Part shown: positions 1-64,000 of the stretch, in pieces | How positions within the stretch are numbered: the first letter of the stretch is position 1 | How the letters are laid out: each line of letters starts with the position of its first letter | IMG/VR virus record: IMGVR_UViG_3300020166_000993 | Span: 1 to 64,000 of that record | Length of the DNA stretch: 64,000 bases | From: a virus | Direction: 5' to 3' (one strand) | The notes under the pieces: generated by a model | The model's database searches: none | The model's input: the letters and a program-made list of their open reading frames with translations, nothing else | Told to the model about the DNA's origin: nothing | Position numbers and translations under genes: made by a program

Positions 1-595
1 TCCCCTGTTTTGCAAAACTTAGATAACCAACTACATCAGGATGCACTTCTTGATGGATGGCCCAGTCTTTCCAGTCTTCAAAGTCTACTACTAACTCAAC
101 ATGTCGGAAACGATTAGCAAGGGGAGCAGGCATACGATATGTAACACCTCTATCGCCCTGCCGGTTACCAGCCGCAACAATAACGACATTATCTGGGAGG
201 ACATACTGACCAATACGACGATTCAGTATCAGCTGGTAACCGGCGGCTTGCACTGCTGGAGGTGCACTATTAAGTTCGTCTAAAAATAACACCACATTGT
301 CATACTCTGAAGCTACTTCTGCGCTGGGCAGATCTGCTGGAGGGCTCCACTCCATAGTATTAGTGGACTCGTTTCTCCAAGCATAACCACGCAGGTCAGT
401 TGGATCCATTAGTGCCAAACGGCAATCAATCAGTAGATTGTTACCAGGCATCACATCGTAGCAAATCTGGCTAACGATGTCTGACTTACCAATACCGGGA
501 GGACCCCAGATGAACACTGGCTTTGGTTTGCGGGGATTTGTCATAGCACGATGAATAACGCCTACTGCTTGACTGGGTTTAACTGTAAGATCCAT
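1..595 (-). CDS. MoxR-like AAA+ ATPase (3' end outside window)
   Basis: The visible part is about 198 codons, starting at an ATG whose complement is at 593-595; the stop lies beyond base 1. A Walker A motif GPPGIGKS follows an N-terminal strand, then a Walker B-type FLDELNSAPP and a sensor-like AAGN. This layout is typical of MoxR/CbbQ-type AAA+ ATPases, which act as chaperone-like motors, often with a von Willebrand A-domain partner. The partner, if present, would be outside the window. A strong sigma70-type promoter lies about 35 bp upstream. Family assignment is good; the substrate is unknown. Confidence 0.75.
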   Translation of the reverse strand, partial: MDLTVKPSQAVGVIHRAMTNPRKPKPVFIWGPPGIGKSDIVSQICYDVMPGNNLLIDCRLALMDPTDLRGYAWRNESTNTMEWSPPADLPSAEVASEYDNVVLFLDELNSAPPAVQAAGYQLILNRRIGQYVLPDNVVIVAAGNRQGDRGVTYRMPAPLANRFRHVELVVDFEDWKDWAIHQEVHPDVVGYLSFAKQG

Positions 596-627
596 AAACT
601 ACTCCTAATTTTTTAACCTACAATATA

Positions 628-655
628 ATTATAGCACCTATTTGCTATTTGTCAA
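628..655 (-). promoter_or_regulatory. sigma70-type promoter for the MoxR-like gene
   Basis: Read on the minus strand: TTGACA (650-655), 16 nt, TATAAT (628-633), with TGC directly before the -10, an extended -10 element. It points into the gene starting at 595. Confidence 0.8.
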
Positions 656-660
656 CCTTT

Positions 661-1002
661 TTACATAGTCCAATAACGTTCTGTGAAAGGATCAGCACTG
701 CTGCCTATTTGGTTAATGCTCATTGATAGCGTGATTTCTTTACCAGTACCTGGTGCAATACCAGTACGAGTAACCTGGCGCTCAATATTAGCCAAATAAT
801 GTTCAGATTCAGCAATACCGTAAATGAACTGAGGATCAGTGTCTATACTGTAAGTAGACAGATTTTCATGAGCCTTCTTGCTCATTCTAGTTAGAGCAGC
901 CTTCGCAGCACCTAGGGACTTATAACACGTTGTCTCACGGTAAGAATTACTGCTTCGGGCTTTAACAATTGCGGTGGTCTTTAAATCGTATATTACAAAC
1001 AT
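661..1002 (-). CDS. hypothetical protein, 113 aa
   Basis: I do not recognise this protein. It begins MFVIYDLKTTAIVKAR and is a mixed alpha/beta sequence with no signal peptide, membrane segment or known motif. It is a single-gene unit: a consensus promoter lies about 35 bp upstream and the promoter of the next gene starts just after its stop. That suggests an early, host-takeover type gene, which is inference from position only. Confidence 0.65.
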   Translation of the reverse strand: MFVIYDLKTTAIVKARSSNSYRETTCYKSLGAAKAALTRMSKKAHENLSTYSIDTDPQFIYGIAESEHYLANIERQVTRTGIAPGTGKEITLSMSINQIGSSADPFTERYWTM

Positions 1003-1034
1003 ATTTTCTGCTCTTTTTGTTAATGTATGCGTAT

Positions 1035-1062
1035 ATTATAGCAGGAATACGGGATTTGTCAA
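1035..1062 (-). promoter_or_regulatory. sigma70-type promoter with conserved upstream block
   Basis: Minus strand: TTGACA (1057-1062), 16 nt, TATAAT (1035-1040), TGC before the -10. The promoter and about 20 bp upstream of the -35 are nearly identical to the promoter at 34199-34226. Confidence 0.8.
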
Positions 1063-1103
1063 GCTGTAAGTTATTGATTTATATAGACCAAAAAAAAAAG
1101 GTT

Positions 1104-1129
1104 AAAAAAAGCGGGCAATTGCCCGCTTT
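1104..1129 (-). terminator. rho-independent terminator
   Basis: A perfect palindrome GCGGGCAATTGCCCGC (1111-1126), extended by A/T pairs, is followed on the minus strand by a run of seven T (complement of 1104-1110). It lies 18 bp after the stop of the winged-helix gene and just upstream of the next promoter, so it separates two transcription units. Confidence 0.85.
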
Positions 1130-1146
1130 CTGGGACGGCCTTCAGC

Positions 1147-1419
1147 TTATACTAAGCCTGCTGCCAATGCTTTGAAACCAGCAGCAACAACTGCGCGGCT
1201 TGGGTTACCAAGACGATAAAAAGTCTTAGTACGGCCCTTTGTGTCAGTCTTTTTGTTTGCGTAGATAGCAAACCCTTTCATACGAAGAGCTGATACAGTT
1301 GACCGTGCATTACCTACACCAAATCGAGCTTCGATTTGAGCAGCAGTGAGACCACGATTGTTAGCTTTGAGAGCCTCGAGTACACGAGCTTCTTTAGTTA
1401 CAACTGTTGAATTAGTCAT
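1147..1419 (-). CDS. small winged-helix DNA-binding protein, 90 aa
   Basis: Residues 24-50 read as a helix-turn-helix (LTAAQIEARFGVGNARSTVS) followed by a basic wing (KKTDTKGRTKTFYRL), the layout of small winged-helix regulators. The ATG at 1419 has a good ribosome site (AAAGGAG). It has its own consensus promoter and a strong terminator, so it is a monocistronic early gene. It is probably a regulator or DNA architectural protein; the target is unknown. Confidence 0.7.
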   Translation of the reverse strand: MTNSTVVTKEARVLEALKANNRGLTAAQIEARFGVGNARSTVSALRMKGFAIYANKKTDTKGRTKTFYRLGNPSRAVVAAGFKALAAGLV

Positions 1420-1476
1420 AAATGACTCCTTTACTTAGGTTTAATTGTGCTGTGCTTTATTGCGCAACATGTATTA

Positions 1477-1504
1477 ATTATAGCAGGTCTTAGCTCTTTG
1501 TCAA
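1477..1504 (-). promoter_or_regulatory. sigma70-type promoter for the winged-helix gene
   Basis: Minus strand: TTGACA (1499-1504), 16 nt, CCTGC then TATAAT (1477-1482). The -35 lies inside the last codons of the upstream gene. A leader of about 55 nt precedes the ATG at 1419. Confidence 0.8.
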
Positions 1505-1816
1505 GCGTTTTTTCATGTTTTCTGTAATTTTTTTCATATTTTTTATGATAAATTGCGCAGATTCTGGATTATCAGCAACTAGGATTTGTAGTTCAAAGCA
1601 TAGTTCTGCTAATTCATCTAACTGAGACTCGTTGCCAAACTGAGGTAAGTTGTCCCAGAATGATTCAGAATCCCAGTTCAATACATCCCCATTTTCGTCA
1701 AAGGATATTGTAAGATTATTTAGGTCGTATGAAAGTTCTGCTAACCAATCTGTGTTTTGGTTCTTATTTGATTTCTTTGGAAATTCTATGATATTTCCAG
1801 TTTTTTTCTCAGTCAT
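1490..1816 (-). CDS. hypothetical protein, 108 aa
   Basis: Unrecognised, acidic, soluble-looking protein with Lys/Asn-rich ends and a helix-rich acidic centre (ESQLDELAELCFELQ). The ATG at 1816 has GGGAG about 6 nt upstream. No signal or membrane segment. It follows the SDR-like gene by 29 bp in the same direction. Confidence 0.6.
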   Translation of the reverse strand: MTEKKTGNIIEFPKKSNKNQNTDWLAELSYDLNNLTISFDENGDVLNWDSESFWDNLPQFGNESQLDELAELCFELQILVADNPESAQFIIKNMKKITENMKKRLTKS

Positions 1817-1845
1817 TACGTTTCTCCCTAAATATTTTCATGATC

Positions 1846-2460
1846 TTATGATTGGTATGGATTTAATAATATGTCTAATTGCTCATACTCTCTTGGTCCA
1901 AACAGCGTTCTTTCCAGGATATGATTAGCAACCGTATCTACATTCATTCTTTTTGTGTCATAACTTCCCGATTTATCAGGATCACTTCTAGCAGTTGCTA
2001 TTCTTGTTAGTGTGTAGTGACTTAATCTACATTTTCTACGAGGAAGAACAGTAAATGAATCAAATATGCAGTTTTTGTATGCCTCCCAAAGCCTAATATT
2101 TGTTCTCATATCTTCTTTAGGCATACTATTCTCCGCCATTTTCTCCGTCATTATATCTATAATAAACTGATATTTTAATGCACTGTTAACAACAATAATA
2201 TGTTTGTCCGGAAGTTCTCTCCATTTAGAATATAGTTCGGTTAATAATTTGCTTTGCCCCATAGGTCCAGTCATTATAAACGCATCAAGGTCGTTTTCTA
2301 AAACATTCTCAACACAATTTAAATGAGCTTCAGTGTCGTACCGAAATGTGTAACCTGTTGCTCTAGAGTAACCATATAGTGTATGCTGGTTATCCTTATG
2401 TAGTTGGTTGCATAGAGCTGTTCCTAGTCCACCAGTGTGACCAGTAATTCCAATTTTCAT
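1846..2460 (-). CDS. SDR-like Rossmann-fold protein, atypical
   Basis: The protein starts MKIGITGHTGGLGTAL, a strand plus TGxxGGxG nucleotide-binding loop typical of short-chain dehydrogenases. The start at 2460 overlaps the stop of the HNH gene (ATGA), which favours it over an ATG six codons upstream. The usual Tyr-x3-Lys dyad is not clear; YKNC is the nearest. The second half differs from ordinary SDRs, so catalytic activity is uncertain. The N-terminus resembles the SDR at 32119-32823, suggesting paralogues within this phage. Confidence 0.6.
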   Translation of the reverse strand: MKIGITGHTGGLGTALCNQLHKDNQHTLYGYSRATGYTFRYDTEAHLNCVENVLENDLDAFIMTGPMGQSKLLTELYSKWRELPDKHIIVVNSALKYQFIIDIMTEKMAENSMPKEDMRTNIRLWEAYKNCIFDSFTVLPRRKCRLSHYTLTRIATARSDPDKSGSYDTKRMNVDTVANHILERTLFGPREYEQLDILLNPYQS

Positions 2461-2963
2461 TGTATGTATTCCTCCCAACTTGGATGTTTAACTGTGAAAG
2501 GCATCTTCTTCCTGTTACTTGCTAGTTCAAAGTAGGTGGGTTGATATGGCTTTCTTATAGGTTTAATAATTTTGTGCCCTTTGTGACTATTGCATTTAGC
2601 ACATGCTGTAACAATATTAGTCCATGTTGTTTTACCGTGATGCTTTATAGGTATAACATGATCTAGTGTACCGTTAACCCTGGTTACATCTGTTTCGCAG
2701 TACTGGCACACAAACATGTCGCGTAATAATACACAATATTTGCTGAACCTAGGTGCTCTGTTTTGGTTGACATACTGCTTAACCATTATCACAGCAGGCA
2801 CTTGTGTTTCCCATGTGGGGGAACTTACAATCCAATCGTCATACCATTCTAGTACGTTAACTCTATCTAACCAAACATACTTGATTGCATCTTGCCAACT
2901 AACTGCACTTAATGGCAAAAAACTTATAGGTTGTGCGTCACTATTAAGTATTAAAGTGTCCAT
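2457..2963 (-). CDS. HNH endonuclease
   Basis: The C-terminal half has the HNH core: CQYC zinc knuckle half, LDHVIPIKHHG catalytic strand, a TNIVTAC helix and CAKC second knuckle half. The N-terminal half resembles stand-alone McrA-type HNH proteins. The chosen ATG at 2963 lies one base after the upstream stop. It could be a free-standing homing-type nuclease or a nuclease acting on phage or host DNA; the target is unknown. Confidence 0.8.
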   Translation of the reverse strand: MDTLILNSDAQPISFLPLSAVSWQDAIKYVWLDRVNVLEWYDDWIVSSPTWETQVPAVIMVKQYVNQNRAPRFSKYCVLLRDMFVCQYCETDVTRVNGTLDHVIPIKHHGKTTWTNIVTACAKCNSHKGHKIIKPIRKPYQPTYFELASNRKKMPFTVKHPSWEEYIQ

Positions 2964-2964
2964 G

Positions 2965-3333
2965 TTATAAATATTCCGCAAATTCGTTTATATTTTTACC
3001 ATTAAGCTGATACCAGGCAGCATCGTCCTCAGAGTAAAAAGTCGCATATCTCATACTTATATAATACGGCCATAACATCTTTTTGTCAAGTACTATTATT
3101 GCTTTGTTGCTAATTTCTTGTATAACTGGATACGAATTAAATGCAAAGTGTTTGCATAGTACTGCATTACCATTAAATGTTAATCGTAATCCTTGGTGAT
3201 GTCCATGACTAAATCTGTAGTTTTTAAATAAAAATGATAACGCTTTAGATTTACTTACTTCTTCGTCAAACAGGGTGTTGACATCGTTATATACTGTATA
3301 GAGTATGTGTTCATGCAAACTTTTATACGTCAT
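2965..3333 (-). CDS. hypothetical protein, 122 aa
   Basis: Not recognised. Rich in aromatic residues and histidine (FSHGHHQG, WPYYIS), soluble. It overlaps the upstream small gene by about 11 nt and is followed after one base by the HNH gene, so it is part of a coupled run. Confidence 0.6.
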   Translation of the reverse strand: MTYKSLHEHILYTVYNDVNTLFDEEVSKSKALSFLFKNYRFSHGHHQGLRLTFNGNAVLCKHFAFNSYPVIQEISNKAIIVLDKKMLWPYYISMRYATFYSEDDAAWYQLNGKNINEFAEYL

Positions 3334-3619
3334 GTTCCTCTACAACTTCACCCTGAGTAAGTTTAATTACACAAAACTTGTCTGTATTAAAAATTTTGTT
3401 TAATCTATCTCTTAAATTAAACGCATGTCCAGGATTACTAAAAGAAACTTTTTTATATTTAGGTCCAGGATAATTTACTAGTGTATTTTGTGTTCTTAAA
3501 TTAACAGGATTCCCGTCAAAGAATACACTAAAAATTGCTTCTGCACTTAGCACTTGTTCTGATTTATATGTATGTTTGTTAACTGCTTCTAGTAATATGT
3601 GTGGTTTAGGTCTACTCAT
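3323..3619 (-). CDS. hypothetical protein, about 98 aa
   Basis: Not recognised; basic, soluble, begins MSRPKPHILL. The ATG at 3619 is preferred to an upstream TTG because a T4-like late box GATAAATA sits exactly 5 nt before it. With the late start site expected 6-7 nt after the box, the mRNA would be leaderless. Confidence 0.55.
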   Translation of the reverse strand: MSRPKPHILLEAVNKHTYKSEQVLSAEAIFSVFFDGNPVNLRTQNTLVNYPGPKYKKVSFSNPGHAFNLRDRLNKIFNTDKFCVIKLTQGEVVEEHDV

Positions 3620-3624
3620 ACAGG

Positions 3625-3632
3625 TATTTATC
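3625..3632 (-). promoter_or_regulatory. T4-like late promoter box
   Basis: GATAAATA on the minus strand, 5 nt before the ATG at 3619. It matches the late box repeated before structural genes elsewhere in the window. Confidence 0.5.
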
Positions 3633-3644
3633 AAAAAACATGTT

Positions 3645-4586
3645 TTAACGATTAGCAGTATATGTAAACTCCATATCGTTTAAACTAACACCATTTTCAC
3701 AACTATTGCACATCTCAAAACATGTGTAAGGTTCCGGCGCTATTTCTTCATATGATTCTAGTATTAGGTTTCCCAGTACATGTTCTAAGTTATAATCCAT
3801 ACAACATAATACAACATCCCCATTAGGCAAACATACGTTATGATATAGTCCTTCTGGACAATTACAAGTAGTTGGACTTTCAGGAGGATGGCTAGCCCAG
3901 TAAAATATTTCGGGAAGCAATTCTGGCTTTAGTAAACGTTCTTTTTCCAAATTTCCTGCTCTCGAATACATTTTACTTGCACTAAATCCGTTCCAGAGAT
4001 GGCTGAATTCATCTAATACTTCTCCCATGCACATTACATCAAAATTTTGTACTCTGTGCTCGTTTTCTTTAATATGCTGTAAAAGTTTACGATATCTATC
4101 AGTTATAGGATGCTTTGCTCTTTTTTCTTTGTCAGGCAAATGTAGCATGAATCCACCGTTCGGATTTCCAGCAAAAGGTATATGTGCTATTTTCTCAAAA
4201 TCCTCAACGCTCATACCTATGCCTGTGGTAAAAACACTTACAGGATGCCCGGTTTCGTGTGCATAAACAATCATATCAGCACAGTGGTTGTTTACAAATG
4301 GTTCTGTAAACCCTGCAAATGTAACTCTAAGCTCAAGTGGTAATTTATCAACCATGTGTTTAAAGCTATCAAGAGATAACATAGTTAAGTCACTGTATGC
4401 TTTAGTTAATACACGCTGCGGGCAAAATACACAATCAACAGGACAACCTTTTAACGGTATATTTGTTGTAAATTCCATAGTAGGGAAATCTGTAGTTTTC
4501 CAAGGATGTGTTGTAAATTTTTTGTGTTTTACCACAGTGTTTACTTTTTTTGGTATAACTTCAACGGTTTTAATTAAGTTAATCAT
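3645..4586 (-). CDS. radical SAM protein with SPASM-like C-terminus
   Basis: The cluster motif CPVDCVFC (CxxxCxxC) lies near residue 50, the canonical 4Fe-4S site that cleaves S-adenosylmethionine. The C-terminal third carries further cysteines (CNC, CCMDY, CFEMCNSC) in a SPASM-like pattern that would hold auxiliary iron-sulfur clusters. SPASM enzymes often modify peptides or sugars. The start shares one base with the upstream stop (TAATG). No obvious precursor peptide is adjacent. The reaction is unknown. Confidence 0.75.
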   Translation of the reverse strand: MINLIKTVEVIPKKVNTVVKHKKFTTHPWKTTDFPTMEFTTNIPLKGCPVDCVFCPQRVLTKAYSDLTMLSLDSFKHMVDKLPLELRVTFAGFTEPFVNNHCADMIVYAHETGHPVSVFTTGIGMSVEDFEKIAHIPFAGNPNGGFMLHLPDKEKRAKHPITDRYRKLLQHIKENEHRVQNFDVMCMGEVLDEFSHLWNGFSASKMYSRAGNLEKERLLKPELLPEIFYWASHPPESPTTCNCPEGLYHNVCLPNGDVVLCCMDYNLEHVLGNLILESYEEIAPEPYTCFEMCNSCENGVSLNDMEFTYTANR

Positions 4587-5110
4587 TATGTTAATTTCTG
4601 AGCATTCCTATATACTTTATTTAACTGTTTTAATCTCTGTTTAGCGTCAAAGGCAGTTTTAAAAGGACCTTCGTAACCATATTTCTCAAGTGTGGCTAGT
4701 TTGGGCCCGTGTGCATGCTTCCACCCTTTTTCAAAGTTAATTGTGTAAAAACCAGCAGCATAGTATACATCGCTATCTAAAATCTTTGTGTATAAAGGTA
4801 AATCATGCCGATAGTCTGGATTAGACTCTTCTAAGGCAAATGGTTCTGTATAATCTACTTGATGCCCTTTAACAAAAAACTTATCTGGTTTTTGTATAGG
4901 TTTTTTTATTTGTACCTCAAACATCTCTACATTACCAAAATGCTTAATTACTGCAGACTTGTCTGTAAAATGAAGTAGTTCTTTACCAGTTATAAAAGTA
5001 AAATGGTCTTGTACATCTTTATTTAATATGCCCATTCTGTTTTCACCTTGATGAACTAACCAAGCAACGTCTGATACCTGCTGTAACATTATCTCTTTAA
5101 AGTACGACAT
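4586..5110 (-). CDS. hypothetical phage protein, 174 aa
   Basis: Begins MSYFKEIMLQQVSDVAW. Soluble, mixed composition, no motif that I recognise. The ATG at 5110 was chosen because an upstream ATG at 5182 would overlap the preceding gene by about 60 nt. It is translationally coupled to the radical SAM gene downstream. Confidence 0.6.
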   Translation of the reverse strand: MSYFKEIMLQQVSDVAWLVHQGENRMGILNKDVQDHFTFITGKELLHFTDKSAVIKHFGNVEMFEVQIKKPIQKPDKFFVKGHQVDYTEPFALEESNPDYRHDLPLYTKILDSDVYYAAGFYTINFEKGWKHAHGPKLATLEKYGYEGPFKTAFDAKQRLKQLNKVYRNAQKLT

Positions 5111-5120
5111 GTGTTTTTTC

Positions 5121-5381
5121 CTATTTTGTATCCCCAAACCTTCTAGGTCGGGTAAATTCTTGTTGTATTGCTTCGTGCGCACTATTGCCTTCAGCTGCTT
5201 TGCGTATATTGTAATATTTTTCTCGTTTAGTGTCTATCCAGGGAGGTACATTACTATCTGGATCTCCCATAAACGGTCTTCTATATACTTGCTCATCTAC
5301 TCTTTCGTAAACCCATTTAATACCACGCTTGCCATTTTCTAAAATCCAAGCAGCTTTGTCTGTATCTGTCCACTCTATCAT
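5121..5381 (-). CDS. hypothetical protein, 86 aa
   Basis: Small soluble protein starting MIEWTDTDKAAWILENGKRG, charged and tryptophan-rich. It overlaps the upstream membrane protein gene by ATGA. Function unknown. Confidence 0.6.
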   Translation of the reverse strand: MIEWTDTDKAAWILENGKRGIKWVYERVDEQVYRRPFMGDPDSNVPPWIDTKREKYYNIRKAAEGNSAHEAIQQEFTRPRRFGDTK

Positions 5382-5584
5382 AGTTTAAATGCCAATACCA
5401 TTAGTATACACAATAAAAGTATATTTGTAAAGAAGATTTCTATTGCAAGAATAGTATGATACCAAACCCAGCGGGACTCATATATCTTGTTTACTTCTGG
5501 GTGACTGCCTTTTTCTATAATAGCTTTATCCAGTATATTATCTTCAACTGGACGTTCGAAGAATTTAATTATTTTTGCTAACAT
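5378..5584 (-). CDS. small membrane protein, 68 aa
   Basis: A charged N-terminal half is followed by one long hydrophobic helix (about residues 43-67, TILAIEIFFTNILLLCIL) ending near the C-terminus. Likely an inner-membrane protein with a single span. Coupled to the 86-aa gene downstream. Function unknown. Confidence 0.6.
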   Translation of the reverse strand: MLAKIIKFFERPVEDNILDKAIIEKGSHPEVNKIYESRWVWYHTILAIEIFFTNILLLCILMVLAFKL

Positions 5585-5633
5585 TGTCTAATTGTTCCTT
5601 CTAGTTCTATCTTTTCTGAGGACATACAATCCA

Positions 5634-6623
5634 TTATTTAACTCCTGCGTTTAATAACGTAGCAAACTCTGTAGGTTGATCACTAAGTCTCTTTAAATCC
5701 CACTTAGCACAAAACTTCATAAAGTGTATGCCTACGTTCTGTACTTTTTCTTTATTTACTGCCTCAGCAATTACCGCATTGCATGCCTGCTTAACTTCTT
5801 CTGGTTGCATGGTTAAATCAATTAATGTACGGTTACGTTCATAGTCATCTCGAACACGATGCTCTATATCTTCATGGTCTGTCCAGCGTTGTAGCATAAA
5901 GTTATTGTAATTAAAGCCACCAGTGTTTCGATCTGCAAACGCTTCCGAAATACCAGTTTTATTTTTACTGCCCTTAGTACGTGCGCCTGGGTAAGCAGCA
6001 AACACATTGTCTGCACTATCACCACGAACACATTTTTCAAACAGAATCCATTCAGGATCAGGCAGTACTTTATCTTTACCAGTCTTCTTATCAACTATAC
6101 GCTTACCACTCTTAGCATCAACAAATCCTTCTAGACTAACAATTGTATCCTGTGTGCCGTTATATTGCTTGACATTGGGCGCCATTAGCTGATGGAAATC
6201 ACTATCTGTACTTACAATAACATGTTGATCATCTGGATGCTTTTGTATCCAGGTAGCAATTAGGTCGTCAGCCTCAGCATTACCACACTGGATAACACTA
6301 GAGTTTGTCTTTTCAGTAAAGAACTTGATCATGTCATTATAAGCTTCAAAGAACAATTCGTCATCTTCTTGTTCCCTGACTGATCTTTTAGCTGCTAACA
6401 CTTTACGATTGGCTTTGTAAGGGGGGTAAAAGTCTTTACGCCATGAACGACCTTCTAAACAAAACACAACATGACTGCCGTTAAAATCCTTCCAGGCCTT
6501 CTTAATGCTGTTAAACATAATGTGCATTGCCATGCCAATCTTCATGTCAATGTCCTTACCACCACCCACATGCTTTGCTCTGAAAAACATGTTCAAACTG
6601 TCTACTAGGATATATGTTGACAC
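5634..6623 (-). CDS. rnh: T4 RNase H-like 5'-3' exonuclease (FEN family)
   Basis: A 329-aa protein with the acidic metal-binding residues of FEN/PIN-like nucleases in order: VDSLNMFFRA, CGNAEADDLIA, VSTDSDFHQL and VRGDSADNV. T4 RNase H removes lagging-strand RNA primers and nearby DNA, working with gp32 and the clamp. The start is GTG at 6623, supported by an ideal AGGAGG ribosome site 6 nt upstream. The other core replication genes lie at 17.8-22 kb and 61-62 kb. Confidence 0.85.
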   Translation of the reverse strand: MSTYILVDSLNMFFRAKHVGGGKDIDMKIGMAMHIMFNSIKKAWKDFNGSHVVFCLEGRSWRKDFYPPYKANRKVLAAKRSVREQEDDELFFEAYNDMIKFFTEKTNSSVIQCGNAEADDLIATWIQKHPDDQHVIVSTDSDFHQLMAPNVKQYNGTQDTIVSLEGFVDAKSGKRIVDKKTGKDKVLPDPEWILFEKCVRGDSADNVFAAYPGARTKGSKNKTGISEAFADRNTGGFNYNNFMLQRWTDHEDIEHRVRDDYERNRTLIDLTMQPEEVKQACNAVIAEAVNKEKVQNVGIHFMKFCAKWDLKRLSDQPTEFATLLNAGVK

Positions 6624-6632
6624 TGTGACCTC

Positions 6633-6980
6633 CTATGGTCGATTCATTACACGTAAATATTTAAGTTTGGTTTTGCCTTTATTGTACACACGATGAAATA
6701 CACCTGCTTGAACAGTTACAATGTCTTGTGCATTTACTTTGTGTGTTTCTTCGATTTCTCCCTGCCCTTCGTCAGGATATCTCAAATACATCTCACCTGC
6801 GCCCTGGGTAAAAAAGAAAATTTCATCTTGTAAATGATGTTTGTGTCCAGCAGTATGGCTACCCGAAAACAGGTGAGTGCTACTGAGTATGAGATTATCA
6901 CCAACAAAGTTATCTTTTACAGTATAACTGTCATTCTCTTTGGTGATATGTCCGCCAATGTCATCAAATTCATCCTTCAT
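6633..6980 (-). CDS. cupin-domain protein
   Basis: A 115-aa single-cupin beta-barrel: motif 1 with AGHKHHLQDEIFFFTQGAGE (metal-binding His, His, Glu) and motif 2 with GVFHRVYN (final His). Single cupins bind a metal and can be isomerases, dioxygenases or sugar-binding proteins. The substrate cannot be read. It lies 9 bp before the RNase H gene and overlaps the collagen-like gene by 11 nt. Confidence 0.75.
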   Translation of the reverse strand: MKDEFDDIGGHITKENDSYTVKDNFVGDNLILSSTHLFSGSHTAGHKHHLQDEIFFFTQGAGEMYLRYPDEGQGEIEETHKVNAQDIVTVQAGVFHRVYNKGKTKLKYLRVMNRP

Positions 6981-7284
6981 TGCTAGTCCTGCCCTCGTGA
7001 CCTTGAATACCTTGACGTCCTTGTGTTGCTTGAGAACCAGTGTTGCCCTGTGGCACCAACTGTGTTTTGAACTCCTTGTACATCTTGTATGCCTTGAGCG
7101 CCAGTTGTGCCTTCTTCTTAGACTTCTTCTTCATACGGCGCAATTTTGCAAAAAAGTTTGATAATCGCTGTGATACAATTTCCCTGCGTTTATGACGTCT
7201 AGTTCTAGCACGTTCAGACTGTTCAACTCTTTTGGTCTTAACAACAGGTTTAACAACAACTTCTTCTAATATTTTGTCTTCCAT
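6970..7284 (-). CDS. short protein with collagen-like tail, 104 aa
   Basis: An acidic start, a strongly basic central segment (arginine and lysine clusters, residues 19-70, probably helical), then a C-terminal run with glycine at nearly every third residue (QGNTGSQATQGRQGIQGHEG). That is a short, imperfect collagen-like stretch. Such repeats in phages often occur in virion or fibre proteins. The basic region could bind nucleic acid. Function unknown. Confidence 0.55.
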   Translation of the reverse strand: MEDKILEEVVVKPVVKTKRVEQSERARTRRHKRREIVSQRLSNFFAKLRRMKKKSKKKAQLALKAYKMYKEFKTQLVPQGNTGSQATQGRQGIQGHEGRTSNEG

Positions 7285-7291
7285 AACTACC

Positions 7292-7477
7292 TCACTTTGA
7301 ATGCGGTGGTTTTTTTACCTCTACAAACCATTCGTGCTTGCGACTAACCGGATTGAATTTTTTCATTCGCATTTTTTCCATCTTCTTCTTTTTGGATACA
7401 GTGTAATGATACTCGTGAGATTCACGAGTTTGTCCTTCTGGGATCAAATACACAATGTCGTTGTCTTTTCTAGCCAT
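7292..7477 (-). CDS. hypothetical protein, 61 aa
   Basis: Very basic small protein (KKKKMEKMRMKKFNP), no membrane segment. One base separates it from the upstream gene. Function unknown. Confidence 0.5.
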   Translation of the reverse strand: MARKDNDIVYLIPEGQTRESHEYHYTVSKKKKMEKMRMKKFNPVSRKHEWFVEVKKPPHSK

Positions 7478-7478
7478 T

Positions 7479-7703
7479 TTAATCTCCGTTTAAAATATCG
7501 TCAAAAGGTGATTCTTTTAAACCAACCTCTCTTGCTTTTTCTAAGTCTTGCTCTAAGTTAATTTTAAGGTAATTTCGGTAATTTGTCAAGATATAATTTA
7601 CCTCTGCATTAGACATAGTTTTAATATACTCATCTATAACAGGTTGTACTGCATTCATTAAGGCAGCCAGTTTAAGTTTACTTTTGGTATCAACGTCTTT
7701 CAT
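7479..7703 (-). CDS. hypothetical protein, 74 aa
   Basis: Helical, charged protein starting MKDVDTKSKLKLAALM. It overlaps the upstream 134-aa gene by 14 nt. Function unknown. Confidence 0.55.
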   Translation of the reverse strand: MKDVDTKSKLKLAALMNAVQPVIDEYIKTMSNAEVNYILTNYRNYLKINLEQDLEKAREVGLKESPFDDILNGD

Positions 7704-8094
7704 GTGGGTCTACCTGTTGTAATCCGTAATCTTGGTCAGCCCCTGCTTGCAATAACACACTCCTACAAATACTGTTGAACCATTGATTAACAACATCTTC
7801 ATCACTCTTGCCAGCCAAGCCGTTTGAAGACAGCATTTTAATAAATTCATCGTTCCAATCTAATTCAAAAAAGCCTTGTGTTACATCGTCAGGATTAACA
7901 CCAACTTCAATAACACTTACCCAAGGTTCCTCTCGCTTTGTTGCGTCTTCCTTGTCCCATTTGTTATTGATTTTAGTAACTTCTTCAGCTAACTTTTCTT
8001 CATCTTTAATTTCGTAATTAGCCTTTGCTAACTCTAGTTCTCTGTCTTTTTTGCCCCAACTAGTTGGGTGCATTCTAAAAGGTATTCTAGCCAT
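7690..8094 (-). CDS. hypothetical phage protein, 134 aa
   Basis: Starts MARIPFRMHPTSWGKKDREL, with a charged helix followed by an acidic, tryptophan-containing C-terminal half. No recognised domain. It begins one base after the stop of the QueE-like gene, so it is co-translated with the deazaguanine genes. Confidence 0.6.
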   Translation of the reverse strand: MARIPFRMHPTSWGKKDRELELAKANYEIKDEEKLAEEVTKINNKWDKEDATKREEPWVSVIEVGVNPDDVTQGFFELDWNDEFIKMLSSNGLAGKSDEDVVNQWFNSICRSVLLQAGADQDYGLQQVDPHERR

Positions 8095-8095
8095 A

Positions 8096-9019
8096 TTATT
8101 TTCCTATTGCGTTTCCGTATATATGAACGTGGGCTCTTGTAGTATAGTTGTAACCACGTTGTATTGCTTCATCAGCAATGTTTGCTTCTGTTAAAGTAAG
8201 TCCTTCAAAGGTACCACCAACGCCCATAATCCAAACAGGAAAATCACAACCGGCATCTCTAAATGCTTTAGTGTGTTCTTCCACTTCACGCCATGATTCC
8301 TTCGAACCGTTTACCACAAACTTTAACTGCCCGTGAGGACTAACCTGTACATACTTACCTACTACTTTTGGCTTAATTGCTTTAGAGTTCTTCTCTCCAG
8401 CAGTGTTCCACAGTTTAGGTGAAATACTCCAATACCATTCAGGCGAACCTAATGAGTCAGATAGCAATCCACCATAATCGCTTGAGGTATAAAATCTTCC
8501 TTGTATCCAACTAGCCATCTCGTCTGTGATATGCTGTGTACCGTTTGTTTCCACAGTAACGTTCTTGGGTGTGTTGAGCCGTTTATGAAACTCCTGCATA
8601 ACAGCAATCATGCTCTTTTGGCTTGCTTTAAGCATGGGCTCACCACCTGTAAACACCATGTGTGTCCATTGCTTTGTTTTAGGATGACAGAACTTTCCAT
8701 GTGGCAGCAATGCAGTTAGTTCGTCTACACCTTGCTCAACAGTGCGATTATTAATCAAGTGTCGATACCGTTTGCTCCAAGTATATGAACTGTCACATCC
8801 TTTATCAAATACAGGCAAGTCAAACACACTTGTGATGTTAGTAATATCTAGTGTTTCATAAGGTAGTTCATATGTACTAGGATCAGTAGGATCAGTTTGT
8901 CCAAACCCGTCACACTGCAAGTTGCACAGAAAGAAACGCATCCACAAGCTGGGTATGCCTGTGTATGCGCCTTCGCCTTGTGCACTAAAAAATGTTTCTG
9001 AATATTTAAGTGATTCCAT
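8096..9019 (-). CDS. queE: QueE-like 7-carboxy-7-deazaguanine synthase, variant
   Basis: Radical SAM enzyme expected to convert 6-carboxytetrahydropterin to 7-carboxy-7-deazaguanine. The N-terminus has the QueE signature SETFFSAQGEGAYTG, then the cluster site. C32 and C36 match the first two cysteines, but the third cysteine is displaced to C75, where GCDSSYTW matches the usual CDTxYTW. So about 38 residues separate the second and third cysteines instead of two. The SAM-binding FTGGEPM is intact. At 307 aa it is longer than usual (about 210-250). FolE- and QueD-like genes lie in the same region. Confidence 0.8.
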   Translation of the reverse strand: MESLKYSETFFSAQGEGAYTGIPSLWMRFFLCNLQCDGFGQTDPTDPSTYELPYETLDITNITSVFDLPVFDKGCDSSYTWSKRYRHLINNRTVEQGVDELTALLPHGKFCHPKTKQWTHMVFTGGEPMLKASQKSMIAVMQEFHKRLNTPKNVTVETNGTQHITDEMASWIQGRFYTSSDYGGLLSDSLGSPEWYWSISPKLWNTAGEKNSKAIKPKVVGKYVQVSPHGQLKFVVNGSKESWREVEEHTKAFRDAGCDFPVWIMGVGGTFEGLTLTEANIADEAIQRGYNYTTRAHVHIYGNAIGK

Positions 9020-9533
9020 TTATTTCTCCGAAATCAAATTTTAGACTGGATAACAGATATTCTATATCGCTCTGCTCTAACTCGCCATAGCTCTTTACAA
9101 AAGCATCATATACGATTTGATGCAACATACTTTCCTTAAAATGGTACTCATTTATGTATAAATCTTTTAAGATGTCACGTAATATATGGTGTAATCCTAC
9201 CGCAAACAACCGTTTTAAATCGTCAGTGTTTAAATGTACATTTCCATATGCAAGCACCGCTAAAAATACCCATTTACTTAGTCCCAGTGTGTGCAGAGAT
9301 AGTTCGTTTTTTGCGTTGTGGGTTACTTCTAGTTCAATAAATTCCTTATTACTAATTTCTGTTGTGTCAAGATAATAATCTATGCAAGCAAATACTTCTT
9401 CGTAAGTAACTGGATACAATCTTTTTGTGCGTACTAAGTTCCTATCTACTACTACACTTTCTAATACTGCATCCACCGGTGTAGCAGTGGATTCAATAAG
9501 CACTTGATTACTAAATTGTCTCCTACCGAACAT
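9006..9533 (-). CDS. hypothetical protein, 175 aa
   Basis: Starts MFGRRQFSNQVLIES at 9533, three bases after the FolE stop, preferred to an ATG at 9563 inside folE. Mostly helical, soluble, no recognised domain. It overlaps the QueE gene by 14 nt, so it is locked between folE and queE and may belong to the same pathway. Confidence 0.55.
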   Translation of the reverse strand: MFGRRQFSNQVLIESTATPVDAVLESVVVDRNLVRTKRLYPVTYEEVFACIDYYLDTTEISNKEFIELEVTHNAKNELSLHTLGLSKWVFLAVLAYGNVHLNTDDLKRLFAVGLHHILRDILKDLYINEYHFKESMLHQIVYDAFVKSYGELEQSDIEYLLSSLKFDFGEINGIT

Positions 9534-9535
9534 TA

Positions 9536-10207
9536 TTACGAATGCCCCTTCATGCTTAAACATACATCGTAAAACTCTTTCTTTAAACTCTTGTCTGATT
9601 GGAATAGGCCATGCATAACAGCAGTTGTCATATCCGATTCATGTTCTTTGACGCCTCTGTGCGTCATACAATGATGTTCTGCTTTAACTAAAACAGCAAC
9701 ATTAGGCGTCTTTGCATACTCCATTAATGCCTCTGCAATCTGTGTAGTCATCTCTTCCTGAATCTGTGGCCGCTCTGCAATGTGATGTGCTAGACGATTA
9801 AACTTGCTGAGACCAATTACTTCTTCCTCAGGAAAAATACCTACCCAACACTTTCCAACGATATTTTGAAAATGGTGTGCACAAGTACTCCTGATACTTA
9901 TAGGTCCTGTAACATACAAGCTTTTGTAGCCCATGTTAGGAAAACTTGTTACTCTAGGAACAGGTGCATAACGGCCGCCAAATGTTTCCCTAATAAACAT
10001 TTTTGCAACACGTTTTGCAGTTTCTTGTGTATTGTGATCGTTATCTGTGTCAATAACCAGGGCTTCTAGTACACTCTGCATAGCAGTTTGTACTTCTGAT
10101 TGTAATTGATCTAGTTCACCTTCATAGATAAACTCTGCAATATTGTCATTACTGTGGAACCGCTTGCCTGCTTTTCCTATGCGGCTACGAATTTTGTCTG
10201 AAATCAT
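9536..10207 (-). CDS. folE: GTP cyclohydrolase I
   Basis: A 223-aa protein of normal length. Zinc ligands C109, H112 (STCAHHF) and C180 (HHCMTHRGVKE) fall at almost the same numbers as in E. coli FolE (110, 113, 181). It makes dihydroneopterin triphosphate from GTP, the first step toward both folate and 7-deazaguanine. With QueD- and QueE-like genes and a DpdA-like transglycosylase nearby, a deazaguanine role is most likely. It has its own promoter at 10234-10262. Confidence 0.92.
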   Translation of the reverse strand: MISDKIRSRIGKAGKRFHSNDNIAEFIYEGELDQLQSEVQTAMQSVLEALVIDTDNDHNTQETAKRVAKMFIRETFGGRYAPVPRVTSFPNMGYKSLYVTGPISIRSTCAHHFQNIVGKCWVGIFPEEEVIGLSKFNRLAHHIAERPQIQEEMTTQIAEALMEYAKTPNVAVLVKAEHHCMTHRGVKEHESDMTTAVMHGLFQSDKSLKKEFYDVCLSMKGHS

Positions 10208-10233
10208 ATTAAGAATCCTTTGTAAGTTTTATA

Positions 10234-10262
10234 ATTATACAGCTATTTAGACAGGAAGTCAA
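10234..10262 (-). promoter_or_regulatory. sigma70-type promoter for folE
   Basis: Minus strand: TTGACT (10257-10262), 17 nt, TATAAT (10234-10239), about 25 bp before the folE ATG. Confidence 0.7.
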
Positions 10263-10277
10263 GTATCAAAGGAAAAT

Positions 10278-10742
10278 TTAAGACCACCAATTTTCCCAGG
10301 GGAATTCAAACCATTGTGTATCGTCAGATCTACGTATATCCCTACCAGTGAAATCCACTTCAAATTCAACTTCATGGTTATGAATAGCAGCAGCGTAACT
10401 TACATAAGCAAAATGGCCTTCATTATGAATAAACTCTGCTATTTGTTTGAATGTTTTAGCAGTATCACATATATCATCTACTATTAATACGTCTTGACCT
10501 ACGAAGTATTTTAATATGTCATTGAGTTTACTGGTTTCTCTAATATAGCCATCCCGAGTTTGCCATGCAACAGCGTGTGTTGGTACACTAAAATAGTGAC
10601 TTAGTTTGTTAGAGAAGTCTACACCACCTCGCATAATGCCTACAATAACATCTGGTTTATAATTAGCGATTGACATTTGACGAACACATTCTGAATAATA
10701 TCCGTTCATTTGTTGTTCTGATAATTTTTCTATTACAGGCAT
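10278..10742 (-). CDS. phosphoribosyltransferase
   Basis: About 154 aa, type I PRTase fold. The PRPP-binding signature VLIVDDICDTAKTF is near residue 84 and an upstream loop IVGIMRGGVDF is typical of purine (hypoxanthine/xanthine/guanine) salvage enzymes. The ATG at 10742 overlaps the epimerase stop by 10 nt and is preferred to an ATG at 10778. A nucleobase salvage role near the deazaguanine genes is plausible, but the base specificity cannot be read. Confidence 0.8.
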   Translation of the reverse strand: MPVIEKLSEQQMNGYYSECVRQMSIANYKPDVIVGIMRGGVDFSNKLSHYFSVPTHAVAWQTRDGYIRETSKLNDILKYFVGQDVLIVDDICDTAKTFKQIAEFIHNEGHFAYVSYAAAIHNHEVEFEVDFTGRDIRRSDDTQWFEFPWENWWS

Positions 10743-11713
10743 TGTAATTTTTTCCCAGTGGTACTGCTCTTTTGCCAATCATATGCATGACTTACTATAT
10801 CTTTTAAAGTAAACTGTGGCTGCCAGCCTAGTAATTCTTTTGCTTTAGTAGTATCTGCATTCGTAGCAGCAATATCTCCAGGCCTAGCCGGGCCTACATC
10901 ATACTCTATTGCTCTTGCATGTTTTTCTATTACTGCATTCATAACATCTAATATGCTATAAGAATTACCACAGCCAATATTAAATACATCACTAGTTTCT
11001 TGGTCATGTATATAATTTAATGCTGCTAGATGCGCAGTAGCAACATCATATACATGTGTGTAATCTCTTTGAGCTGTGCCGTCAGGTGTGTTGTAAGAAT
11101 TACCATTTACTGTAAATGTTTCTTGTTTTAATGCTGAGATGCATAAGGCTGGAATTAAGTGACTTGCAGGACTTTGTGTATAACCATGGCTTAAGTCAGG
11201 CATCGCACCAGCAGCATTAAAATAACGTAGAATTATATAGTTAAAGTCATATGCTTTTCTATAATCCTCCAAAATCGTCTCTATAATGAGTTTTGATCTA
11301 GCATAGGGACTTTGCGGGTTACAATCGTGTGTCTCGGGTGTAGGAGTAGATGCATTGCCATAAACACTACTTGAGCTACTGAAGACAAATTCTTTAACAC
11401 CAGCATCTACAGCACAATTTAGCAGATTGATAGTATTTGCAACATTGTTTGCATAGTAAACTGCTGGATCAATAACGCTTCTACCAACTTCATGATCAGC
11501 AGCAAGGTGTATAATACTGTCAGGTCGTACTAGTTTTATAATACCTTTTACTTGATTATTGTCAATATCAAAGGGATATTGTGATACTCCTTCTATTTTT
11601 TTCTTTTTTCTATCTAAATTAATAACATTGTGTCCTGCGGATACTAATAATTTACATACCACAGTACCAATAAAGCCTGAACCTCCTGTAACTAAGATCG
11701 TTTTACTTTCCAT
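10733..11713 (-). CDS. GalE-like NAD-dependent sugar epimerase
   Basis: Extended SDR of about 326 aa: NAD-binding TGGSGFIGTVV at the N-terminus, SSSSSVYG, the catalytic SPYARSK (Tyr-x3-Lys), and a UDP-sugar region (RYFNAAGA, QRDYTHVYDVA). It closely follows the UDP-glucose 4-epimerase pattern. The start at 11713 (MESKTILVTG) overlaps the glycosyltransferase end. It probably supplies a UDP-sugar for the adjacent glycosyltransferase. Confidence 0.85.
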   Translation of the reverse strand: MESKTILVTGGSGFIGTVVCKLLVSAGHNVINLDRKKKKIEGVSQYPFDIDNNQVKGIIKLVRPDSIIHLAADHEVGRSVIDPAVYYANNVANTINLLNCAVDAGVKEFVFSSSSSVYGNASTPTPETHDCNPQSPYARSKLIIETILEDYRKAYDFNYIILRYFNAAGAMPDLSHGYTQSPASHLIPALCISALKQETFTVNGNSYNTPDGTAQRDYTHVYDVATAHLAALNYIHDQETSDVFNIGCGNSYSILDVMNAVIEKHARAIEYDVGPARPGDIAATNADTTKAKELLGWQPQFTLKDIVSHAYDWQKSSTTGKKLQCL

Positions 11714-12695
11714 GTGTGTGTTCTCCAAACCAAACGTCAAAACAATTATTTTTTATTTTATATGACTCTGACCCTGTTGTATTTGTTAAAGCATCGCAAA
11801 CCATATCAATACTTTCTTCAAACCTATCGAATAAAAATTCTTTAGGATATAATTCTGGATAAACTAATCTGTTGGGCAAAATAACATTGCATCCTAAATA
11901 TGCAGCTTCAGCCATCCCAAAACCAAAATTTTCTTGTAATGCGTAACTAACAGCACATTTGCTTTTCGCTACTATATTATAGTAATTATCTTTATCCAAG
12001 TTCATTTCTTGTGTTTTAAGGAATTTTACTGGAAAATCTAGCTTTTTCGATACTTGTCGTGCTAGTTCATCAAACAACCATGGCTGCTTTTCATCGCACA
12101 ACCTTCCATTAAATATTACAATATTATCTTTTTCTGTTCCTAGATGCATGTCTAAGCCTACAAAATCTAAAGGTAGTCCGCTAACAATTAGTTTTTCTGA
12201 CTGTACCATTCTTTTTTTAAGGATGTCATTTCGAATAAAATTACTGGCGCAAAAAACTTTGTCGGATATGTCAAAAACCATATCCTCGAAGTTTTTTGCC
12301 CAGCGTTCCATATCACGTACAAAGTCTGTATCAGTAAAACTTCCTGCATGTACAACACCAGTAATTTTTGCATTTACTTTATGAAAATAATTCATATAGG
12401 CAATACTTTCGATCCCAGGGAACCAGATATCACTAAAAAAGAACACATCATTGTCGGATACTTCGCCACGCTCATACATACTGGCAATTTCTGCCATCTG
12501 TAAACTTTTAAATTTAGAAGTAAATGCAGCATTTAAAAAACAACCTTCAGGTAATCCCGCAGGCTCTCCTGCAGCAGGATATACTCGTACAAATGGAACA
12601 TTATTGACATTCAAATAATTAAGTATGTCTCTGTCCATATGAACTGTGTATCTGCCTTCAATATGCTCTAACGGAACATATATAATCTTACCCAT
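11703..12695 (-). CDS. glycosyltransferase (GT4-like)
   Basis: About 330 aa, starting MGKIIYVPLEHIEGRY. The ATG at 12695 has AAGGA at the right distance, so the longer reading to 12818 is rejected. The C-terminal half shows a GT-B fold pattern: NIVIFNGRLCDEKQPW, KSKCAVSYALQENFGFGMAEAAYLG (the ExFGxxxxEA motif) and CNVILP. It transfers a sugar from a nucleotide donor; acceptor unknown. It overlaps the epimerase gene. Possible targets include modified phage DNA or the host surface. Confidence 0.75.
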   Translation of the reverse strand: MGKIIYVPLEHIEGRYTVHMDRDILNYLNVNNVPFVRVYPAAGEPAGLPEGCFLNAAFTSKFKSLQMAEIASMYERGEVSDNDVFFFSDIWFPGIESIAYMNYFHKVNAKITGVVHAGSFTDTDFVRDMERWAKNFEDMVFDISDKVFCASNFIRNDILKKRMVQSEKLIVSGLPLDFVGLDMHLGTEKDNIVIFNGRLCDEKQPWLFDELARQVSKKLDFPVKFLKTQEMNLDKDNYYNIVAKSKCAVSYALQENFGFGMAEAAYLGCNVILPNRLVYPELYPKEFLFDRFEESIDMVCDALTNTTGSESYKIKNNCFDVWFGEHTHGK

Positions 12696-12759
12696 ATTAG
12701 GTTTCCTTATAAATTGATGACGTATTTTTCTTTTTTGTAATAATCTGCCAGCACCCATT

Positions 12760-12939
12760 TTACATTGCGTTCTTTTTGTCCTGGATTTCTGCACGACGAG
12801 CTTTTGCAAGTTTTGCAAGTTCTCCCAAAGCCTTACGAGCTCTTGCCGCAGATGCTTTTACGCCTTTGGTTTCAAACTTCTCGCTTTCTGCGAGATACTC
12901 TTCCATTTGTGCTTTAATTTGTAAATGTACTTCTGTCAT
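12760..12939 (-). CDS. histone H1/Hc1-like small basic protein, 59 aa
   Basis: Starts with ATG at 12939 after a strong AAGGAGAAAG ribosome site. The sequence MTEVHLQIKAQMEEYLAESE leads into a Lys/Ala/Arg helix with KGVKASAARARKAL, then a second helix LAKLAKARRAEIQ. This matches the pattern of bacterial Hc1/histone H1-like proteins, which condense or coat DNA. It sits between a radical SAM gene and a glycosyltransferase. Homology is judged by eye. Confidence 0.65.
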   Translation of the reverse strand: MTEVHLQIKAQMEEYLAESEKFETKGVKASAARARKALGELAKLAKARRAEIQDKKNAM

Positions 12940-12950
12940 TTCTTTCTCCT

Positions 12951-14036
12951 TTAGTTTGTTTCATACCCTACAGCATAATTGTAATCTACGTAATCCTTCT
13001 TACATTTTAGATTACATTCCACCCAGGGCGAACTCTTCCAACTGTTAAATAGTTTCTTCCAATGTTCATGATTAAGAACATCTTGCATAGAACTTGTTTT
13101 GACACTAAGTTGATCTCTATACATATAAAAGAAACTGTCAGTATAATTTATTGTTTTATCACCGTCACTCATAGCAATATAGGGAAAACTAGTCCAGGAA
13201 CAGGGATGTAGTGCACCATCAGCGCTCAAATACATACCTCTGTTTCCCACCATGCATAACGGCAAAATATTACCTTGTGGTTTTGCATTTTCATATTTAA
13301 AATGGTTAGTTTGCATATAGTTTTCTATAGGCTGTGTCCTGTTGCTAATTTTTTTAATGCTTCTTTCGTATCTGTTAGTGCTACTAACAAATTCTGAATC
13401 TGGTTCTAAAGGATCGTATTCTCCGTACGATCCGTACTTGCTAGAAAACTTTGTGCTTTTAGTCCATTGTACACTATCACAGCCATTTTGTAAAGCCTTA
13501 TTTTGTATGTCGTAAATATGATCCTGATTAAATTTAAAATATATTGCTGCCCATACTGTAAATGCATCACTTTCTAATCCTATTATACGCATACCTTCCA
13601 TTATGCTGTCCCACTCACTGTTTACCCGATATAGTATGTTACTGTCGTGATCGTAGCCATCTACACTAAAGTTTACAGTATCATAGTTGTTTAATAACCC
13701 TGCTAGCTCACGCCACCATTCTGGCTTTTTATAACTGCCGTTAGTGATAATGAATATGTGACACGTAGGTTTAAGATTTTTTATATAGCGTACAATGTCT
13801 AGCATGTCCTTGCAGTATATAGGATCGCCGATATCTCCGCAAAATGTAAAACGTTGTACGTGTTCCAGTATAAAATCTTCTGTAAATGCGTTTTTAAACT
13901 CCTCAAAAGACCATTCTTTGTTTGTCCAGGAAGTGGCAGGCAATTCAGTTCTGGGGCACCTAGGACATTTTAGTGTGCACTTAGCACTTAACTCTATGTG
14001 CCAATGATATAATTGCCAGCCGTAATTATTAATCAC
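12951..14036 (-). CDS. radical SAM protein with SPASM-like C-terminus
   Basis: 361 aa. The cluster motif CTLKCPRC (C20, C24, C27) lies at the N-terminus after HWHIELSAK. FCGDIGDP takes the position of the usual glycine-rich SAM loop. C-terminal cysteines (LCMVGN, HPCSW, ECNLKCKK) suggest an auxiliary cluster. The start is GTG at 14036, overlapping the SDR stop as GTGA. The reaction is unknown; partners may be the adjacent SDR and glycosyltransferase. Confidence 0.75.
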   Translation of the reverse strand: MINNYGWQLYHWHIELSAKCTLKCPRCPRTELPATSWTNKEWSFEEFKNAFTEDFILEHVQRFTFCGDIGDPIYCKDMLDIVRYIKNLKPTCHIFIITNGSYKKPEWWRELAGLLNNYDTVNFSVDGYDHDSNILYRVNSEWDSIMEGMRIIGLESDAFTVWAAIYFKFNQDHIYDIQNKALQNGCDSVQWTKSTKFSSKYGSYGEYDPLEPDSEFVSSTNRYERSIKKISNRTQPIENYMQTNHFKYENAKPQGNILPLCMVGNRGMYLSADGALHPCSWTSFPYIAMSDGDKTINYTDSFFYMYRDQLSVKTSSMQDVLNHEHWKKLFNSWKSSPWVECNLKCKKDYVDYNYAVGYETN

Positions 14037-14629
14037 GGCGCTAACCTTAAAAACTTATCTGCAGAAAATATAAAGTGATATATTTCTTCCGCAACATCTT
14101 CAGGCAAAAGGTGTTGATTATCATATAAATTATCAATAGATTTGTGGTTAGGCTTATGTCTATTATTATTAAAGTTTGTTTTAGTAAGGCCTAACCGAAC
14201 TTCCTTAACTGTAACACTAGGATGCTCTTGGGAAAGCATATTACCAAAGTCTTCTAATGCTTTTTTAGATAGACTATATACTAAATCACCAGGCCAAAAC
14301 TTATCATTGTTTGTGCTTGTGATGTTAACAATTATTACTTCTGAGTTTTTTCTAATTGCTAACTGACTTAGAGTCATAGGACTTACTAGATTAGCAGAGA
14401 TAATTTTTTGCCAATCTAAAGTGTTATGCGAACTAAACGGAACTTTACCACCCAAGTCGTGACCAGCACAGTTTATTAGCATGTCCACAAATGGCAGGCT
14501 TTCTATTCTGTCAGGGTAGTCTAAATCACATGCATTACGTGTTAGTTCAAACACATTATGTGTGGCTTTTAACAATGTGCTCAGGCACTTTCCTACCCCA
14601 CTTGATGTTCCGGTAATTGCAACTTCCAT
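14033..14629 (-). CDS. short-chain dehydrogenase/reductase
   Basis: About 198 aa. ITGTSSGVG nucleotide-binding loop, NCAG strand, Ser in NITSTN and catalytic YSLSKKAL (Tyr-x3-Lys), so all classical SDR residues are present. It should be an NAD(P)-dependent oxidoreductase; substrate unknown. The ATG at 14629 lies two bases after the QueD stop, and it couples by GTGA to the radical SAM gene. Confidence 0.8.
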   Translation of the reverse strand: MEVAITGTSSGVGKCLSTLLKATHNVFELTRNACDLDYPDRIESLPFVDMLINCAGHDLGGKVPFSSHNTLDWQKIISANLVSPMTLSQLAIRKNSEVIIVNITSTNNDKFWPGDLVYSLSKKALEDFGNMLSQEHPSVTVKEVRLGLTKTNFNNNRHKPNHKSIDNLYDNQHLLPEDVAEEIYHFIFSADKFLRLAP

Positions 14630-14631
14630 GT

Positions 14632-15039
14632 TTATCCTTGACGCACCTTCATTGTAAGGTCGCCATAAATATTCTCGCAACCGTTTTCATTGTCTTCGGC
14701 TACGGATATTTTTAACCAGCGATTGGGATATTTTGCTTGTATCTCTAATGCCAAGTCATCTGCAATCATTTCACAACTCTTGTGATCCAATTGTAGTACA
14801 CATGTACTGCTTTCTACTTCAGCGTACAATCTTTCTAACCAGCGTTTGAACTGGATAAATTCAATGTCTCTGTCGTCATGGAACACTTCGATCCATACTT
14901 TAAAGTGAAACATGTGTCTATGCGGAAAACCCAGGAAGCTAACATCGTCCCATTCACCTGTAGCAAGTTTAGGGTCTGTATCTGCACCTGGATACATGTG
15001 TACGCCTTCCTTCTGAAAGGTTACCCAAATAGTTCTCAT
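14632..15039 (-). CDS. queD: QueD/PTPS-like 6-carboxytetrahydropterin synthase, variant
   Basis: 135 aa, the size of this family. Zinc ligands H14 and FPHRHMFHF (H40, H42) are present, as are an LDH dyad (D85, H86) and a C-terminal Glu in VAED (E115). IEFIQFKRWLE matches the family's DFxxLK region. The catalytic cysteine normally four residues before the HxH pair is replaced by leucine, so this is a variant enzyme. It would turn dihydroneopterin triphosphate into 6-carboxytetrahydropterin. It shares one base with the cytochrome c stop (TAATG). Confidence 0.75.
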   Translation of the reverse strand: MRTIWVTFQKEGVHMYPGADTDPKLATGEWDDVSFLGFPHRHMFHFKVWIEVFHDDRDIEFIQFKRWLERLYAEVESSTCVLQLDHKSCEMIADDLALEIQAKYPNRWLKISVAEDNENGCENIYGDLTMKVRQG

Positions 15040-15443
15040 TATAATGTCTCCACAAATTCTGCTAAGTCTTTAATGTCTGCATCACTTAACAAACTAGCCT
15101 GACTCCACATCATCGCAGATTGTCTGCCAACCTTCTCACGATTCTTGTACGCAACAAGTCGCTCACTAATGTATGCAGCAGTTTGTCCTGCAAGTTTAGG
15201 ACCAACACCACCTTCGCCTTTGCCACCGTGGCATGCAGCACAGCCAGCATACTTCTTTTCACCTGGCAATTTTGGCTGTTCTTTCTTAACTGGAGCACCA
15301 CCTGCTATAGCCACGGTTGGACTAAACAGTTGGTATTCAACAGTCTTTGGTTCTTCTTTTGGTGGTGTTACTCTTGTGCCAAACACTTTGTTAGGATCAC
15401 AAGCTGTGATCAATAAGCATAAACTTACTAATAAAACTCTCAT
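15039..15443 (-). CDS. c-type cytochrome lipoprotein
   Basis: 134 aa. A hydrophobic signal peptide ends in LITAC, a lipobox with Cys15 as the lipid site. A linker follows, then the haem-binding CAACH (68-72), the glycine-rich GPKLAGQ, and a methionine (M111 or M112) as likely sixth ligand. This is the c553/c4-like class I fold. It would be a membrane-anchored periplasmic electron carrier needing host haem ligation. It overlaps a 48-aa membrane protein gene (ATGA) and queD (TAATG), so it is embedded in the dpdA-to-queD operon. Confidence 0.85.
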   Translation of the reverse strand: MRVLLVSLCLLITACDPNKVFGTRVTPPKEEPKTVEYQLFSPTVAIAGGAPVKKEQPKLPGEKKYAGCAACHGGKGEGGVGPKLAGQTAAYISERLVAYKNREKVGRQSAMMWSQASLLSDADIKDLAEFVETL

Positions 15444-15586
15444 GTATTGTCCCCATCTCTATATTTTACGTTGTTCTTGTCAAAACCTTTTTTCTCATCA
15501 TGTTCGACCATAAAGGGGTATGCAATACCGCATATGCCTACTAGCAAAAACCAAGCAGCCCCTAATAGTGTCATGATAGTATCCAT
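15440..15586 (-). CDS. single-span membrane protein, 48 aa
   Basis: Starts MDTIMTLLGAAWFLLVGICG at 15586, sharing one base with the upstream stop (TAATG). One transmembrane helix (about residues 4-27), then a charged tail (EHDEKKGFDKNN). It overlaps the cytochrome c start by ATGA. It could be an accessory or anchoring subunit for the cytochrome; that is inferred from coupling alone. Confidence 0.65.
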   Translation of the reverse strand: MDTIMTLLGAAWFLLVGICGIAYPFMVEHDEKKGFDKNNVKYRDGDNT

Positions 15587-15873
15587 TAGTCTTCGCCTTC
15601 CCGAAGATTTAACTCCTTTAAGTATTCGCCGCCATCCAATGTAGTGCTGTGAAAGCTCTCCCATCTTTTAACCACAATTCTTAACCCTCGGCAGATACCA
15701 GTTGAACCCACATTTTTAAATGCAAACGCTTCTATTGCCTGCATCTCTTCACGATTACATTGAGTAAAAGATTTACCATAAAAACTTCTGATAAAGTTTT
15801 CACATAAATTACTTAGATATACATCTAACTCTCTTTCTACAACTGAAAAATTTTCTATAACAAACTTATTCAT
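15586..15873 (-). CDS. hypothetical protein, 95 aa
   Basis: Soluble, starts MNKFVIENFSVVERELDVYL. No recognised domain. It is coupled at both ends: ATGA with the 36-aa gene and TAATG with the 48-aa membrane protein gene. Confidence 0.6.
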   Translation of the reverse strand: MNKFVIENFSVVERELDVYLSNLCENFIRSFYGKSFTQCNREEMQAIEAFAFKNVGSTGICRGLRIVVKRWESFHSTTLDGGEYLKELNLREGED

Positions 15874-15980
15874 TTATTCAACGCATCTTTTAGTTGCTCT
15901 AGAATCACAAGTATGCGCTCAAGCTGTTTCTTGTCTGATACATTATCAGTGTCAACTTCAAATTCTACTTTAACTTTCAT
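15870..15980 (-). CDS. small protein, 36 aa
   Basis: MKVKVEFEVDTDNVSDKKQL followed by a short helix ending in LKDALNK. One strand plus one helix. The start lies inside the end of mazG, overlapping by 11 nt, and the stop overlaps the next gene as ATGA. The tight coupling supports translation. Function unknown. Confidence 0.55.
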   Translation of the reverse strand: MKVKVEFEVDTDNVSDKKQLERILVILEQLKDALNK

Positions 15981-16290
15981 CAGCTTCCTTTACAAACACG
16001 CCATCTACCATACGACCTTTGCGATCCTTAATATCATTATACGCTACTTCTAGACATTCTGTCAAGCTCAGTTTGTTACGTTCAGCGATATTAATTAGTA
16101 CGACCATCATGTCACCGATATCGTCCCGGATGTCTTTGCCTTTGCAAATGTTATCCGATAGCTCACCTGCTTCCTGAATAAGTTTAGCAAACTGTGTCTT
16201 ATCATCTGAACCTTTAATAAGGTTCCTATCGTGATGCCATTGCTTGATATTTTCTACCCAAGCAAGAATAGTTGTATCTTCCATTGCCAT
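15970..16290 (-). CDS. mazG: MazG-like nucleotide pyrophosphohydrolase
   Basis: 106 aa, one all-helical MazG domain. The metal-binding pattern is visible: LIQEAGELSDNICKG (ExxE) and DDIGDMMVVLINIA (D/E xxD). MazG enzymes hydrolyse nucleoside triphosphates or ppGpp-like nucleotides, and are common in marine phages. Its ATG shares a base with the stop of the DpdA-like gene (TAATG). A role in removing unwanted nucleotides during DNA modification is conceivable. Confidence 0.8.
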   Translation of the reverse strand: MAMEDTTILAWVENIKQWHHDRNLIKGSDDKTQFAKLIQEAGELSDNICKGKDIRDDIGDMMVVLINIAERNKLSLTECLEVAYNDIKDRKGRMVDGVFVKEADES

Positions 16291-17819
16291 TATATTTCTC
16301 CTAAAATATCTTCAAAGTTTGCATATTCCTCTGGTTTTGTCTCTTCCGACTCTTCAAAAAAGTCAACACTTAGAGATGATTCCTGGTCTAGATCACCAAA
16401 ACTTATTTCTTCCAAAAACGGCTTGTACTCTTTTAGCATTTCATAAGGATTTTTACAGTCAGGATGCAACACTTCTTTTACAAAACTATCAAAATACACT
16501 ACACTGTAAGGTACATATGGAGAGAACTCATTTGTTCCTTTGTTCTTTTTGTCTCTAATCCAGTCTTTGTATGTCAAATCAGTTCTGTATTTTTCCACAT
16601 CAGCAAGACGATTTGCTTCCTGTACTGCAAATATATGGTTGTAAACACTGTGCGCCATATAATACAAATAACTCTGCGTATCCCAGCTGGTGCTTCCTGC
16701 TTTTTTAGGTTTGCCGTTTCGATCCAGGTCACCTTCAGCCATAGCACAAATATCACCAGTAGTAAGTCTACTCATAATAGGAGATGCAGCAAATGGCATC
16801 GGCAAATCGCTGCCCTTCAAGCCCTGTTGATCAATAGCCCTATCCATAAAGTAACTAAACTTTTTAGGAGAAAAGAAATTATACGAGTATGTTGTCCCGT
16901 ATGCTGTGTTCACAAAAGGGCTAGCAGCATCAAAACTTACTATAACATCTTTGCTATAGTGTTCGCGGATAGTTCGTTGGATGCTTGTTAAATAACAACC
17001 CCAGTTCAACCTACCTGTTCCCAAAAAGTGAATCCAACCTTTGTTCTGTAGCAACCCATCGTCTTTAAGATTAAGTAATCTTTTGAGCGCCAAATACATG
17101 TTACTCTTGTTATTGCCAGCAAAAGCAAAGCCTTCAAGTGCAAGTTCAGCATCTCCGTAGTTTTCTTCCACCCAAGCAGGATCTGAAAATTGTTTAACGC
17201 CTTCATACCAGATATCAGATGTTGCTTCATCATTTCCACTAAGGATATTCATAAATTTTGTTGCGCCAAGCACACGGTTTTTTAAAAAGTAATCAATATT
17301 TAAACAAGTAATATCAACACAAGTTTGGAAGTCCTTAAGTCCTGTTCGTTCGTTCAACGGAGGGATCGCTGCTACACTGGGAACATCAAGTATCATACTC
17401 CAATCTGTAGTATATTCTAACCATCGCAGCACTTTTTCGCAAAGTGCAAGTCTAGCAGGATCATTAGGATCTGTTACTGTTTCCCAGTCCATTTTAATAA
17501 CGCCAGTTGCTACTTGGAACCCACCACTATCTCCTAGCACTACAGTTTTATTTCGGTTACGTCCCTGTACCATAGGTTCCTGAGAATCTGTTTTTTTCAA
17601 ATCCAGTTGTGCATGTCCTGCACTATACAGAGTGTAAGGATAATGATAGTAACTATCCACTTCTTTCAAAAAGTCCATCCCTTCATGACCATGTTCTAAA
17701 CCAACTGGAATTCTTGGTGCTTCTTCTTTAGATAACTTATCAAGTTGTTTTACATAGAAACTACTAAGTGCTGGTAAGTATACTGCATAGTCTCTTTGAG
17801 TTTTTCCTAAATCAAACAT
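16290..17819 (-). CDS. dpdA: DpdA/TGT-like 7-deazaguanine transglycosylase
   Basis: 509 aa. VVLGDSGGFQVATG (D97 in DSGGFQ) is the base-binding signature of tRNA-guanine transglycosylases. HFLGTGRLNWG and VSFDAASPF (D297) match the later region holding the nucleophilic aspartate. The tRNA-enzyme zinc motif CxCxxC is not seen. The length and phage setting fit DpdA enzymes, which exchange guanine in DNA for a 7-deazaguanine base. FolE-, QueD- and QueE-like genes supply the pathway. Together they predict phage DNA carrying a deazaguanine that resists restriction enzymes. A tRNA role cannot be excluded by eye. Confidence 0.75.
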   Translation of the reverse strand: MFDLGKTQRDYAVYLPALSSFYVKQLDKLSKEEAPRIPVGLEHGHEGMDFLKEVDSYYHYPYTLYSAGHAQLDLKKTDSQEPMVQGRNRNKTVVLGDSGGFQVATGVIKMDWETVTDPNDPARLALCEKVLRWLEYTTDWSMILDVPSVAAIPPLNERTGLKDFQTCVDITCLNIDYFLKNRVLGATKFMNILSGNDEATSDIWYEGVKQFSDPAWVEENYGDAELALEGFAFAGNNKSNMYLALKRLLNLKDDGLLQNKGWIHFLGTGRLNWGCYLTSIQRTIREHYSKDVIVSFDAASPFVNTAYGTTYSYNFFSPKKFSYFMDRAIDQQGLKGSDLPMPFAASPIMSRLTTGDICAMAEGDLDRNGKPKKAGSTSWDTQSYLYYMAHSVYNHIFAVQEANRLADVEKYRTDLTYKDWIRDKKNKGTNEFSPYVPYSVVYFDSFVKEVLHPDCKNPYEMLKEYKPFLEEISFGDLDQESSLSVDFFEESEETKPEEYANFEDILGEI

Positions 17820-17824
17820 ATTTC

Positions 17825-18580
17825 TTAACCCTTAGCTGGAAGTAAGTATGTGTATTCACCAATACCACTGCTAACTTTAATTTGTAAAAGTCCTTTAGTA
17901 TTAATACTCATAACAATACCAGCGCTGTCACCCAAACGTAAAATTTTCAATACTACGTCCAAAGGCCATTTAAACTCATGAGTGATTTGACCGTTTGGTG
18001 CATCATTAATTAAAATTTTTGTCCTATCACCACCAGCATCACCAATATAAAAATATAACTTTCCATCTTCTGTACGAGGGGAGAAAGTGCTTTCAAAAGC
18101 ACTTAACACGCCGTTGAAATATGCTAAGTCTTTTAAGTTTTTTTGACTAGGTACAATACTTAGATCGAAATCTGCTCCTTTAAACTTAATTTCTTTTAAT
18201 TGTGCATTAACAACATCAGCAAGCATAAATCTGTAATGTGCATCTGTACCATTCTCGTCAACAAACGCAACTTCAGTTGGAACATCCACACCATTTCGTG
18301 ACTGTTTAATAACTTGAACAGTCGCTACATCAGAGTCAAAGCCTGGATATTTTAAGTAACCGTCTAGTACATTCATACGACTTAAACCAACAGTGCTATC
18401 AACAAAATCAGCAACAGGATTTACCATAGACCCTTTAAAAATAACAGTCTTGTCTGCATCTACTGTTTCTACTTCTGTACTAGAACCAGTACCTGAAATT
18501 TTAACCATTTCAAAAATACCCAAGCTGTGGGTGTGTTTAAGTACGTCTTTCAGTACATCCTTAATCGCATTTTCTGCCAT
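17825..18580 (-). CDS. 45: DNA polymerase sliding clamp (gp45-like)
   Basis: 251 aa, slightly longer than T4 gp45 (228). It has the low-cysteine, beta-rich pattern of clamp subunits: repeated strands with a final IGEYTYLLPAKG. It lies just 5 bp upstream of dpdA and downstream of gp43. In T4-like phages the clamp tethers gp43 and also serves as mobile activator of late transcription, which fits the late boxes seen in this window. Confidence 0.75.
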   Translation of the reverse strand: MAENAIKDVLKDVLKHTHSLGIFEMVKISGTGSSTEVETVDADKTVIFKGSMVNPVADFVDSTVGLSRMNVLDGYLKYPGFDSDVATVQVIKQSRNGVDVPTEVAFVDENGTDAHYRFMLADVVNAQLKEIKFKGADFDLSIVPSQKNLKDLAYFNGVLSAFESTFSPRTEDGKLYFYIGDAGGDRTKILINDAPNGQITHEFKWPLDVVLKILRLGDSAGIVMSINTKGLLQIKVSSGIGEYTYLLPAKG

Positions 18581-18604
18581 GTGTGTTCTCCTGTGTAATT
18601 GTAT

Positions 18605-18862
18605 TTAGACAGTCTGTTCTGTCTGTTTTTGTTTTTTTCGTTCATTGTTTAGAAAATATAACCTTATATGATATTTTCTAACTACTGCAAAAACTGTAAA
18701 GATACATATAAGTGTCGTGCTTGTTGCAACTGGTCCAAATTCTAGTATAGTAAGGCATACCCATACTATTATATAGTTTAACGGTATGTTAAAGGAACCA
18801 GCAATAAGCGTATCTATAGCCGCTTCTTTTAATGCTCTAGCTTTATCACTTTTTGTAATCAT
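18605..18862 (-). CDS. two-span membrane protein, 85 aa
   Basis: Two hydrophobic helices (about residues 15-42 and 46-64), then a basic tail (NNERKKQKQTE). Unrecognised. The ATG at 18862 lies only 5 nt after a perfect TATAAT with no ribosome site, so the mRNA should be leaderless. The promoter is buried in the last codons of gp43. Confidence 0.6.
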   Translation of the reverse strand: MITKSDKARALKEAAIDTLIAGSFNIPLNYIIVWVCLTILEFGPVATSTTLICIFTVFAVVRKYHIRLYFLNNERKKQKQTEQTV

Positions 18863-18867
18863 ACTGT

Positions 18868-18896
18868 ATTATACTAGAAATCGAAGAATGTGTCAA
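18868..18896 (-). promoter_or_regulatory. sigma70-type promoter, leaderless gene
   Basis: Minus strand: TTGACA (18891-18896), 17 nt, TATAAT (18868-18873), then 5 nt to the ATG at 18862. It lies within the 3' end of gp43. Confidence 0.75.
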
Positions 18897-21561
18897 GTGC
18901 TTCTGAGTCCTTAATACGGGTAAGATCCCATCCCATAGCACCTAACACGTTATTAATCTTCTTGTTAAGCACACTTTCCTCCATCAAGTCGTCATCAAAG
19001 GGTAACTCTTTGAACCATTGCGGCAACTGTAGTTCATCTGTAGGGTATGCAACGTTTGTGTATCCCATTGCATTATTTTTAAGTCTACAAACAATAACTT
19101 TCATACCATCTGTTACTTGCATGCTGTATTGATCGCCATTCATTTTTTTAAGAATGTTCCAATGTATACTTGCAGTTACATGACCTGGCATCATGTTGTT
19201 TACGGGTTTGCCATCAATTAGGGGTTTACGTTTTTTAGCAAACGGATCCTCACCGCCTAAACCTTTGAGCTTGTTATACTTAACCGTGTATGGTGTTAAG
19301 TTGTTAACTCGTTTAGGCATACCTTTTTCCCAAGGATTAAGCCCTTGAAAATATGTTTTAAACTTTTTAATCTTTGCTATAACTTCTGTTTCTGGAACAC
19401 CTTCTAGTGCGTTGTCTAATATTTCTTCTAGAAAGTCTTGAATAAATTCAGGGGTATCTGAACGTTTGATATCCATGCCCATGATTTTTAGTTTACCACC
19501 CTCGGGCTGGTATCCTTCAATATCCAAACACTTGATTGCATAACGCTTCTTGGTAATGAACAATCCTGATCTACCAACTACCTCCCTGCCTGCCTTCATT
19601 ACTTGTCCAGCACTAATTGGTACGTTAAACTGTTTGTTCAACATATCAGGGAAAGTGTCACTTACTTGATCTGAAATAGTATCATACAGTTTAATAGCAC
19701 TTTCCATGTCCAGCTCAGTGCCCTCTGGCAATACATTTGCTGCTGTAAAATATACGCTATCAGTATCTCCGTATATTATAGTCTCGCCACTATAGTCGTA
19801 GATTCCTGTGAGCAGTCTATTTGTTTCTGCTGCCATATGTTTTGTAATGGCTCTGCCTGTAAGTGTGGTGCTCTGGCCAATACGTTTATCGAAAAAACGA
19901 CACCCAGCATTAAGAATAGCGCCATATAATGAGTTAAGGTTAATTTTTTTAACCAACTGTCTTTTGTCCCAGAACGCAATATCAGCCGCAGTTGTTGCTG
20001 CTTTTTTCTTTGCTTGTAGTTCCTTCCTTTCTGCATACCACCTCTCTAATAAGCCAGGAATGATTCCCTGAAAGTCCGTTTTAAATATAGTGCCATTTGC
20101 TGATATATTCCAAGGCTGCTCACCATTAAAAATTAAGTTATATATGTCAGCACCAGTCACTTCATGAGTGCTACCATCATCCATATCTAAATGCATGATA
20201 TGATCAACGTCCTTACTTATCATAAATTCGTATTCACTAGTAGTAAACTTTCCTACCCAAGCATCTGCAAACGACCTTTTTTCTAAAGACATCCTGTTAT
20301 TAATTTCTTCATCTGTATAAGTTGGTCTAAGTTGACCCACAATAGTTTCCGGTCCCATATTGAGTGCACGAATTACACTAGGGTATAGACTGTTCAAGTC
20401 CATGCTGCCAATCCATTCATGGAATCCTTTCTTGGGAAAGGCAACAAATGCACCTGCTGCTTTACCGTCCTTTTCTTCTCTGTGTCGATCAGGAACAACA
20501 TACCCACGTCTGTGCGCTTCGTTAATAATTGCTTGTTCTGTGGTTGCAACAGCACCCATTGTGGTTGGTAGTAACACGGTGTTATCGTGTGCAATTGTAT
20601 TTGCTAAATCAATAAACTGGAGCTTCTTGTCTAGTTTGTCTAGTAACATAACGTCCTGAATATTGTATTCTAAAAACAGTTTAAAGTCATGATTATATAA
20701 TCTATCTAAACTGCCTTCGTATGCAACCTTCTTCTCACCAACTTCCATCTCTCCAATGAAGTCCAACCTATAACTGTGTCGTTCTTCGTAGTTGTACTTC
20801 TGGTACAGTTGCATATAGTCTAAGTGAATGCGCCCTATTAAATCATATGTCTGTGATTCCTTACCGTAACGTTCAAACACTCTTTCTTTTGGACGTTGAT
20901 CCCACAAACACAATTTTCTAGTCTCTGCTTTGCCCAATACTTTTATAATACGATTAGTAGTGTACGGTATATCATAACCTTCCGAATTCCAACCGCTTAA
21001 TACATCAGCATCATCAATCACCATTAAAAACTTTTGCAACATTTCCTTTTCCGTTTCACACAACATGACTTCGGGCATGTCAGAGACAATTGATTCTGCT
21101 TGCTTCCAGCTTAGTGTTTTGGGAGGAACAGCCAAACAAATCATAGCGTCCATCCATTGCAGGTAGACGCCTATGCTTGTTATTTCCATAAATGCTTCTT
21201 CAGGTGAACTATATCCTCTCTCAGGATCAAAGTCTACCTCGATGTCAAAAAATGCTGTTTGGAGTACAGGTTGATCAGCACCTGAATAGTGCTTTGCAAT
21301 AGTTTTGTTAACAGGTTTAATGTCGCTTTCAAACATCTTATTATGTCTGTTAAAGGCAACATTCTTTCGGAAGTCCTTGAGATTTTTACATCTTATCTCA
21401 GCTACGGGATCACCGTAAATACTGCGATGGCTACCACGAGGATCTGAAACATAAAAGTTGTATTCAGGCCTGTGGTCCACTAATATACGCTTACCATCAA
21501 CACGTTCTACGACTCGAACGAGGTCTTTGTGTTTGTCGTAGAATGCATCTACGTATGACAT
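18874..21561 (-). CDS. 43: T4-like family B DNA polymerase gp43
   Basis: 895 aa, almost the length of T4 gp43 (898). 3'-5' exonuclease motifs FFDIEVD and LSGWNSEGYDIPY come first. Polymerase motif A (DLNSLYPSVIR), motif B (KKINLNSLYGA) and motif C (IYGDTDSVYF) follow. The C-terminal LDTFFDF resembles a clamp-binding peptide. It replicates the phage genome with gp45 and gp44. The ATG at 21561 has AGGAG upstream, and a stable hairpin sits about 24 nt before the ATG, possibly a translational operator as in T4. Confidence 0.95.
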   Translation of the reverse strand: MSYVDAFYDKHKDLVRVVERVDGKRILVDHRPEYNFYVSDPRGSHRSIYGDPVAEIRCKNLKDFRKNVAFNRHNKMFESDIKPVNKTIAKHYSGADQPVLQTAFFDIEVDFDPERGYSSPEEAFMEITSIGVYLQWMDAMICLAVPPKTLSWKQAESIVSDMPEVMLCETEKEMLQKFLMVIDDADVLSGWNSEGYDIPYTTNRIIKVLGKAETRKLCLWDQRPKERVFERYGKESQTYDLIGRIHLDYMQLYQKYNYEERHSYRLDFIGEMEVGEKKVAYEGSLDRLYNHDFKLFLEYNIQDVMLLDKLDKKLQFIDLANTIAHDNTVLLPTTMGAVATTEQAIINEAHRRGYVVPDRHREEKDGKAAGAFVAFPKKGFHEWIGSMDLNSLYPSVIRALNMGPETIVGQLRPTYTDEEINNRMSLEKRSFADAWVGKFTTSEYEFMISKDVDHIMHLDMDDGSTHEVTGADIYNLIFNGEQPWNISANGTIFKTDFQGIIPGLLERWYAERKELQAKKKAATTAADIAFWDKRQLVKKINLNSLYGAILNAGCRFFDKRIGQSTTLTGRAITKHMAAETNRLLTGIYDYSGETIIYGDTDSVYFTAANVLPEGTELDMESAIKLYDTISDQVSDTFPDMLNKQFNVPISAGQVMKAGREVVGRSGLFITKKRYAIKCLDIEGYQPEGGKLKIMGMDIKRSDTPEFIQDFLEEILDNALEGVPETEVIAKIKKFKTYFQGLNPWEKGMPKRVNNLTPYTVKYNKLKGLGGEDPFAKKRKPLIDGKPVNNMMPGHVTASIHWNILKKMNGDQYSMQVTDGMKVIVCRLKNNAMGYTNVAYPTDELQLPQWFKELPFDDDLMEESVLNKKINNVLGAMGWDLTRIKDSEALDTFFDF

Positions 21562-21585
21562 GTGTGTACTCCTAAAGATTGGGTC

Positions 21586-21603
21586 GGGGAGATGCGTCTC
21601 CCC
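21586..21603 (-). promoter_or_regulatory. stem-loop in gp43 leader, candidate translational operator
   Basis: On the minus-strand mRNA, GGGGAGA, a 4-nt loop CGCA and TCTCCCC form a perfect 7-bp stem. It ends 24 nt before the gp43 ATG, just 5' of the AGGAG. There is no T run after it, so it is not an ordinary terminator. T4 gp43 represses its own synthesis by binding a hairpin in this position. Confidence 0.45.
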
Positions 21604-21644
21604 AGTTTATGCCGTCATGCGCTCAGGAGGCACCCAAAAGGGTT

Positions 21645-21908
21645 TTATAATGTACGACCAACAGTTTCTAGAATAGTTTCTAGTTCGTCATACTTGTCTT
21701 GTTCGTCAGTCCATGCTGCTTTGTGTGCAATGTTGATTGCTTTGTTAAGTACAGCAGGCTTGAGGTCCATTTCTTCTGCAATTGCTTTAACAGTGTCACG
21801 TAAGCCTTCAGATAAGATATCTACCTCTGCTTTAACTTGGCAGCCTTCATCAATTAGTTTCTTAAGTCGTGCTTGTTCTTCGCCGTTAAATGTTCTATTA
21901 AAAGCCAT
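21645..21908 (-). CDS. DsbA-like (T4 late-promoter dsDNA-binding protein) candidate
   Basis: 87 aa, helical and charged, starting MAFNRTFNGEEQARLKKLID. Its size and pattern of a central helix pair followed by a short acidic helix (DELETILETVG) resemble T4 DsbA (89 aa), which binds DNA near late promoters. It is not the thiol-disulfide DsbA. The match is by eye and weak. It has its own strong promoter at 21954-21981. Confidence 0.5.
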   Translation of the reverse strand: MAFNRTFNGEEQARLKKLIDEGCQVKAEVDILSEGLRDTVKAIAEEMDLKPAVLNKAINIAHKAAWTDEQDKYDELETILETVGRTL

Positions 21909-21922
21909 ATTTGTATTCCTTC

Positions 21923-22126
21923 TTATGTGCGTGTGTTTATATTGATATTGTTAATTATAGCAGGATTTGTTGTGTTGTCAACTGAAACATCTAGATAATA
22001 GCTAATTTTAAATGCGGGCATCTGATCAAAACTTATTTGTTCCAATATGTTACGATCAGTAATACGATTACCTTGCGGATCATACGCTACAAATTCATTA
22101 CCTGTGCGATGAACTTCTATTCTCAT
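21923..22126 (-). CDS. hypothetical protein, 67 aa
   Basis: Starts MRIEVHRTGNEFVAYDPQGN; short beta-rich protein with an Asn-rich tail. Its ATG lies 5 nt after a perfect late box TATAAATA, so the late mRNA would be leaderless. The promoter of the next gene lies inside its 3' half. Confidence 0.55.
   Translation of the reverse strand: MRIEVHRTGNEFVAYDPQGNRITDRNILEQISFDQMPAFKISYYLDVSVDNTTNPAIINNININTRT
21954..21981 (-). promoter_or_regulatory. sigma70-type promoter for the DsbA-like gene
   Basis: Minus strand: TTGACA (21976-21981), 16 nt, CCTGC then TATAAT (21954-21959). It lies inside the 67-aa gene and leaves a leader of about 40 nt. Confidence 0.8.
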
Positions 22127-22131
22127 ATTCT

Positions 22132-22139
22132 TATTTATA
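22132..22139 (-). promoter_or_regulatory. T4-like late promoter TATAAATA
   Basis: Perfect TATAAATA on the minus strand, 5 nt before the ATG at 22126 and overlapping the last codons of the ketosynthase gene. Confidence 0.65.
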
Positions 22140-23301
22140 CGCTAACTTCAATCACTTGACTCATATTTTTTCCACCAAAGCCAAAACTGTTGTTAATCAT
22201 TACAAGTTTATCTTTTTTAGGGAGAGCTTGGTTTAAAGTAGCAAGTTTATTGTTTGTGTCAAAGGAACATATTTCTAAATTTTGGATATGCGGTACTGTA
22301 CCTTGTTTCATTGATTCTATGCAGTATATTGTTTCTAACGTGCCTGCACCACCTATAGTATGACCTACTTTGGACTTTGGAGCCCATATTACTGAGTCGG
22401 GTAGCGTTTTTGCTATAGCACTATATTCAACAACGTCTCCTACAGGAGTAGATGTAGCATGAGCGCATACAGCGTCCACTGTAGGATAGCCTGCATTCTT
22501 TAGTGCGCTTGTTATACTTTGTATTGCCCCTCTACCGTCCTCAGCAGGTGAAGTTATATGAAGACCTTCTGATGCATGTCCTGGAGTATACAGTTTAGCA
22601 TGTGATGTACTGCCATACTCTTTGGCTTTCTCTTCACTTTGTAATATCAACACACCTGCACCTTCCCCCATAACAAATCCTGATCTATAGTCATCAAATG
22701 GTTTATTGTCTGCTGAAATTGCTCCTATGGTTGTAAATCCTTTTAACGCCATAGGATAACATCCTGCATCAGCACTGCCAACAATAACATATTCGTATTC
22801 ATCTAATAGTCGCATAGCATAATCTATACCTACTAATCCTGTTGCACACGCAGCAGCAACACTAGTAGACATTCCATGAAACCCCCAATGGCTTACAACA
22901 TGGTATGTTACCATATCTGTTATTCGGTTAATCATTCTTCTAGGTTGTACTTTGCGATTTTCTAGTAATTTAGAAAAGTCAGTAGATACAAACTCTCCTT
23001 CGCTTAAAGTAGAGGATATAATAACTGCTACGTCTTTTTTTATTGGTAGTTTAGAGTGAGATATTGCAATATTTGTAGCATGCATTGCAAACTTTTGCGC
23101 TCTTGTTAATGCTCTAGGTTTAAACCCTTCTGGATATTCTATACAGTTATCATCAACCATGTATCCTCGATTTATGGGATAATCAGACATAAAATCTAAC
23201 TGTTTGATATAATCATGATCATCTAACATCCTGTTAAATGATGATAATGAATTATTGCCTAACACGTCAATAGAACCATAACCTACAACATGAGCTTGCA
23301 T
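22135..23301 (-). CDS. FabF-type beta-ketoacyl synthase
   Basis: 388 aa, a complete thiolase-fold condensing enzyme. The nucleophile is C152 in AAACATGL, and the two histidines are H281 (CAHATSTPVGD) and H314 (KVGHTIGGAG), giving the Cys-His-His triad of KS I/II enzymes. GFVMGEGAG is also typical. It condenses malonyl-ACP with an acyl chain in fatty acid or polyketide synthesis. A phage copy is unusual. A desaturase gene lies 2.7 kb downstream, suggesting phage control of host lipid chains. No acyl carrier protein gene was seen here. Confidence 0.85.
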   Translation of the reverse strand: MQAHVVGYGSIDVLGNNSLSSFNRMLDDHDYIKQLDFMSDYPINRGYMVDDNCIEYPEGFKPRALTRAQKFAMHATNIAISHSKLPIKKDVAVIISSTLSEGEFVSTDFSKLLENRKVQPRRMINRITDMVTYHVVSHWGFHGMSTSVAAACATGLVGIDYAMRLLDEYEYVIVGSADAGCYPMALKGFTTIGAISADNKPFDDYRSGFVMGEGAGVLILQSEEKAKEYGSTSHAKLYTPGHASEGLHITSPAEDGRGAIQSITSALKNAGYPTVDAVCAHATSTPVGDVVEYSAIAKTLPDSVIWAPKSKVGHTIGGAGTLETIYCIESMKQGTVPHIQNLEICSFDTNNKLATLNQALPKKDKLVMINNSFGFGGKNMSQVIEVSV

Positions 23302-23368
23302 AAAAAGTTTTCTCCTAATGTTATGCTATTACTTATAGTGATTTAATTTATGATTGGTATATTTTGGT

Positions 23369-23878
23369 TTATCTGTTAAGTAACCTTACTTGTGATATTA
23401 AGTCTAGATCATTAGCATAGTGTTTTTCTATAAACTTTGTATTAACTGATGTTACTACTTTCTCATTACAAACATTATACCTAACATTTTTATCGACTGC
23501 TAGATTATAATAATCAATTATGTTGTTAACTACCTCACTATCGTACATCCAGTAATCAATATCAGCAAAATCCTTTACAGCATCCATATAAACTGTTTGG
23601 GGGACAAAATGCTTATTATTTTTGAGATAATTTTCAAAGTTAATTGGTTCAGGGAACATAAAATCTCGACCGGTTTGTAGGTACATGTTCACTGCACTAA
23701 TAAACCTATCAGTAGGATCACGTAGAATTACTACGTGTTTAGACAAAGGAACGTCACTAGGAATTTCTCTTGTCCAGTTGTTATAATCTTTGTTTGCTCT
23801 AATAGCAGTAGAAGCGTTTTTTGGTATTTGCAAAAAAGCCAGTTGCTGATCTGCAGGAACCATTGTGTATATTACCAT
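23369..23878 (-). CDS. sulfotransferase-family protein
   Basis: 169 aa. FLQIPKNASTAIRA matches the 5'-phosphosulfate loop (PKxxST) and VVILRDPTDRFISA the 3'-phosphate motif (RDPxxRxxS) of PAPS-dependent sulfotransferases. It would transfer sulfate to a sugar, lipid or peptide; acceptor unknown. The ATG at 23878 is 5 nt after a late box TATAAATA. A second sulfotransferase-like gene is at 52606. Confidence 0.75.
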   Translation of the reverse strand: MVIYTMVPADQQLAFLQIPKNASTAIRANKDYNNWTREIPSDVPLSKHVVILRDPTDRFISAVNMYLQTGRDFMFPEPINFENYLKNNKHFVPQTVYMDAVKDFADIDYWMYDSEVVNNIIDYYNLAVDKNVRYNVCNEKVVTSVNTKFIEKHYANDLDLISQVRLLNR

Positions 23879-23883
23879 GTATG

Positions 23884-23891
23884 TATTTATA
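23884..23891 (-). promoter_or_regulatory. T4-like late promoter TATAAATA
   Basis: Perfect TATAAATA on the minus strand followed by 5 nt (CATAC) and the sulfotransferase ATG. Confidence 0.65.
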
Positions 23892-23898
23892 TTAGGTT

Positions 23899-25506
23899 TT
23901 AATCTTCCAACCAGGATAGTGATAAAGCACTTCTAGTTATCTGTGCAGTTGATTCAACCAGCAAACTAATGGTGCTGCCTGGTGGGATATTTAAATTTAG
24001 AGTTTCCAAATTCTCACTTACACTTTCCAGCACGTCAATGATATACAATGGTACATTATCACCCAAAGTCGTGACATCCTGTGTGTTGCTGTAATACACA
24101 CTGCTCTGTGTCTCACTAACGGCTGTCCATTCTCTGGTGAAGCCTGGTTCAAAGTTAAACATAATATAAACTGCAACTGCTGTGGAACTGGCTTGTGTAA
24201 AGGCAGCATTGATATTTTTTAAGATAAACTCTCTGGTGTTAATTTTATCCAGGAACAATGTTCTGTTTTTAATGCTGATAAGGTGCGTTAGGACATTAGC
24301 GCCAATGTTAGTGGTGTTGGAAGTCTGTGCTGCACTGGGAAATTTTGTAGGACGTATTAGGCCCTCAATAGCACCCATCATACTTGCACCACAAACACTC
24401 ACTTCTTGTGCAATTGGCCCGCCGCTCAAGTTAGCAGCTATATAACCCACTTTCAAACTGGGGTTATCTAAATGCACATCAGTGTTTTGGTTACTGTAAT
24501 GAAGATGGTGAAAGAACACCAGATCACCAGTGTTAGGATCTTCAATAGCAAAACGCATTTCGCCAGCGCCTAGCCAACGGAAGTTAATTTGGTATACATT
24601 TAACTTTTGATGATCCAAATCCATACCGCTTGGTCCGTTGCCGTCCAGTGTGTCAATATTAAACGCACTCTGGTAAATCCATTGATCGTTGTGTATGAGT
24701 CCTGCTTGTCTAACACTGTTAGTCATTGTGACGGCGCCTGTGGTGCTGAATTCAAATAAGCCACCAAGAGGACCAACACTGGTGCTTAAAAAACTCACAT
24801 GATCTTCACCTTCTTCTACAATCCACAGTAAATTGCCCACAAAATCTGCACGGACACCTACTGCAATTTCAGCAGCAGTCTGAGATATACTTGCGCCGCC
24901 TGATAATGTGATAGCAATGCTGTAGTCATTTAACGTAAGAGTAAGCGTTTCGCCACCGCCAGCTACAGCACCAGTAATTTCAAAACGATGTATGTGTGCT
25001 TTACCACCGTTTTGTCTCAGTATGCCAAAGTCTGATCCATTGTATCCAACTTGCAATGCTTGTTCTTGTGTAAAGAACCCTGCTCGTTGGGTTGCACCAG
25101 GCTGCGGTGTTGAAAATTTAGCAGTAAATCTGGTTAGTGCGCCCTGTCCTGGACGATATCTCACAGCACGTCTACTACGTAATACACCATAACCGTTATT
25201 AGCAAGACCAGATTTAACTTCCATTAATGTGCCTGTGGTTCCCGCAGAACCACTTGCTGGATTGCTATATGTTTCAAAGTCACGTTCTGGTAATCCATAA
25301 AGTCCGTCTAATTGGAATACAGGATTTATTATGGAAGTCATTATCTCACCAAATGCGGATGTTGAGCCTGCATCAGCTGGTTTGGATGACGTGAGAGTTC
25401 TAATAACTGGCTCACCGCTAGTATTATATTGCATAGCAGTGTGTAGATTATTTAAATTCCAATTTGTGCTGTTAGCGCCAGTGGGCGGATGTATATAATC
25501 TGTCAT
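23899..25506 (-). CDS. putative virion/fibre structural protein, 535 aa
   Basis: Rich in Gly, Thr, Ser and Asn with alternating beta strands, few charged helices and no signal peptide, as expected of a phage fibre or head-decoration protein. It includes a glycine/threonine-rich stretch (TGAVAGGGETLTLTLND). Its start overlaps a 56-aa gene by ATGA. No specific T4 homologue is recognised. Confidence 0.6.
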   Translation of the reverse strand: MTDYIHPPTGANSTNWNLNNLHTAMQYNTSGEPVIRTLTSSKPADAGSTSAFGEIMTSIINPVFQLDGLYGLPERDFETYSNPASGSAGTTGTLMEVKSGLANNGYGVLRSRRAVRYRPGQGALTRFTAKFSTPQPGATQRAGFFTQEQALQVGYNGSDFGILRQNGGKAHIHRFEITGAVAGGGETLTLTLNDYSIAITLSGGASISQTAAEIAVGVRADFVGNLLWIVEEGEDHVSFLSTSVGPLGGLFEFSTTGAVTMTNSVRQAGLIHNDQWIYQSAFNIDTLDGNGPSGMDLDHQKLNVYQINFRWLGAGEMRFAIEDPNTGDLVFFHHLHYSNQNTDVHLDNPSLKVGYIAANLSGGPIAQEVSVCGASMMGAIEGLIRPTKFPSAAQTSNTTNIGANVLTHLISIKNRTLFLDKINTREFILKNINAAFTQASSTAVAVYIMFNFEPGFTREWTAVSETQSSVYYSNTQDVTTLGDNVPLYIIDVLESVSENLETLNLNIPPGSTISLLVESTAQITRSALSLSWLED

Positions 25507-25673
25507 ATGGTATCAGTCTTTTTCCGTAAGTTATCAGTCCTGCTTTTTTTAAAAGAAAACTCAGGATTAGCTGTTAGTTGTGCTGGATCTTTAACGTCAT
25601 TAATTTTTCTTTTACTAGGATCTTTAATATCCTTTGGATTAGATTTTTTACCTATAATATCTTCTATAAACAT
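25503..25673 (-). CDS. small basic protein, 56 aa
   Basis: Starts MFIEDIIGKKSNPKDIKDPS with a repeated KDP pattern (DIKDP, DVKDP). Lysine-rich and probably disordered. The ATG at 25673 immediately follows the upstream stop; the end overlaps the fibre gene as ATGA. Function unknown; probably translated with the fibre gene. Confidence 0.6.
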   Translation of the reverse strand: MFIEDIIGKKSNPKDIKDPSKRKINDVKDPAQLTANPEFSFKKSRTDNLRKKTDTI

Positions 25674-25973
25674 TTAGATTTCCATGCTTGTTTCAAAGTC
25701 AAAGTCAAAATCAAATTCTTTATTAAGTTCATCTGAAATTTGTTCACCTTCTTCAAGACTAATTTGTTCGTTCAGCACAATTTCATAAATGTGTAAACCG
25801 TTTTGGCCTTCATATTCTGTAACAACTACACTGACTATATCCTGATCGTCAGTGTGCGAAGTGACCAATTTAACAGGAACAAGACTTTGAACAATATCAT
25901 AGTATTCTATAACGTCTTCATGATCTAATTCACTGGCAGTTACTAGCCTGCAAAAATGTTTTATAAAGTCCAT
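25674..25973 (-). CDS. hypothetical acidic protein, 99 aa
   Basis: Soluble acidic protein with a DFDFDFE tail. A GATAAATA late box lies 5 nt before its ATG. It is directly followed by the 56-aa gene and the fibre gene, so it heads a late operon. Function unknown. Confidence 0.55.
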   Translation of the reverse strand: MDFIKHFCRLVTASELDHEDVIEYYDIVQSLVPVKLVTSHTDDQDIVSVVVTEYEGQNGLHIYEIVLNEQISLEEGEQISDELNKEFDFDFDFETSMEI

Positions 25974-25977
25974 AACA

Positions 25978-26766
25978 CTATTTATCTAATTTCTTCAATA
26001 TTTTTAGCAAAGGGTGCTTCTTATCGTGGCCATTGTGATGGTTGGCATGTAATGCTTCAAACGGTATTAACCACCATCCCCAATAAAAATTATGTGCGTT
26101 ATGGTAAATACGAGGATGTGCTATGTGCTTTCCGCCTATTTTACCGCTATGATTTAGTATTCCTAGCATCTCGCCGAGAACAAAGTACAATACTGGTATT
26201 GCATAGAAATACACAAAATAATCTAACCCTGCGGATAGAAAACCTATACTTGTAACAGCTAATGTTAGTACAAAATATTTTTCAAAAAATATTGCTGCAG
26301 GATCATTCATTAGATGTTGCACACTAACAAAACATTTTTTTTGTTGATAAGGCGGCAGGTGATCTAAACTAAATTTATGATTTGAATACCACATTACTTT
26401 AAAAAATCCTCGATGCTTGGGACTATGTGGATCTAATTCTGTATCCACGTATCTATGATGCATATAATGTATTAACGCCCAACTTACAGTAGGAGTTACA
26501 ATATAAGCAGTGCTAAAAAAATTCAAAATAAATCTCAATGTGGTTGATTTAATTTTAATCAGTTTATGTGTGTTTATAAAATGGGTGTTTGTCATTAGCA
26601 CTGCAAAAATACAATATGAAAAAAATGCACTGTACAACAACATCATCATGTCAATAGGATAAACTGTAAAGTATACTAATATTCCGATAGGTAGTATAAC
26701 CTGAGACCACCAACTTTTTATTCGATACTTTAGAATTTTATCTTTTTGGGTGTGTACAAAATCCAT
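25978..26766 (-). CDS. membrane fatty acid desaturase
   Basis: 262 aa with several hydrophobic spans. The three histidine boxes of acyl-lipid/acyl-CoA desaturases are visible: H62-x4-H67, HYMHH (100-104) and HANHH (240-244), plus NHSG (205-208). The diiron centre would insert a double bond in a fatty acyl chain using oxygen. It starts directly after the upstream methyltransferase stop. With the ketosynthase it indicates modification of host membrane lipids. Confidence 0.85.
   Translation of the reverse strand: MDFVHTQKDKILKYRIKSWWSQVILPIGILVYFTVYPIDMMMLLYSAFFSYCIFAVLMTNTHFINTHKLIKIKSTTLRFILNFFSTAYIVTPTVSWALIHYMHHRYVDTELDPHSPKHRGFFKVMWYSNHKFSLDHLPPYQQKKCFVSVQHLMNDPAAIFFEKYFVLTLAVTSIGFLSAGLDYFVYFYAIPVLYFVLGEMLGILNHSGKIGGKHIAHPRIYHNAHNFYWGWWLIPFEALHANHHNGHDKKHPLLKILKKLDK
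25979..25986 (-). promoter_or_regulatory. T4-like late promoter GATAAATA
   Basis: GATAAATA on the minus strand, then GTGTT and the ATG at 25973. It overlaps the last codons of the desaturase gene. Confidence 0.6.
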
Positions 26767-27522
26767 TTATGCTCCTTTTGTTAGCAGGAAACTGCTTACT
26801 GTTGCATTAGAATTATCATACTCCATTCCATCAATGTAACAAAACTCTGATATATTAGATTTGAATGTGTATAATTTTTCTAACCATCTCATGTTCTGTA
26901 TATTTATAAAATGCTTAATATTGTCTTTTTGTAATTCACTAAGATCCTTTACTAAAACACCATTGTTTACAAAATACATATAATCTTTGATATTCTTAAG
27001 ATCATCTGTAGTGCACTCCACACAACCGTATTGTTCCTTTCTTCGTGGCATTAAATAGAAATAAGCATTGAGAGGCGATACAAATGATATAAGTAATTTA
27101 CCGCCTGGTTTTGTTGCAGCTAACAATTTGTCCAAATCGTCTAAATATCTACTGTTAAGAGTATGGTTAAATACATTATATGCAAAAACAAAATCATAGT
27201 AGTTATCAATAAGCTCAATATCTTCTAGATCTTGTTCTAGACTACTATATATTGTAGATGCTACTGGTCTAAATATCCAGTTTGCCTCAGGTATTTCTAA
27301 TCTCGAAAGTTCTAACACAACTTGATCTACATCCACACATGTATAGTTACTTGGATGTATTTCATTTGATGCCATACCATCTCGCAGCAAATAACCCACA
27401 TTGCCGCCCCAATCTAGTATGCGCATGTTCTCAGGCAATGATTCGACACCTAGTGCATAACGTACTAAGCCAAGATGCTTTTTTTTATTAGACCTAATGC
27501 TTCTGGTGTTTAAAATTTTCAA
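26767..27522 (-). CDS. class I SAM-dependent methyltransferase
   Basis: 251 aa. Motif I MRILDWGGNVGYLL, an acidic strand YTCVDVD, motif II YYDFVFAYNVFNH and GGKLLISF outline a Rossmann methyltransferase. The start is probably a TTG at 27522 that overlaps the upstream gene by 29 nt, since the next ATG (residue 33) would cut into the fold. Substrate unknown; neighbours suggest a lipid or glycan. Confidence 0.75.
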   Translation of the reverse strand: MKILNTRSIRSNKKKHLGLVRYALGVESLPENMRILDWGGNVGYLLRDGMASNEIHPSNYTCVDVDQVVLELSRLEIPEANWIFRPVASTIYSSLEQDLEDIELIDNYYDFVFAYNVFNHTLNSRYLDDLDKLLAATKPGGKLLISFVSPLNAYFYLMPRRKEQYGCVECTTDDLKNIKDYMYFVNNGVLVKDLSELQKDNIKHFINIQNMRWLEKLYTFKSNISEFCYIDGMEYDNSNATVSSFLLTKGA

Positions 27523-28129
27523 CGGGATTTGATTCTAAAATATTTAAAAATGTTTGTTCATAGGTGGTATCAAATAAAATATAAAGCACATACTGTGGAA
27601 CTGAGTTTACATTATACGGACCTACTAGCTTTGTGGGATAGGGATCTTTCTCATTGCTTTTATAGCGTACTCTTTTTTTATCATTTATAAACATGATTGT
27701 CCTAATGATTTTTTTATTGTATTCATTTGTGTATATACATAGACCTTTATATCCATGCTCTAGTGCAATTCGTATAGGGTAATCTTTGAGATATTGATGA
27801 TACTGTGGACCAGTAATACTCTTATCAATGGGTGCATATACCCTGCTACCACCAACTAAAATGTTTTTATCTAACACAAAAGGAAGATATCCAGATCCAA
27901 ATAAATATTGTTCTGTCTCGCTGTCCTGATATATACAGTATCCAGAACTTTCACCATCGTACGCTTTATCAATATATATTTTATATAGCAAACTGTTAGG
28001 TGCATTTTCCCAGTTAGTAAATTTAATGTTACTAGCTGCTGGTCGAGAATCTAGGTCTGCTAGTTTACAAAAAGGAATAACTAAATCTATGTCGGTGTTA
28101 CTGGTTACTTCTATAATATCTATGCTCAT
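27494..28129 (-). CDS. hypothetical protein, 211 aa
   Basis: Starts MSIDIIEVTSNTDIDLVIPF. Mixed alpha/beta with GYKGLCIYTNEYNKK in the second half, distantly reminiscent of GNAT acetyltransferase-like proteins, but no clear acetyl-CoA loop. It overlaps the GT2 gene by ATGA. Function unknown. Confidence 0.55.
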   Translation of the reverse strand: MSIDIIEVTSNTDIDLVIPFCKLADLDSRPAASNIKFTNWENAPNSLLYKIYIDKAYDGESSGYCIYQDSETEQYLFGSGYLPFVLDKNILVGGSRVYAPIDKSITGPQYHQYLKDYPIRIALEHGYKGLCIYTNEYNKKIIRTIMFINDKKRVRYKSNEKDPYPTKLVGPYNVNSVPQYVLYILFDTTYEQTFLNILESNPVENFKHQKH

Positions 28130-29028
28130 AATATACGCTCCTTTATGTACTGTTCAAGCTCAGGAACCATTACAGAATCGGTTATAATCTCAGGTATTTT
28201 ATAGTTGTTAATAATTTTTTCAGTATCTAGAGTAATTCCGTTGTATGTATTTTTTTCTAGTTCAGCGATATCTATATCATATAGTGTAGCTAAAGCTGAA
28301 TCAGTATTACCAACATTTAAAGGAATAGTGCGATCGTAAATATAACAACTGTCATTAACTAACAATAACAAATTAAGATTTCCAATGATTGCTTGTTCCA
28401 ACAGTTTAAAATTAACATTAAACTCTTCATGACATATAATGCTAGGATACTGTATGGTTTTTGCAGATTGTTTATTGCAACATAATAATCTAAAACAAGT
28501 ATAATCTTTTTGCCCTAAAGTTTTTTTCACTCTAGAATAAAACTTAAAAGCAGTTTTCATTTTTTTACGCACTTTATCGTTGTTGGCTAGCGCCATAAAC
28601 TTAGGAGATAATACCTGCCAATTAATACAGTGAAACTGTTTAGTGCTGTGGAAAATTTGTAAATTAGGAAGTACTATTGTTTCAGAAGTAAAAAGCACAT
28701 CTGCATTTGAATTTTGTAATGTGTTGTGTACTATGGATATACCATCAGGTCCTAAAAAGTCGTCACCGTCTAACATTGTTATCCAGTCGTATTCAGTATT
28801 GAGGAAGTAGTCAATTACACTTTGCTTGCCCTTTGCCACTGTGCCATTTGATTGAGTACGCACAATATTGAAATTTTGGCAATAGGAATCTTCGCACAAT
28901 TTTTTGTAATACTCTTCGTCAAGAGTATTACAAATTATTACCACGTCTTCCAGTTGTCCGATACTAACTAGAGCACGTTTGAGTTTTTTTAAATTACATG
29001 ATGTTAGTACAGTAGTTAATAATTTCAT
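28126..29028 (-). CDS. family 2-like glycosyltransferase (GT-A)
   Basis: 300 aa. It starts with a strand LLTTVLTSCNL, then ITMLDGDDFLGPDG, the DxD metal/nucleotide-sugar site of GT-A enzymes, at about residue 93. It transfers a sugar; donor and acceptor unknown. The ATG directly follows the stop of the 129-aa membrane protein gene. It may act with the methyltransferase downstream on a surface glycan. Confidence 0.7.
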   Translation of the reverse strand: MKLLTTVLTSCNLKKLKRALVSIGQLEDVVIICNTLDEEYYKKLCEDSYCQNFNIVRTQSNGTVAKGKQSVIDYFLNTEYDWITMLDGDDFLGPDGISIVHNTLQNSNADVLFTSETIVLPNLQIFHSTKQFHCINWQVLSPKFMALANNDKVRKKMKTAFKFYSRVKKTLGQKDYTCFRLLCCNKQSAKTIQYPSIICHEEFNVNFKLLEQAIIGNLNLLLLVNDSCYIYDRTIPLNVGNTDSALATLYDIDIAELEKNTYNGITLDTEKIINNYKIPEIITDSVMVPELEQYIKERIL

Positions 29029-29418
29029 CTATATCAGCATTTTAACTAAATTCATCATAACTGCTGTGCCGCTAATAGCACTACCTATCATGATTGCTTT
29101 ATCGTTCCAGCAGTGTCCTACATATATCCAACAGATAGCACTACCTGCATACAACACCTGTCCTTCAGTTATTAGTCCTGCACTCTGTAGAAAAACGCCC
29201 ACGACGGCTAATATAGTTGCCGCCCACTTTACGTATTCATCAACTGTGCCTGTAGGTGTTACAGGAGAAAGATTTAATACTTGCTCTTGCAGTTCCTCCA
29301 TCTCTTCAGATAGCCGTCTTTTTTCAGTTGCAAGTTCCATAGCAAGACGCCCAGCCTTACTCATTGTACTTTCTTTGTACTGCTCCTTAATATCTGCTTG
29401 TTTTTCTGCTGTGCTCAC
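29029..29418 (-). CDS. membrane protein with coiled coil, 129 aa (holin-like?)
   Basis: Residues 1-50 are a charged helical coiled coil (MELATEKRRLSEEMEELQEQ), followed by two or three hydrophobic segments (about 65-85, 88-103 and 107-128). The topology could fit a holin or another membrane protein; no homology is claimed. It is the first gene after the tRNA cluster. Confidence 0.55.
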   Translation of the reverse strand: MSTAEKQADIKEQYKESTMSKAGRLAMELATEKRRLSEEMEELQEQVLNLSPVTPTGTVDEYVKWAATILAVVGVFLQSAGLITEGQVLYAGSAICWIYVGHCWNDKAIMIGSAISGTAVMMNLVKMLI

Positions 29419-29441
29419 AATAACTTCTCTATTTTATTTTT

Positions 29442-29518
<77 letters not shown>

Positions 29519-29524
29519 AGTAGT

Positions 29525-29601
29525 TGGTGTCCCTAGAGGGATTCGAACCCCCGTTTCCACCCTGAGATGGTGGCGTTCTCGCCCATGTAAACTATAGGGA
29601 C
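29525..29601 (-). tRNA. tRNA-Glu (anticodon CTC)
   Basis: 77 nt with encoded CCA. Acceptor GTCCCTA/TAGGGAC, anticodon stem CCACC/GGTGG, loop ATCTCAG giving CTC (reads GAG). The D arm is slightly unusual. Six bases separate it from tRNA-Arg. Confidence 0.85.
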
Positions 29602-29611
29602 ATTTCTGCAA

Positions 29612-29995
29612 CTACTGTGGTACGTTAGGTAGTTGCCTCCATACAGGACCTTTTGTTCCAGCAGTAGAATAATTGTAACACCAGAAACTACCATCATTGC
29701 ATTGAAACAAAATGTCAGTTGTTCCGTCAGGCATTTCGATTAATGTATAATCCACAGCCATACGATTTGCATGCAAGTTTGATTCACGCTCATTGTGTTT
29801 CATTAATTGAAATTCTAGATTTTTCATCATTGAAAATAATTCTGTAAAATCCTGTTGATTTGAGTCTTGTTTAACTACTGGATCTCCAATAGCTAGGTCT
29901 TTAACGGAAGAACTTGATCCTGTTGGTTGTTCGGATTGTTGTCCCAACTCTACAAATTTTCCTAATTTTTTCTTTTCTTTATTAAATATATTCAT
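29612..29995 (-). CDS. hypothetical protein within tRNA cluster, 127 aa
   Basis: Starts MNIFNKEKKKLGKFVELGQQ; low-complexity N-terminal half, then a helix and a beta-rich C-terminus with tryptophans (DGSFWCYNYS). Good ribosome site AAGGA. It splits the tRNA cluster in two. Function unknown. Confidence 0.6.
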   Translation of the reverse strand: MNIFNKEKKKLGKFVELGQQSEQPTGSSSSVKDLAIGDPVVKQDSNQQDFTELFSMMKNLEFQLMKHNERESNLHANRMAVDYTLIEMPDGTTDILFQCNDGSFWCYNYSTAGTKGPVWRQLPNVPQ

Positions 29996-30029
29996 TAAAT
30001 TTCCTTAAAACAAATTTTTATAAGGGTTT

Positions 30030-30105
30030 TGGCTCCCTGTCGTGGGCTCGAACCACGGACCCAATGATTAACAGTCATTTGCTCTACCAACTGAGCTAAC
30101 AGGGA
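30030..30105 (-). tRNA. tRNA-Asn (anticodon GTT)
   Basis: 76 nt with encoded CCA. Acceptor TCCCTGT/ACAGGGA, anticodon stem ATGAC/…, loop CTGTTAA giving GTT, T arm CGTGGTTCGAGCCCACG. Confidence 0.93.
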
Positions 30106-30112
30106 ATTATCA

Positions 30113-30188
30113 TGGTGCCGCCACCAAGAGTCGAACTCGGGACCTACTGATTACAAATCAGTTGCTCTACCAACTGAGCTATAGCGGC
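30113..30188 (-). tRNA. tRNA-Thr (anticodon TGT)
   Basis: 76 nt with encoded CCA. Acceptor GCCGCTA pairs with TGGCGGC (one G-T pair), anticodon stem CTGAT/ATCAG, loop TTTGTAA giving TGT (reads ACA). Confidence 0.93.
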
Positions 30189-30231
30189 ATATGTCTATTT
30201 AACCCTTTATGCTCCAGCAAACCAAAATTAA

Positions 30232-30280
30232 TGGTAACCGGAGGCGGAATCGAACCGCCAAGGCCATTTATTTCTCCGTA
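30232..30280 (-). pseudogene. 3' remnant of a tRNA-Leu-like gene
   Basis: It holds a complete T arm (GCGGTTCGATTCCGC), a 3' acceptor strand and CCA, but no matching 5' half, D arm or anticodon arm. About 30 bp are identical except one base to the 3' part of the intact tRNA-Leu exactly 240 bp away. It looks like a decayed second tRNA-Leu. Confidence 0.7.
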
Positions 30281-30357
30281 TGGTAGGACTGGGTGGAATC
30301 GAACCACCGTTCTCTGACTTATAAGATCAGTGCATGACACCACTCTGCTACAGTCCC
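30281..30357 (-). tRNA. tRNA-Ile (anticodon TAT)
   Basis: 77 nt with encoded CCA. Acceptor GGGACTG/CAGTCCT, loop CTTATAA giving TAT, which reads ATA, a codon rare in many hosts but common in AT-rich phage genes. Confidence 0.85.
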
Positions 30358-30364
30358 TTTTATT

Positions 30365-30441
30365 TGGTGGGCCCTGATGGACTCGAACCATCGACCTGCC
30401 GATTATGAGTCGGATGCTCTAACCAACTGAGCTAAGGGCCC
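30365..30441 (-). tRNA. tRNA with anticodon CAT (Met or Ile2)
   Basis: 77 nt with encoded CCA. Acceptor GGGCCCT/AGGGCCC, anticodon loop CTCATAA. The acceptor stem and anticodon arm resemble E. coli tRNA-Ile2 (lysidine type) as much as elongator tRNA-Met. As a tRNA-Ile(TAT) is next door, Met is the default call. Confidence 0.85.
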
Positions 30442-30471
30442 TAATAGGTTATCTCTATTTTAATTATAGTT

Positions 30472-30559
30472 TGGTACCCGGAGGCGGACTCGAACCGCCA
30501 AGGCCATTACAGCCGGGGGATTTTAAGTCCCCTATGGTTACCAATTTCATCATCCGGGC
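30472..30559 (-). tRNA. tRNA-Leu (anticodon TAA)
   Basis: 88 nt with encoded CCA and the long variable arm of class II tRNAs. Acceptor GCCCGGA/TCCGGGT, anticodon stem GGGGA/TCCCC, loop CTTAAAA giving TAA (reads TTA). Its 5' end overlaps the stop codon of the upstream protein gene by 10 nt. Confidence 0.92.
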
Positions 30560-30999
30560 AATTTACTCTTCTTCATTGTAACACTAAGACGTACAGAAGT
30601 CAACTCTGAAATACTATGCGGCTGTAAAATATTAATCCTATGCCAAGTTTTTTCAGGTAGCACAACTGAACACACACTTGGGTTAGGTGAGTTCACAGCG
30701 TCCCACCACATTGTTGTTACTTCTTTCCCACCTAAGGTTAAAAGGTAATTATATTTAAATTCGTTGTCACCAAAATCAATATGTGGTGTCAAAGCTACTT
30801 TAATTACTTGGTATCTGACATCTACGTTAAAATCAAAAAACTGTTGTCCCCATTGTTGCAATTCGTCACTTACAAAATATGTTGCATAGGCATGAGGGAT
30901 CTTTAACGGATGTAGATTTTGTCTTTGCTCTATATCTTCCAATGGGTCAATCATGCTTTCAGGTATACTAGGTATATCTGAAAAAGAATAGTATTCCAT
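30550..30999 (-). CDS. 2OG-Fe(II) oxygenase-like (Asp/Asn hydroxylase type) protein
   Basis: About 149 aa, starting MEYYSFSDIPSIPESM one base after the upstream stop. TPHIDFGD (HxD), KTWHRIN (second His) and SVRLSVTM (Arg) match the iron and 2-oxoglutarate ligands of beta-hydroxylase-type double-stranded beta-helix enzymes. The target, protein or small molecule, is unknown. Its last codons and TGA stop lie inside the 5' acceptor strand of tRNA-Leu. Confidence 0.65.
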   Translation of the reverse strand: MEYYSFSDIPSIPESMIDPLEDIEQRQNLHPLKIPHAYATYFVSDELQQWGQQFFDFNVDVRYQVIKVALTPHIDFGDNEFKYNYLLTLGGKEVTTMWWDAVNSPNPSVCSVVLPEKTWHRINILQPHSISELTSVRLSVTMKKSKLPG

Positions 31000-31000
31000 T

Positions 31001-31537
31001 CTATGCCTCCCAACTAATAGTTGGTCTACAGTCACCACTACCATTCCAATTTATTGTACAACCACATTCTTCAATAATGGGAATGATTTCCTTGAGATTT
31101 TTTACGCCTTGTTTATCTCCATCAAAACAAAAAGATGATTCCTTTGCAACTTCTGGAGGCATACAAGCAAAACCATCTACCCTCACATCAGGTTCATAGT
31201 CAACTTCAAAGTTGCCACGCAGATAACCTTCACCAGCACAGTAGTCGCATTCTAGATACTGCTCTTCATTTTTTGGGTCATCTTCGTAACGATCATTATC
31301 AATCATACCTTCACCCTCACACGAAGAACACTCCTCTTCATCCTCATCATAGATCTCACAATCCTGACTGTGATTGAATAGCACTTTGCTGAGGTCTAGT
31401 TCCTCACCTTTGAATGGCCCTTCTTCATGCTTCCAGGGTAAAGATCCCCAAGCACAACTTTGACAGCAAGGCATGTTCCACTCGACAAACCAGCCCTCTT
31501 CTCTCAACCGCTCTTGTAATTTTCTAAATCCGTTCAT
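31001..31537 (-). CDS. protein with DnaJ-type zinc-finger repeats, 178 aa
   Basis: The centre carries two CxxCxGxG units (CSSCEGEG and CDYCAGEG) like the cysteine-rich zinc domain of DnaJ, but there is no J domain. Other cysteines at the N-terminus (CCQSC) may bind metal. Strongly acidic. It lies between two oxygenase-like genes. Its role is unknown; the finger could bind a client protein. Confidence 0.65.
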   Translation of the reverse strand: MNGFRKLQERLREEGWFVEWNMPCCQSCAWGSLPWKHEEGPFKGEELDLSKVLFNHSQDCEIYDEDEEECSSCEGEGMIDNDRYEDDPKNEEQYLECDYCAGEGYLRGNFEVDYEPDVRVDGFACMPPEVAKESSFCFDGDKQGVKNLKEIIPIIEECGCTINWNGSGDCRPTISWEA

Positions 31538-31549
31538 TATAAATGTCCA

Positions 31550-32122
31550 TTATTTGTCCCATACTGCGTATTCCCTGTATTTTGATAAACTACGCTCTAT
31601 GAGTTCTTGATGTTTTACAGCATCAATTTCAAAATGCATGAATAATGTTTGACGATCTTCTTCAAACTCTACACCATGCATACCGTTTGTGTGTCGTAAA
31701 ACATACGTATCGGTATCTTCTGCAATCTGTGGATAAAATTTCTCACCATTGCTTTTAATCACATATAATTTATTTTGCTTAGATCCTTTTATTAAAACTC
31801 TAAATCCACAAGGTTCATTTTCTGTGTTGTTTTGGTGTAACTCTGGATTACCATCAGGATTAGTAAAATCCATATGAGGCATCACAGCTGATTGCTGTAT
31901 GTTAAACTTTACATTGCGTATTGTTTTATACGGTAATAAATACATCCATTCTAATATTTCAGAAGAAACACCAATCTTAAACAATGTTTTGTCGTATGGG
32001 CTAGGCCTATCTTCTGTTAGCTTTTTGAAATTCCAAAACAACCACTGAACCTCTGTGTCTGTTGAAAGTGATTCAACAGGAAATTTAGGAAGATCTACAG
32101 GTAAAAACAACAAATCGGTCAT
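31550..32122 (-). CDS. 2OG-Fe(II) oxygenase-like protein, 190 aa
   Basis: MPHMDFTNPDG (HxD), TNGMHGVEF (second His) and RQTLFMHFEID (Arg) give the same ligand layout as the protein at 30550-30999. A likely non-haem iron hydroxylase or cupin-like enzyme. It overlaps the SDR gene by ATGA, so the pair may act in sequence on one substrate. Confidence 0.6.
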   Translation of the reverse strand: MTDLLFLPVDLPKFPVESLSTDTEVQWLFWNFKKLTEDRPSPYDKTLFKIGVSSEILEWMYLLPYKTIRNVKFNIQQSAVMPHMDFTNPDGNPELHQNNTENEPCGFRVLIKGSKQNKLYVIKSNGEKFYPQIAEDTDTYVLRHTNGMHGVEFEEDRQTLFMHFEIDAVKHQELIERSLSKYREYAVWDK

Positions 32123-32823
32123 TGTACAGTTAAGTCCTTCTTTTTTTGCATTGACTTCTTAGTTTTAAAGAGATGTTTAGCAACACCACGTGCCGCTGTT
32201 TTAAATGTCTTATCTTGTAGTTCCGCAGAACTGTACAAACTGTTAATAATTATATCAGGCTGACTCCATCCATCTTGTTGTAGCCATGCTCTCTCGGCAT
32301 GCTCAATCATCATTGTCGCAGCTTCGGTTACATCAATTAATGCATCTCTACCTACATCACTAACACCCACTAATCCTGTTTCAACAAAACCCCAACTAAA
32401 ATTAATTAGTCTGCACTTATTATTATACGGATATTCAAAACTTCTATTGATACAGTATTCAGACAGCTCTTTCTTATCGGTAGCATATACATTTCCCGAA
32501 TGCAACATATCGGTCATGTGGCCCGTGATCGAACCTGTATTAACAATTACTTTGTGTTCGTCTTTCCATTTGTTGTGTAACTTTTTACACAACATATTCT
32601 GCACACTCGGATGCCAAGCATTGTTAAAAAATACATCAGGATTAAAATCAGCAATTTCTTCTAGTAGCATCTTGCCGCCAGCTTCAGCTAAGTTCCAACC
32701 GTTGCTTCTACTATAGGATTTTATATCTAATGTACTAGCATTTGCAATGCTACCAGTTAGCTCTAAAATATCTAGTATTGCTTGACCTATACCACTTGTA
32801 TGTCCTGTGATTGCTATTTTCAT
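32119..32823 (-). CDS. short-chain dehydrogenase-like protein, 234 aa
   Basis: MKIAITGHTSGIGQAI holds a TGxxSGIG nucleotide loop. Catalytic candidates are Ser in NTGSITG and Tyr/Lys in VYATDKKEL (Tyr-x3-Lys). The basic C-terminus (KTKKSMQKKKD) is unusual. It resembles the SDR-like protein at 1846-2460 at the N-terminus. Probably an NAD(P)-dependent reductase. Confidence 0.75.
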   Translation of the reverse strand: MKIAITGHTSGIGQAILDILELTGSIANASTLDIKSYSRSNGWNLAEAGGKMLLEEIADFNPDVFFNNAWHPSVQNMLCKKLHNKWKDEHKVIVNTGSITGHMTDMLHSGNVYATDKKELSEYCINRSFEYPYNNKCRLINFSWGFVETGLVGVSDVGRDALIDVTEAATMMIEHAERAWLQQDGWSQPDIIINSLYSSAELQDKTFKTAARGVAKHLFKTKKSMQKKKDLTVQ

Positions 32824-32827
32824 TTAA

Positions 32828-33472
32828 CTAAACTACCTTAACACGATTTACCATGGTTTCTTTACCGTCGCTAAATTTACTTATACTTTGGCTTTTAACA
32901 AATGCAGTAATACAGATAGGATCGCCTACGTTACCTAAACCATCACCAAAAAACTTAACAATGTTTTTGCCACTTTCACTACAACAATACAAACTTGAAC
33001 CAGTATTTTTAATGTAACGAACATTTTCAATTACTAGATCAAAGTTACAACGGCTGTTAAGTTTTCCAACAAATTCTGATGTATCTGCTAGTTCCTGCTC
33101 ACGTGTTAACCAAACATCTTGTTCCTGTTTGTTAAGAAACACTTTGGGTAGACTTGCTGCGATTCCCAAACTTTTGTTATCTATTTCTTTGCTAGTAACT
33201 AACCTTAGGGTATTGGCTTCAAAGTCCGTAAGCTCTCTATCAAATGCTTTAAAAGTTAGCCCTGTAAGATAGTCAATGACCTGATCAGCCTGTTCTATGT
33301 CGCACTCCAATACTTCTATCTTATCATCGCCGTAAAAGTGTTGATATAACATACTGCTGTTTGATACTTTGGGTTGATCGTCTTGCGCAAAATAAGTGTC
33401 AGCTTTTTTAACAAAGCCGTTCTTTCTATGGGCAGCACATGCAACAGATATAACTTCATTTACTGGAAACAT
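32828..33472 (-). CDS. hypothetical protein, 214 aa
   Basis: Starts MFPVNEVISVACAAHRKNGF. The C-terminal half (NIVKFFGDGLGNVGDPICITAFVKSQ is part of it) has the strand pattern of an OB-like fold, which might bind single-stranded nucleic acid. No definite homology. It lies 4 bp before the SDR gene. Confidence 0.55.
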   Translation of the reverse strand: MFPVNEVISVACAAHRKNGFVKKADTYFAQDDQPKVSNSSMLYQHFYGDDKIEVLECDIEQADQVIDYLTGLTFKAFDRELTDFEANTLRLVTSKEIDNKSLGIAASLPKVFLNKQEQDVWLTREQELADTSEFVGKLNSRCNFDLVIENVRYIKNTGSSLYCCSESGKNIVKFFGDGLGNVGDPICITAFVKSQSISKFSDGKETMVNRVKVV

Positions 33473-33482
33473 TTAGTTTTCC

Positions 33483-33779
33483 TTAAGCTTTTTTGCTGTT
33501 GGGTTTAGTATATCCGTCTTTGGGTTTTGCAGTTCTAGCCATCTCGCTAGGTCCACGTAATATTCTATCTATGCGACCTTTTTCTACCATTGGGTGGTTT
33601 TTAATTACTTCTTGTACTGCTTCTAGTTCTTTTCTACGTTCTGGTTTACAAAATCTAGATTGCTCGTTGACAACAATTTCAAATAGCTTATATAAATCTG
33701 CTATCGACAAACCAGTAACTAACCGGCTAGCTTCTCGCATATAATTTCGTTGATCTCGATCTTCAATTTTACCACGCAT
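33483..33779 (-). CDS. hypothetical protein, 98 aa
   Basis: Helical, highly charged and basic with a Lys-rich tail (KPKDGYTKPNSKKA). It is the first gene after a perfect sigma70 promoter (33853-33880), heading the operon that runs through the SDR and oxygenase genes. Possible nucleic-acid binding; not recognised. Confidence 0.6.
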   Translation of the reverse strand: MRGKIEDRDQRNYMREASRLVTGLSIADLYKLFEIVVNEQSRFCKPERRKELEAVQEVIKNHPMVEKGRIDRILRGPSEMARTAKPKDGYTKPNSKKA

Positions 33780-33852
33780 TTCTCTACTCCATCAATTAAA
33801 AAAACGTGCCGCCCATAGCAATAATTAGCAATTTTCGTACGGCACAAAACTT

Positions 33853-33880
33853 ATTATAACAGATTTGGCTAAGATGTCAA
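33853..33880 (-). promoter_or_regulatory. sigma70-type promoter
   Basis: Minus strand: TTGACA (33875-33880), 16 nt, TATAAT (33853-33858). Leader of about 68 nt before the ATG at 33779. Confidence 0.8.
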
Positions 33881-33897
33881 GTATTAATCATCATTAC

Positions 33898-34164
33898 TTA
33901 AACTCCAAATACCTTAAGGTAGTTACCTCCGTAGTATACTACAGAAACAATAATAGCTGTAAATATAAAGAAAGAAGGATGCCATCTTTTGACGCCGTCA
34001 TCATCTTCCCAAAATCCCAGAAAAACAAAGGCAGCTCCACCAAGGTAATACAAACTTAAAAGGAACGTGGCTGTTGCAAAAAGCAAAATTGGACTGGTAA
34101 AAAACCAAATCACAAATTTGAAAAATGTTACTATTGCTCCGCCTGCAAGATAAACTATTTCCAC
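33898..34164 (-). CDS. membrane protein, 88 aa
   Basis: Hydrophobic: spans near residues 4-45 (one or two helices) and 66-82, with an acidic loop (EDDDGVKRWHPS) between. Likely inner membrane. It has its own promoter at 34199-34226. Function unknown. Confidence 0.6.
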   Translation of the reverse strand: MEIVYLAGGAIVTFFKFVIWFFTSPILLFATATFLLSLYYLGGAAFVFLGFWEDDDGVKRWHPSFFIFTAIIVSVVYYGGNYLKVFGV

Positions 34165-34198
34165 GATATTTTCTACTCTTTATTTAACATACTCGTTT

Positions 34199-34226
34199 AT
34201 TATAGCAGGAATACAGTATTTGTCAA
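34199..34226 (-). promoter_or_regulatory. sigma70-type promoter with conserved upstream block
   Basis: Minus strand: TTGACA (34221-34226), 16 nt, CCTGC then TATAAT (34199-34204). The upstream bases AAAATCAACAACTTACAGC recur at the promoters at 1035 and 58823. Confidence 0.8.
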
Positions 34227-34260
34227 GCTGTAAGTTGTTGATTTTAAAGGGAGTTTTACG

Positions 34261-34440
34261 CTACCATTTGCCTTGAGGGCATTTAGATTGTGGTATTTTG
34301 GTTTTTGCAGGCATCCAGCAATGGCATAATCTACACTGTTGGGTTTTTTTATAGAATTGAGTACACGAATTACAAGTTTCGAGACGCCTGTGCGACGTCT
34401 CAATTAATTGTAAAGCAGCAGCTTTAGCTTCTGAGAACAT
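34261..34440 (-). CDS. small zinc-finger protein (DUF6171-like), 59 aa
   Basis: Starts MFSEAKAAALQLIETSHRRL. CNSC, CRLCHC and a final KCPQGKW give the cysteine layout of small phage zinc-ribbon proteins with a CPxGKW end (DUF6171-like). The ATG at 34440 shares one base with the stop of the methyltransferase gene (TAATG). An overlapping reading frame at 34200-34403 has no such support. Role unknown. Confidence 0.65.
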   Translation of the reverse strand: MFSEAKAAALQLIETSHRRLETCNSCTQFYKKTQQCRLCHCWMPAKTKIPQSKCPQGKW

Positions 34441-35051
34441 TAAGCTTTAGTGAACATCCAGAAATTACCAAGAGTCCAGTGATATAATGTTGTGCCTTGA
34501 TTAGCTACTGCACTATCCACTGCTGCCTTAACCCCTGTAGCTCTCCCTGAAGCAGCCTCGTTATCATTATATTGATGTCCCGCGATAAATTTACCTGAAG
34601 CTACTTTTGGTATCCAAGCAGCAAATAAGCTGTCCCATACTGCCTCACTTCTGCTTCGATGATCTATATAAATAAAATCAAAATATCCGTCGGCGTAATT
34701 ACTTGCCGAAGAAACCATATCGCCTTCTATAATACTTAAAGTTGGAGCAGTGGGCTCAGAAAGGGCAATACCATTCACCGTAGCTATCACTAATTCTTTT
34801 GTTAAGGTAACTAAATTTTGATCAGTTAGTGACATATTTTTAATTCTACCATCAGCATCAAATACCCAGTCATCAATACCAACACCAGTGACTGGAGAAA
34901 CAGCGTTGGCCTTGTAACTATAATAAAATAACTCTTGACCATTGCCTACCCCTATATTGCATATGTTTGTAATGCTGCCAAGCGCCATAGCTTTTTCCAT
35001 TGGTGCATAAAAAGGTGGCCATGAAATGTCTGTAATTGTTGTTGTTGCCAT
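34440..35051 (-). CDS. class I methyltransferase-like protein, 203 aa
   Basis: NICNIGVGNGQELFYYS is motif I, GVGIDDW an acidic second strand, IIEGDM and FDFIYIDHRSR later strands of a Rossmann methyltransferase (Methyltransf_24-like). Embedded directly after a set of fibre genes, so it may modify a virion or surface glycan. Alternatively it could be a structural protein of related fold. Confidence 0.6.
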   Translation of the reverse strand: MATTTITDISWPPFYAPMEKAMALGSITNICNIGVGNGQELFYYSYKANAVSPVTGVGIDDWVFDADGRIKNMSLTDQNLVTLTKELVIATVNGIALSEPTAPTLSIIEGDMVSSASNYADGYFDFIYIDHRSRSEAVWDSLFAAWIPKVASGKFIAGHQYNDNEAASGRATGVKAAVDSAVANQGTTLYHWTLGNFWMFTKA

Positions 35052-35071
35052 GTGTAACTCCTGTTATGTTA

Positions 35072-37495
35072 TTATATTATCCAATTATAGTATACTGACG
35101 CTGTTACTTGCCCAGCTGTTGGTACTGCTTCTGTAGTGCCGTTACTTTCGTAAAAGTATAACACTATGTTCTGTCCTTTAGTTAATGTAGTTAATTGATC
35201 TTGTTCTATCAAGTAAACACCAGTTTGCGCTATATCAGTATCATTTGCTGCAACTAATGTATTTCCTGTACCGTTGTTATCTTTAATTATCAATTGATTA
35301 ACGCTTCCGCCACTAAAACCGGTTTCTACAGTAACAACTACTTTTGTTGCATAGTATGTTCTAGCTGTAACACTTGGTGCCAAGCCCAAACTAATATTAC
35401 TTTCTACGCTGTCTGCTGTGAATACGTTACGTAGCAATAATCCGTCACCAGCATTGTTGCCAATATAGTCAATAATTGCTGCTGTTGTTGGTACACTAGT
35501 ATCGTTATCATTGCCTGTAATTCCGTCTGCTTCTGTAATAAACTGATTAATGCTGTCTGTACCATCTGATAATGTAGCAAATTGTGTTGTACCAGTAACA
35601 GTAACGTTTCCTGTAGATATACTATCATCTAACGAAATAATAACTACGTTACCGCCTGTGCCATCACTAATGCTTGTAGTGATGTTATCACCACCCAATA
35701 AACGAAGCTCTTCGTTGAATACATTAACCAAACCGTCTGAATCTGTATCAGTAACTAAAGAAATATTAGCGCCATCTCTCGTAGCACCAATTTGACTATC
35801 TACATATGCTTTAATACTTTGTTGTGTTGCAAGTACTGTATCACTATCGCTTGACATAGTATCTTCATCTAGAATATCTGTTACACTTACTGCGCCAGTG
35901 CCGCTTAGATTATCAAATTCTACACCACCAAAATCACCTGTACCAACTACTGCTAAGTTCTCATCAGTATAAACATTACCGCTTAGTTCCCAGCGTGAAC
36001 TACCTGGCACATAAAGTACACTTTCTATAACACCAGCAATGTTTGCTTCTAAACCTGCACTTACTGCGGCACCATCTGAATTAACACGGATGACAGCATC
36101 TGCAATATCTACTTCAGTACTATTAACTACAGTAGTTGTGCCGTTAACCGTTAAATTACCTGTAACGGTGGCGTCACCATCTATGCTAATTGCTGTTGAT
36201 GTTATATCGTTAGATAACAAAGTACCAATAACAGTAAGATTGTTGTTAATTGAAACATCATTAGGCAAACCAATCTGTAGTGTTTGGTTTGTCATGTTAG
36301 TTTCGATTTCGTTATTAGTGCCAATTATGCTTAATTCTTCATTAGCATACCAATTAACAGTACCCTGTCCAGTACCACCGTTTATGATTATTTCGTCTAC
36401 TTTGAGAATTTCAGTATCAACGTATGTTTTAACACTCTGCTGAGTTGGGATAGCGTTAGCAAGATCGCTAACCATAGTATCTTCGTCTTTGATACTGGTA
36501 ATGCTTAGTACACCGTCTGTTAATGTACCAAAGCTTAGAATGGCAGTATTAAGAGTGCCTGTTGCTGAGGTAAAACTAATGTTTGCAGAGTCTTCAGTTA
36601 GTAAACCACCTGTGCCTACAATAGGGACACTATCTGCTGTTAAACTAGTTGTAAAATCAGTTGTTACTGTAAGACTTCCTGGTGCTACTACATCAGCAGG
36701 AAGACTTGCCGTAAATGTTTGAACACCGTCAAAATCTACAGATATTTGGTTTGTGGTTCCATTAAAAGTAAAGACCTCAGAACTAAAGATAACAGTACCA
36801 TTGCCAGTATCACCAGCAACTGTCATTGCCAAGCCACCGGATGTTAATTCAGTATCAATGTATGTTTTAATACTTTCTGAAGTTGCTAAAGTAGTAGCAC
36901 TTGCATTAGCCATTGTGTCATCGTCTAAAATGTCAGTGATAGTAACTGCACCAGTACCACTTAAACTATTAAATTCAACAACATTTAAATTTGCATTTCC
37001 TAAATAAGTACCAGTTGTTAATGTAATATTATCCCCGGCAACCTCTAAATTACCAAATACCTTGGGGTCTTCTGTTAATGCAATACGAACAGTGTTTGTG
37101 CCTTCCCAACTAGTAATAATGTTATTTGCATTACCAGTGAGTTCAAATGTTTCTGATGCAAAAATAATAGATCCACTACTTGGACTACCAGAGTCTGTGG
37201 TAACAGAAAGTCCACCATTATTAGTAACTTGATCGATATATGCTTTTGTACTTTCTGATGTTGCTAATCCAGTAGCACTTACATTACCAAAATCATCCTG
37301 GTCTAAAATTTCTACAATTGATGTTGATGTACCTAACGTAATCCCTGATACTACAATTTCTTCTAGTGTGTTGCCATCGTTTGCAAAAAAACTAAACAAT
37401 CCAGAGCCAGCATTGTATACTAATCTGCCTCCGTTTTTGCCTAGTTGTAGATCCGAGCCTACACCCGACAATCCAAATTGTTTAATTATTGCCAT
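35072..37495 (-). CDS. repeat-rich fibre/adhesin structural protein, 807 aa
   Basis: Beta-rich, Ser/Thr/Gly/Asn-rich. At least five copies of a module ending in a form of DEDTM-x10-ATQQSIKAYVDSQ are spread through the chain, alternating with VTVTG/GTxQF strands. This architecture is seen in long fibres of T4-like marine phages. A GATAAATA late box and AGGAG lie before the ATG. Likely a host-recognition fibre. Confidence 0.75.
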   Translation of the reverse strand: MAIIKQFGLSGVGSDLQLGKNGGRLVYNAGSGLFSFFANDGNTLEEIVVSGITLGTSTSIVEILDQDDFGNVSATGLATSESTKAYIDQVTNNGGLSVTTDSGSPSSGSIIFASETFELTGNANNIITSWEGTNTVRIALTEDPKVFGNLEVAGDNITLTTGTYLGNANLNVVEFNSLSGTGAVTITDILDDDTMANASATTLATSESIKTYIDTELTSGGLAMTVAGDTGNGTVIFSSEVFTFNGTTNQISVDFDGVQTFTASLPADVVAPGSLTVTTDFTTSLTADSVPIVGTGGLLTEDSANISFTSATGTLNTAILSFGTLTDGVLSITSIKDEDTMVSDLANAIPTQQSVKTYVDTEILKVDEIIINGGTGQGTVNWYANEELSIIGTNNEIETNMTNQTLQIGLPNDVSINNNLTVIGTLLSNDITSTAISIDGDATVTGNLTVNGTTTVVNSTEVDIADAVIRVNSDGAAVSAGLEANIAGVIESVLYVPGSSRWELSGNVYTDENLAVVGTGDFGGVEFDNLSGTGAVSVTDILDEDTMSSDSDTVLATQQSIKAYVDSQIGATRDGANISLVTDTDSDGLVNVFNEELRLLGGDNITTSISDGTGGNVVIISLDDSISTGNVTVTGTTQFATLSDGTDSINQFITEADGITGNDNDTSVPTTAAIIDYIGNNAGDGLLLRNVFTADSVESNISLGLAPSVTARTYYATKVVVTVETGFSGGSVNQLIIKDNNGTGNTLVAANDTDIAQTGVYLIEQDQLTTLTKGQNIVLYFYESNGTTEAVPTAGQVTASVYYNWII

Positions 37496-37521
37496 TTAAT
37501 ACTCCTATGCTCCTATATGCT

Positions 37522-37529
37522 TATTTATC
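37522..37529 (-). promoter_or_regulatory. T4-like late promoter GATAAATA
   Basis: GTGATAAATA on the minus strand, about 26 nt before the 807-aa fibre gene start, with a normal ribosome site between. Confidence 0.65.
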
Positions 37530-39522
37530 ACAAATACGTTATTTTAACCGTAACATCTCCTGCAGTTGCATTGAAATGAGTAAGTTTTGCTTGTAGTAAT
37601 AGTTCCACAACAGCTGGACTTGGGTGTACATACTCAGGTAAACTAATATATTCTTCAGCTGTTTCTAAGTTGGATTCGCTTGCTCCCATAAGCAAGTCAG
37701 TAGCTGCCAAGGTGCCTATTTCAATTACCGGAGTATCAGTACCGCCTGACAACGGTGTAATTATGTCAATACTTACCGTGGTGATCTTTCTTCCAGGTGA
37801 AACAGTTCCAATATTTTGAACGTTTATATTGCCAGTAAATGGTCCTGTAAATGTTGTTGTGATAGTTCTTGCATCCACAGTGCTACTGTCTTGTGTTGCT
37901 ATTTGAGTCCAGCCTCCGCCATTCCATAAGTACAGTACCCATTCACCAAAACCGCCGTCAAGAACGTATGCTTGATCCCCAACCTGAGCATTTAAACTGT
38001 CTCTTTCTGTAATATCTGCTACTACAGTTGTACCTGCTTTTCTAATACCTTGTTCTATAGTCATTGCCAGCGGCAATGAACCATTTTGTCCACTAAACAC
38101 ACCTGTTGCAGTTTGAAATGCTTCAGATGCTTCATAAATTAATACTTCGCCGCCGTCATCTCTGGTTAAAACTATTAAGTTTTGATTAAGACCAGTAGTT
38201 GTTGCTGATAATCCTGAAACATTACTGCTGCCTACAAAAGGATTAGTATTTGCATCCGGATCACCATTCACAATAGTTATTGATCCTCCAGTAGATTCTG
38301 TTAGTGTTAGTACAGTAGGAGTTGCACTTGCAGTTAAGTTTACAATACCTGAGTTATTAATATCAATTGCCATATCCTGAGGGGTTGCAATACCAGGGTA
38401 TATAGACCCTGATGTAGTGAAGTTTACAAGTGTGCTATTAATTGTTGCACTAAACGGAGTATATCCACCTACTAATCCATATGCTGTTCCAACACTATTG
38501 CTAGATATCTTAGTAGGATTATTAACAGAACTTGCTAATACTTTTGTAGTCGCAGTCGCAGTATTGATATCATCTATCATATTTTTTAAGGTTTCTGTGC
38601 CACCTGCCCCAGTAAAAGTAATAGTCTCACCATTTAATACAATTGTACTATCTGAAGATATAGTAGGATCTGGAACTGTTCCTGTTAACACTGTAGGGTT
38701 AGGACCACTTAAATTTAAAAATATTGCTTTGCCTGCTAATTGCTCAACGTTAGTTAAAGTACCGTTAGTATCATTAACATATATTCTTTCGCCTTGCAAT
38801 CCAGGAATTGCAGGATCAACATCTAGTATGGGATTATTAGGAGCAATAATAAAGTAATTATCGCCTGGGCCTGCATCTGTAACATAACCTACGACATTTA
38901 TTGCGGTGTCAGCATTGGATTTAACAAAACCGTTTGTTGTAACACTAACAACATCTCCTACAGAGAATCCGTGATTATCTTGTTCTAATACATAATTTTT
39001 TTGAGGGTTTAAATAAGCAAATCTACTAGTAACAGTAGGAAAAAAATCAATGCCTACAGAACTAGGAAGTGGATCCAACATTGGCTGGCCTAATTCGTTG
39101 AGTGTGAACACAACAGCAGACCCTGTGTTAAATATTCCGTTTCCTGTAGGGCTTTTAAATGTATTATATCTTAACCAATCTTCTACAATACAGGTTACTG
39201 AAGACTTAGTTTTTGATTCCACTGAAATAATCTTTAATGCTTGTCCTGAAGATGCACTAGCAACCCAATCATTGACACGAACATCTAATCCATTGTAGGC
39301 AAAATCATCTCTGGTTAAATTAGACCCATGAGTTACAGCGGTAACAGCAAATGTTATTTTCCATCTGTAGTTTCTAGGAGAGGGGGAACCAGAATACCAT
39401 GGATCAGTAGGCGAGTTCTGAAAAGGCCATACTTCTAAACCTTCAATTAATGATACGCTTACAGGTAATACTTTACTGGGAACATTAAGTTTAATTTGAT
39501 TTGTTGTATATGTATGGGTCAT
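37528..39522 (-). CDS. structural (fibre) protein, 664 aa
   Basis: Starts MTHTYTTNQIKLNVPSKVLP; beta-rich, low in cysteine, with strands such as DSTIVLNGETITFTGAGG. No signal peptide. It lies between other late structural genes and ends at the late box of the next. Probably virion tail or fibre; no T4 gene name can be assigned. Confidence 0.65.
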   Translation of the reverse strand: MTHTYTTNQIKLNVPSKVLPVSVSLIEGLEVWPFQNSPTDPWYSGSPSPRNYRWKITFAVTAVTHGSNLTRDDFAYNGLDVRVNDWVASASSGQALKIISVESKTKSSVTCIVEDWLRYNTFKSPTGNGIFNTGSAVVFTLNELGQPMLDPLPSSVGIDFFPTVTSRFAYLNPQKNYVLEQDNHGFSVGDVVSVTTNGFVKSNADTAINVVGYVTDAGPGDNYFIIAPNNPILDVDPAIPGLQGERIYVNDTNGTLTNVEQLAGKAIFLNLSGPNPTVLTGTVPDPTISSDSTIVLNGETITFTGAGGTETLKNMIDDINTATATTKVLASSVNNPTKISSNSVGTAYGLVGGYTPFSATINSTLVNFTTSGSIYPGIATPQDMAIDINNSGIVNLTASATPTVLTLTESTGGSITIVNGDPDANTNPFVGSSNVSGLSATTTGLNQNLIVLTRDDGGEVLIYEASEAFQTATGVFSGQNGSLPLAMTIEQGIRKAGTTVVADITERDSLNAQVGDQAYVLDGGFGEWVLYLWNGGGWTQIATQDSSTVDARTITTTFTGPFTGNINVQNIGTVSPGRKITTVSIDIITPLSGGTDTPVIEIGTLAATDLLMGASESNLETAEEYISLPEYVHPSPAVVELLLQAKLTHFNATAGDVTVKITYL

Positions 39523-39529
39523 ATTTTAT

Positions 39530-40300
39530 CTATCCTGCTAGTACAAACTGTATCCAAGCGTGAGTAACTGTGCCGAAGCCACCCCTACTTGCAGCAGTTT
39601 CTGCTTCTCTTAGTCTCAGTTGTACTTCAACAGTGTCTGCACCGTCAAACAGTGTAGGGGAACCTGATGTTCCTCCTGCTAACACAGTTCTTTTGGTCAT
39701 AGTTGATTCTAACGGCGATATTACATAATTATTATTAGTATAATCATATCCATACATAATCACACTAAGTGGTGGATAATTATAAATGCCACTATCAAAA
39801 GTAATAGTGACTTCTCCGCCAGTTGCGCTATCTATATTTGTTGAACCAATACCTATAGTAGCATCTGTGATCGAACTTAATGTACCGTCGCTACTATAAT
39901 TTAATTTAAATCTTTCAACAGCAGCTACGCCACCACCACCACTTGTACTATTAGTTGATATTGCCGTTATTTGGCCATCTGCATTAACAGTAAGTTGAGG
40001 TATATTGTTCGCATCTCCGTATGTGCCAGGAGTTACCCCGGTTGATCCAGTTAAGAAAGTTGTAGTATCAGTTGGTCTAAATGTAAATACACCAGTGCTT
40101 GCGCTGTAACTTAAACTACCGCCTGCACTTGCTGCACCTGTAGAAACAGAAAAACTTGTGAGGTCAACATTGCTTCCACCACCACCACCACTACTTCCTG
40201 ATCCCTGTGCGACCCAACTTACTCCGTCCCAAGTCCAGGTTACACTTCCTACAGCATATGTTTCATTTACAACTGGGTTGTTTGGAAAATTAATTGCCAT
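39530..40300 (-). CDS. structural (fibre) protein, 256 aa
   Basis: Starts MAINFPNNPVVNETYAVGSV with TWTWDGVSWVAQG, a short N-terminal module common in marine phage fibre proteins, then glycine-rich linkers. A late box lies about 27 nt upstream of the ATG. Probably a baseplate- or fibre-attached protein. Confidence 0.65.
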   Translation of the reverse strand: MAINFPNNPVVNETYAVGSVTWTWDGVSWVAQGSGSSGGGGGSNVDLTSFSVSTGAASAGGSLSYSASTGVFTFRPTDTTTFLTGSTGVTPGTYGDANNIPQLTVNADGQITAISTNSTSGGGGVAAVERFKLNYSSDGTLSSITDATIGIGSTNIDSATGGEVTITFDSGIYNYPPLSVIMYGYDYTNNNYVISPLESTMTKRTVLAGGTSGSPTLFDGADTVEVQLRLREAETAASRGGFGTVTHAWIQFVLAG

Positions 40301-40326
40301 GATTAAATCCTAAATACGTTTTATTG

Positions 40327-40334
40327 TATTTATC
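40327..40334 (-). promoter_or_regulatory. T4-like late promoter GATAAATA
   Basis: GTGATAAATA on the minus strand, 26 nt before the ATG at 40300, with AGGA in the leader. Confidence 0.65.
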
Positions 40335-40346
40335 ACTTTGGGATGA

Positions 40347-41204
40347 TTATGGTGGTGAGGAATAGTATGGATGAAGGGGGTCTAATATAGCTGTTGCCAA
40401 ACCCCATTTGTGAGCCAAGTAACCTTCTGCTTTTTCCACATTAGAGTTATTTGTACCACCTATGCCAGGAATGTCTTTCACACTCATGAACTCAGCTACC
40501 CTGCCATTCATTCTTTCATTAGCTCTGTTGCGGAACAGACGTAAATCCATATTTGTATTTAATGAGTTGTCATAGTCATTTACAGGAGGAGCGACAGTAC
40601 CTCCATTTAACCTTACAGAAATTTGATTTCCTGACTTGTTAAAAACCGCAGCAATCAGGTACCAAACGTTTATGTTTAGACTCGTGTTAAATAACAGTGC
40701 ATTGCCTATACTTGATGAGATCCTGTTTGAAGCCAGTCCGTCTAAATCCAGTTCACCAGGAAAAGAAGTTGTATTACTGGCGCTGATAGCATAGTCTCTT
40801 TTGGTCGATAATGCCACTGAGTTATTTTCCGTACTCCAAAAACTATCCCGTGCATTAGTCACCAAATTCCACTGCATCAGTCCTATTGCCCAGTGGTTGC
40901 CTGATCCATCTGTTTGTGCAAACTCGTTAGTGGTTATATCATCGCCTGAATCAAACGACCATACAGGCTTGCCGTCCAGGCTGGTGCTATTATAAGGAGT
41001 GCCAGTCAGTGTATTAGTAGAGTTACCTGTTTTGTCTGTTACTGATGTGATCGTTGATCCGCTGGTTGTATAACTTCCTGTGTCTGAAGCATCAAACCAG
41101 GCTGCCAGAGAAATATCAGTGGGGGCCCAAGGTGCAGGAGAACCAAAGGCAGCGGCTCTACGCCCACCTGTAAAACTGCCTGTGAAACTGCTAAAGAAGG
41201 GCAT
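40347..41204 (-). CDS. LamG/concanavalin-like lectin-fold structural protein, 285 aa
   Basis: ISLAAWFDASDTGSYTTSGS, the ITSVTDKTGN strand and a C-terminal EGYLAHKWGLA fit the jelly-roll LamG-like domains often found on phage virions. It may bind carbohydrate on the host surface. Its start shares one base with the stop of the 908-aa fibre gene. Confidence in the fold is moderate. Confidence 0.65.
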   Translation of the reverse strand: MPFFSSFTGSFTGGRRAAAFGSPAPWAPTDISLAAWFDASDTGSYTTSGSTITSVTDKTGNSTNTLTGTPYNSTSLDGKPVWSFDSGDDITTNEFAQTDGSGNHWAIGLMQWNLVTNARDSFWSTENNSVALSTKRDYAISASNTTSFPGELDLDGLASNRISSSIGNALLFNTSLNINVWYLIAAVFNKSGNQISVRLNGGTVAPPVNDYDNSLNTNMDLRLFRNRANERMNGRVAEFMSVKDIPGIGGTNNSNVEKAEGYLAHKWGLATAILDPLHPYYSSPP

Positions 41205-43924
41205 TAACTAAACCCTACAAGCTGACCTAATACTGTGTATGTGCTAACACCTGTTTTAAGGAAACTAAAGCTCACCACATCTTCACCGTTGTTGGTGCCT
41301 GTGGGTGGTGATCCACCTTGCCATAGCAGTGTTTGTGCCACACCACCAATCTGTACTGCTGTGGGAATACGTGCTGTTGCGCCCTGATCAATAACCAGTG
41401 TAACTGTGGCTGCATAGTCAGTGGTTAAACCAAAATTAGTAAAGTTCGCTGTGAAGTCTGCAACTGGAGCAGTGTGACGGAATATGTGTCCGTTATCACA
41501 ATCGTGTGTTACGGTGCCTGTTGCTGCATTAATTGTGCTGAACGCTTCCTGCACACCAGTATCAAACAGTGCATCCCCCTGAGATCTGAAAGTGCCCAGC
41601 GTGTTAACTGATCCTGCAATAATGGTAGTACTGGTGCCATTACCAATATCTATTTGTGTTGCGGTCGTTGTGCCAATGTCTACCTGGCCATTTGCCACTG
41701 CGCCAGTGCCTGCATCCAGTATCAGTGTGCCGCCTGTGCTGTTCAAGCCCGAAGCATCACCGCCGTTGATGTTTAGATTGTCACCGTTAACGCTGTCAGT
41801 GGTTTCTGCCGCAGGTTGTACATTGCCTGTTTCCAAACTGCTTGCTGAGAACGTGCCACCTGCAAATGATATAGTAACGGTATTACCACCCGAGATGCTT
41901 AGGTTGCTGTTTGCCTGATCCCAGGTTAATGTTTGACTATCAGAGTCTACGTTGCTGTAGCCCTGAGTATCTAAATATGCTTGCACTGTGGCATTGCTAT
42001 AACTTACCACTGTGTTGCTGTAGCCCTGAGTATCTAAATATGCTTGCACTGTGGCATTGCTATAACTTACCACTGTGTTGCTATAACCGTTTGATGTAAG
42101 GAAAGTGTTTACATCACTGTCAGCATAGTTAGAAAATCCTGTGATAGTAACCTCATTGCCGCCACTGATTGAAATATTTGAATTTGCCTCGTCCCAGGTT
42201 AAAGTTTGTGCATCTAAATCTACATTACTATAGCCTTGTGCATCCAAGTATGTTTGTACATCAGTATCGCCATACGTTGTTGCAGTATTACTGAATCCCT
42301 GTGCATCTAAATAAGCCTGAACTGATGCATCTGTATAACTTACAATAGCATTACCATTTAATAATAATCCTGCGCCGCTAGTGCTAATTGTATCTGTACC
42401 TAAATAAATTGTGGCATTTGCCAAATATAAATCTTTCCAACGAGCATCGTTTGTGCCTAAATCATATGTTACGTTTGCGCTTGGTATGATATTACCTGCC
42501 CAGTTACCTTCACCTAACAACAATACATCTGCATCACCATAACTACCACCTAGACCAGTTAAAGCAATGCTGTTACCTCCTGCAATACTAAGTGTTGCGT
42601 TAGCTTCGTCCCAAGCTAAATCTAAATCATCTAAATCTGCGAGTGTAACAAATCCTGCATCACCTGTACCCACATGTAAAGTATCTGTGGTATAATTCCA
42701 TGTTACCGAACCTTCTCCACTGCTTATCACTGTGTTACTTTGAGGTACAATTAACTCACCATCAGTTAGATTAGCAACATCGGTTAAACCGGTAGTAGGA
42801 CTTGCATCTACCCACTGTACACTATCAACATCTTGATAATAAATTTTTAATCTACCTTTATTGCTGTTCCACCACAAGTCTCCATCACTAGGACCGGAAG
42901 GGGGATTGTCGCTTACGGTTACACTAGCGCCACCACCAGCACTTCCTGCGGGGTTAGTGTCAACCCATTGACTGCTATCAACATCAGTATAATATATTTT
43001 TAATCTACCGGCAGCACTATCCCACCATAAGTCACCTTCACTGGGACTTAAAGGAGGAGTATCATCAACATCTACACTAGCACCTCCTGCTGCACTAGCG
43101 AAAGTAATTGTGTCTGCTGCTGCATTAGTAGTAATAGTCATACCAGTGCCGGCTGCAAATGTTAATGTATCTGCCTTGTTGTCAGCACTAACTGTAGTTT
43201 GTCCTGCTACTTCAATATTACGATAAGCTTCAGTTGTAATAATATTATAATCAACATTACCGTTCCCACCAGCGCCGCCAGCCATTAGTACTAAGTCAAC
43301 GTTTTGTATTCTACCGTAAGTGTCTACAGTGATTTGAGGTGCATGAGTAACGTTACCGTATGTACCTGGTGTAACACCTGTAGATACTAAGTTTAATGTT
43401 GGAGACGATGCAATACCAGATCCACCAGTAACGCTAATTTGTCCCGCCGTTCCTGAAATATTAGCTATGTGTTCTGCATTTAAACTTTGTGCAATTTCAA
43501 AAGTACCTTCTACTAATGCGGTACTAATTACTTGGCCTTTGTCGTTTATAGTGATCGAGGGAATGTGTGTTGCATTGCCGTATGTGCCTGCTGTAGATAC
43601 TGGTTCAATAAATATACCAGTGCTATTTGCAAGTAACCCTCCGGATGGCGAAGTAGTAATATTAATTACGCCCTGATCAGTTTTGTTTAAGCCATTACCT
43701 GCACTGTAAGGATCAGATAATGCGGGCCTCCATTCATTAACCCCACCAAAATATGTAAGTACTTGTCCGTTTTCTGGTGCATAAGCACCAAAGGTGTTAA
43801 CATCAGATAATTCGTTTGTTGAGAAAGTAATAAAATCTATTTCAGATCCTGCTGTTATTACTACTTGGGTGCTTCCAGAGTACACTGACGGAGTGTCAGA
43901 TAAACTAATAAATGTATTGGCCAT
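41204..43924 (-). CDS. very large fibre protein with internal repeats, about 906 aa
   Basis: Starts MANTFISLSDTPSVYSGSTQ at an ATG preceded by AGGA. Beta-rich. Two SxxPPLSPSEGDLWWDS-type modules near residues 285 and 345 (each with LKIYYxDVDSxQWVD) and later SxATVQAYLDxQGYSN repeats show growth by duplication. Two of the latter are identical at DNA level (41952-42077). Likely the main tail fibre or adhesin. Confidence 0.75.
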   Translation of the reverse strand: MANTFISLSDTPSVYSGSTQVVITAGSEIDFITFSTNELSDVNTFGAYAPENGQVLTYFGGVNEWRPALSDPYSAGNGLNKTDQGVINITTSPSGGLLANSTGIFIEPVSTAGTYGNATHIPSITINDKGQVISTALVEGTFEIAQSLNAEHIANISGTAGQISVTGGSGIASSPTLNLVSTGVTPGTYGNVTHAPQITVDTYGRIQNVDLVLMAGGAGGNGNVDYNIITTEAYRNIEVAGQTTVSADNKADTLTFAAGTGMTITTNAAADTITFASAAGGASVDVDDTPPLSPSEGDLWWDSAAGRLKIYYTDVDSSQWVDTNPAGSAGGGASVTVSDNPPSGPSDGDLWWNSNKGRLKIYYQDVDSVQWVDASPTTGLTDVANLTDGELIVPQSNTVISSGEGSVTWNYTTDTLHVGTGDAGFVTLADLDDLDLAWDEANATLSIAGGNSIALTGLGGSYGDADVLLLGEGNWAGNIIPSANVTYDLGTNDARWKDLYLANATIYLGTDTISTSGAGLLLNGNAIVSYTDASVQAYLDAQGFSNTATTYGDTDVQTYLDAQGYSNVDLDAQTLTWDEANSNISISGGNEVTITGFSNYADSDVNTFLTSNGYSNTVVSYSNATVQAYLDTQGYSNTVVSYSNATVQAYLDTQGYSNVDSDSQTLTWDQANSNLSISGGNTVTISFAGGTFSASSLETGNVQPAAETTDSVNGDNLNINGGDASGLNSTGGTLILDAGTGAVANGQVDIGTTTATQIDIGNGTSTTIIAGSVNTLGTFRSQGDALFDTGVQEAFSTINAATGTVTHDCDNGHIFRHTAPVADFTANFTNFGLTTDYAATVTLVIDQGATARIPTAVQIGGVAQTLLWQGGSPPTGTNNGEDVVSFSFLKTGVSTYTVLGQLVGFS
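41952..42077 (-). repeat. two perfect 63-bp tandem repeats in fibre gene
   Basis: Units at 41952-42014 and 42015-42077 are identical and in frame, each encoding 21 residues including SNATVQAYLDTQG. More diverged copies flank them. Confidence 0.9.
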
Positions 43925-43955
43925 TATCAATCCTAAGCTAGTGTGCTATTACAGC

Positions 43956-43963
43956 TATTTATC
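43956..43963 (-). promoter_or_regulatory. T4-like late promoter GATAAATA
   Basis: GTGATAAATA on the minus strand, 31 nt before the fibre ATG at 43924. Confidence 0.65.
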
Positions 43964-43967
43964 ACTT

Positions 43968-44396
43968 TTAGCTAGATAATATGACTCTATCAATGCTGCC
44001 ATAAGATGAATCATATGTAAGACTGTCGCCAATATGCCTACGATCCATATAAGCCCTTATGAATGTGTAGTTTCCTCTGAAAGTATATGCTTCTGATTTT
44101 GTTGCAGGAGCGTTTGCGTTGTATTGAATATAACCGTCTGGGTTCCAAGGATTACTACCTGGATACAAACCGTTAAGTGGATCAATCACAAGATCAAACC
44201 AATCTCCGTCCGCAGGTTCTAAACTGAGAGTTGCCTGAATTCTAAATCTTCCTATCCAATTGTTATATGTTACTTGTATTGTGTGCAATCCGTCAGTATA
44301 TCCGTAATAGCTATCACTTTTTACAACTTCGCTAAATTTGGACATTTCAATGCCAGTAGCACTCATAATCGTAACACTTCTTCTATTAATGGGCAT
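43968..44396 (-). CDS. probable virion protein, 142 aa
   Basis: Starts MPINRRSVTIMSATGIEMSK. Beta-rich with RFRIQATLSLEPADGDWFDL, like small phage baseplate or fibre-associated beta-sandwich proteins. It lies between a short gene and the giant fibre in a late operon. No specific homologue named. Confidence 0.6.
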   Translation of the reverse strand: MPINRRSVTIMSATGIEMSKFSEVVKSDSYYGYTDGLHTIQVTYNNWIGRFRIQATLSLEPADGDWFDLVIDPLNGLYPGSNPWNPDGYIQYNANAPATKSEAYTFRGNYTFIRAYMDRRHIGDSLTYDSSYGSIDRVILSS

Positions 44397-44401
44397 TTGT
44401 A

Positions 44402-44569
44402 TTATCCTGCTGTTTTGACTTCTACTACAGCACCGTCACCAACCAATTGCTGTACAACTTGCTCCAGTGTGCTAACTACTTCCTCATTAACCACTGATGT
44501 AAGTTTCTCACCGTCTTTTGCAATTCTGCTGATTTCGATCACTACTGAATCGCTTACTATTTGTGCCAT
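44402..44569 (-). CDS. hypothetical protein, 55 aa
   Basis: Starts MAQIVSDSVVIEISRIAKDG after GGGAGAG. The apparent longer start at 44605 overlaps the late box, so the shorter one is chosen. Small alpha/beta protein heading a late operon. Function unknown. Confidence 0.55.
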   Translation of the reverse strand: MAQIVSDSVVIEISRIAKDGEKLTSVVNEEVVSTLEQVVQQLVGDGAVVEVKTAG

Positions 44570-44595
44570 GTGTATCTCTCCCTGGGTTATTATAG

Positions 44596-44603
44596 TATTT
44601 ATC
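44596..44603 (-). promoter_or_regulatory. T4-like late promoter GATAAATA
   Basis: GATAAATA on the minus strand, 26 nt before the ATG at 44569. Confidence 0.6.
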
Positions 44604-44643
44604 ATATAAAATACTTTTCAACCAGCAAAGTTTCTTTTTTTAG

Positions 44644-46827
44644 TTAGACAATACTTAACATGTAATCTTTATCTGTATATCCTATTTCTACCCAACAATC
44701 CTTTAAATTTTCAAACAATATTTTTTTACTCAATGGTTTCTTTATTTCGTGTTCAAACAATCGTTTTAATGGCCTTGCTCCCATATTAGGATCATATCCG
44801 TCTTGAGCTAGTTGTAAACGAGCATCCTGAGTAATCTTAATTCTAATTTTACTGTTGTTACCTATCAACAATGCGTTTGTTTCTTCTACTAGTTTATCAA
44901 CAATTAACAACATTTGTGTGTTCTCTAGTTTACTAAACGGCACTATTGCATCAATCCTGTTTCTAAATTCAGGGGCAAAAAATTGTTGGATAGCTTTATC
45001 AATCTCTCCCTGCTTTACGGGATCACCAAAACCAATTTTACGAACCTCACTTGCTTGTATTCCCAAATTGCTTGTCATTAAAATAATAACATTAGAAAAA
45101 TCTACTTTTTTGCCAGCACTACCAGTAAGAACTCCATCGTCCATAATTTGTAACAACACCTGTAAAACTTCTGGTGCTGCTTTTTCCACCTCATCTAATA
45201 ATAAAACACAATTAGGTGTTTCATCGATTGCTGCTAATAACTGACCTTGGCCCATTTTACCTTCTGCATGGCCAATATATCCTGGAGGAGCACCAATCAA
45301 TTTTGCAATGCTGTGTCTTTCTTGATATTCACTCATATCAAATTTTACCAATGTACAATTTAATTCCTCTGCTAATGCCCTTGCAGTTTCTGTTTTACCA
45401 GTACCTGTGGGTCCTACAAATAGAAAACTACCAATTGGTTTATGCACTTCCCGTAAACCTGCTTTGCTTACCAATATACTCTCTACAATTTTTGCAATTG
45501 CTTGATCTTGTCCGTAAACAACTGTCTTGATTCTATCTTCCAGTGTTTCGTAACCATAACTGCTTTCCGTATCAATTACGTCTTCGCCAATGTTACTTAT
45601 TTTACTAATAACTTTTACGACATCTGAAATTTTTACGGTTTTTTGTTCACGAAGTTTAACTCTAGCGCCAGCAGCATCTACAATGTCCAATGCTTTATCT
45701 GGAAAACACTTATTTTTGATATATCTATCAGAAAGGTCAACTACTCTGCTTAATAATTTTAAGCTGTATTTTACATGATGGAATTCTTCGTAATAGGATT
45801 TCAGACCGTATAGAATATCCTTAGTGTCAGCAACTGAAGTTTCATTGATTATTAGTTTTTCAAAACGCCGTTTCATTGCGCCATCTTTTTCTATACTATT
45901 AGCAAATTCGTCTGGAGTAGTTGCTCCTATGGTTTGTAATCTACCTCTACCTAACGCAGGCTTTAGGATATTTGCAGCATCAACTGATCCGCTAGATCCT
46001 GTACCTGCTCCCATGATCATATGTATTTCGTCTATAAACAAAATAGCGTCTGGGTCTTTTTCTAGATAGGAAATTACACCTTTTAATCTTTCCTCAAAGT
46101 CACCTCTGTACTTGGCACCTGCAATCATTCCTGCTAAGTCCATGCTGTACACAACTTTGTTTTTCATTATATTTGGTATTTCACCGTCTACAATTTTTTT
46201 AGCCAACCCTTCTGCAATAGCAGTTTTACCTGTGCCTGGTTCCCCTACTAACACACAGTTATTTTTCTTTCTTTTTGCAAGTACGTGTACTAAGTCACTT
46301 ACCTCGTTTTGTCTTCCAATTAAAGGATCTATCTTGGAATTTTTTGCTTCTTGGTTTAAGTTTATGGTGTATTGTTCCAATAAATCTCTTGCTTCGTTAT
46401 CTTCCTTTTCTTTGATAATTTTCTCTTTAATTGTCTCTTTTTCTAATCCGTTTATTTCGCAATAGTAACGAGCAAAACTTTCTTCCTCGCTTAAAATACT
46501 AATTAACAAATCTGTTGTTTCAAATTTGTCTTTTTGGCTAAACATCATTTGTGCTACGCCTCTTTGAAAAACACGATCAACTAATGTTGTTTTTTTAGGT
46601 TTTCCTTTAGTGCCGTGAACATTCTTTAAACCATGCCAACTTTCTCTGTTAAAATAGTTATTTAAGTCTGTGATTATTTGATCAACGTCAACTGTATTTT
46701 CCTTACATACCTCTATTATTTTTTCGTCCCTGAGTAAGCACAAAACAATATGTTCTAGAGTAACATATTCATGATTTAGTTCTTGGGCTACAGTTAGCGC
46801 ATTATGCATTACTTCTTCAATTGTCAC
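44644..46827 (-). CDS. clpA: ClpA-like AAA+ unfoldase
   Basis: 727 aa. A Clp N-domain (residues 1-140), first AAA+ module with GEPGTGKT (195-202) and ILFIDE (262-267), second with GPTGTGKT (472-479) and VLLLDE (541-546). There is no long coiled-coil middle domain, so it is ClpA rather than ClpB. RKIGFGDP (IGF at 598-600) sits where ClpA carries its IGL/IGF ClpP-docking loop. It should unfold proteins and feed ClpP; no clpP gene is in the window, so host ClpP is the likely partner. It overlaps the co-chaperone gene by ATGA. Confidence 0.9.
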   Translation of the reverse strand: MTIEEVMHNALTVAQELNHEYVTLEHIVLCLLRDEKIIEVCKENTVDVDQIITDLNNYFNRESWHGLKNVHGTKGKPKKTTLVDRVFQRGVAQMMFSQKDKFETTDLLISILSEEESFARYYCEINGLEKETIKEKIIKEKEDNEARDLLEQYTINLNQEAKNSKIDPLIGRQNEVSDLVHVLAKRKKNNCVLVGEPGTGKTAIAEGLAKKIVDGEIPNIMKNKVVYSMDLAGMIAGAKYRGDFEERLKGVISYLEKDPDAILFIDEIHMIMGAGTGSSGSVDAANILKPALGRGRLQTIGATTPDEFANSIEKDGAMKRRFEKLIINETSVADTKDILYGLKSYYEEFHHVKYSLKLLSRVVDLSDRYIKNKCFPDKALDIVDAAGARVKLREQKTVKISDVVKVISKISNIGEDVIDTESSYGYETLEDRIKTVVYGQDQAIAKIVESILVSKAGLREVHKPIGSFLFVGPTGTGKTETARALAEELNCTLVKFDMSEYQERHSIAKLIGAPPGYIGHAEGKMGQGQLLAAIDETPNCVLLLDEVEKAAPEVLQVLLQIMDDGVLTGSAGKKVDFSNVIILMTSNLGIQASEVRKIGFGDPVKQGEIDKAIQQFFAPEFRNRIDAIVPFSKLENTQMLLIVDKLVEETNALLIGNNSKIRIKITQDARLQLAQDGYDPNMGARPLKRLFEHEIKKPLSKKILFENLKDCWVEIGYTDKDYMLSIV

Positions 46828-47648
46828 TTAAATACCTCATCTTTTATTTTATTTAACATCGATATATGCTCAGGATTAGTAATATTAGGTGTCTTAATAT
46901 CTAATATTAAAAACAAATGTCCTTTGCTGTTGATATTATTAGGACTAGGCATACCCCATTGGCTTAGTCTTAATCTTTCCCCTGTACACGAACCTCTTGG
47001 TATTTTTACTTTGAACCTAGATCCTGCAAAGTGTTCGTATTCTATTTCTCCTCCTATCATTGCAGTGATACAGTCTATGTTAATTTTATGCAATACATTA
47101 TCCCCATCACGTGCCATGTTTGGTGGCATTTGTGTTTGTATTCTTACAATCAAATCTCCAGGAGGTAACTGTTTAAATCGTTGATGTCCTTTGCCGTGTA
47201 TTCTTAATTTTGCCCCTTCACGAATACCAGGTGGCAATGATATATTTTCGTTTATAACCCCAGCGTTTATGTTAAAATCTCCGCCTGTATAGGATTGCAA
47301 AAGACTAATATTTAAATTTACTTGTGCATCAGGATTTCTTTGTTGCTGTGGTCCTCTGTTACTAAATCCAAATTGTGACATGACATCATCAAACGGGCTA
47401 CCGGTATTAAAGTTAAAACTGAATCCCTGAGGTCCACCTTGTTGTTGTGGATCCACTGTACCAAACTGATCATACATTTGACGCTTTTGAGGATCACTTA
47501 ATCCTTCATATGCTTCTTGTAATTTTTTGAACTCAGCTTCGTCGCCGCCTTTGTCAGGATGATGTTGTCCAGCTAACTTGCGATAAGCACGTTTAATCGT
47601 TTGTGGATCCGCATCGCGAGCCACGCCTAGTGTTTGATAGTAATCCAT
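46824..47648 (-). CDS. CbpA-type DnaJ co-chaperone
   Basis: 274 aa. J domain at residues 1-66 with the essential HPD (HHPDKGG), a Gly/Phe-rich segment (about 75-100), then two beta-rich substrate domains (GIREGAKLRIHGKGHQRF). The zinc-finger domain of full DnaJ is missing, as in CbpA. It should stimulate host DnaK and deliver clients, possibly together with ClpA. The ATG is 8 nt after a TATAAT, giving a nearly leaderless mRNA. Confidence 0.88.
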   Translation of the reverse strand: MDYYQTLGVARDADPQTIKRAYRKLAGQHHPDKGGDEAEFKKLQEAYEGLSDPQKRQMYDQFGTVDPQQQGGPQGFSFNFNTGSPFDDVMSQFGFSNRGPQQQRNPDAQVNLNISLLQSYTGGDFNINAGVINENISLPPGIREGAKLRIHGKGHQRFKQLPPGDLIVRIQTQMPPNMARDGDNVLHKINIDCITAMIGGEIEYEHFAGSRFKVKIPRGSCTGERLRLSQWGMPSPNNINSKGHLFLILDIKTPNITNPEHISMLNKIKDEVFK

Positions 47649-47656
47649 ATGTGTCT

Positions 47657-47685
47657 ATTATAGCATAAGTTTGAGGAAAATGCAA
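47657..47685 (-). promoter_or_regulatory. sigma70-type promoter for dnaJ-clpA
   Basis: Minus strand: TTGCAT (47680-47685), 17 nt, TGC then TATAAT (47657-47662). The dnaJ ATG begins 8 nt later. The -35 is part of the hairpin at 47680-47710. Confidence 0.65.
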
Positions 47686-47710
47686 GGGGCAACTGTTGTT
47701 ACCCCCGCAT
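47680..47710 (-). terminator. hairpin after TonB receptor gene, candidate terminator
   Basis: GGGGTAAC and GTTGCCCC form an 8-bp stem (one G-T pair) with loop AACA, extended by ATGC/GCAT after a small internal loop. It starts 15 bp past the receptor stop. Only a weak T run follows, so termination may be partial. Confidence 0.5.
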
Positions 47711-47713
47711 CTT

Positions 47714-47721
47714 TATTTATA
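47714..47721 (-). promoter_or_regulatory. T4-like late box TATAAATA before dnaJ-clpA
   Basis: Perfect TATAAATA on the minus strand between the receptor stop and dnaJ, 65 bp before the dnaJ ATG. It could give a second, late transcript. Confidence 0.45.
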
Positions 47722-47724
47722 GAA

Positions 47725-50700
47725 TTAAAAGACGTACTTTAATCCTAACTGGATACGACTTAAACTTCTGTAGTAGTTAATCGCTTGATTATCCACACGG
47801 TCTAAGCTCATGCCGTAAGCTGGACGATATTCATAACTGTATGAGCCGTCAGCGTTTGTGACTGGTACTGCTTCAGCTAAACTACGGGCTGAGTTGTTTG
47901 CTTTAGTCTGCTGTCCCCAATCTGAGTTCAACAAGTTAGGCAAGTTCTCAATATCAAGTGATACTAGGACCTTGTCTGCCTTGCGAAATCCTGGAAACTC
48001 TTGAGTAACTTTTAAGTCAACTCTGTAGTTCCAATCAGTTTCGAACTCGTTGATTGGTGCAAAGCCACCTGCATAACCTGCTAAACCAGCTGCTGCAATG
48101 TATGCGTTGTAATCAGCTGCAAAGTAATCAGGAATGATTACGTCTGTACCTGAACCATTTGGTACATAAAATGCTGCTGTTTCATCACGAGCTGATTCTC
48201 TATCCAATCCCCATAACGCACCATCTTTATACTGACCAAGAGTATAGCTGAATGGTTCGCCACTTACAGCGCCAGCAATTAATGCAAAGCGTGTTGGTGA
48301 GTTTGGAATCCAGTTTGCAGTATAACCTGCAACAACACTAATTGTGTGTTCACGGCTGTATGGGCTTCTGTGCAATACGTCTGCATTGAAGTCTTCATAC
48401 TTAGTGGTGTACTTGAAGTTACTGATGTTACGTGAGCTGCTTAAAGCACCTACTGTTTCTACATCTTGCCAAGTGTAATTAGCGTATAAGTCAAAGCCAT
48501 TATCAAAGGCCTTTGCAACACTAGCTGAGAACAAAAGACTTTCGCCTTTGTCTGTGTTAGTGAGTAACATGTCATAACCACGACCGTCAATGAATTTCTC
48601 CATTGCTTTACCACATACACTATAGTCTGCATAAATTGCTCTGCCATCTGGGCCTGTACCAATTTGAGTATTTGATACATAGTCACCAATTTCTGGACAA
48701 TCTACAGCACCACCAAATGCAGGGTTGCCAATACGCAACTGCCGGAAGTGTAAGTCTTTGTCTACTTTGGTCATTAACAAGTCTGCTGTCATATCCCAAC
48801 CATCACCAAAAGTCCAATCAGCGCCAATGCTTACTTTAAGTTCACGTGGCAATTCAAAGTTTGGATCCATGATGTCAGCATAACCAGGACGGAATCCAGG
48901 TTGACCAGGCTGATAAATGTACTGGTCAAATACTGATGTATCAAACCCATCAAAGCCTGCTGCTGCTTCTAGTGGAACGTTTGCGTTTTGGATACCAATA
49001 CCATCATTGCTGAAAGTACCACCCATCCACACGTTAGGACGTCCACCAGTAAAGTAACCTGCACCACCGCGGAATGTTACATCCTGGAAGAAAGCAAGGT
49101 CATCTGCTTGGAATGAAAAACTAACTCTAGGCAAGAATACATCTTTGCCGTCTAAGCTAGTAGCGTTACTGAAACCATAGTATTGTTCAATTTGAGGATT
49201 AGCCTTTGGTGCTTGATCCATAGAGATCTTTTCCCAACGTGCGCCAGCATTAACAGTTAATCTGTCAGTAGCGTCCCAGGTATCCTGAATATAGAAACTG
49301 GTAGTTTCAATAGCAAAGGCAGCACTGCCATCAGCAGGGTCGCCACTTGGTGCATTACGATAGTCAATGTCGTAAGGAGTCTTGTTAGCAAAGTCTTCAA
49401 TGCTTGCAAAAACTAACTCACCATCGCTGTATGCAACAAAGCCGTTAAAAACGTCTACTTCGTTGTAATGCACACCAGCAACAATTTCATGTTGGCCCAG
49501 CAAGTAACTTGCTTCCAATTCCATCTCTGTTGTGGTTGTACTGAGTGTGTTAAAGTGACGGAAAACGTCAGGACCCATTAATACTTGTGGGCCTCTGTTG
49601 CCTTCGCCTAGTTCAACAACTGCTCGCATAAAGTCTGCACCACCAACACTGTCTTGTGCTGTATCAACTTCACGCTTACCATATCGTACACTTGTGCTTA
49701 ACTTGTCATTCCAATCTGAAAAGATTTGAACGCTGTTAGCAGCAAGTTCAGATGTTTTGATGTAGTTACCTGAGGTAAGTGCTAACACAGTGTTTGAACC
49801 ACCGTACTCGCTTACATCGTTATTGTCTGAAGTCTGGTGGGTAAAAGTTGCACGATGGAAATCTGAGATATTCCAATCCAACTTAACCAACAAATCTTCG
49901 TCTTCTAGCATGTTATCCATGCCGCTTGCGCTACCTGCATTATAACCATAAACTGAATCAGCAATGGCAATAATTTCCTGTGCGTCAGCAAGTGACACGC
50001 CGTCTACTTCTCTAACGGCACCAGATCCAGCAGCACCAAAAACACCTGGCTCTTGCTTTTCAAATTTGTCATAGTTGACAAAGAAGAAAAGTTTGTCTTC
50101 CAGGATTGGACCACCGAATGTAAAACCAACAGTTTCTTCATCAAACTCACCATTGGTGACTTCAGTGCCGTCAGTTTCATCACCTACAAAACTGTCGTTA
50201 GTCTTATAAGCATACACGCTACCAGAAAATTCATTTGTACCTGACTTAGTAACAACATTAATGTTACCAGCAGTTGAACCTGAATCTCTTACGTCATAGT
50301 CTACCACGCTCACAGTTACCTGATCAACGCTTTCCAATGCAATAGGCGAACGTACACCTGGGTAGCCGCCATACTCCAAACCGAAGTCATCTGATTGGCC
50401 AATACCGTCAACACTGAATGAGCTATAACGTGCGTTTTGTCCAGCGATGCTGATACTTTCAGTATCGTCACCGTTGAAACTGATGCTGTAAACATTCACA
50501 AATGGTTGTGTTGCAACTGCATCTTTTAGGTCACGGCGAACACTAGCAATATCATTAACTTGATCTGCTGTCATTACGCCGCTTGGACCAGCTTGCAGAC
50601 CTTTGAGGTCTTGTCTGATCGCTGTTACTACTACTTCTTCCATACTGCGTTCTGGTGCAACGGTTAAACGTAAACGTTCTTCTTTACCCAAGTTCAAGAA

Positions 50701-50979
50701 GATACCTGATGCGGAACCCAGTGAATCACCTACAGTTGCAGCAACGTAGTAAGGACCGCCAACACGTAAATTACGTGCTACAAAGATACCTTGCTCGTTT
50801 GTTGTTTGTAGTGAAATTGAACCAGATGGTTCGTGTGTGATAACGACTTTAGCGCCGTCTACTACTGCACCCCCAGAGTCAACAACGACTCCACGAATAG
50901 CACTAGTTGTCTCCGAGGCAACCGAACCAACAGAAAATACTGCAAGTACGATACCAAGGAGGAGTTTGCGAATATTCAT
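47725..50979 (-). CDS. TonB-dependent outer membrane receptor (Oar-like)
   Basis: 1084 aa and apparently complete. Signal peptide (residues 1-22, cut after SVAS), then a carboxypeptidase-regulatory-like beta domain (about 27-110, SAIRGVVVDSGGAVVDGAKV), a TonB box (EEVVVTA, about 114-120), a plug domain with SFSVDGIGQSDDFG, and a long beta-barrel ending in LGLKYVF with the terminal Phe of outer-membrane proteins. Such receptors import nutrients with TonB energy. In a phage it may remodel the host surface, replace a lost receptor or block superinfection. The promoter and neighbours are phage-like. Confidence 0.88.
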   Translation of the reverse strand: MNIRKLLLGIVLAVFSVGSVASETTSAIRGVVVDSGGAVVDGAKVVITHEPSGSISLQTTNEQGIFVARNLRVGGPYYVAATVGDSLGSASGIFLNLGKEERLRLTVAPERSMEEVVVTAIRQDLKGLQAGPSGVMTADQVNDIASVRRDLKDAVATQPFVNVYSISFNGDDTESISIAGQNARYSSFSVDGIGQSDDFGLEYGGYPGVRSPIALESVDQVTVSVVDYDVRDSGSTAGNINVVTKSGTNEFSGSVYAYKTNDSFVGDETDGTEVTNGEFDEETVGFTFGGPILEDKLFFFVNYDKFEKQEPGVFGAAGSGAVREVDGVSLADAQEIIAIADSVYGYNAGSASGMDNMLEDEDLLVKLDWNISDFHRATFTHQTSDNNDVSEYGGSNTVLALTSGNYIKTSELAANSVQIFSDWNDKLSTSVRYGKREVDTAQDSVGGADFMRAVVELGEGNRGPQVLMGPDVFRHFNTLSTTTTEMELEASYLLGQHEIVAGVHYNEVDVFNGFVAYSDGELVFASIEDFANKTPYDIDYRNAPSGDPADGSAAFAIETTSFYIQDTWDATDRLTVNAGARWEKISMDQAPKANPQIEQYYGFSNATSLDGKDVFLPRVSFSFQADDLAFFQDVTFRGGAGYFTGGRPNVWMGGTFSNDGIGIQNANVPLEAAAGFDGFDTSVFDQYIYQPGQPGFRPGYADIMDPNFELPRELKVSIGADWTFGDGWDMTADLLMTKVDKDLHFRQLRIGNPAFGGAVDCPEIGDYVSNTQIGTGPDGRAIYADYSVCGKAMEKFIDGRGYDMLLTNTDKGESLLFSASVAKAFDNGFDLYANYTWQDVETVGALSSSRNISNFKYTTKYEDFNADVLHRSPYSREHTISVVAGYTANWIPNSPTRFALIAGAVSGEPFSYTLGQYKDGALWGLDRESARDETAAFYVPNGSGTDVIIPDYFAADYNAYIAAAGLAGYAGGFAPINEFETDWNYRVDLKVTQEFPGFRKADKVLVSLDIENLPNLLNSDWGQQTKANNSARSLAEAVPVTNADGSYSYEYRPAYGMSLDRVDNQAINYYRSLSRIQLGLKYVF

Positions 50980-51040
50980 ATGTAACTCCTTACTTTTCTT
51001 CGCTGTTTGTGAATGACCTTAAATCAGCATCATCGTGTTA

Positions 51041-51068
51041 ATTATACACACTTAAAGTAAAAAGTCAA
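51041..51068 (-). promoter_or_regulatory. sigma70-type promoter for the TonB receptor
   Basis: Minus strand: TTGACT (51063-51068), 16 nt, TATAAT (51041-51046). Leader of about 61 nt, then AAGGAG before the ATG at 50979. Confidence 0.75.
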
Positions 51069-51119
51069 GTTTATTGAACAAAAATGTAAGAACTATGTAA
51101 ACTTAAAGTAGTTTCTAGA

Positions 51120-51959
51120 TTAATCAAACCATAAACAATTTATTTCAGTCTCTATACTTGATCTAGGCGTATCTTGCCTGCCAGGAAATAAAAAAGATGA
51201 ATGCGGTGTAAACCAGCGTTTAGTTTTAAGCAAAGATGAATCATATAATCTAAATAACACAACTTCGTCATAGGTCATTTCTGAATAATAATACCAATTA
51301 TGTGTTATTTCTGGTTTTTTTGAAAAGAGTAACATATGATGTGAGTAGTTAGGATCATTGTTAGCCTCGATATATTTTTTCACTAAATGATCTGGTACTT
51401 TGTAATTAATCATTTCCAAAGGATGTATACTCGTGGGATCACACCAAGCCATTTGACTACAAGGATTAGTTTCTCCTGTATTACGCCAGGCCTTGAACAT
51501 TGCCCAACGTTTAATTGTTGGACTAGGATCGTGGATTTTTTTACTAGCATGCCCTATAAAACTGGGGATGTTGGAAAAATCCAAGTGTTTAAATTTATAG
51601 CCTAAAATTTCAAAAGCATTTGATGTGAGATCGTTATGAGCAAATACAGCAGGAGGTAAGTCTTCTTCTTGATCAGTGGATCTAAATCTAGATTTATTTA
51701 CTAATACACAATCTGCATCAGTTTTTTCCAGACCCAACTTAGCTAATTTGTGATGGTATCTATGTAGGTCATTACTATCGGGCCCGAGTGTTGGGGTAAG
51801 CTTACCAAGTTCGTCGATGTTATGAGGGATAAGCTCAAATCCTAAGGATTGGAGACCTGGTAGTTTAATGGTTCTAGCATTCATTATTTCAACAGGGAAG
51901 TCTTTGTACTCCTCAGGGGTAGGAGATCTATATACACGGTATTGAATAGTAGTTTTCAT
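51120..51959 (-). CDS. CmcJ/NvfI-family oxygenase-like protein
   Basis: 279 aa. The C-terminal half shows the family pattern: FKAWRNTGE, QMAWCDPTSI, NWYYYSEMTYDEVVLF, RLYDSS, TPHSSF and PRSSIETEINCLW. Members include the CmcJ subunit of cephamycin biosynthesis and fungal 2OG-dependent NvfI-type oxygenases. A non-haem iron oxygenase role is likely. It overlaps a methyltransferase gene by ATGA, as part of a four-gene cassette with a sulfotransferase and a second family member. Confidence 0.65.
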   Translation of the reverse strand: MKTTIQYRVYRSPTPEEYKDFPVEIMNARTIKLPGLQSLGFELIPHNIDELGKLTPTLGPDSNDLHRYHHKLAKLGLEKTDADCVLVNKSRFRSTDQEEDLPPAVFAHNDLTSNAFEILGYKFKHLDFSNIPSFIGHASKKIHDPSPTIKRWAMFKAWRNTGETNPCSQMAWCDPTSIHPLEMINYKVPDHLVKKYIEANNDPNYSHHMLLFSKKPEITHNWYYYSEMTYDEVVLFRLYDSSLLKTKRWFTPHSSFLFPGRQDTPRSSIETEINCLWFD

Positions 51960-52567
51960 TTAAGTTTCTTAAGAACCAATACACTGCCTGCACTGTCTAC
52001 TTCCTGCCCTTTACCGCCATCAACTAATTCCTGACACGCAGTGGTTACGCCAGGACAATGGTTAATCTGATTACGATGTTTTAATCCGTCGTTAGGCACA
52101 GCATCATGGAATACACATAATCCTCCAATGTCTAAACTGTCCCAGTGAGTGTCAATATCTCGCTTAACTCCTTCGTAGGAATGGTCACCATCAATAAATA
52201 ATAATCCTAAATTACCTGTTGTTATGTTTTTAGCATCATCTTTAATCAGTTTTAAACTCTTGGAAAACTCAGGATCTGAGAAATATTTTTCTGATGTCTG
52301 GTGATGGGCTGGCGCAATGTCAACACTAATCACAGGCCTGTCAGCCCCAGCGGCCGCTACAATTAACACAGTGCTACCACCATGGCGTCTGCCAATTTCC
52401 AGTATAGTACCTGAAGTAGCTTTAATAGATCGCCACAGGCATTCTGCCTCATCAAAGTTCAGACGTACGATACCTCTGTCATTGTTGTTGTTATAGGGGG
52501 TGTCTTTATATCCATGTAAGAATTTCATTTCTGAAACACTATTGAATTTTGTTTGTAATGTAATCAA
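51956..52567 (-). CDS. SAM-dependent methyltransferase (CmcI/Methyltransf_24-like)
   Basis: 203 aa. GTILEIGRRHGGSTVLI (motif I), VISVDIAP, GLLFIDGDHSYEGVKRD and GGLCVFHDAV fit the methyltransferase 24 / cephalosporin hydroxylase-like group. The reading starts at TTG 52567, which has AGGAG at ideal distance; the first ATG is at 52528. It is flanked by CmcJ-like genes, recalling the CmcI-CmcJ pair. Confidence 0.75.
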   Translation of the reverse strand: MITLQTKFNSVSEMKFLHGYKDTPYNNNNDRGIVRLNFDEAECLWRSIKATSGTILEIGRRHGGSTVLIVAAAGADRPVISVDIAPAHHQTSEKYFSDPEFSKSLKLIKDDAKNITTGNLGLLFIDGDHSYEGVKRDIDTHWDSLDIGGLCVFHDAVPNDGLKHRNQINHCPGVTTACQELVDGGKGQEVDSAGSVLVLKKLK

Positions 52568-52605
52568 GTGTACTCCTATTAATTTTATTAAGTTGTCTGT
52601 TTCTT

Positions 52606-53196
52606 TTACCGCAGATTACTCTTTGTTATACTATTATTTTTTAATGCGTTTTCCATGCATACCTTACTGTTGTGTCTTACATCTCCATCAAATAAAAATT
52701 GTTGTAATTTATCTAACTTAGTTAAATTAATATTAATCATATCATTAAATGATAAGTTAAAAGTATTTTCTGTGCCCTGCCAGCCTGCAACTCCGTTACG
52801 AAGTTTAGCCAAATTATCGATGGGGAACGCTGCTTCGCTTAAATCTTGCCTTTTTGTTTGCTCCCTCATTCTGTTCAGTGATTCAATACATTCTTGTTTG
52901 TCCCTTGTTAACAGAATTTTTTTAAAATCTTTTAATGATTTTTCTGTTATAGGATTATATTCAATGTGCCCTTGAGAAAAATAATTATCAGTTATTAATG
53001 ATGCAGTGCGTGTTATTGGCCGATACACCGCCTTATCCGGTCCATACAGTTTTTCTTTATGAATATTGCGTGGATTAAATTTTACAAAACCTGTCGATGT
53101 AAAATGCATCCAGCTAGGATTTATTTTTAATTCAGAAAGCAAGTTTACGCATAAGTAAGTTCCTGATTTAGGTTGGCTAATAATAACATATTTCAT
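52606..53196 (-). CDS. sulfotransferase-like protein, 196 aa
   Basis: ISQPKSGTYLCVNLL is the PAPS 5'-phosphosulfate loop (PKSGTxxL) at the N-terminus, and ILLTRDKQECIESL the 3'-phosphate region (RDxxxxxxS-like). This is a clearer match than the sulfotransferase at 23369. Its ATG is one base after the stop of the second CmcJ-like gene. Confidence 0.75.
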   Translation of the reverse strand: MKYVIISQPKSGTYLCVNLLSELKINPSWMHFTSTGFVKFNPRNIHKEKLYGPDKAVYRPITRTASLITDNYFSQGHIEYNPITEKSLKDFKKILLTRDKQECIESLNRMREQTKRQDLSEAAFPIDNLAKLRNGVAGWQGTENTFNLSFNDMININLTKLDKLQQFLFDGDVRHNSKVCMENALKNNSITKSNLR

Positions 53197-53197
53197 T

Positions 53198-54202
53198 TTA
53201 ATTTAACCAACCTAATAAACAGTTACAGTCTATGCTTGTTCTATGTGGTAATCCTTTTTCTTTAAGACGAAATCCAGTGTGTATACTTGCCCAGGATTTG
53301 TTTTGATAAAACTTTTGGCTGTCCCAAATATTAAATAAGATTAATTCATCAGGTTGTAGGTTGGGATAATAATAATACTTTCCAATAAGTTGAGTACAAT
53401 CTCTATGTATTGTTAATGTTTGATAGTTTGAATCCTCAAATATTTTTCTCACCTCACAAGTTTTAAGTACATCAATATTACCTGAGCCTTCTAGCATGAA
53501 TTGGTTATCAGGATGTTCAGGCCCTAAGTTTCTCCAGCTGTTATAGCATGCTGTTCTAACTGTACTCCAATCGGCATCAGCAAGTGATTGTTTGTTTATA
53601 CCAGGAGCAAATCTTACTGTATAATCCTTATGCAGGATTGAATTCGGATTGATTACTCTGTTAAGCCATAGTCGACTAGTGTTAAACCTACGTGTAGATT
53701 TTTCCAGTTTTGAATGTGTTAAACCTACACTGTGCAATATTAGAGCTTTTATATATGGCTCCATTGCGGAATGATAATCATTGTGCAGTGACGAGGCTAC
53801 AGTACATTGGTTTTTTACTGTACGTAGGCGATAAGCAGCAGGGCTAGGCCCTGGGATGTTTTCTTGTAAATTAAAATGCTTACCCGTCTCGGAGAGATTG
53901 ACATTCTCGGAGCGCTCCCCTGAGGGCAGATGATTACTTGAACGTATCCTATGACTATGACATAACACTATGTCTGGTTTAAATGTATCCATCATTATAT
54001 CAGCTAGTTCATTATAATAGACTTCAGCTATTTTTTCAGAGTTAGTTATAATCCTGCTATTGTCTCTAGAAGTAAAAACTTTTGATTTATGATTTAATAA
54101 AGTAAGGTTATTACTGCCAAAATTAATATCTGCTTCCCTTGCATTATGAATGTCAATGTCGATAATGCCATCATGGAGATTGATCTCACCAGTGATTTTC
54201 AT
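53198..54202 (-). CDS. second CmcJ/NvfI-like oxygenase, 334 aa
   Basis: The C-terminal part repeats the pattern of the 51120 protein: CYNSWRNLGPE, KYYYYPNLQPDELILFNIWDS, SIHTGF and HRTSIDCNCLL. The N-terminal 150 residues are beta-rich and differ. It overlaps the spanin lipoprotein gene by ATGA. Probably acts in the same pathway as the first oxygenase; substrate unknown. Confidence 0.6.
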   Translation of the reverse strand: MKITGEINLHDGIIDIDIHNAREADINFGSNNLTLLNHKSKVFTSRDNSRIITNSEKIAEVYYNELADIMMDTFKPDIVLCHSHRIRSSNHLPSGERSENVNLSETGKHFNLQENIPGPSPAAYRLRTVKNQCTVASSLHNDYHSAMEPYIKALILHSVGLTHSKLEKSTRRFNTSRLWLNRVINPNSILHKDYTVRFAPGINKQSLADADWSTVRTACYNSWRNLGPEHPDNQFMLEGSGNIDVLKTCEVRKIFEDSNYQTLTIHRDCTQLIGKYYYYPNLQPDELILFNIWDSQKFYQNKSWASIHTGFRLKEKGLPHRTSIDCNCLLGWLN

Positions 54203-54678
54203 TTATTTTTATATTTTTCAGTAAGTTCTTTGTTACGTGCAACATAATCTTCTAGATCCGTATCACCATCTCCGTCAGCGTCGGATGTTGTGGTTGCCTG
54301 TCTGTAATAAAGGATTACATCTTTGCTTTGCAATATGTAACGTTTGATCTCTTGTAAATTAGCAGCCATTGCTTCATAGTCTTGAGGAATAAGAGCGAAA
54401 ACCACAAAGCCACCGTCCAGTATTTTCTCTACCTTCTTGATCTGTTCATCTAGGTTATTACGATTAATCACAAAAAACTCTACGTCTTGCATTTGTATTT
54501 CTTGTGGGAGTGGAGGTTGATAAATTTCTACAGCAACCTGTTCGGTTACTATTTTTACTTCAGGAATAGGTGGGGGTAATTTGTCCTTACCTTTAAAAAG
54601 ACCCCCTATTCCAAATGAAGCGCAACTACTTAGTAGTAGAGTCGCTGTCAGTATCGCTAGTGTCTGTGTTATCCGCAT
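54199..54678 (-). CDS. lipoprotein, candidate outer-membrane spanin (Rz1-like)
   Basis: About 159 aa from the ATG at 54678. Signal peptide with lipobox LLSSC (Cys near residue 18), then a proline-rich KLPPPIPE segment and helices. The start lies inside the end of the preceding Rz-like gene, the classic nested/overlapping spanin arrangement. Spanin pairs fuse inner and outer membranes at lysis. It is longer than lambda Rz1, so the call is moderate. Confidence 0.6.
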   Translation of the reverse strand: MRITQTLAILTATLLLSSCASFGIGGLFKGKDKLPPPIPEVKIVTEQVAVEIYQPPLPQEIQMQDVEFFVINRNNLDEQIKKVEKILDGGFVVFALIPQDYEAMAANLQEIKRYILQSKDVILYYRQATTTSDADGDGDTDLEDYVARNKELTEKYKNK

Positions 54679-55084
54679 TTTGTACCTCTTTGCTGGCTTG
54701 CTCAACGCTTCTGAACACTTCAGCTGTGCTTTTGTTAGCACGTGGTTCAATTAGTCCAGGCTTTGCTCTGGCAAGTTTTGTTAGGTTGTGTCGTTTAAAT
54801 ATACTCAAGTATGCATCACGTTCTGCTGCAATTGCATTTGATTTTGCACTAAGCTCACTGATAGCAACATTTTGTGCTTGTGCTTTTTGGCTTAGGCTTT
54901 GTATTGTGTTTAAGTTTTCTGCTTGTGCTACTTCAAGTGCTGCCGCTTTCTTTTGTTCCACTTGTAGTTTGTAACCCAGATCATCAATTTGATCTTGCTT
55001 TGCATTAATAGTAGTGTAATGATAAAACCAGGCGGCACCTGCTACTAAAATTAGTACTGGTAATAGTTTTAAGAATCCGAACAT
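54626..55084 (-). CDS. candidate inner-membrane spanin (Rz-like), 152 aa
   Basis: One N-terminal membrane helix (residues 5-22, LLPVLILVAGAAWFYHY), then a long periplasmic coiled coil (residues 30-90) and an acidic disordered tail. This is the Rz/i-spanin plan. The next gene, a lipoprotein, starts 53 nt inside its 3' end. Lysis role inferred from topology and overlap. Confidence 0.6.
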   Translation of the reverse strand: MFGFLKLLPVLILVAGAAWFYHYTTINAKQDQIDDLGYKLQVEQKKAAALEVAQAENLNTIQSLSQKAQAQNVAISELSAKSNAIAAERDAYLSIFKRHNLTKLARAKPGLIEPRANKSTAEVFRSVEQASKEVQNADNTDTSDTDSDSTTK

Positions 55085-55827
55085 AATCGTGTTACTAACA
55101 CCTGTTGCTGGGTTGGGTGGAAAACCACAATGTAATCATCTATGGGTACTGCTCTCATTTCTCCTAACATTTTATTAAATGTTCTCATAACGCTATCTAG
55201 AGGTTTTAAAGCACTTTCTGAAATGCCTATGTCTTGCATTATTTCTTTTTCACCAAATCCACTAATAGTTAATTGTGCTGTATTTTGTCCTTTTGTCATT
55301 GTTATTGTATTTTCGTTAATTACAACCGTATCTAATAATGATTTACCTAAAAATTCTAAAATATCCTGGTTTTTTTGGTTCATTTGTTCTTCTGCTTGTT
55401 GCTTATCCATATCTTCCCGTGTTTTATAATCAGCCGGATCTGTTATTAGAGCAGCCTTAAATTCGTCACTGCCTAACGGACTGTAATCATCTGTTAAGTG
55501 TGTCTTTACTTCCCAATTAAGTTCGCCAGCAACATTGGAAATATCGTTGGTTAACTGTTTTATGTTATTGTATGTATTTTCGTTACGATCAAGTTCTACA
55601 AATACCATAAAGTAACCATCCTCATTTGGATTTGGAGTTACTTCAACGTCACGGAACTCTACTATGCCATTATTAATAAATGAGTAAAGATCTTTGCCAA
55701 CTAATTCTTCGGAAACATAATATCCAACTACTACTACATCTTTGCTTTCGCCAGTTTTTGGTTCAAATTCATCAACTGAAACTTTTTTTAGGACAGTGTC
55801 TTTTAAATCTCCTTCATATAATCCCAT
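55069..55827 (-). CDS. hypothetical phage protein, 252 aa
   Basis: Starts MGLYEGDLKDTVLKKVSVDE. Acidic, soluble, mixed alpha/beta with a glutamine-rich central helix (KQQAEEQMNQKNQ). It overlaps genes on both sides by 1-16 nt. Lying beside late genes, it may be a virion assembly protein; not recognised. Confidence 0.6.
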   Translation of the reverse strand: MGLYEGDLKDTVLKKVSVDEFEPKTGESKDVVVVGYYVSEELVGKDLYSFINNGIVEFRDVEVTPNPNEDGYFMVFVELDRNENTYNNIKQLTNDISNVAGELNWEVKTHLTDDYSPLGSDEFKAALITDPADYKTREDMDKQQAEEQMNQKNQDILEFLGKSLLDTVVINENTITMTKGQNTAQLTISGFGEKEIMQDIGISESALKPLDSVMRTFNKMLGEMRAVPIDDYIVVFHPTQQQVLVTRLCSDS

Positions 55828-56357
55828 TATACTTGTCCTCCTGACAGCTGCTCTTCGTTCTCAGCCTGTTGCTCGGCATTTAAACTTTCTGTGTCAACAT
55901 AGTTATTCTCTTCTGATTGCACTATCTCTGTGGTGAATTCATCCACATATCTACGAGGCATCTTGATTTCTACTACCCAAACTGGTTCAGTTTTAGTTTT
56001 TGCTTTATGTCTAACCCTGCCGTCAGTACTAATGTCAGTGGTAATATCGTCAAATGTTTTTACTTTGACAGGTGAAAGTAAATCATCTTTGTAATATTTA
56101 ACCAAACAATTTCTAGCAAATAATCTTTTTGCACCAGCTGGATCAGGCATTTCTGATTGTTTGTAAAGTAATTTTACGCCGACATAATGTCTATCTAGGG
56201 TAGGTCCTTCAAGCACTTCGCCTTTGCTCCAGTTTTTATAAGCATAAAGGTCAATATTATCCAGTGTTTTTTCAAATTCCAATAGCATATCCAATAATGT
56301 ATTAGTTTCAGATATCTTTTTGATCTGGTCGTTTAACAATTTTACAGATATAGTCAT
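55827..56357 (-). CDS. hypothetical phage protein, 176 aa
   Basis: Starts MTISVKLLNDQIKKISETNT; helical N-terminus then a beta-rich core (RHYVGVKLLYKQSE) and an acidic disordered tail. A GATAAATA late box and a GGAG ribosome site precede the ATG, so it is a late, probably virion, protein. Confidence 0.6.
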   Translation of the reverse strand: MTISVKLLNDQIKKISETNTLLDMLLEFEKTLDNIDLYAYKNWSKGEVLEGPTLDRHYVGVKLLYKQSEMPDPAGAKRLFARNCLVKYYKDDLLSPVKVKTFDDITTDISTDGRVRHKAKTKTEPVWVVEIKMPRRYVDEFTTEIVQSEENNYVDTESLNAEQQAENEEQLSGGQV

Positions 56358-56377
56358 ATCATGTCTCCGAATTACAA

Positions 56378-56983
56378 CTATTTATCTGATTCGTCAACGA
56401 AAGGCAAAGATTCTGTAGGCTGTACAGGAATCAATAATCCTGCTTCATTTAATCTGTTAAAAACAACATCCCAACTTTCCTGAACCATAATTTTAAGAAT
56501 TAATCTATGATTAGGATCTGGTTTAACAGTATGCCAAATTTTCTCTACATTGACAAATAGTGCTTCAAAGGGATATTTATGTTGTATTCTGTCTTTCCCT
56601 AACCATATTATAGGCACTGTATCCTGTAAATTTAAATTGATTGTCACTCCTGAATTCTGGTCGTCTATGTGCCAACCTAGGCAGGTATTAGGAAATTGAT
56701 AATTAAACCTAGGATAAGTCTCTAATCCTTGTAGGTTTAAATCTTTTGAAACCTTGTCAACTTCATTTTTCATATCTGTGCCTTCAAAACACATCATATG
56801 AAAGTAATATAATTCTCTCTTTGTTTGGCAACTCCAGTGCCAAAATTGATCGTGCCTACAAGGATCGTTATTTACTCCAGGTCTTATATTATCATAAAAG
56901 ACATCTTGGTAATATTTTTTGTCTATTTCATAATCTAAGGCCCAGGGCCTTGTTACATCATCTACATCTAGCTGATAATCCAT
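56378..56983 (-). CDS. 2OG-Fe(II) oxygenase-like protein, 201 aa
   Basis: LGWHIDDQNSG (HxD), VEKIWHTVKP (second His) and NHRLILKIMV (Arg) match the double-stranded beta-helix ligand order seen in the genes at 30550 and 31550. Probably a non-haem iron hydroxylase or a degenerate relative. The target is unknown. Confidence 0.6.
   Translation of the reverse strand: MDYQLDVDDVTRPWALDYEIDKKYYQDVFYDNIRPGVNNDPCRHDQFWHWSCQTKRELYYFHMMCFEGTDMKNEVDKVSKDLNLQGLETYPRFNYQFPNTCLGWHIDDQNSGVTINLNLQDTVPIIWLGKDRIQHKYPFEALFVNVEKIWHTVKPDPNHRLILKIMVQESWDVVFNRLNEAGLLIPVQPTESLPFVDESDK
56379..56386 (-). promoter_or_regulatory. T4-like late promoter GATAAATA
   Basis: GATAAATA on the minus strand, 21 nt before the ATG at 56357, with a ribosome site in the leader. 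Confidence 0.6.
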
Positions 56984-57029
56984 AAATAATATTTTCCTAT
57001 TTCGCTTATTTACTTTTCAGTATTTACAC

Positions 57030-57458
57030 TTACTTACTTAAATGATCTCCGTGCGCAATAGTTTTAATGTTGTGGCAAGTGGGACATAATGTTTGCAAAT
57101 TTTTAGGGTCATTATTGTCATGATTACCGTCTATGTGATCTACTGTTAGCACACTTCGGATTGCAGCATTTTGTACTTTTTTATCAGTTATGCTCTTAAT
57201 CCAGCGATGCCGCAAAGGGTCAAAACCACAACAGTCACAGGAATCATTTCTACTAAAACTGTATGTTTTACGCCCTGTAGCAAGACCACCGTATTCACTT
57301 AAACTGCGCTGATGGGATCTACAATACTTGTCACTGCCTGGTCCCTGGTAGGGTGTGAGAACCTTCCCACACCCTTCAACAGTACAACGTTCAGTTCTAG
57401 CTTTTTTAAGTAAAACCCCTTCTTTTAATTTATCAAACTCTGCTTCACGGAATGCCAT
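57030..57458 (-). CDS. HNH endonuclease, 142 aa
   Basis: Zinc-binding C/H pairs (CTVEGCGK, CRSH, CDCCGF) precede an HNH core LTVDHIDGNHDNNDPKNLQT with CPTCHN. The DHxDGNxxNN form is the phage homing-endonuclease type. The ATG shares a base with the ParB-like gene stop. Confidence 0.82.
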   Translation of the reverse strand: MAFREAEFDKLKEGVLLKKARTERCTVEGCGKVLTPYQGPGSDKYCRSHQRSLSEYGGLATGRKTYSFSRNDSCDCCGFDPLRHRWIKSITDKKVQNAAIRSVLTVDHIDGNHDNNDPKNLQTLCPTCHNIKTIAHGDHLSK

Positions 57459-58735
57459 TATGACAACTCCTCAGCAGTAAACTCGTATGCAAACTTACCG
57501 CTAAATGTTGGTAGCTCAAGTTTAAAGCCAGCATTTCTAACAGCCTGACATAACCATGTAGGAGCAACTTCTGTCTGATTACACCTTGAGTTGAAGTGTC
57601 CACGTACATCTTCAGGTTGTCTACGTAACCAGCCAGCATATGCAGCCATTACTTTGGCATGCTTTTTATATTTCCAATTGTTACCGTAACCTTTCTGCCA
57701 GGTATTTTCTGTAACTATTCCTAGACATTTTGCAAACTGTTTGATGTAGTCACTATCCACATCAATACCTTGCACATCACATGCTCTAAAAATATGAGAC
57801 ATGTTGTCTATTTCCAGAGGTTGCACACTTTGGTCTGAATTAGTAATGCGATGATATTCAAACACATTAGCAAGAACGCTACTTTTCCATTTGTTTATAT
57901 CACGGCTGTTAGCAGGAAAAATTTCTGTAGCACGTGATACAGCCCCAGGCTGCAGGTGATTTCCAAATTTTTCGTGAGTAAAGAACATACCATTCTGCTC
58001 TAATGCAGTCTGTATCTCTTCAAATCTAACACTCCAAGGATCTGTGTCCCCGTTATTGCGTACACTAAAAACATACTGCTGGTAAAGGTCAAATTTGTCA
58101 AGAGCTTTAGTCATAGTATTATCGTGGACACCAATAAAACGCTTTCGAAGTTTTGCTATATCCTGAGCAGGATGTACTGCTACTGGAACTACTAGGTCCA
58201 GTGCGTCTTGTTCAGTCATTCCAAAAGCATATACCGCAACACAAAACAGAGTAAGCGCAGTGTGCTGACCGTCCCAGATGGCATAAAACTGCTCTCCTGT
58301 GATCTTGTCTTCATAATGGACTAATACTTCGTCATCTGTTAAAGGATATACACGGATTACATTAACGTATGCTGGATCAAACTTGCCTAAAATATCTACA
58401 ATCCAGTTCGGATCTGGTATACGCTGGATACTGGCGTTAATAAAACACTGCCTAAGTGTAACCTGCTGGTCTTTAGGAATGTACACCATAGATGGATACA
58501 TGTCCTGAAATTTTTCATACTGTGGGAACCTGAACCGAAACTCTTCACAAACTTCAACAATCTGTTCCATGACTGATTCATCGCTGTTTACGTAAGTATC
58601 GAACCGGTCTATTAAGGACGCAATTTCGTCCTGGTTGGTGTTATACTGAGCATTAGCTTGATCAGCAAATGCGTTAGTTTTTTGGCTTTGATGGGCCTTT
58701 AAGATTCCTGGAACCTTCCATGTATTCTGATGCAT
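57458..58735 (-). CDS. ParB/sulfiredoxin-like domain protein, 425 aa
   Basis: FYAIWDGQHTALTLF in the first half matches the ParB-type nuclease/CTPase box (DGxHR-like, with T for R). The rest is helical and basic. Such proteins in phages act as DNA nucleases, methylation partners or regulators. It has a promoter (58823-58850) with the conserved upstream block and a leader of about 85 nt. Confidence 0.65.
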   Translation of the reverse strand: MHQNTWKVPGILKAHQSQKTNAFADQANAQYNTNQDEIASLIDRFDTYVNSDESVMEQIVEVCEEFRFRFPQYEKFQDMYPSMVYIPKDQQVTLRQCFINASIQRIPDPNWIVDILGKFDPAYVNVIRVYPLTDDEVLVHYEDKITGEQFYAIWDGQHTALTLFCVAVYAFGMTEQDALDLVVPVAVHPAQDIAKLRKRFIGVHDNTMTKALDKFDLYQQYVFSVRNNGDTDPWSVRFEEIQTALEQNGMFFTHEKFGNHLQPGAVSRATEIFPANSRDINKWKSSVLANVFEYHRITNSDQSVQPLEIDNMSHIFRACDVQGIDVDSDYIKQFAKCLGIVTENTWQKGYGNNWKYKKHAKVMAAYAGWLRRQPEDVRGHFNSRCNQTEVAPTWLCQAVRNAGFKLELPTFSGKFAYEFTAEELS

Positions 58736-58822
58736 AATTTTACATCCTTTTTTATGCCCTTTACGAGCTGTTAGTTTTTTAGTTTATGGCTTAAATGCCT
58801 ATGTAATTTTCATTACTCGTAC

Positions 58823-58850
58823 ATAATAGCAAATTTTGCAGATAAGTCAA
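58823..58850 (-). promoter_or_regulatory. sigma70-type promoter for the ParB-like gene
   Basis: Minus strand: TTGACT (58845-58850), 16 nt, TGC then TATTAT (58823-58828). Upstream AAAATCAACAACTTAGAGC matches the promoters at 1035 and 34199. Confidence 0.7.
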
Positions 58851-59102
58851 GCTCTAAGTTGTTGATTTTATTGGAGATTTTTACGCTGCTAAGTGCTTGA
58901 TTTTATTAGGGCGAATAGTGTAGGAATCCTTGAAGTTTTGTAAAAATTGCAAATTATGTAAAATTTTTGTTGGTTTATATGCTAAATAATATTTGATGAT
59001 AAAGAACCATCTAAAAAGTTCATGTAATAACCATTCATTTAACGTGTATTGGACGAGAGTCTTCTACACGTTTTTTTATGACTGGATTAACAGGAGTAAA
59101 CT
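58851..59102. other. divergent intergenic region
   Basis: About 250 bp between the minus-strand ParB-like gene and plus-strand phoH. It holds the upstream block of the ParB promoter, an AT-rich stretch with no convincing -35/-10 for phoH, and the hairpin at 59041-59077. A CTAAATA near 58983 could be a degenerate late box for phoH. I see no protein gene in it. Confidence 0.5.
59041..59077 (+). terminator. terminator-like hairpin in the phoH leader
   Basis: AACGTGTA (59041-59048) pairs perfectly with TACACGTT (59065-59072), with an inner GAC-GAGA-GTC stem, and is followed by seven T. It lies 26 bp before the phoH start. It could terminate a small upstream RNA or attenuate phoH. Confidence 0.6.
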
Positions 59103-59855
59103 ATGTCACGTAAGAAGCGTAAAGCAAATTGCAACAAATACCGAAGAAACCAACCACAAGGAGAACCATATTTGAGACTAGTACAGGGCGGCGCACCTTT
59201 AGAGCGTAACAGAAACAAACAAGTAAACATTGTACCCAGAAACTTCCACCAGGATAATTTATTAGATTATCTGGAAGATCACAAAATCAACATAGTTTTT
59301 GCTGTGGGCCCAGCAGGCACAGGCAAAACACTCATTTCAACACTAGCAGGCATCAGAGAACTAAAAGCAGGTGACATCGACAAGTTCGTAGTAACCCGCC
59401 CTGCTGTAAGTGTGGATGAGCAACACGGTTTCTTGCCAGGAACTTTACAAGAGAAAATGGCGCCGTGGACGAGACCCATATTTGATATCTTTGAGGAATA
59501 CTATAGCCCAGATCAAATTGAGTACATGTTGAGTGATAATAAAGTAGAAATTGCTCCACTAGCATATATGCGTGGACGCACTTTTAAAAACTCATTCATC
59601 ATAGCAGATGAGATGCAGAATGCTACAGAAAGCCAAATGAAAATGCTACTAACCAGAATAGGAGATGGTAGTAAAATTGTGGTTACTGGCGACCTAGCGC
59701 AGCATGATCGTGGCTATGAATCAAACGGCTTAAAGTTGTTCATTGAGAGATTGGTGAGAACAGGAAGCGACCGCATCAAACTAGTAGAGTTTGACAGTAA
59801 GGACATTGAACGACACCCAGTGGTAGATGAAGTACTAAGACTTTACGCTGAGTAG
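59103..59855 (+). CDS. phoH: PhoH-like ATPase
   Basis: 250 aa. Walker A GPAGTGKT (about residue 70), KFVVTRPAV, FIIADEMQNAT (Walker B) and VVTGDLAQHD are the PhoH signature. It is an RNA/NTP-related P-loop ATPase very common in marine phages; its exact role is unsettled. The basic N-terminus (SRKKRKANCNKYRR) may bind nucleic acid. AGGAG precedes the ATG and a terminator follows. Confidence 0.92.
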   Translation: MSRKKRKANCNKYRRNQPQGEPYLRLVQGGAPLERNRNKQVNIVPRNFHQDNLLDYLEDHKINIVFAVGPAGTGKTLISTLAGIRELKAGDIDKFVVTRPAVSVDEQHGFLPGTLQEKMAPWTRPIFDIFEEYYSPDQIEYMLSDNKVEIAPLAYMRGRTFKNSFIIADEMQNATESQMKMLLTRIGDGSKIVVTGDLAQHDRGYESNGLKLFIERLVRTGSDRIKLVEFDSKDIERHPVVDEVLRLYAE

Positions 59856-59862
59856 GAAGGAA

Positions 59863-59885
59863 GGGGTGGCGACACCCCTTTTTTT
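59863..59885 (+). terminator. rho-independent terminator after phoH
   Basis: GGGGTG, loop GCGA, CACCCC (6-bp perfect stem) followed by seven T, starting 8 bp past the phoH stop. Confidence 0.9.
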
Positions 59886-59893
59886 GATAAATA
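59886..59893 (+). promoter_or_regulatory. T4-like late promoter GATAAATA
   Basis: GATAAATA on the plus strand directly after the phoH terminator, 28 nt before the nitroreductase ATG, with CAGGAG in the leader. Confidence 0.6.
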
Positions 59894-59921
59894 ATGTGAT
59901 ATAATACCCAGGAGTCACATC

Positions 59922-60629
59922 ATGGCAACACGGAAAGCGTTGAGCATCCAACATAAAGATATTTTTAAAGCTATACACAGAAGTCAGCATTGTCAGCGTA
60001 ATTGGAATCTAGATAAAAAAATACCTCAAGAAGACATTGATATGATTATGGAATCCATAACACAATGTCCAAGTAAACAAAACAGAGCATTTTATAAAGT
60101 ACATCTCGTACAAGACCGTGACATTATTGAAACTATACATAGTTACTCTGATGGGTGTGGACAACAACACATTGGACCAACATTTACAACAACTAATACT
60201 CAAGTGCTTGCACATTTATGTATTATTTTCGAACAATTACCAATTAAACAATTTGTAAGAAGAGAATATGGTTTAAATTTAGCACTAGTCCAAAAAATTG
60301 ATTTATCTACTATAGATTTTGAAAAACATATAGTAGATACAGATCTCGTCGCAGAAATTGAACGTGATGTACTTAAAGATCAAAATATGGCAATGGGCAT
60401 TGCTGCAGGATATGCTAATTTAAGTGCTAGTTTACTAGGTTATAGTACTGGATGTTGTGCTTGTTTTGATGGTTATGCAGTAAAGGACCTTTTAGGATTA
60501 GAAAGTGCACCTGAGCTAATAATGGGCATAGGTATACCTGGAGAAAAACCTAGACGAGTACATCATTACGACGACTCAATTACTTTTAGGACAAATAAAA
60601 AACAACCAATTCCAGTAACACATTTTTAG
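59922..60629 (+). CDS. nitroreductase-family flavoprotein
   Basis: 235 aa. CQRNWNLDKKIPQEDIDMI, then TQCPSKQNRAFYKVHLV matches the FMN-binding N-terminus (R..W..., SKQN) of nitroreductases; MAMGIAAGYANLSASLLGYS and MGIGIPGE fit the C-terminal FMN and dimer region. It would reduce a substrate with NAD(P)H. Marine T4-like phages often carry such genes; the substrate is unknown. Confidence 0.78.
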   Translation: MATRKALSIQHKDIFKAIHRSQHCQRNWNLDKKIPQEDIDMIMESITQCPSKQNRAFYKVHLVQDRDIIETIHSYSDGCGQQHIGPTFTTTNTQVLAHLCIIFEQLPIKQFVRREYGLNLALVQKIDLSTIDFEKHIVDTDLVAEIERDVLKDQNMAMGIAAGYANLSASLLGYSTGCCACFDGYAVKDLLGLESAPELIMGIGIPGEKPRRVHHYDDSITFRTNKKQPIPVTHF

Positions 60630-60640
60630 GATAAATTATT

Positions 60641-60925
60641 ATGGCTAGAACACGACCTAGAAGAGGCCCACCTTCAAACACTGCAACTGTTATTAGTTTT
60701 AGTGATTTGCCATCCGCCGCCCAACAAAAAGGCAGAGGTCAAGGCGCCCAAAATTTTGGGAAGTCTATGCGTGATTTATCTAGAGATGATTTAAGTGCTA
60801 GTCAACGCAATGATGCAGCCTCTACTGATATTGTTATAATACAGGATGGAGACGCAGACATTATATTAAGTCCAACTGGAGATGCTATCCAGGCAATACA
60901 ACTGGCAGTAGCAGCCCGAACATAA
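60641..60925 (+). CDS. hypothetical protein, 94 aa
   Basis: Starts MARTRPRRGPPSNTATVISF; basic, low-complexity first half, then DIVIIQDGDADIILSPTGDA, a short beta segment. It lies 11 bp after the nitroreductase gene. Function unknown. Confidence 0.6.
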   Translation: MARTRPRRGPPSNTATVISFSDLPSAAQQKGRGQGAQNFGKSMRDLSRDDLSASQRNDAASTDIVIIQDGDADIILSPTGDAIQAIQLAVAART

Positions 60926-60935
60926 AATTTTACTG

Positions 60936-61085
60936 CTACCTTCTACCCCATGCAGGCTTAGGCCGATCTTCAATTGGCGTGGTAGCAGCATAATCGCATT
61001 GAGTAATCTTTCCGCCTTTTTCCAAAAATTCTGCTATTAATCTTTCCGATTCTTCTTCTGGCGTTTCTGTTGGTTCGTTATCCAT
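60936..61085 (-). CDS. small protein, 49 aa
   Basis: Starts MDNEPTETPEEESERLIAEF after AAGGAAAAC. An acidic helix is followed by LEKGGKITQC and a basic tail. It converges with the plus-strand gene, leaving 10 bp between them. Likely real from ribosome site and codon pattern. Function unknown. Confidence 0.6.
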   Translation of the reverse strand: MDNEPTETPEEESERLIAEFLEKGGKITQCDYAATTPIEDRPKPAWGRR

Positions 61086-61102
61086 TTGTTTTCCTTTATG
61101 GT

Positions 61103-62026
61103 TTATTGGGCATTCATTTGTAATTCTACGAGTGTAGCACTTAAATTAATCTCAGGATCAGCACAAGCAACACTTTTAACCATGCCATCTCTGATAATTA
61201 ACAATGCCTGATCCTGTGTTGCTTGACTATTGCCCCAAAGTTCTAGATTACGATACAGGAATCTAAACACATCATCATATTCTTCTGGGCGAGCCTGTGT
61301 AACAATCATTTCCCTCGCAGGTTTGTAGTCACCTTTCTTGAACAGTTCAATAGCACTCAGCATCCAGTCTGATGTACTGCTTTCTCCTGCTTGTGGTTTC
61401 TTTAACTGTCCATCCACTACATTCTGTTGCACTAGATTAATACACTTACGCAAATCAGGATAGGTTGCCTGCACATAAGTATCCAGTGTTTCTAAATCCA
61501 GGTCCACACCTTCACTAATACCAATCGTTGCAATACGTGCAGTAAATTCTGTGGTATCCAGTTTCTCAATGTGGAAGCCCTGACATCTACTGTGCAATGC
61601 AGGAATAACACGTTGAGGATAATTGCAAGTAAGCAAAAACCTACAACTGGTGTGATACATTTCCATTACGCCACGCAATGCTGCTTGACCGTTTGGAGTA
61701 ATATAATCTGCCTCATCCAGCAACACATACTTCATATCACCAAATGGCATTGTGCTAGCAAAGTTAGTGATCTTGTTTCTAATTGTATCTACATTGTTTT
61801 CGTTACTGGCGTTGATCTCTAATACGTCTAAATCGTTTACATCTAGCTCTGCAAGTAATACTTTTGCTAATGTGGTCTTGCCTGTGCCTGGTGCTCCTGA
61901 AAATAACAAATGCGGCATTGCACCACTTGCTATCCAACCTTGTACTTGCGCTTTTTGTTTTGCATCACGAAAAACATAATCTTTTGTGTTGTTTGGTCTG
62001 TATTTTTCAGTCCATAATTCTTTCAT
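61103..62026 (-). CDS. 44: clamp-loader large subunit gp44
   Basis: About 307 aa, near T4 gp44 (319). Starts MKELWTEKYRPNNTKDYVF (the WxEKYRP clamp-loader signature). GAPGTGKTTLAK is Walker A, YVLLDEADYI Walker B, LTCNYP sensor I and HSRCQ the arginine-finger SRC motif. It loads the gp45 clamp with gp62, which is not in the window. The ATG is preferred to an upstream TTG at 62059. Confidence 0.93.
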   Translation of the reverse strand: MKELWTEKYRPNNTKDYVFRDAKQKAQVQGWIASGAMPHLLFSGAPGTGKTTLAKVLLAELDVNDLDVLEINASNENNVDTIRNKITNFASTMPFGDMKYVLLDEADYITPNGQAALRGVMEMYHTSCRFLLTCNYPQRVIPALHSRCQGFHIEKLDTTEFTARIATIGISEGVDLDLETLDTYVQATYPDLRKCINLVQQNVVDGQLKKPQAGESSTSDWMLSAIELFKKGDYKPAREMIVTQARPEEYDDVFRFLYRNLELWGNSQATQDQALLIIRDGMVKSVACADPEINLSATLVELQMNAQ

Positions 62027-62045
62027 ATTGTGTCCCGTTTGTGTG

Positions 62046-62330
62046 TTATAGTCCGCCAATGGTAAAGGAGTTAAGCTTGTTTACTGGAATTGTGTCAGTA
62101 TGTTCTAAAATAAAATGTGCTGCTACAGCATCATCTTTAAATTCTGCATCCACGCCAACTACCAGATAATGATCTCCTGGTTCAAAATATCTTGTAAATT
62201 GTACAGCATTATCCGGATATTGTCTACTCCATTCCATAAAAGGTTCAACAGTGTCCCTGATCATCATGTCGAGGACCCAATCTTCCATGCTGTCATTTGC
62301 AGTGCATTGTATTACCTTTATTGTCTTCAC
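62046..62330 (-). CDS. hypothetical protein, 94 aa
   Basis: Starts with GTG at 62330, overlapping the upstream stop as GTGA. Mixed alpha/beta with RYFEPGDHYLVVGVDAEF. Not recognised. It precedes gp44 by 19 bp. Confidence 0.6.
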   Translation of the reverse strand: MKTIKVIQCTANDSMEDWVLDMMIRDTVEPFMEWSRQYPDNAVQFTRYFEPGDHYLVVGVDAEFKDDAVAAHFILEHTDTIPVNKLNSFTIGGL

Positions 62331-62488
62331 CAGTTGTGCACTACGTTGGCCATGATAAAGAAACAGGTCATGAAGTTTATTCCCACAATTACGGTTCTTA
62401 CTATGGTAATATATTTGTCGTAAGGCTCTGTCTTATCATCAGAGTAACCTCCCAGACTGTATTGCCAAATTTTCCAAATTTTGTTCAT
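62327..62488 (-). CDS. small membrane protein, 53 aa
   Basis: Starts MNKIWKIWQYSLGGYSDDKT at 62488, overlapping the 34-aa gene stop as ATGA. One membrane helix near the C-terminus (YITIVRTVIVGINFMTCFFI). A longer frame from 62605 is rejected because two other small genes use that DNA with coupled starts. Confidence 0.6.
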   Translation of the reverse strand: MNKIWKIWQYSLGGYSDDKTEPYDKYITIVRTVIVGINFMTCFFIMANVVHNW

Positions 62489-62589
62489 GTAAAGAACCAG
62501 TGCACAAAAACAAGCATAGCTATGCCTGTAAGATATCCAGTAAGGAACCCTTTCCAGAATTTTATACTCAATTCTTCCTGGTATTTCAT
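62485..62589 (-). CDS. single-span membrane peptide, 34 aa
   Basis: MKYQEELSIKFWKGFLTGYL and a hydrophobic C-terminus (TGIAMLVFVHWFFT). It overlaps both neighbours (ATGA at each end) in a three-gene chain. Function unknown. Confidence 0.55.
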   Translation of the reverse strand: MKYQEELSIKFWKGFLTGYLTGIAMLVFVHWFFT

Positions 62590-62693
62590 ATAAAAAATAA
62601 TCCAATTATTGATAACACTAGAATAACGTTTAGATAGGATACTACACCAATCCAAAATAACTTTTTATTCTTCTTAACAAAACTATAGCTCAT
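62586..62693 (-). CDS. single-span membrane peptide, 35 aa, leaderless
   Basis: MSYSFVKKNKKLFWIGVVSY then a hydrophobic helix ending LFFI. The ATG at 62693 is 6 nt past a perfect TATAAT, so the transcript should start at or next to the ATG. It leads the chain of tiny membrane genes. Confidence 0.55.
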   Translation of the reverse strand: MSYSFVKKNKKLFWIGVVSYLNVILVLSIIGLFFI

Positions 62694-62699
62694 AGGGTA

Positions 62700-62728
62700 A
62701 TTATACACTAAGTTCAGTTAAATGTCAA
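62700..62728 (-). promoter_or_regulatory. sigma70-type promoter, leaderless operon
   Basis: Minus strand: TTGACA (62723-62728), 17 nt, TATAAT (62700-62705), then 6 nt to the ATG at 62693. It probably also serves gp44. Confidence 0.8.
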
Positions 62729-63067
62729 TCAGAAAGAGTACCTCACTTCAGTTTCAACCTTGGTCTTAGCATCGCCAGTGTCCTTGGTCTCCAGTTTACC
62801 TTTAACTGTTACAGCATCAAACTTAAACTTGTATCCTGCTTCGTAACTGTGACCCTTAGTCATTGGTCCGATTTCAAAATACATGTTGTTCTTTGCTTTA
62901 TATCCAAAACGCAAATGGTTAGTTGTCTTAGTGTGATCCCACTCTTTCAACTCGTACTCGTTCTTGTATTCTATATAGGGTGCAGCATTGGCATTAGAAC
63001 CAAGAATTGCTACAACCATTAACACTAGTAATCCTACATACACACTTTGAAAAAACTTCTTTGCCAT
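62729..63067 (-). CDS. small outer-membrane-type protein, 112 aa
   Basis: A clear signal peptide (residues 1-28, ending SNANA). Mature chain of alternating strands rich in Tyr, Lys and Glu (NHLRFGYKAKNNMYFEIGP) and a C-terminal VRYSF with the terminal Phe used by the BAM machinery. Only about eight short strands fit. AAGGAG precedes the ATG. Probably a tiny beta-barrel or barrel fragment. Role unknown. Confidence 0.65.
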   Translation of the reverse strand: MAKKFFQSVYVGLLVLMVVAILGSNANAAPYIEYKNEYELKEWDHTKTTNHLRFGYKAKNNMYFEIGPMTKGHSYEAGYKFKFDAVTVKGKLETKDTGDAKTKVETEVRYSF

Positions 63068-63165
63068 TGTTAACTCCTTAGGTTATGTTTATTAAGTGTA
63101 TTATTTAAACATACCGCAGTTAAGATTGTGTAAAGATGATGTTAATTTTATGTTAAATTTTAGAC

Positions 63166-63191
63166 AAAAAAATACCCCCTTGCGGAGGTAT
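63166..63191 (-). terminator. rho-independent terminator after the porin gene
   Basis: On the minus strand, ATACCTCC, loop GCAA, GGGGGTAT form an 8-bp stem with one G-T pair, followed by seven T. It starts 24 bp after the porin stop. Confidence 0.88.
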
Positions 63192-63214
63192 CTTTCCAAA
63201 TTGTATACGAAATA

Positions 63215-63874
63215 TTAAAACAATTTTTTAGTGATTGTAACAAATGCTTGCTTTTCATCTGATAAGTCTGAAGCATCATCAGCTTTAAATGAGCTGTAAC
63301 CAAATGTAGCGTCTGATTCAAAAGCAGTGCCTTCGAAAATACTTACGCCTTTAGAAACTTTCCAGTTGGTTCCTGCACCATCTAAATCGCCAAAGCTAGC
63401 ATCAAAGTGGCCCAGAACATCTACACTTACTTCCATGTAGTCTGCTGCATCGTCCATTCCTTTGAAGTAAGAAGCACTTACTGCTTTGTATCCCAATGAG
63501 ACCATAACTTCTTCTACATCAAGAGCTGACTCGTTAAAGTCTACTAACTCATCGAAGCTGCTATAATTGTAATCAATGTATGCAACATCCAAAGTTAAGC
63601 CTTCACCACCCATCTTGTAACCAGCATAGATGTCATACTCTGCTTCAATGTCTGTACCGTAATCAACTTGACTACCCCATACACCAGCATAAAAATTGCC
63701 AGCAGAGACATTTACGTCTGCACTAACAGCAGGACTATTAGCATTTTGTGCCATACCACGGAAAATGTATTCCGAAGATACACCAACAGAACCACCAACT
63801 TCTAAAGCTGATACACTGCCAGCGAACAATAATGCACCCACTGCAACAAGTGACTTAATATTTAATATATTCAT
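63215..63874 (-). CDS. TorF-family (Gcw_chp) putative porin
   Basis: 219 aa from the ATG at 63874, which has AAGGA; the longer frame to 63913 is rejected. Signal peptide (residues 1-23, ending VSA). SSEYIFRGMAQNANSPAV is the N-terminal signature of the TorF/Gcw_chp porin family, followed by amphipathic strands and a terminal LF. It would form an outer-membrane beta-barrel. A terminator follows. A porin gene in a phage is unusual; with the other two outer-membrane genes it suggests surface remodelling. Confidence 0.78.
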   Translation of the reverse strand: MNILNIKSLVAVGALLFAGSVSALEVGGSVGVSSEYIFRGMAQNANSPAVSADVNVSAGNFYAGVWGSQVDYGTDIEAEYDIYAGYKMGGEGLTLDVAYIDYNYSSFDELVDFNESALDVEEVMVSLGYKAVSASYFKGMDDAADYMEVSVDVLGHFDASFGDLDGAGTNWKVSKGVSIFEGTAFESDATFGYSSFKADDASDLSDEKQAFVTITKKLF

Positions 63875-64000
63875 AATTTTTCCTTTTCTTTGGAGCAAAT
63901 AAATTTGCCTCACTTTTATTTAGCTTTTTCTTGCAGTTTTCTTACATTTTTTGGAATTGCATATGAATAGCATAGTTGGAAAGGCTTAACCCTGGTAGTA

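What the first reader, a model, noticed from the sequence alone, without database searches (positions are those of the whole stretch)
22135..26766. FabF-type ketosynthase and fatty acid desaturase in one phage
Both have complete catalytic residues (C152-H281-H314; three histidine boxes). Desaturases occur in some marine phages, but a condensing enzyme is unusual. Together they could change chain length and unsaturation of host membranes, or make a lipid for virions or signalling. A sulfotransferase, a methyltransferase and a glycosyltransferase lie among or beside them.
Basis: partly seen in the sequence, partly recalled or inferred. Interest (0 to 1): 0.7.

Follow-up and report, generated by a model that had tools for sequence, protein, structure and literature searches.

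The report
Phage ketosynthase and desaturase gene partnership
This uncultured virus of bacteria carries genes that look able to lengthen and desaturate fatty chains, and the same pairing recurs in many other uncultured viruses, which suggests that phages rework the host's fatty acids for a purpose that has not been tested.

Summary
Window 22135-23301(-) encodes an intact condensing enzyme (C152, H281, K309, H314) and 25978-26766(-) a three-histidine-box desaturase. The ketosynthase (KS) is not a recent copy of a known host gene: it falls among viral KS on one side of a 100/100 branch (catalytic residues in 84 of 84; purifying selection in 10 close pairs). Of 50,697 GenBank phage records 29 matched, none shown to belong to this clade. 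The pairing recurs: a desaturase lies in 21 of 36 KS-bearing viral records against 2 of 36 controls (15 against 1 with the neutral Pfam profile); in 10 loci the two genes overlap. In three contigs (two KS lineages) all four overlap in a row. No acyl carrier protein was found in 36 records, so host carriers are probably used. Most likely the module elongates and desaturates host acyl-ACP chains. The destination (membrane lipid or a dedicated acyl conjugate) is inferred, not shown. One 2020 paper mentions fabF and a stearoyl-CoA desaturase in two freshwater SAR11 phages; my searches found no description of the clade or the GNAT link.

The parts
22135..23301 (-). Viral-clade beta-ketoacyl-ACP synthase (KS), 388 aa, C152/H281/K309/H314
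25978..26766 (-). Membrane di-iron desaturase of stearoyl-CoA-desaturase type, 262 aa, three His boxes
27494..28129 (-). GNAT-fold acyltransferase, 211 aa, found by structure prediction; homologues often beside desaturases in other viral loci
28126..29028 (-). Glycosyltransferase family 2-like protein, 300 aa, overlaps the GNAT gene by 4 nt; the homologue in L161/L163 is fused to the GNAT domain
26767..27522 (-). Class I SAM methyltransferase, 251 aa, between GNAT and desaturase genes; role in the module not supported by other loci
23369..23878 (-). Weak sulfotransferase-like protein, 169 aa; link to KS not seen in the other 79 loci
23899..25506 (-). Virion structural protein (phrog_1645), 535 aa, lies between desaturase and KS; marks the region as phage
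25674..25973 (-). 99-aa ORF just downstream of the desaturase, unknown; no ACP domain detected

Best explanation
The KS and the desaturase are two steps of one phage-encoded acyl-chain tailoring module. The KS is an active FabF-like condensing enzyme that adds malonyl-derived two-carbon units to acyl chains carried by the host's ACP; the host supplies ACP, malonyl transferase, reductases and dehydratase. The desaturase puts a double bond into the chain. In the window and in three further contigs (two KS lineages), a GNAT-fold acyltransferase and a family-2 glycosyltransferase in the same cluster probably pass the chain to an acceptor. Shown here: intact catalytic residues, purifying selection on close relatives, repeated co-occurrence, gene overlap, a predicted GNAT fold, no ACP in the records. 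Inferred: enzymatic activity, substrates, order of steps, and the destination of the chain.
For: Catalytic C-H-K-H kept in 84 of 84 viral KS; dN/dS roughly 0.08-0.31 in 10 close KS pairs by a script of my own. Desaturase in 21 of 36 KS-bearing records against 2 of 36 UvsX-selected control records of similar total length, 1.27 against 1.24 Mb; 15 of 36 against 1 of 36 with the neutral PF00487 profile; 14 of 23 KS lineages at 85% identity. KS and desaturase genes overlap by 1-77 nt in 10 of the 22 loci with both. The KS-paired desaturases come from several branches of the desaturase tree (14 label changes, at least 8 forced), as expected of repeated pairing. Closest solved KS are FabF, then FabB, the fatty-acid type; closest solved desaturases are stearoyl-CoA desaturases. 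GNAT fold by AlphaFold (pLDDT 82.4, pTM 0.80) and VIA-align Z 12.2; GNAT gene directly beside a desaturase in 12 of 20 occurrences, near-duplicates included. The order GT2-KS-desaturase-GNAT, overlapping, is seen in L084, L086, L088. No ACP in 36 KS records, though the search rings in 11 of 14 control genomes.
Against: No activity, transcript or lipid data. 15 of 36 KS records show no desaturase, and within 6 kb 58 of 80 KS loci show none; the contigs are fragments. The 36 were picked by hand: 13 further KS contigs of 10 kb or more were left out, 3 with a desaturase within 6 kb and 10 without; counting those 10 as negatives gives 24 of 49 against 2 of 36 (p 1.1e-5). In the reverse direction the KS was within 6 kb in only 2 of 80 desaturase loci, one of them the window's sibling, and in 5 of 35 desaturase-selected records (0 of 15 controls, Fisher p 0.30); one of those five is outside the clade. 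In the window the KS is about 2.7 kb from the desaturase, with a virion gene between them. The nearest relatives of the window's desaturase (L093-L097) have no KS within 6 kb; a divergent KS sits elsewhere in one of those five records. The membrane di-iron fold also serves hydroxylases (recalled), so desaturation is not proven. Co-occurrence p-values treat related records as independent.
Confidence: 0.6

Rival explanations
1. Plain membrane adjustment: the KS acts like host FabF (C16:1 to C18:1 ACP) and the desaturase adds double bonds, so that host phospholipids become longer and more fluid during infection. The GNAT, GT and other neighbours belong to unrelated phage functions.
For: FabF makes C18:1-ACP for phospholipids in E. 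coli (PMC11525553, passages seen). Viral desaturases have been proposed to fluidise membranes in cold brine (PMC7300359, passages seen). Most KS-desaturase records carry no GNAT of this family: in the 36 KS records, 4 of the 21 with a desaturase do. The KS profile is closest to FabF.
Against: The four-gene overlapping run in L084/L086/L088, and GNAT genes beside desaturases in 12 of 20 occurrences, point to a dedicated acyl transfer in part of the family. Eight desaturase paralogues around one KS in G080 seem more than fluidity needs.
Confidence: 0.35
2. Independent cargo: KS and desaturase are separate auxiliary genes that accumulate in the same variable region without sharing a pathway.
For: The neighbourhoods hold many oxygenases, methyltransferases, GTs and SDRs. 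Most desaturase loci and records examined have no KS.
Against: 21 of 36 against 2 of 36, overlap of the two genes in 10 loci, and pairing with several desaturase lineages.
Confidence: 0.17
3. Small-molecule route: the KS builds a polyketide-like or beta-keto product, with oxygenases and GNAT as tailoring enzymes, giving a signal or toxin rather than a lipid.
For: The NCBIfam scan also lists the cispentacin enzyme AmcF (136.6 bits, cut-off 325). Neighbours include Rieske, cupin, PhyH and TauD-type proteins in some loci.
Against: FabF profiles score far higher (234 bits). All 56 solved sequences under E 1e-60 carry an oxoacyl- or ketoacyl-ACP synthase kind of name and none is a modular polyketide synthase. 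No ACP or acyltransferase domain in the record.
Confidence: 0.1

Closest known systems
fabF plus stearoyl-CoA desaturase in two freshwater SAR11 pelagimyophages, group PMP-D (PMC7029224, section 8 read)
   Same: Same two gene kinds in a phage. Loci L024 and L026-L031 resemble that gene list: KS, desaturase, and a speH-like AdoMet decarboxylase (PF02675 in L030, same cluster in the other six). That they are the same phages was not tested.
   Different: In the section and passages seen that paper gives one sentence: no clade, no linkage test, no GNAT. The window phage is another lineage, with a jumbo-phage-like DNA polymerase and a KS 51% identical to that of L024.
FabF / FabB (KAS II / KAS I) of bacteria
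   Same: Family, catalytic C-H-K-H and sequence similarity over the full length.
   Different: About 30% identity, below the fabF equivalog cut-off, on the other side of a 100/100 branch. Viral-clade members score 325-580 bits on the viral profile, except one divergent member at 228 (L335); the cellular KS examined at most 284.
fabG-acpP-fabF in three Rhodobacteraceae prophages (PMC8224337, passages seen)
   Same: A condensing enzyme in a predicted prophage.
   Different: Gene order as in E. coli with ACP and FabG, as the authors note. The clade described here has no ACP in 36 records.
Viral and cyanophage desaturases (PMC7300359 passages seen; Roitman 2018, PMC5776448, not held, known from citations)
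   Same: Membrane di-iron desaturases in viruses; those of PMC7300359 were linked to the stearoyl-CoA desaturase 4ZYO.
   Different: Not reported with a condensing enzyme or GNAT in the passages seen. Among GenBank phages only Pelagibacter phage Mosig matched the window or L084 desaturase by tblastn; no cyanophage did.

Membership tests
Beta-ketoacyl synthase (condensing enzyme) family | Pfam ketoacyl-synt N and C domains over curated cut-offs | tested here: met
   91.2 and 77.8 bits against 20.8
Beta-ketoacyl synthase (condensing enzyme) family | Cys-His-His triad with the conserved Lys | tested here: met
   C152, H281, K309, H314; 84 of 84 viral KS
FabF (KAS II) equivalog | Score over TIGR03150 cut-off 493.75 | tested here: not met
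   234.1 bits; other side of a 100/100 branch
FabF (KAS II) equivalog | Elongates acyl-ACP with malonyl-ACP | not testable with these tools
   needs an enzyme assay
Acyl-CoA / acyl-lipid desaturase (stearoyl-CoA desaturase type) | Three His boxes plus a further His ligand | tested here: met
   nine His kept in 12 of 12 aligned viral proteins
Acyl-CoA / acyl-lipid desaturase (stearoyl-CoA desaturase type) | Pfam PF00487 cut-off | tested here: not met
   no Pfam match for the window protein; 13 of 36 KS records pass the cut-off
Acyl-CoA / acyl-lipid desaturase (stearoyl-CoA desaturase type) | Sequence relation to solved desaturases | tested here: met
   4ymk E 7e-6 alone, 4zyo E 1e-17 with the viral profile
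GNAT acyltransferase (window 27494-28129) | GNAT fold | tested here: met
   predicted model pLDDT 82.4, Z 12.2 over 143 residues
GNAT acyltransferase (window 27494-28129) | Sequence similarity to a solved GNAT | tested here: not met
   no chain at E<=0.1
GNAT acyltransferase (window 27494-28129) | Acyl donor and acceptor | not testable with these tools
   needs an enzyme assay
Glycosyltransferase family 2 (window 28126-29028) | PF00535 over cut-off | tested here: inconclusive
   window protein 15.1 bits, below 23.3; homologue L084 37.3 bits
Complete type II fatty acid synthase | ACP and malonyl transferase present | tested here: not met
   none in the record; ACP in 0 of 36 KS records; the records are fragments

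The most novel reading that the evidence does not exclude
Phages carry their own lipid-conjugate pathway. A viral KS lengthens host acyl-ACP, one to eight viral desaturases set the double bonds, and a viral GNAT acyltransferase, sometimes fused to a glycosyltransferase, transfers the chain to an amino or sugar acceptor. The product would be a phage-specific acyl conjugate (surface glycolipid, N-acyl signal or virion lipid) made during infection.
Probability: 0.28. Interest if true: 0.88.

Novelty: new variant of a known kind. Interest (0 to 1): 0.64.

Why it matters
As far as I recall, viral lipid genes have been discussed mainly as single desaturases taken from hosts. A deep viral ketosynthase clade, repeatedly coupled to desaturases and in part to an acyltransferase, would mean that phages have an acyl-chain programme of their own that draws on host ACP. 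It gives a directly testable set of three or four enzymes. The answer bears on membrane remodelling, superinfection exclusion and lipid output of infected aquatic bacteria; freshwater SAR11 is a likely host for one lineage (by analogy with PMC7029224). The window phage's own host is unknown.

Tried and rejected
Recent host copy of FabF: rejected on present data. In 50 whole cellular genomes the best KS scores 284 bits on the viral profile (only matches at E<=1e-70 were listed, and the 50 came from the KS hits).

GenBank phage KS: 29 of 50,697 records matched the window KS; 22 of the 29 carry no annotation. I opened six. Two show host genes around the KS, three are unannotated, and one is a credible phage, MW202545. 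The KS of the first five fall on the cellular side of the tree; MW202545 was too short for the tree and scores 74 bits on the viral profile. The other 23 were not opened, so absence of the clade from GenBank is likely, not proven.

ACP or malonyl transferase in the record: none.

First structure model of the GNAT protein (4 rows): pLDDT 57, not used; replaced by an 11-row alignment.

A link of the sulfotransferase or methyltransferase to the KS: not seen in the other loci.

Rows dropped before counts: KS stretches under 300 residues (1 of 85 viral); desaturase stretches under about 170 residues (1 of 144) and near-copies over 70% (143 to 92 rows). The 36 KS records are a hand choice from 80 loci; 13 contigs of 10 kb or more were left out, mostly near-copies, of which 3 have a desaturase within 6 kb. 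The 36 controls are the UvsX loci with contigs of 10 kb or more, without L176, which is itself a KS record. Of the 12 rows of the desaturase profile A3 one is the window's and 11 are from other KS loci, so it favours KS records; PF00487 was the neutral check. The GNAT profile A5 was seeded from KS and desaturase loci.
Full report
Observation. The KS (22135-23301, minus) passes both Pfam ketoacyl-synthase cut-offs, matches the fabF profile at E 2.2e-69 without reaching its equivalog cut-off, and carries C152, H281, K309 and H314. The desaturase (25978-26766, minus) has no Pfam match by itself, but it aligns with stearoyl-CoA desaturases, and nine histidines are kept in 12 of 12 aligned viral proteins. 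The record is a linear piece of 65,720 bases. Its DNA polymerase is closest to those of 349-490 kb phages of Sinorhizobium, Vibrio and Agrobacterium at 44-46% identity, so much of the genome may be missing.

Surroundings. The genes run GT2 (28126-29028), GNAT (27494-28129), methyltransferase (26767-27522), desaturase, a 99-aa ORF (25674-25973), a virion protein of phrog_1645 (23899-25506), a weak sulfotransferase (23369-23878) and the KS, all on the minus strand. The GT2 and GNAT genes overlap by 4 nt, the GNAT and methyltransferase genes overlap, and the methyltransferase and desaturase genes abut. No ACP or malonyl transferase domain is in the record. A short-chain dehydrogenase with FabG-like matches well below their cut-offs lies at 14033-14680.

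A viral KS clade. A scan of IMG/VR with the window KS alone found only a sibling contig, whose KS gene is identical at 1,167 of 1,167 bases. A scan with an alignment that included bacterial KS found 453 loci with relatives, of which the best 80 were kept, at 31-58% identity apart from the sibling. Ordinary host FabF may be among the 373 not kept. A tree of 60 KS puts 31 of 32 viral representatives on one side of a 100/100 branch, with all 23 cellular and 5 GenBank sequences and one viral outlier (L336) on the other. On the viral profile, viral-clade members score 325-580 bits except L335 (228), and the cellular ones examined at most 284; in 50 whole cellular genomes the top score is again 284. 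C-H-K-H is kept in 84 of 84. Ten close pairs show dN/dS of about 0.08-0.31. In 50,697 GenBank phage records 29 matched the window KS. Of six opened, five carry KS that fall with cellular ones in the tree, and the sixth, a credible phage (MW202545), scores only 74 bits on the viral profile; 23 were not opened. A second query from another branch (L090) gave the same kind of list, of which I saw the best 15 of 28.

Linkage with desaturases. Within 6 kb, 22 of 80 KS loci have a desaturase. Over whole records it is 21 of 36 against 2 of 36 records chosen by the T4-like UvsX gene (Fisher p 1.9e-6); with the neutral Pfam profile 15 of 36 against 1 of 36 (p 1e-4). Total lengths are 1.27 and 1.24 Mb. 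The 36 KS records were a hand choice; with the 13 left-out contigs of 10 kb or more added, and those with no desaturase within 6 kb counted as negatives, it is 24 of 49 against 2 of 36 (p 1.1e-5). Counting KS lineages at 85% identity, 14 of the 23 in the 36 records have a desaturase. Of KS records of 75 kb or more, 4 of 4 have one (two of one lineage); of such controls, 0 of 3. KS and desaturase genes overlap in 10 loci, six of them by exactly 4 nt. The KS-paired desaturases are scattered over the desaturase tree (14 label changes, at least 8 forced by supported branches), so pairing arose or was renewed several times. Results against: 15 of 36 KS records show no desaturase. Seen from the desaturase, the KS is rare: within 6 kb in 2 of 80 loci, one of them the sibling, and in 5 of 35 records, including the outlier L336, against 0 of 15 controls (p 0.30). 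The desaturases nearest the window's (L093-L097) have no KS within 6 kb.

Third and fourth partners. The 211-aa protein at 27494-28129 had no family. An 11-row alignment gave a confident model (pLDDT 82.4, pTM 0.80) with a GNAT fold (Foldseek E 4e-6; VIA-align Z 12.2). Its homologues sit directly beside a desaturase in 12 of 20 occurrences (several are near-duplicates, and the window's sibling is counted twice among the 8 others). In 72 records (36 KS, 36 controls) it was found in 5 of 23 with a desaturase and 0 of 49 without (p 0.002); the seed rows came from desaturase and KS loci, so this leans towards them. The neighbouring GT2-like protein is fused to it in L161 and L163. In L084, L086 and L088 (two KS lineages) the order GT2, KS, desaturase, GNAT runs without a break, with overlapping genes. 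The window has the same four, rearranged. The most striking contig is G080: a KS on the viral side of the tree, eight desaturase paralogues with all nine histidines, and a GNAT gene within about 15 kb. An endolysin and a phage-family kinase gene support its phage nature.

Mechanism. The solved relatives of the viral KS are fatty-acid KS, FabF first, and those of the desaturase are stearoyl-CoA desaturases. With no ACP in 36 records, the simplest reading is that the KS elongates host acyl-ACP and the desaturase modifies the chain. FabF makes C18:1-ACP in E. coli (PMC11525553, passages). That GNAT enzymes such as acyl-homoserine-lactone and N-acyl amino acid synthases can take acyl-ACP is recalled, not tested; BjaI, a CoA-dependent member, appears in the Foldseek list. 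Whether the chain ends in phospholipid or in a dedicated conjugate is open.

What is known. PMC7029224 (section 8 read) lists fabF, a stearoyl-CoA desaturase and speH in two freshwater SAR11 myophages; our L024 and L026-L031 resemble that list. PMC8224337 (passages) reports fabG-acpP-fabF in three prophages. PMC10653327 (passages) reports fabF, fabG, fabZ and desC in viral reads, and PMC12783922 (passages) fabF in one viral unit. PMC7300359 (passages) treats viral desaturases. In the listings of searches, and in the passages I opened, no paper describes this clade, its linkage to desaturases across lineages, or the GNAT partner; the library holds no preprints and few subscription papers.

Verdict. 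It is a new variant of a known kind (viral lipid genes). The function is inferred.

Noticed in passing
L100, L342, L348 (one 73-kb viral contig, G080): Eight desaturase paralogues with all nine histidines, plus a Rieske-domain protein, near a viral KS and a GNAT gene.
   Followed up: partly
L102:1755-7295; L104:5845-9043: Further tandem desaturase arrays (7 and 4 genes). The KS in L104's contig falls outside the viral clade.
   Followed up: no
L004:11782-12726 (MW202545, Manatee Spring siphovirus): A ketosynthase-like gene sits among structural and hypothetical genes of a phage record described as complete, downstream of a phage stabilisation protein and upstream of a transglycosylase. It keeps the Cys, His, Lys and His.
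   Followed up: partly
window 8096-10207: QueE-like radical SAM gene (phrog_2076) and a GTP cyclohydrolase I FolE-like gene (168.5 bits, cut-off 202), which may point to a 7-deazaguanine pathway.
   Followed up: no
window 15039-15443: A small c-type cytochrome (PF00034, 46 bits) with a lipoprotein-like N-terminus; unusual in a phage as far as I recall.
   Followed up: no
L343:4596-7691 (228-kb viral contig G086): A divergent viral KS lies next to a heme oxygenase and two bilin reductases.
   Followed up: no
GenBank 'phage' records matched: Some records filed as phages carry host housekeeping genes (for example ribosomal protein genes near fabB), probably host DNA.
   Followed up: partly
window 53198-54202: CmcJ/NvfI-type oxidoreductase-like protein (69.7 bits, cut-off 80).
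   Followed up: no

Follow-up and report, generated by a model that had tools for sequence, protein, structure and literature searches.

A dnaJ-clpA gene pair in a viral fragment as the probable part of a phage-owned ClpAP(S)-type protease

A viral unfoldase that carries a docking loop for ClpP, on DNA without a clpP gene, raises the question of which peptidase it serves. This is the situation in the window analysed here, a 64,000-nucleotide stretch of a linear viral fragment whose whole record (IMG/VR IMGVR_UViG_3300020166_000993) is 65,720 bp in length. Overlapping dnaJ and clpA genes lie on its minus strand, and an earlier note, made from the letters of the window, took the loop together with the lack of clpP to predict that the phage captures host ClpP. 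A search for clpP (PF00574) found none in the whole 65,720-bp record, so the absence is real, but the fragment stops before the site at which relatives carry the gene. We consider it likely, with a probability of roughly 0.8, that the pair is part of a phage-owned ClpAP(S)-type protease together with a J protein recruiting DnaK from the host, and not of borrowed host machinery.

The clpA gene (44644..46827, minus strand) starts with GTG and encodes a two-module AAA+ unfoldase of 727 residues, with Clp_N, AAA, AAA_lid_9, AAA_2 and ClpB_D2-small domains. The protein can be aligned over its whole length with E. coli ClpA (PDB 1ksf; E 4e-175) and matches phrog_4871 (E 3e-238), and the alignment leaves the Walker A and B motifs, pore loops, sensors and arginine fingers all intact, in agreement with the earlier claim that both ATPase modules are kept. 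Domain order, motifs and an IGL/IGF docking loop are shared with the E. coli ClpAPS system. Comparison of the N-domain, which had also been proposed, identifies it as the least conserved part, with only 23% identity to E. coli ClpA as against 46-48% for D1 and D2; in cellular ClpA this domain receives substrates and adaptors. The TIGR02639 score of 804 bits is below the NCBI cellular-ClpA equivalog cut-off of 993 bits, and the protein is best classed as a phage member of the ClpA family, not as a cellular ClpA equivalog.

Within D2 the ClpP-docking tripeptide is IGF where E. coli has IGL. Its placement at residues 598-600 (window 45028-45036, minus strand), the ClpP-contact position named in the earlier note, is borne out by the alignment to the E. 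coli IGL and by conservation among phages. In an alignment of 68 distinct phage ClpAs, I598 and G599 are each found in 68/68 and F600 in 65/68, the three exceptions having V, V and Y, whereas the positions before and after them vary (entropy about 1.2-3 bits). A near-invariant tripeptide between variable flanks argues for constraint, that is, for a sequence kept by selection and not a chance match, and supports the view that the loop is conserved as a ClpP-docking element.

The relatives indicate where the partner of such a loop is to be sought. The records searched for clpP were those of relatives found with the ClpA query together with named phages, and the gene is present in 37 of these 51 (14/17 + 15/22 + 8/12). 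Within the window's own clade, defined by ClpAs at least 55% identical, 22 records extend more than 15 kb beyond clpA on its upstream side and every one of them has clpP, and the six clpP-negative records all have less than 12 kb there. Seven relatives are collinear with the window from 46 to 65.6 kb, through clpA, dnaJ, the genes at 54199, 54626, 55069 and 55827, and two synteny anchors, a phoH-like gene (59103..59855, plus strand), which in relatives lies between dnaJ-clpA and clpP, and a clamp-loader-like AAA ATPase gene (61103..62059, minus strand). Past the window end, several relatives also share a dehydrogenase-like gene (64346-65158, record coordinates) and two small genes (65139-65387 and 65374-65583, record coordinates), which are the last genes in common. 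In the seven collinear relatives clpP follows this terminal gene at 3.7-4.6 kb; G039, G040 and G044, which also share the order TonB receptor-dnaJ-clpA, have it at about 3.7 kb, and in L134 clpP lies about 5 kb beyond the orthologue of gene 65139. The record itself ends some 140 bp after the last gene shared with relatives. Because it is a fragment that ends short of the relatives' clpP site, the missing gene is best read as an effect of truncation, and synteny predicts a clpP in the window virus about 4 kb beyond the fragment end. A terminal-gene scan for a contig of the same virus spanning the record end returned relatives only, the best at 62% (L134). A phage ClpP, which would explain the loop trivially, is present in relatives, though not directly in the window virus. 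By eye, a short gene that relatives have on the way from the window's terminal gene to clpP looks like that of a T4 gp31/GroES-type co-chaperonin (L096, about 6414-6782; L097, 5823-6170; L098, 12781-13197).

The phage ClpPs that were aligned have an intact Ser-His-Asp triad, and most are about 195-200 residues long and 57-65% identical to E. coli ClpP. Their hydrophobic docking pocket for IGL/IGF is mostly kept, at positions that we take to be those of the pocket in E. coli ClpP, and the enzymes look functional. Six jumbo phages (Atu_ph07, Phosso, PA5oct, RaK2, Vibrio 2.275 and SCTP-2) carry ClpA, ClpP and ClpS together. ClpS was found in 16 of the 24 records searched, including all six named phages; it is missing from several of these records, two of the closest (G001, G003) among them, which may be fragments, and none is encoded on the 65,720-bp fragment. 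ClpA and ClpP distances are correlated (Mantel r 0.83, n=19, 0/2000 permutations as high), which is partly due to shared genome descent. The ClpAs of RaK2, Vibrio 2.275 and SCTP-2 have IGV or IGY in place of IGF, and their ClpPs are among the most diverged (36-49% identical to E. coli), three cases only, which hint at private ClpA-ClpP pairing. Canonical IGL/IGF partners would also fit the pocket of the phage ClpPs, so that cross-docking with host ClpA or ClpX or, conversely, of phage ClpA with host ClpP is conceivable.

The other half of the pair, dnaJ (46824..47648, minus strand), has an ATG start and encodes 274 residues with an HPD motif and DnaJ_C but without the zinc finger (CxxCxGxG), a domain make-up that places the product among class B J-domain co-chaperones. 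It had been described as CbpA-like and as overlapping clpA by ATGA. The four-base overlap is real, but its letters are GTGA (...TTT AAG TGA / GTG ACA...), and the likeness to CbpA was not upheld: the CbpA profile gives 88 bits, far short of the equivalog cut-off of 403 bits, against 140 bits for DnaJ2/PRK14299, so the protein is nearer to the DnaJ2 type. We know of no dnaJ-clpA gene pair in cells, and in E. coli the neighbour of clpA is clpS, whereas in the window it is dnaJ. Among phages the coupling recurs. Of the 81 phage loci having upstream sequence, 69 encode a J protein that ends no more than 150 nt before clpA; in five it lies farther upstream and in seven it is missing. In 11 loci (L050, L051, L056-L059, L061, L065, L067, L071 and L072) the clpA-adjacent J protein has only 125-147 residues, with little beyond the J domain. 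In four of the five loci with a more distant J protein (L076, L078, L079 and L090, the last being Phosso) dnaJ and clpA are separated by 510-680 nt that hold a peptide-deformylase-like gene, annotated as such in Phosso and called by eye in the rest, an arrangement that suggests N-terminal processing linked to the ClpA system. No Hsp70 gene was found across the 16 phage records searched, and hence the J protein would have to act on host DnaK. This supports the DnaK partner in the earlier proposal that the J protein recruits DnaK clients; the feeding of those clients to ClpA is presumed.

Three other accounts of the pair have to be weighed. Had the phage no ClpP of its own, its ClpA could dock on host ClpP through IGF and redirect host proteolysis, as the earlier note predicted. 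The absence of clpP from the record and the compatibility of IGF with bacterial ClpP speak for this, and precedents exist of phage adaptors redirecting a Clp protease of the host, as with an SPO1 protein on ClpCP (PMC6873191). Relatives nevertheless encode their own clpP, in each of the 22 clade members whose upstream sequence is long enough and, where mapped, at one place just past the record end, which makes capture of host ClpP improbable. A recent capture of the genes themselves, with clpA and dnaJ carried as passengers, is hardly credible. Every domain does resemble bacterial ClpA, but the motifs are conserved, identity to any sampled bacterial ClpA does not exceed 44%, the best value obtained, and in a tree with only ClpB and proteobacterial ClpA as outgroups the 40 phage ClpAs group together, apart from the 33 proteobacterial ones (SH-aLRT 99). 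On this tree we reject a recent acquisition of clpA from the host; the window ClpA is the product of an old phage gene.

It is also conceivable that ClpA and DnaJ/DnaK act independently of proteolysis, disaggregating or remodelling proteins to serve virion assembly or the initiation of replication, with ClpP docking being secondary. J proteins and Hsp100 disaggregases cooperate in ClpB systems, and the direct neighbour of clpA is dnaJ, not clpP or clpS. Translocase or assembly roles have, moreover, been proposed (Iyer et al. 2021; PMC7824862). An almost invariant ClpP-docking tripeptide would be unexpected for a protease-free role, however, and clpP co-occurs; we regard this account as unlikely. 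Under the preferred reading, that of a phage-owned protease, the carrier would be a jumbo phage (T4-like, with a B-family polymerase) whose ClpA unfolds proteins and docks via its IGF loop on phage-encoded ClpP. Many of these genomes, but not every record, also encode a phage ClpS at another site. Since the search for a phage Hsp70 came up empty, the J protein, co-translated with ClpA, would most likely stimulate the DnaK of the host and may hand unfolded or host-derived clients, the putative substrates of the ClpAP system, to ClpA. A bolder version, which we put forward tentatively and think somewhat doubtful, is that the J protein is a dedicated adaptor coupling host DnaK to a phage-private ClpAP, and so steering clients of DnaK, such as regulators of the host or misfolded proteins, into degradation under phage control.

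The closest parallels are found in other large phages. In Agrobacterium phage Atu_ph07 (ClpA gp292, DnaJ gp293, ClpP gp676, ClpS gp708; PMC6102473) dnaJ is directly upstream of clpA, as in the window, and full ClpA, ClpP and ClpS are phage-encoded. Its ClpA is only 43% identical to that of the window, its 490-kb genome also encodes ClpX and ClpB (PMC6102473) and, unlike the window, it is without a gene of the TonB-receptor family. Pseudomonas phage PA5oct and Sinorhizobium phage Phosso likewise have a J protein by ClpA, with ClpP and ClpS elsewhere in the genome, although the J protein of PA5oct is shorter (229 residues as against 274) and Phosso differs in the peptide deformylase gene between dnaJ and clpA. 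The Rki protein of RB43 is a phage J-domain protein dependent on host DnaK, as the window J protein would be; its abstract describes a protein that stabilises sigma32, not a generic co-chaperone, and does not connect it with any ClpA gene (Perrody et al. 2012; PMC3486835).

Directly upstream of dnaJ the window encodes a TonB-dependent-receptor-like (Oar-like) outer-membrane protein of 1084 residues (47725-50979, minus strand), with a signal-peptide-like N-terminus, CarboxypepD_reg, a weak plug and a beta-barrel. This neighbour led us to consider a chimeric contig, which is ruled out by six other viral contigs with the same receptor-dnaJ-clpA order (L006, L007, L011, L012, L015 and L151; 72-75% identity). 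The gene has a dN/dS of about 0.1. Among 50,697 phage records its product matches a single one, an uncultured fragment of 6 kb, and a pattern-limited scan found four bacterial relatives, 32-35% identical; a literature search for phage-encoded TonB-dependent receptors returned nothing relevant. The protein possibly acts in receptor masking or replacement (superinfection control) or in nutrient uptake, and a conserved phage-encoded receptor of this kind may be more novel than the ClpA-DnaJ finding. Elsewhere in the window, seven tRNA genes are clustered at 29442-30559 on the minus strand, and a methyltransferase-like gene (Methyltransf_24; 51956-52567) lies in a block (51120-54202) for which the relatives compared gave no match. 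Two proteins encoded at 62729-63067 and 63215-63913 have signal-peptide-like N-termini and a beta-strand-rich look and are perhaps located in the outer membrane.

Phage-encoded ClpA, ClpP, ClpS and DnaJ are already on record. They were reported in Atu_ph07, with virion assembly, replication or the clearing of aggregates suggested as their roles (Attai et al. 2018; PMC6102473), and in jumbo phages more widely, where phage ClpS was suggested to bring targets to host ClpAP and ClpA to function in translocation or assembly (Iyer et al. 2021; PMC7824862). A 2025 paper on moraphages counts ClpA among the core genes and also deals with DnaJ/DnaK (PMC12619734). The present analysis adds that a whole ClpAP(S) set occurs together, that dnaJ and clpA are coupled in locus after locus, and that the inference of host ClpP capture, though tempting, was wrong, with the missing partner sitting just off the fragment in relatives; the tight coupling across a phage-only ClpA clade is in itself a modest addition. 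Collectively, the J protein, ClpA, ClpP and often ClpS would make up a coherent proteostasis module that is conserved throughout a large clade consisting of phages only, and Atu_ph07, PA5oct and Phosso provide concrete pairs for testing whether DnaK is coupled to a ClpAP owned by the phage.

Follow-up and report, generated by a model that had tools for sequence, protein, structure and literature searches.

The window analysed here is a stretch of 64,000 bases from a virus record of 65,720, and it carries on its minus strand an Oar-like TonB-dependent receptor (TBDR) gene with its own promoter (Table 1). The DNA polymerase and ClpA encoded in the window are nearest to those of the jumbo phages Atu_ph07, Phosso, PA5oct, RaK2 and 121Q, and the receptor locus lies among genes for tail, baseplate and virion structure; the window covers part of a jumbo phage of the RaK2/121Q/Atu_ph07 type. 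The chaperone and oxygenase flanks reported in the initial annotation were confirmed, with DnaJ and then ClpA on one side of the receptor gene and a CmcJ/NvfI-family oxidoreductase on the other. Pfam gave no match for the probable spanin pair.

Table 1. Features of the receptor locus and related genes in the window
Feature	Position	Strand	Basis
ClpA-like ATPase, jumbo-phage type, conserved downstream neighbour	44644..46827	-	PHROG 4871, 2.6e-238; closest PA5oct, Atu_ph07, RaK2
DnaJ-like co-chaperone, conserved downstream neighbour	46824..47648	-	Pfam DnaJ and DnaJ_C, PHROG 14336
Terminator-like hairpin separating the receptor gene from dnaJ, GGGGGTAAC-AACA-GTTGCCCCT, T-rich tail	47685..47706	-	Sequence
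TBDR gene, Oar-like (CarboxypepD_reg, plug, OMP_b-brl_4 barrel)	47725..50979	-	ORF, Pfam, AlphaFold2 model, fold search
Barrel of 22 strands with 11 extracellular loops, residues 252-1084, Phe end	47728..50226	-	Model, strand assignment, Pfam
Plug domain, residues 125-248	50236..50607	-	Pfam Plug; best-conserved domain among phage copies (0.82 to window)
TonB box EEVVVTA, residues 114-120	50620..50640	-	Sequence; equal position in phage and cellular copies
CarboxypepD_reg domain, residues 28-107	50659..50898	-	Pfam PF13620, 2.3e-10
Signal peptide, residues 1-22 (MNIRKLLLGIVLAVFSVGSVAS)	50914..50979	-	Sequence reading; model confidence low here
Sigma70-type promoter of receptor gene, TTGACT-16-TATAAT	51041..51068	-	Motif search
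CmcJ/NvfI-family oxidoreductase, upstream neighbour	51120..51959	-	NCBIfam NF041278, 96.6 bits against a cut-off of 80
Probable spanin pair, lipoprotein gene (54199-54750) and inner-membrane protein gene (54626-55084) overlapping	54199..55084	-	Sequence reading; borders insertion site
Second outer-membrane protein of the phage, TorF/Gcw_chp putative porin	63215..63913	-	PF09694 3.7e-16, TIGR02001 3.9e-20

The promoter stands about 60 bases upstream of the receptor ATG, which has a strong ribosome-binding site (AAGGAG). Seven exact sites of the form TTGACW-N16-TATAAT occur in the window, and nine are found when one mismatch is allowed, against 2.0 expected, a count reached in 0 of 100 shuffles. 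The proposed resemblance to other phage promoters extends to this form but not to the sub-type, since TGC directly precedes the -10 element in most of the other exact sites and is absent from the receptor promoter. With its own promoter and a terminator-like hairpin, the latter absent from the initial annotation, the receptor gene constitutes a separate transcription unit.

The reading frame encodes 1084 amino acids from ATG to TAA with no internal stop, and the protein, as read from its sequence, begins with MNIRKLLLG..SVAS and ends in ..LGLKYVF with a terminal Phe. Pfam domains follow the order CarboxypepD_reg, Plug and OMP_b-brl_4/TonB_dep_Rec barrel. The N-terminal CarboxypepD_reg domain (41.1 bits against a curated cut-off of 32.3) and the PF25183 barrel (118 bits against 30) both exceed their thresholds and place the protein in the Oar-like subfamily; barrel matches cover residues 361-1018 for OMP_b-brl_4 (6e-34) and 390-959 for the TonB_dep_Rec b-barrel. 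The Pfam Plug match (residues 135-223) reached 21.6 bits, slightly below the cut-off of 23.9, and the corresponding match in the L014 phage copy reached 24.7. In an AlphaFold2 model (pLDDT 83, pTM 0.83), built from an alignment of 65 phage and cellular rows, 22 strands and 11 long outer loops could be assigned, and the TonB box lay within a disordered segment (residues 112-130); phage relatives have an EELVVVGQ-type motif at the equivalent position. Signal peptide, periplasmic plug, plug-filled 22-strand barrel and C-terminal aromatic residue identify the protein as a TBDR, and the top PDB fold matches of the model were all TBDRs (FusA, YddB, Cir, FepA; E down to 6.6e-30). Sequence searches with the receptor found no relative in the PDB at E <= 0.01 and no PHROG match. 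Assignment to the SusC/RagA class was not supported, as neither a SusC nor a RagA model matched, and no SusD lipoprotein partner occurred among the scanned neighbours; nor did the protein qualify as a FepA-type siderophore receptor (NCBIfam NF010048, 20 bits against a cut-off of 493). Open reading frame, Pfam and model thus agree on the complete receptor described in the initial annotation, with signal peptide, regulatory-like domain, TonB box, plug, barrel and terminal Phe.

Searching IMG/VR with the receptor recovered further receptor-bearing contigs. Those of group A (L001/L009, L002, L003, L004/L015, L006/L011, L008) retain receptor, DnaJ, ClpA and tail genes, and the TBDR-DnaJ-ClpA order was found in seven contigs, namely the window and six further IMG/VR contigs. 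The four contigs of group B (L005/L014, L010, L134, L135) belong to an unrelated T4-like phage, and in them the receptor stands ahead of the terminase small subunit, CsgF and CsgG, a FecR protein and an HTVC008M/Melnitz-type CHASE2 cyclase; RIO-1 had been considered as kin of this group and was dropped on account of these cyclase matches. The two groups have no homologous neighbour in common, and their receptors are 69-80% identical. Chimeric assembly and disruption of the gene in related phages, both raised in the initial annotation, were not borne out: both junctions are conserved in independent contigs, which rules out a chimera, and all complete copies found, including eight distinct full-length ones, are intact. 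Three group B copies have a perfect TTGACA-17-TATAAT at a distance equal to that in the window, together with terminators of the form GAGGGGGC-TTCG-GTCCCCTC, and hairpins are also present in four group A copies and at the equivalent position across the other complete copies. The receptor module is monocistronic in both groups; it would presumably be expressed during infection. A T4 late promoter motif (TATAAATA), found at one shared upstream position in three group A copies that are close relatives, was set aside, as its count did not exceed expectation.

The phage copies are under purifying selection, with dN/dS of 0.04-0.16 (about 0.1); dS is saturated in the distant pairs, and near pairs agree in dN/dS (L009/L015: dS 0.135, ratio 0.105). 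In the tree, the ten phage rows formed one clade (SH-aLRT 100) whose stem measured 1.02 changes per site. Within it, L134 of group B grouped with the group A copies (100), and L014 and L010 stood apart (95); this intermixing indicates that the receptor gene has moved between unrelated phages. A second phage TBDR type, in L136 and L137, was sister to a cellular protein, implying at least two captures; the L137 receptor adjoins T4-type clamp and clamp-loader genes, and a porin gene comes directly after the one in L136. Jumbo-phage relatives with an equal gene order lack the receptor, their spanin-like gene being directly followed by DnaJ, and among them L143 is as close to the window in its other genes as group A is. 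In group B relatives (L281-L286), the position before the terminase small subunit is held by a porin-like protein with a signal peptide and a Phe end, for which Pfam gave no match, and in L286 a marine-type ammonium transporter (AmtB) lies beside it. As a host-derived gene maintained in phage lineages under purifying selection, the receptor resembles an auxiliary metabolic gene, which would also be expressed in infection and change the metabolism of the host. It is almost certain that a complete TBDR is carried by phages, kept by selection and passed between them.

Of two scans of genome contigs for cellular relatives, the first found none and the second found many. The closest cellular homologue among the matches listed is about 39% identical, and in 1263 genomes searched in six frames no identity exceeded 39-40%. 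The phylogeny suggested for tracing the host did not identify one, the nearest cellular proteins being only about 36-39% identical among the matches listed. Oar-like TBDRs of Alteromonadales and relatives (Paraglaciecola, Pseudoalteromonas, Colwellia, Idiomarina) are full-length homologues, present in 237 of the 297 genomes of one family. They match the phage receptor in domain order and have a TonB box, a plug and a terminal Phe, but they are only 30-39% identical to the phage receptor, with outer loops at about 25%, and the phage clade stands apart from them on its own long stem. Clustering of the genes around the cellular homologues yielded NupC (Nucleos_tra2), uridine kinase, Exo_endo_phos and S1/P1 nucleases (both secreted), 5'-nucleotidase, alkaline phosphatase and pyrimidine nucleoside phosphorylase. 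At least one such nucleic-acid/phosphate gene lay within about 4 kb at 39 of the 79 cellular loci among the matches listed, a signal much of which represents one family with an ancestral gene order, the query genes having been picked for their recurrence there. In the clade adjacent to that of the phages, 9 of 17 members had such genes nearby, whereas 20 control stretches of 20 kb, taken at random from three of those genomes, contained none. Their combinations differ among the Paraglaciecola, Pseudoalteromonas, Colwellia and Microbulbifer relatives, and Xanthomonad and most Caulobacter-type loci are devoid of them, as is the closest cellular relative by search score (L021/L238), with no nucleic-acid gene within about 8 kb.

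Conservation within the barrel gives a further indication of function. Across 22 phage pairs, the extracellular loops were 78% identical and the strands 70%, and in 0 of 22 did the loops fall below the strands, whereas in 20 cellular pairs of similar divergence the loops averaged 65% against 73% for the strands. This pattern points to an outer surface that binds something constant, and it fits an importer better than a mask. The plug is the best-conserved part, and a TonB-box-like motif is kept in all phage copies, in agreement with the needs of active transport. Import of a ligand is likely. The context also includes other transport genes, namely the porin-like and ammonium-transporter genes in the equivalent slot, the porin after the L136 receptor and the TorF-type porin of the window phage. 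The neighbours of the cellular homologues make a nucleic-acid-derived nutrient the likeliest cargo. This is a reasoned guess, to which we give somewhat less than even weight, since the phage loops differ from the cellular ones, so that their ligand may be another, and since L021, the closest homologue, has no nucleic-acid context. The acidic charge of the phage loops (net -33 to -43) also sits poorly with binding of long nucleic acid; basic loops, as expected for nucleic-acid binding, were sought and not found. Among the three functions proposed in the initial annotation, import is thus the best supported, but for a nucleic-acid-derived nutrient rather than iron. The reading that we favour, at even odds, is that this authentic, selected phage gene equips the outer membrane of the infected cell with an energised importer whose cargo is likeliest a nucleic-acid-derived nutrient.

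Under this importer reading, the receptor would be secreted, fold with the help of the host's BAM machinery and draw its energy from a host TonB-ExbBD system, whose presence is assumed. One conserved ligand, most probably nucleotides, oligonucleotides or nucleosides together with their phosphate, would be bound at the large outer loops and moved to the periplasm, where host 5'-nucleotidases and nucleoside transporters could finish its processing and so feed phage replication, to the benefit of the phage. A broader and more tentative proposal, which we hold as possible though not probable, is that unrelated marine phage lineages exchange an importer for nucleic-acid debris, allowing the infected cell to recapture the nucleotides and phosphorus of lysed neighbours, and that the receptor is one of several interchangeable outer-membrane transport genes (receptor, porin and, in one case, ammonium transporter) placed at fixed slots.

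Several other explanations deserve consideration. The mechanism could be the same and the cargo different, such as siderophore-iron, a peptide or a saccharide, so that iron or carbon limitation is relieved. Among the solved TBDRs that the fold search recovered, receptors for iron or siderophores predominate, the loops that bind the ligand are particular to the phages, and CarboxypepD_reg receptors as a class take varied ligands; against this, the cellular relatives adjoin nucleic-acid and phosphate genes, siderophore and saccharide families were not recurrent among the neighbour clusters examined, and the FepA-family score is far below its cut-off, which leaves a different cargo unlikely. Rather less probable is superinfection exclusion, in which the phage protein would displace or mask a host TBDR and stop the adsorption of later phages or of the phage's own progeny. 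The Lc porin of phage PA-2 is a precedent for receptor replacement, and gene exchange between unrelated phages would suit competition in one host. Phages commonly adsorb to TBDRs, and phage Cor proteins inactivate one of them, FhuA (PMC11436027); the remark in the initial annotation that many phages enter through such receptors is true but uninformative on this gene. A mask need only escape phage binding, so that its loops should drift, yet the loops are more conserved than the strands, which indirectly weakens the replacement or masking role put forward earlier; moreover, plug and TonB box are retained where an inert barrel would suffice, and the slot in sister phages holds a porin-like protein or AmtB. 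Export or surface display of a phage or host protein is a distant prospect: the overall architecture equals that of Oar-like receptors, and Myxococcus Oar is required for secretion of the protease PopC (PMC6434023), but the receptor is a single-gene unit and the two phage groups, which share no neighbours, offer no common candidate cargo gene. That the gene is a recently captured passenger without benefit, or an assembly chimera, is barely credible, for although the window copy has a G+C content of 43.3% against 37.7% for the window and close relatives lack the gene, the conserved junctions, the low dN/dS and the deep phage-only clade all oppose it.

TBDRs are known as entry doors for phages, and here phages supply one. 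If the importer does take up a nucleic-acid-derived nutrient, viral genes would partly set the nutrient uptake of infected marine bacteria, and a viral outer-membrane receptor would serve as a measurable marker of that uptake. The nuclease, nucleoside-transporter and phosphatase genes beside the cellular homologues offer a ligand hypothesis that can be tested directly, and it extends to the receptor subfamily so abundant in Alteromonadales; receptor masking predicts the opposite and is equally testable.

Carriage of a TBDR by a phage had already been deposited before, as A0A8D9FQQ5 (BFVD; 'TonB-dependent receptor SusC [uncultured marine phage]'), and no other viral TBDR of full size was recovered by fold search; this protein of 805 amino acids has 9% identity to the window receptor and belongs to a different TBDR family (SusC). 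Among 50,697 phage records, the sole homologue of the receptor was an UNVERIFIED, unannotated fecal scaffold, and no bona fide full-length TBDR was present in the isolate phages examined; FhuA-type matches in 'Acinetobacter phage MD-2021a' contigs and in the UNVERIFIED record Y11 were discarded, the former contigs and the proteins around the latter match being bacterial-looking. Our literature search, incomplete in coverage, retrieved no description of a phage-encoded full-length TBDR, and the only report on point concerned pelagiphage Skadi-1 (PMC10504331; OP131302). Its 'TonB-dependent receptor domain protein' resembles the window receptor in annotated name only, having 148 amino acids, too few for a barrel, and lying in a capsid/tail gene region. 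The CsgF/CsgG curli-pore cluster of pelagimyophages is likewise phage-encoded outer-membrane machinery, the function of which was described as unclear (PMC7029224); CsgF/CsgG form a secretion pore without homology to the window receptor, and in the T4-like receptor-bearing phages CsgFG and the CHASE2 cyclase stand beside the receptor. The ammonium transporter of L286 provides a parallel as a phage auxiliary metabolic gene, a transporter of host type that occupies the receptor slot in phage DNA, although it is an inner-membrane ammonium channel and the window receptor is of the energised outer-membrane type.

Upstream of the receptor, the window phage carries two CmcJ/NvfI-family oxidoreductase-like genes with a methyltransferase and a sulfotransferase-like gene between them, and this group (51120-54202) was not found in the other jumbo-phage contigs examined that share the receptor-DnaJ-ClpA order. 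The PhoH-like gene is kept in those of these contigs that cover its region and in most ClpA relatives, and weak relatives of the TorF/Gcw_chp putative porin are held by Caulobacter jumbo phages. The window also contains a sharply defined TTGACA-16-TATAAT promoter family, in most members of which TGC precedes the -10 element, and these are probably host-sigma-dependent phage promoters.

Features of the window and of related phage contigs
Feature	Position	Strand	Remark
TTGACA-16-TATAAT promoter sites	628-1504, 21954, 33853, 34199	-	
CmcJ/NvfI-family oxidoreductase-like gene 1	51120-51959	-	
Methyltransferase	51956-52567		between the two CmcJ/NvfI-like genes
Sulfotransferase-like gene	52606-53196		between the two CmcJ/NvfI-like genes; assigned by eye
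CmcJ/NvfI-family oxidoreductase-like gene 2	53198-54202	-	score below cut-off
PhoH-like gene	59103-59855	+	strand opposite to receptor
TorF/Gcw_chp family putative porin	63215-63913	-	second outer-membrane protein of window phage
Second receptor type, region	L136:9968-14483		contig 95.8 kb
Receptor slot, example	L286:1004-3136		directly upstream of terminase small subunit
CsgF/CsgG/FecR-domain/CHASE2-guanylate cyclase block	L014:13354-19999		beside receptor

Contigs L136 and L137 encode a second type of phage receptor, with ~30% identity to the window receptor, which is an independent capture, separate from the window type. In L136 the receptor is followed by a Porin_5 gene and, further on, by a subtilase-domain protein with an endosialidase-chaperone tail. 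Several INPHARED 'phage' records, namely OQ572412 (Y11) and CAKLQF/CAKLQH (Acinetobacter phage MD-2021a), appear to be bacterial DNA, and they produce spurious phage matches to bacterial genes.

Among relatives of the T4-like receptor phages (L281-L286), the receptor's slot is occupied by a 300-aa porin-like protein, for which Pfam and PHROG searches returned 0 matches, accompanied in L286 by a marine-subtype ammonium transporter. In the T4-like receptor phages themselves (L014, L134, L010), the receptor adjoins a single block that encodes CsgF and CsgG together with a CHASE2-guanylate cyclase and a protein with a FecR domain, and this block resembles that of phages HTVC008M and Melnitz, which have a similar cyclase.
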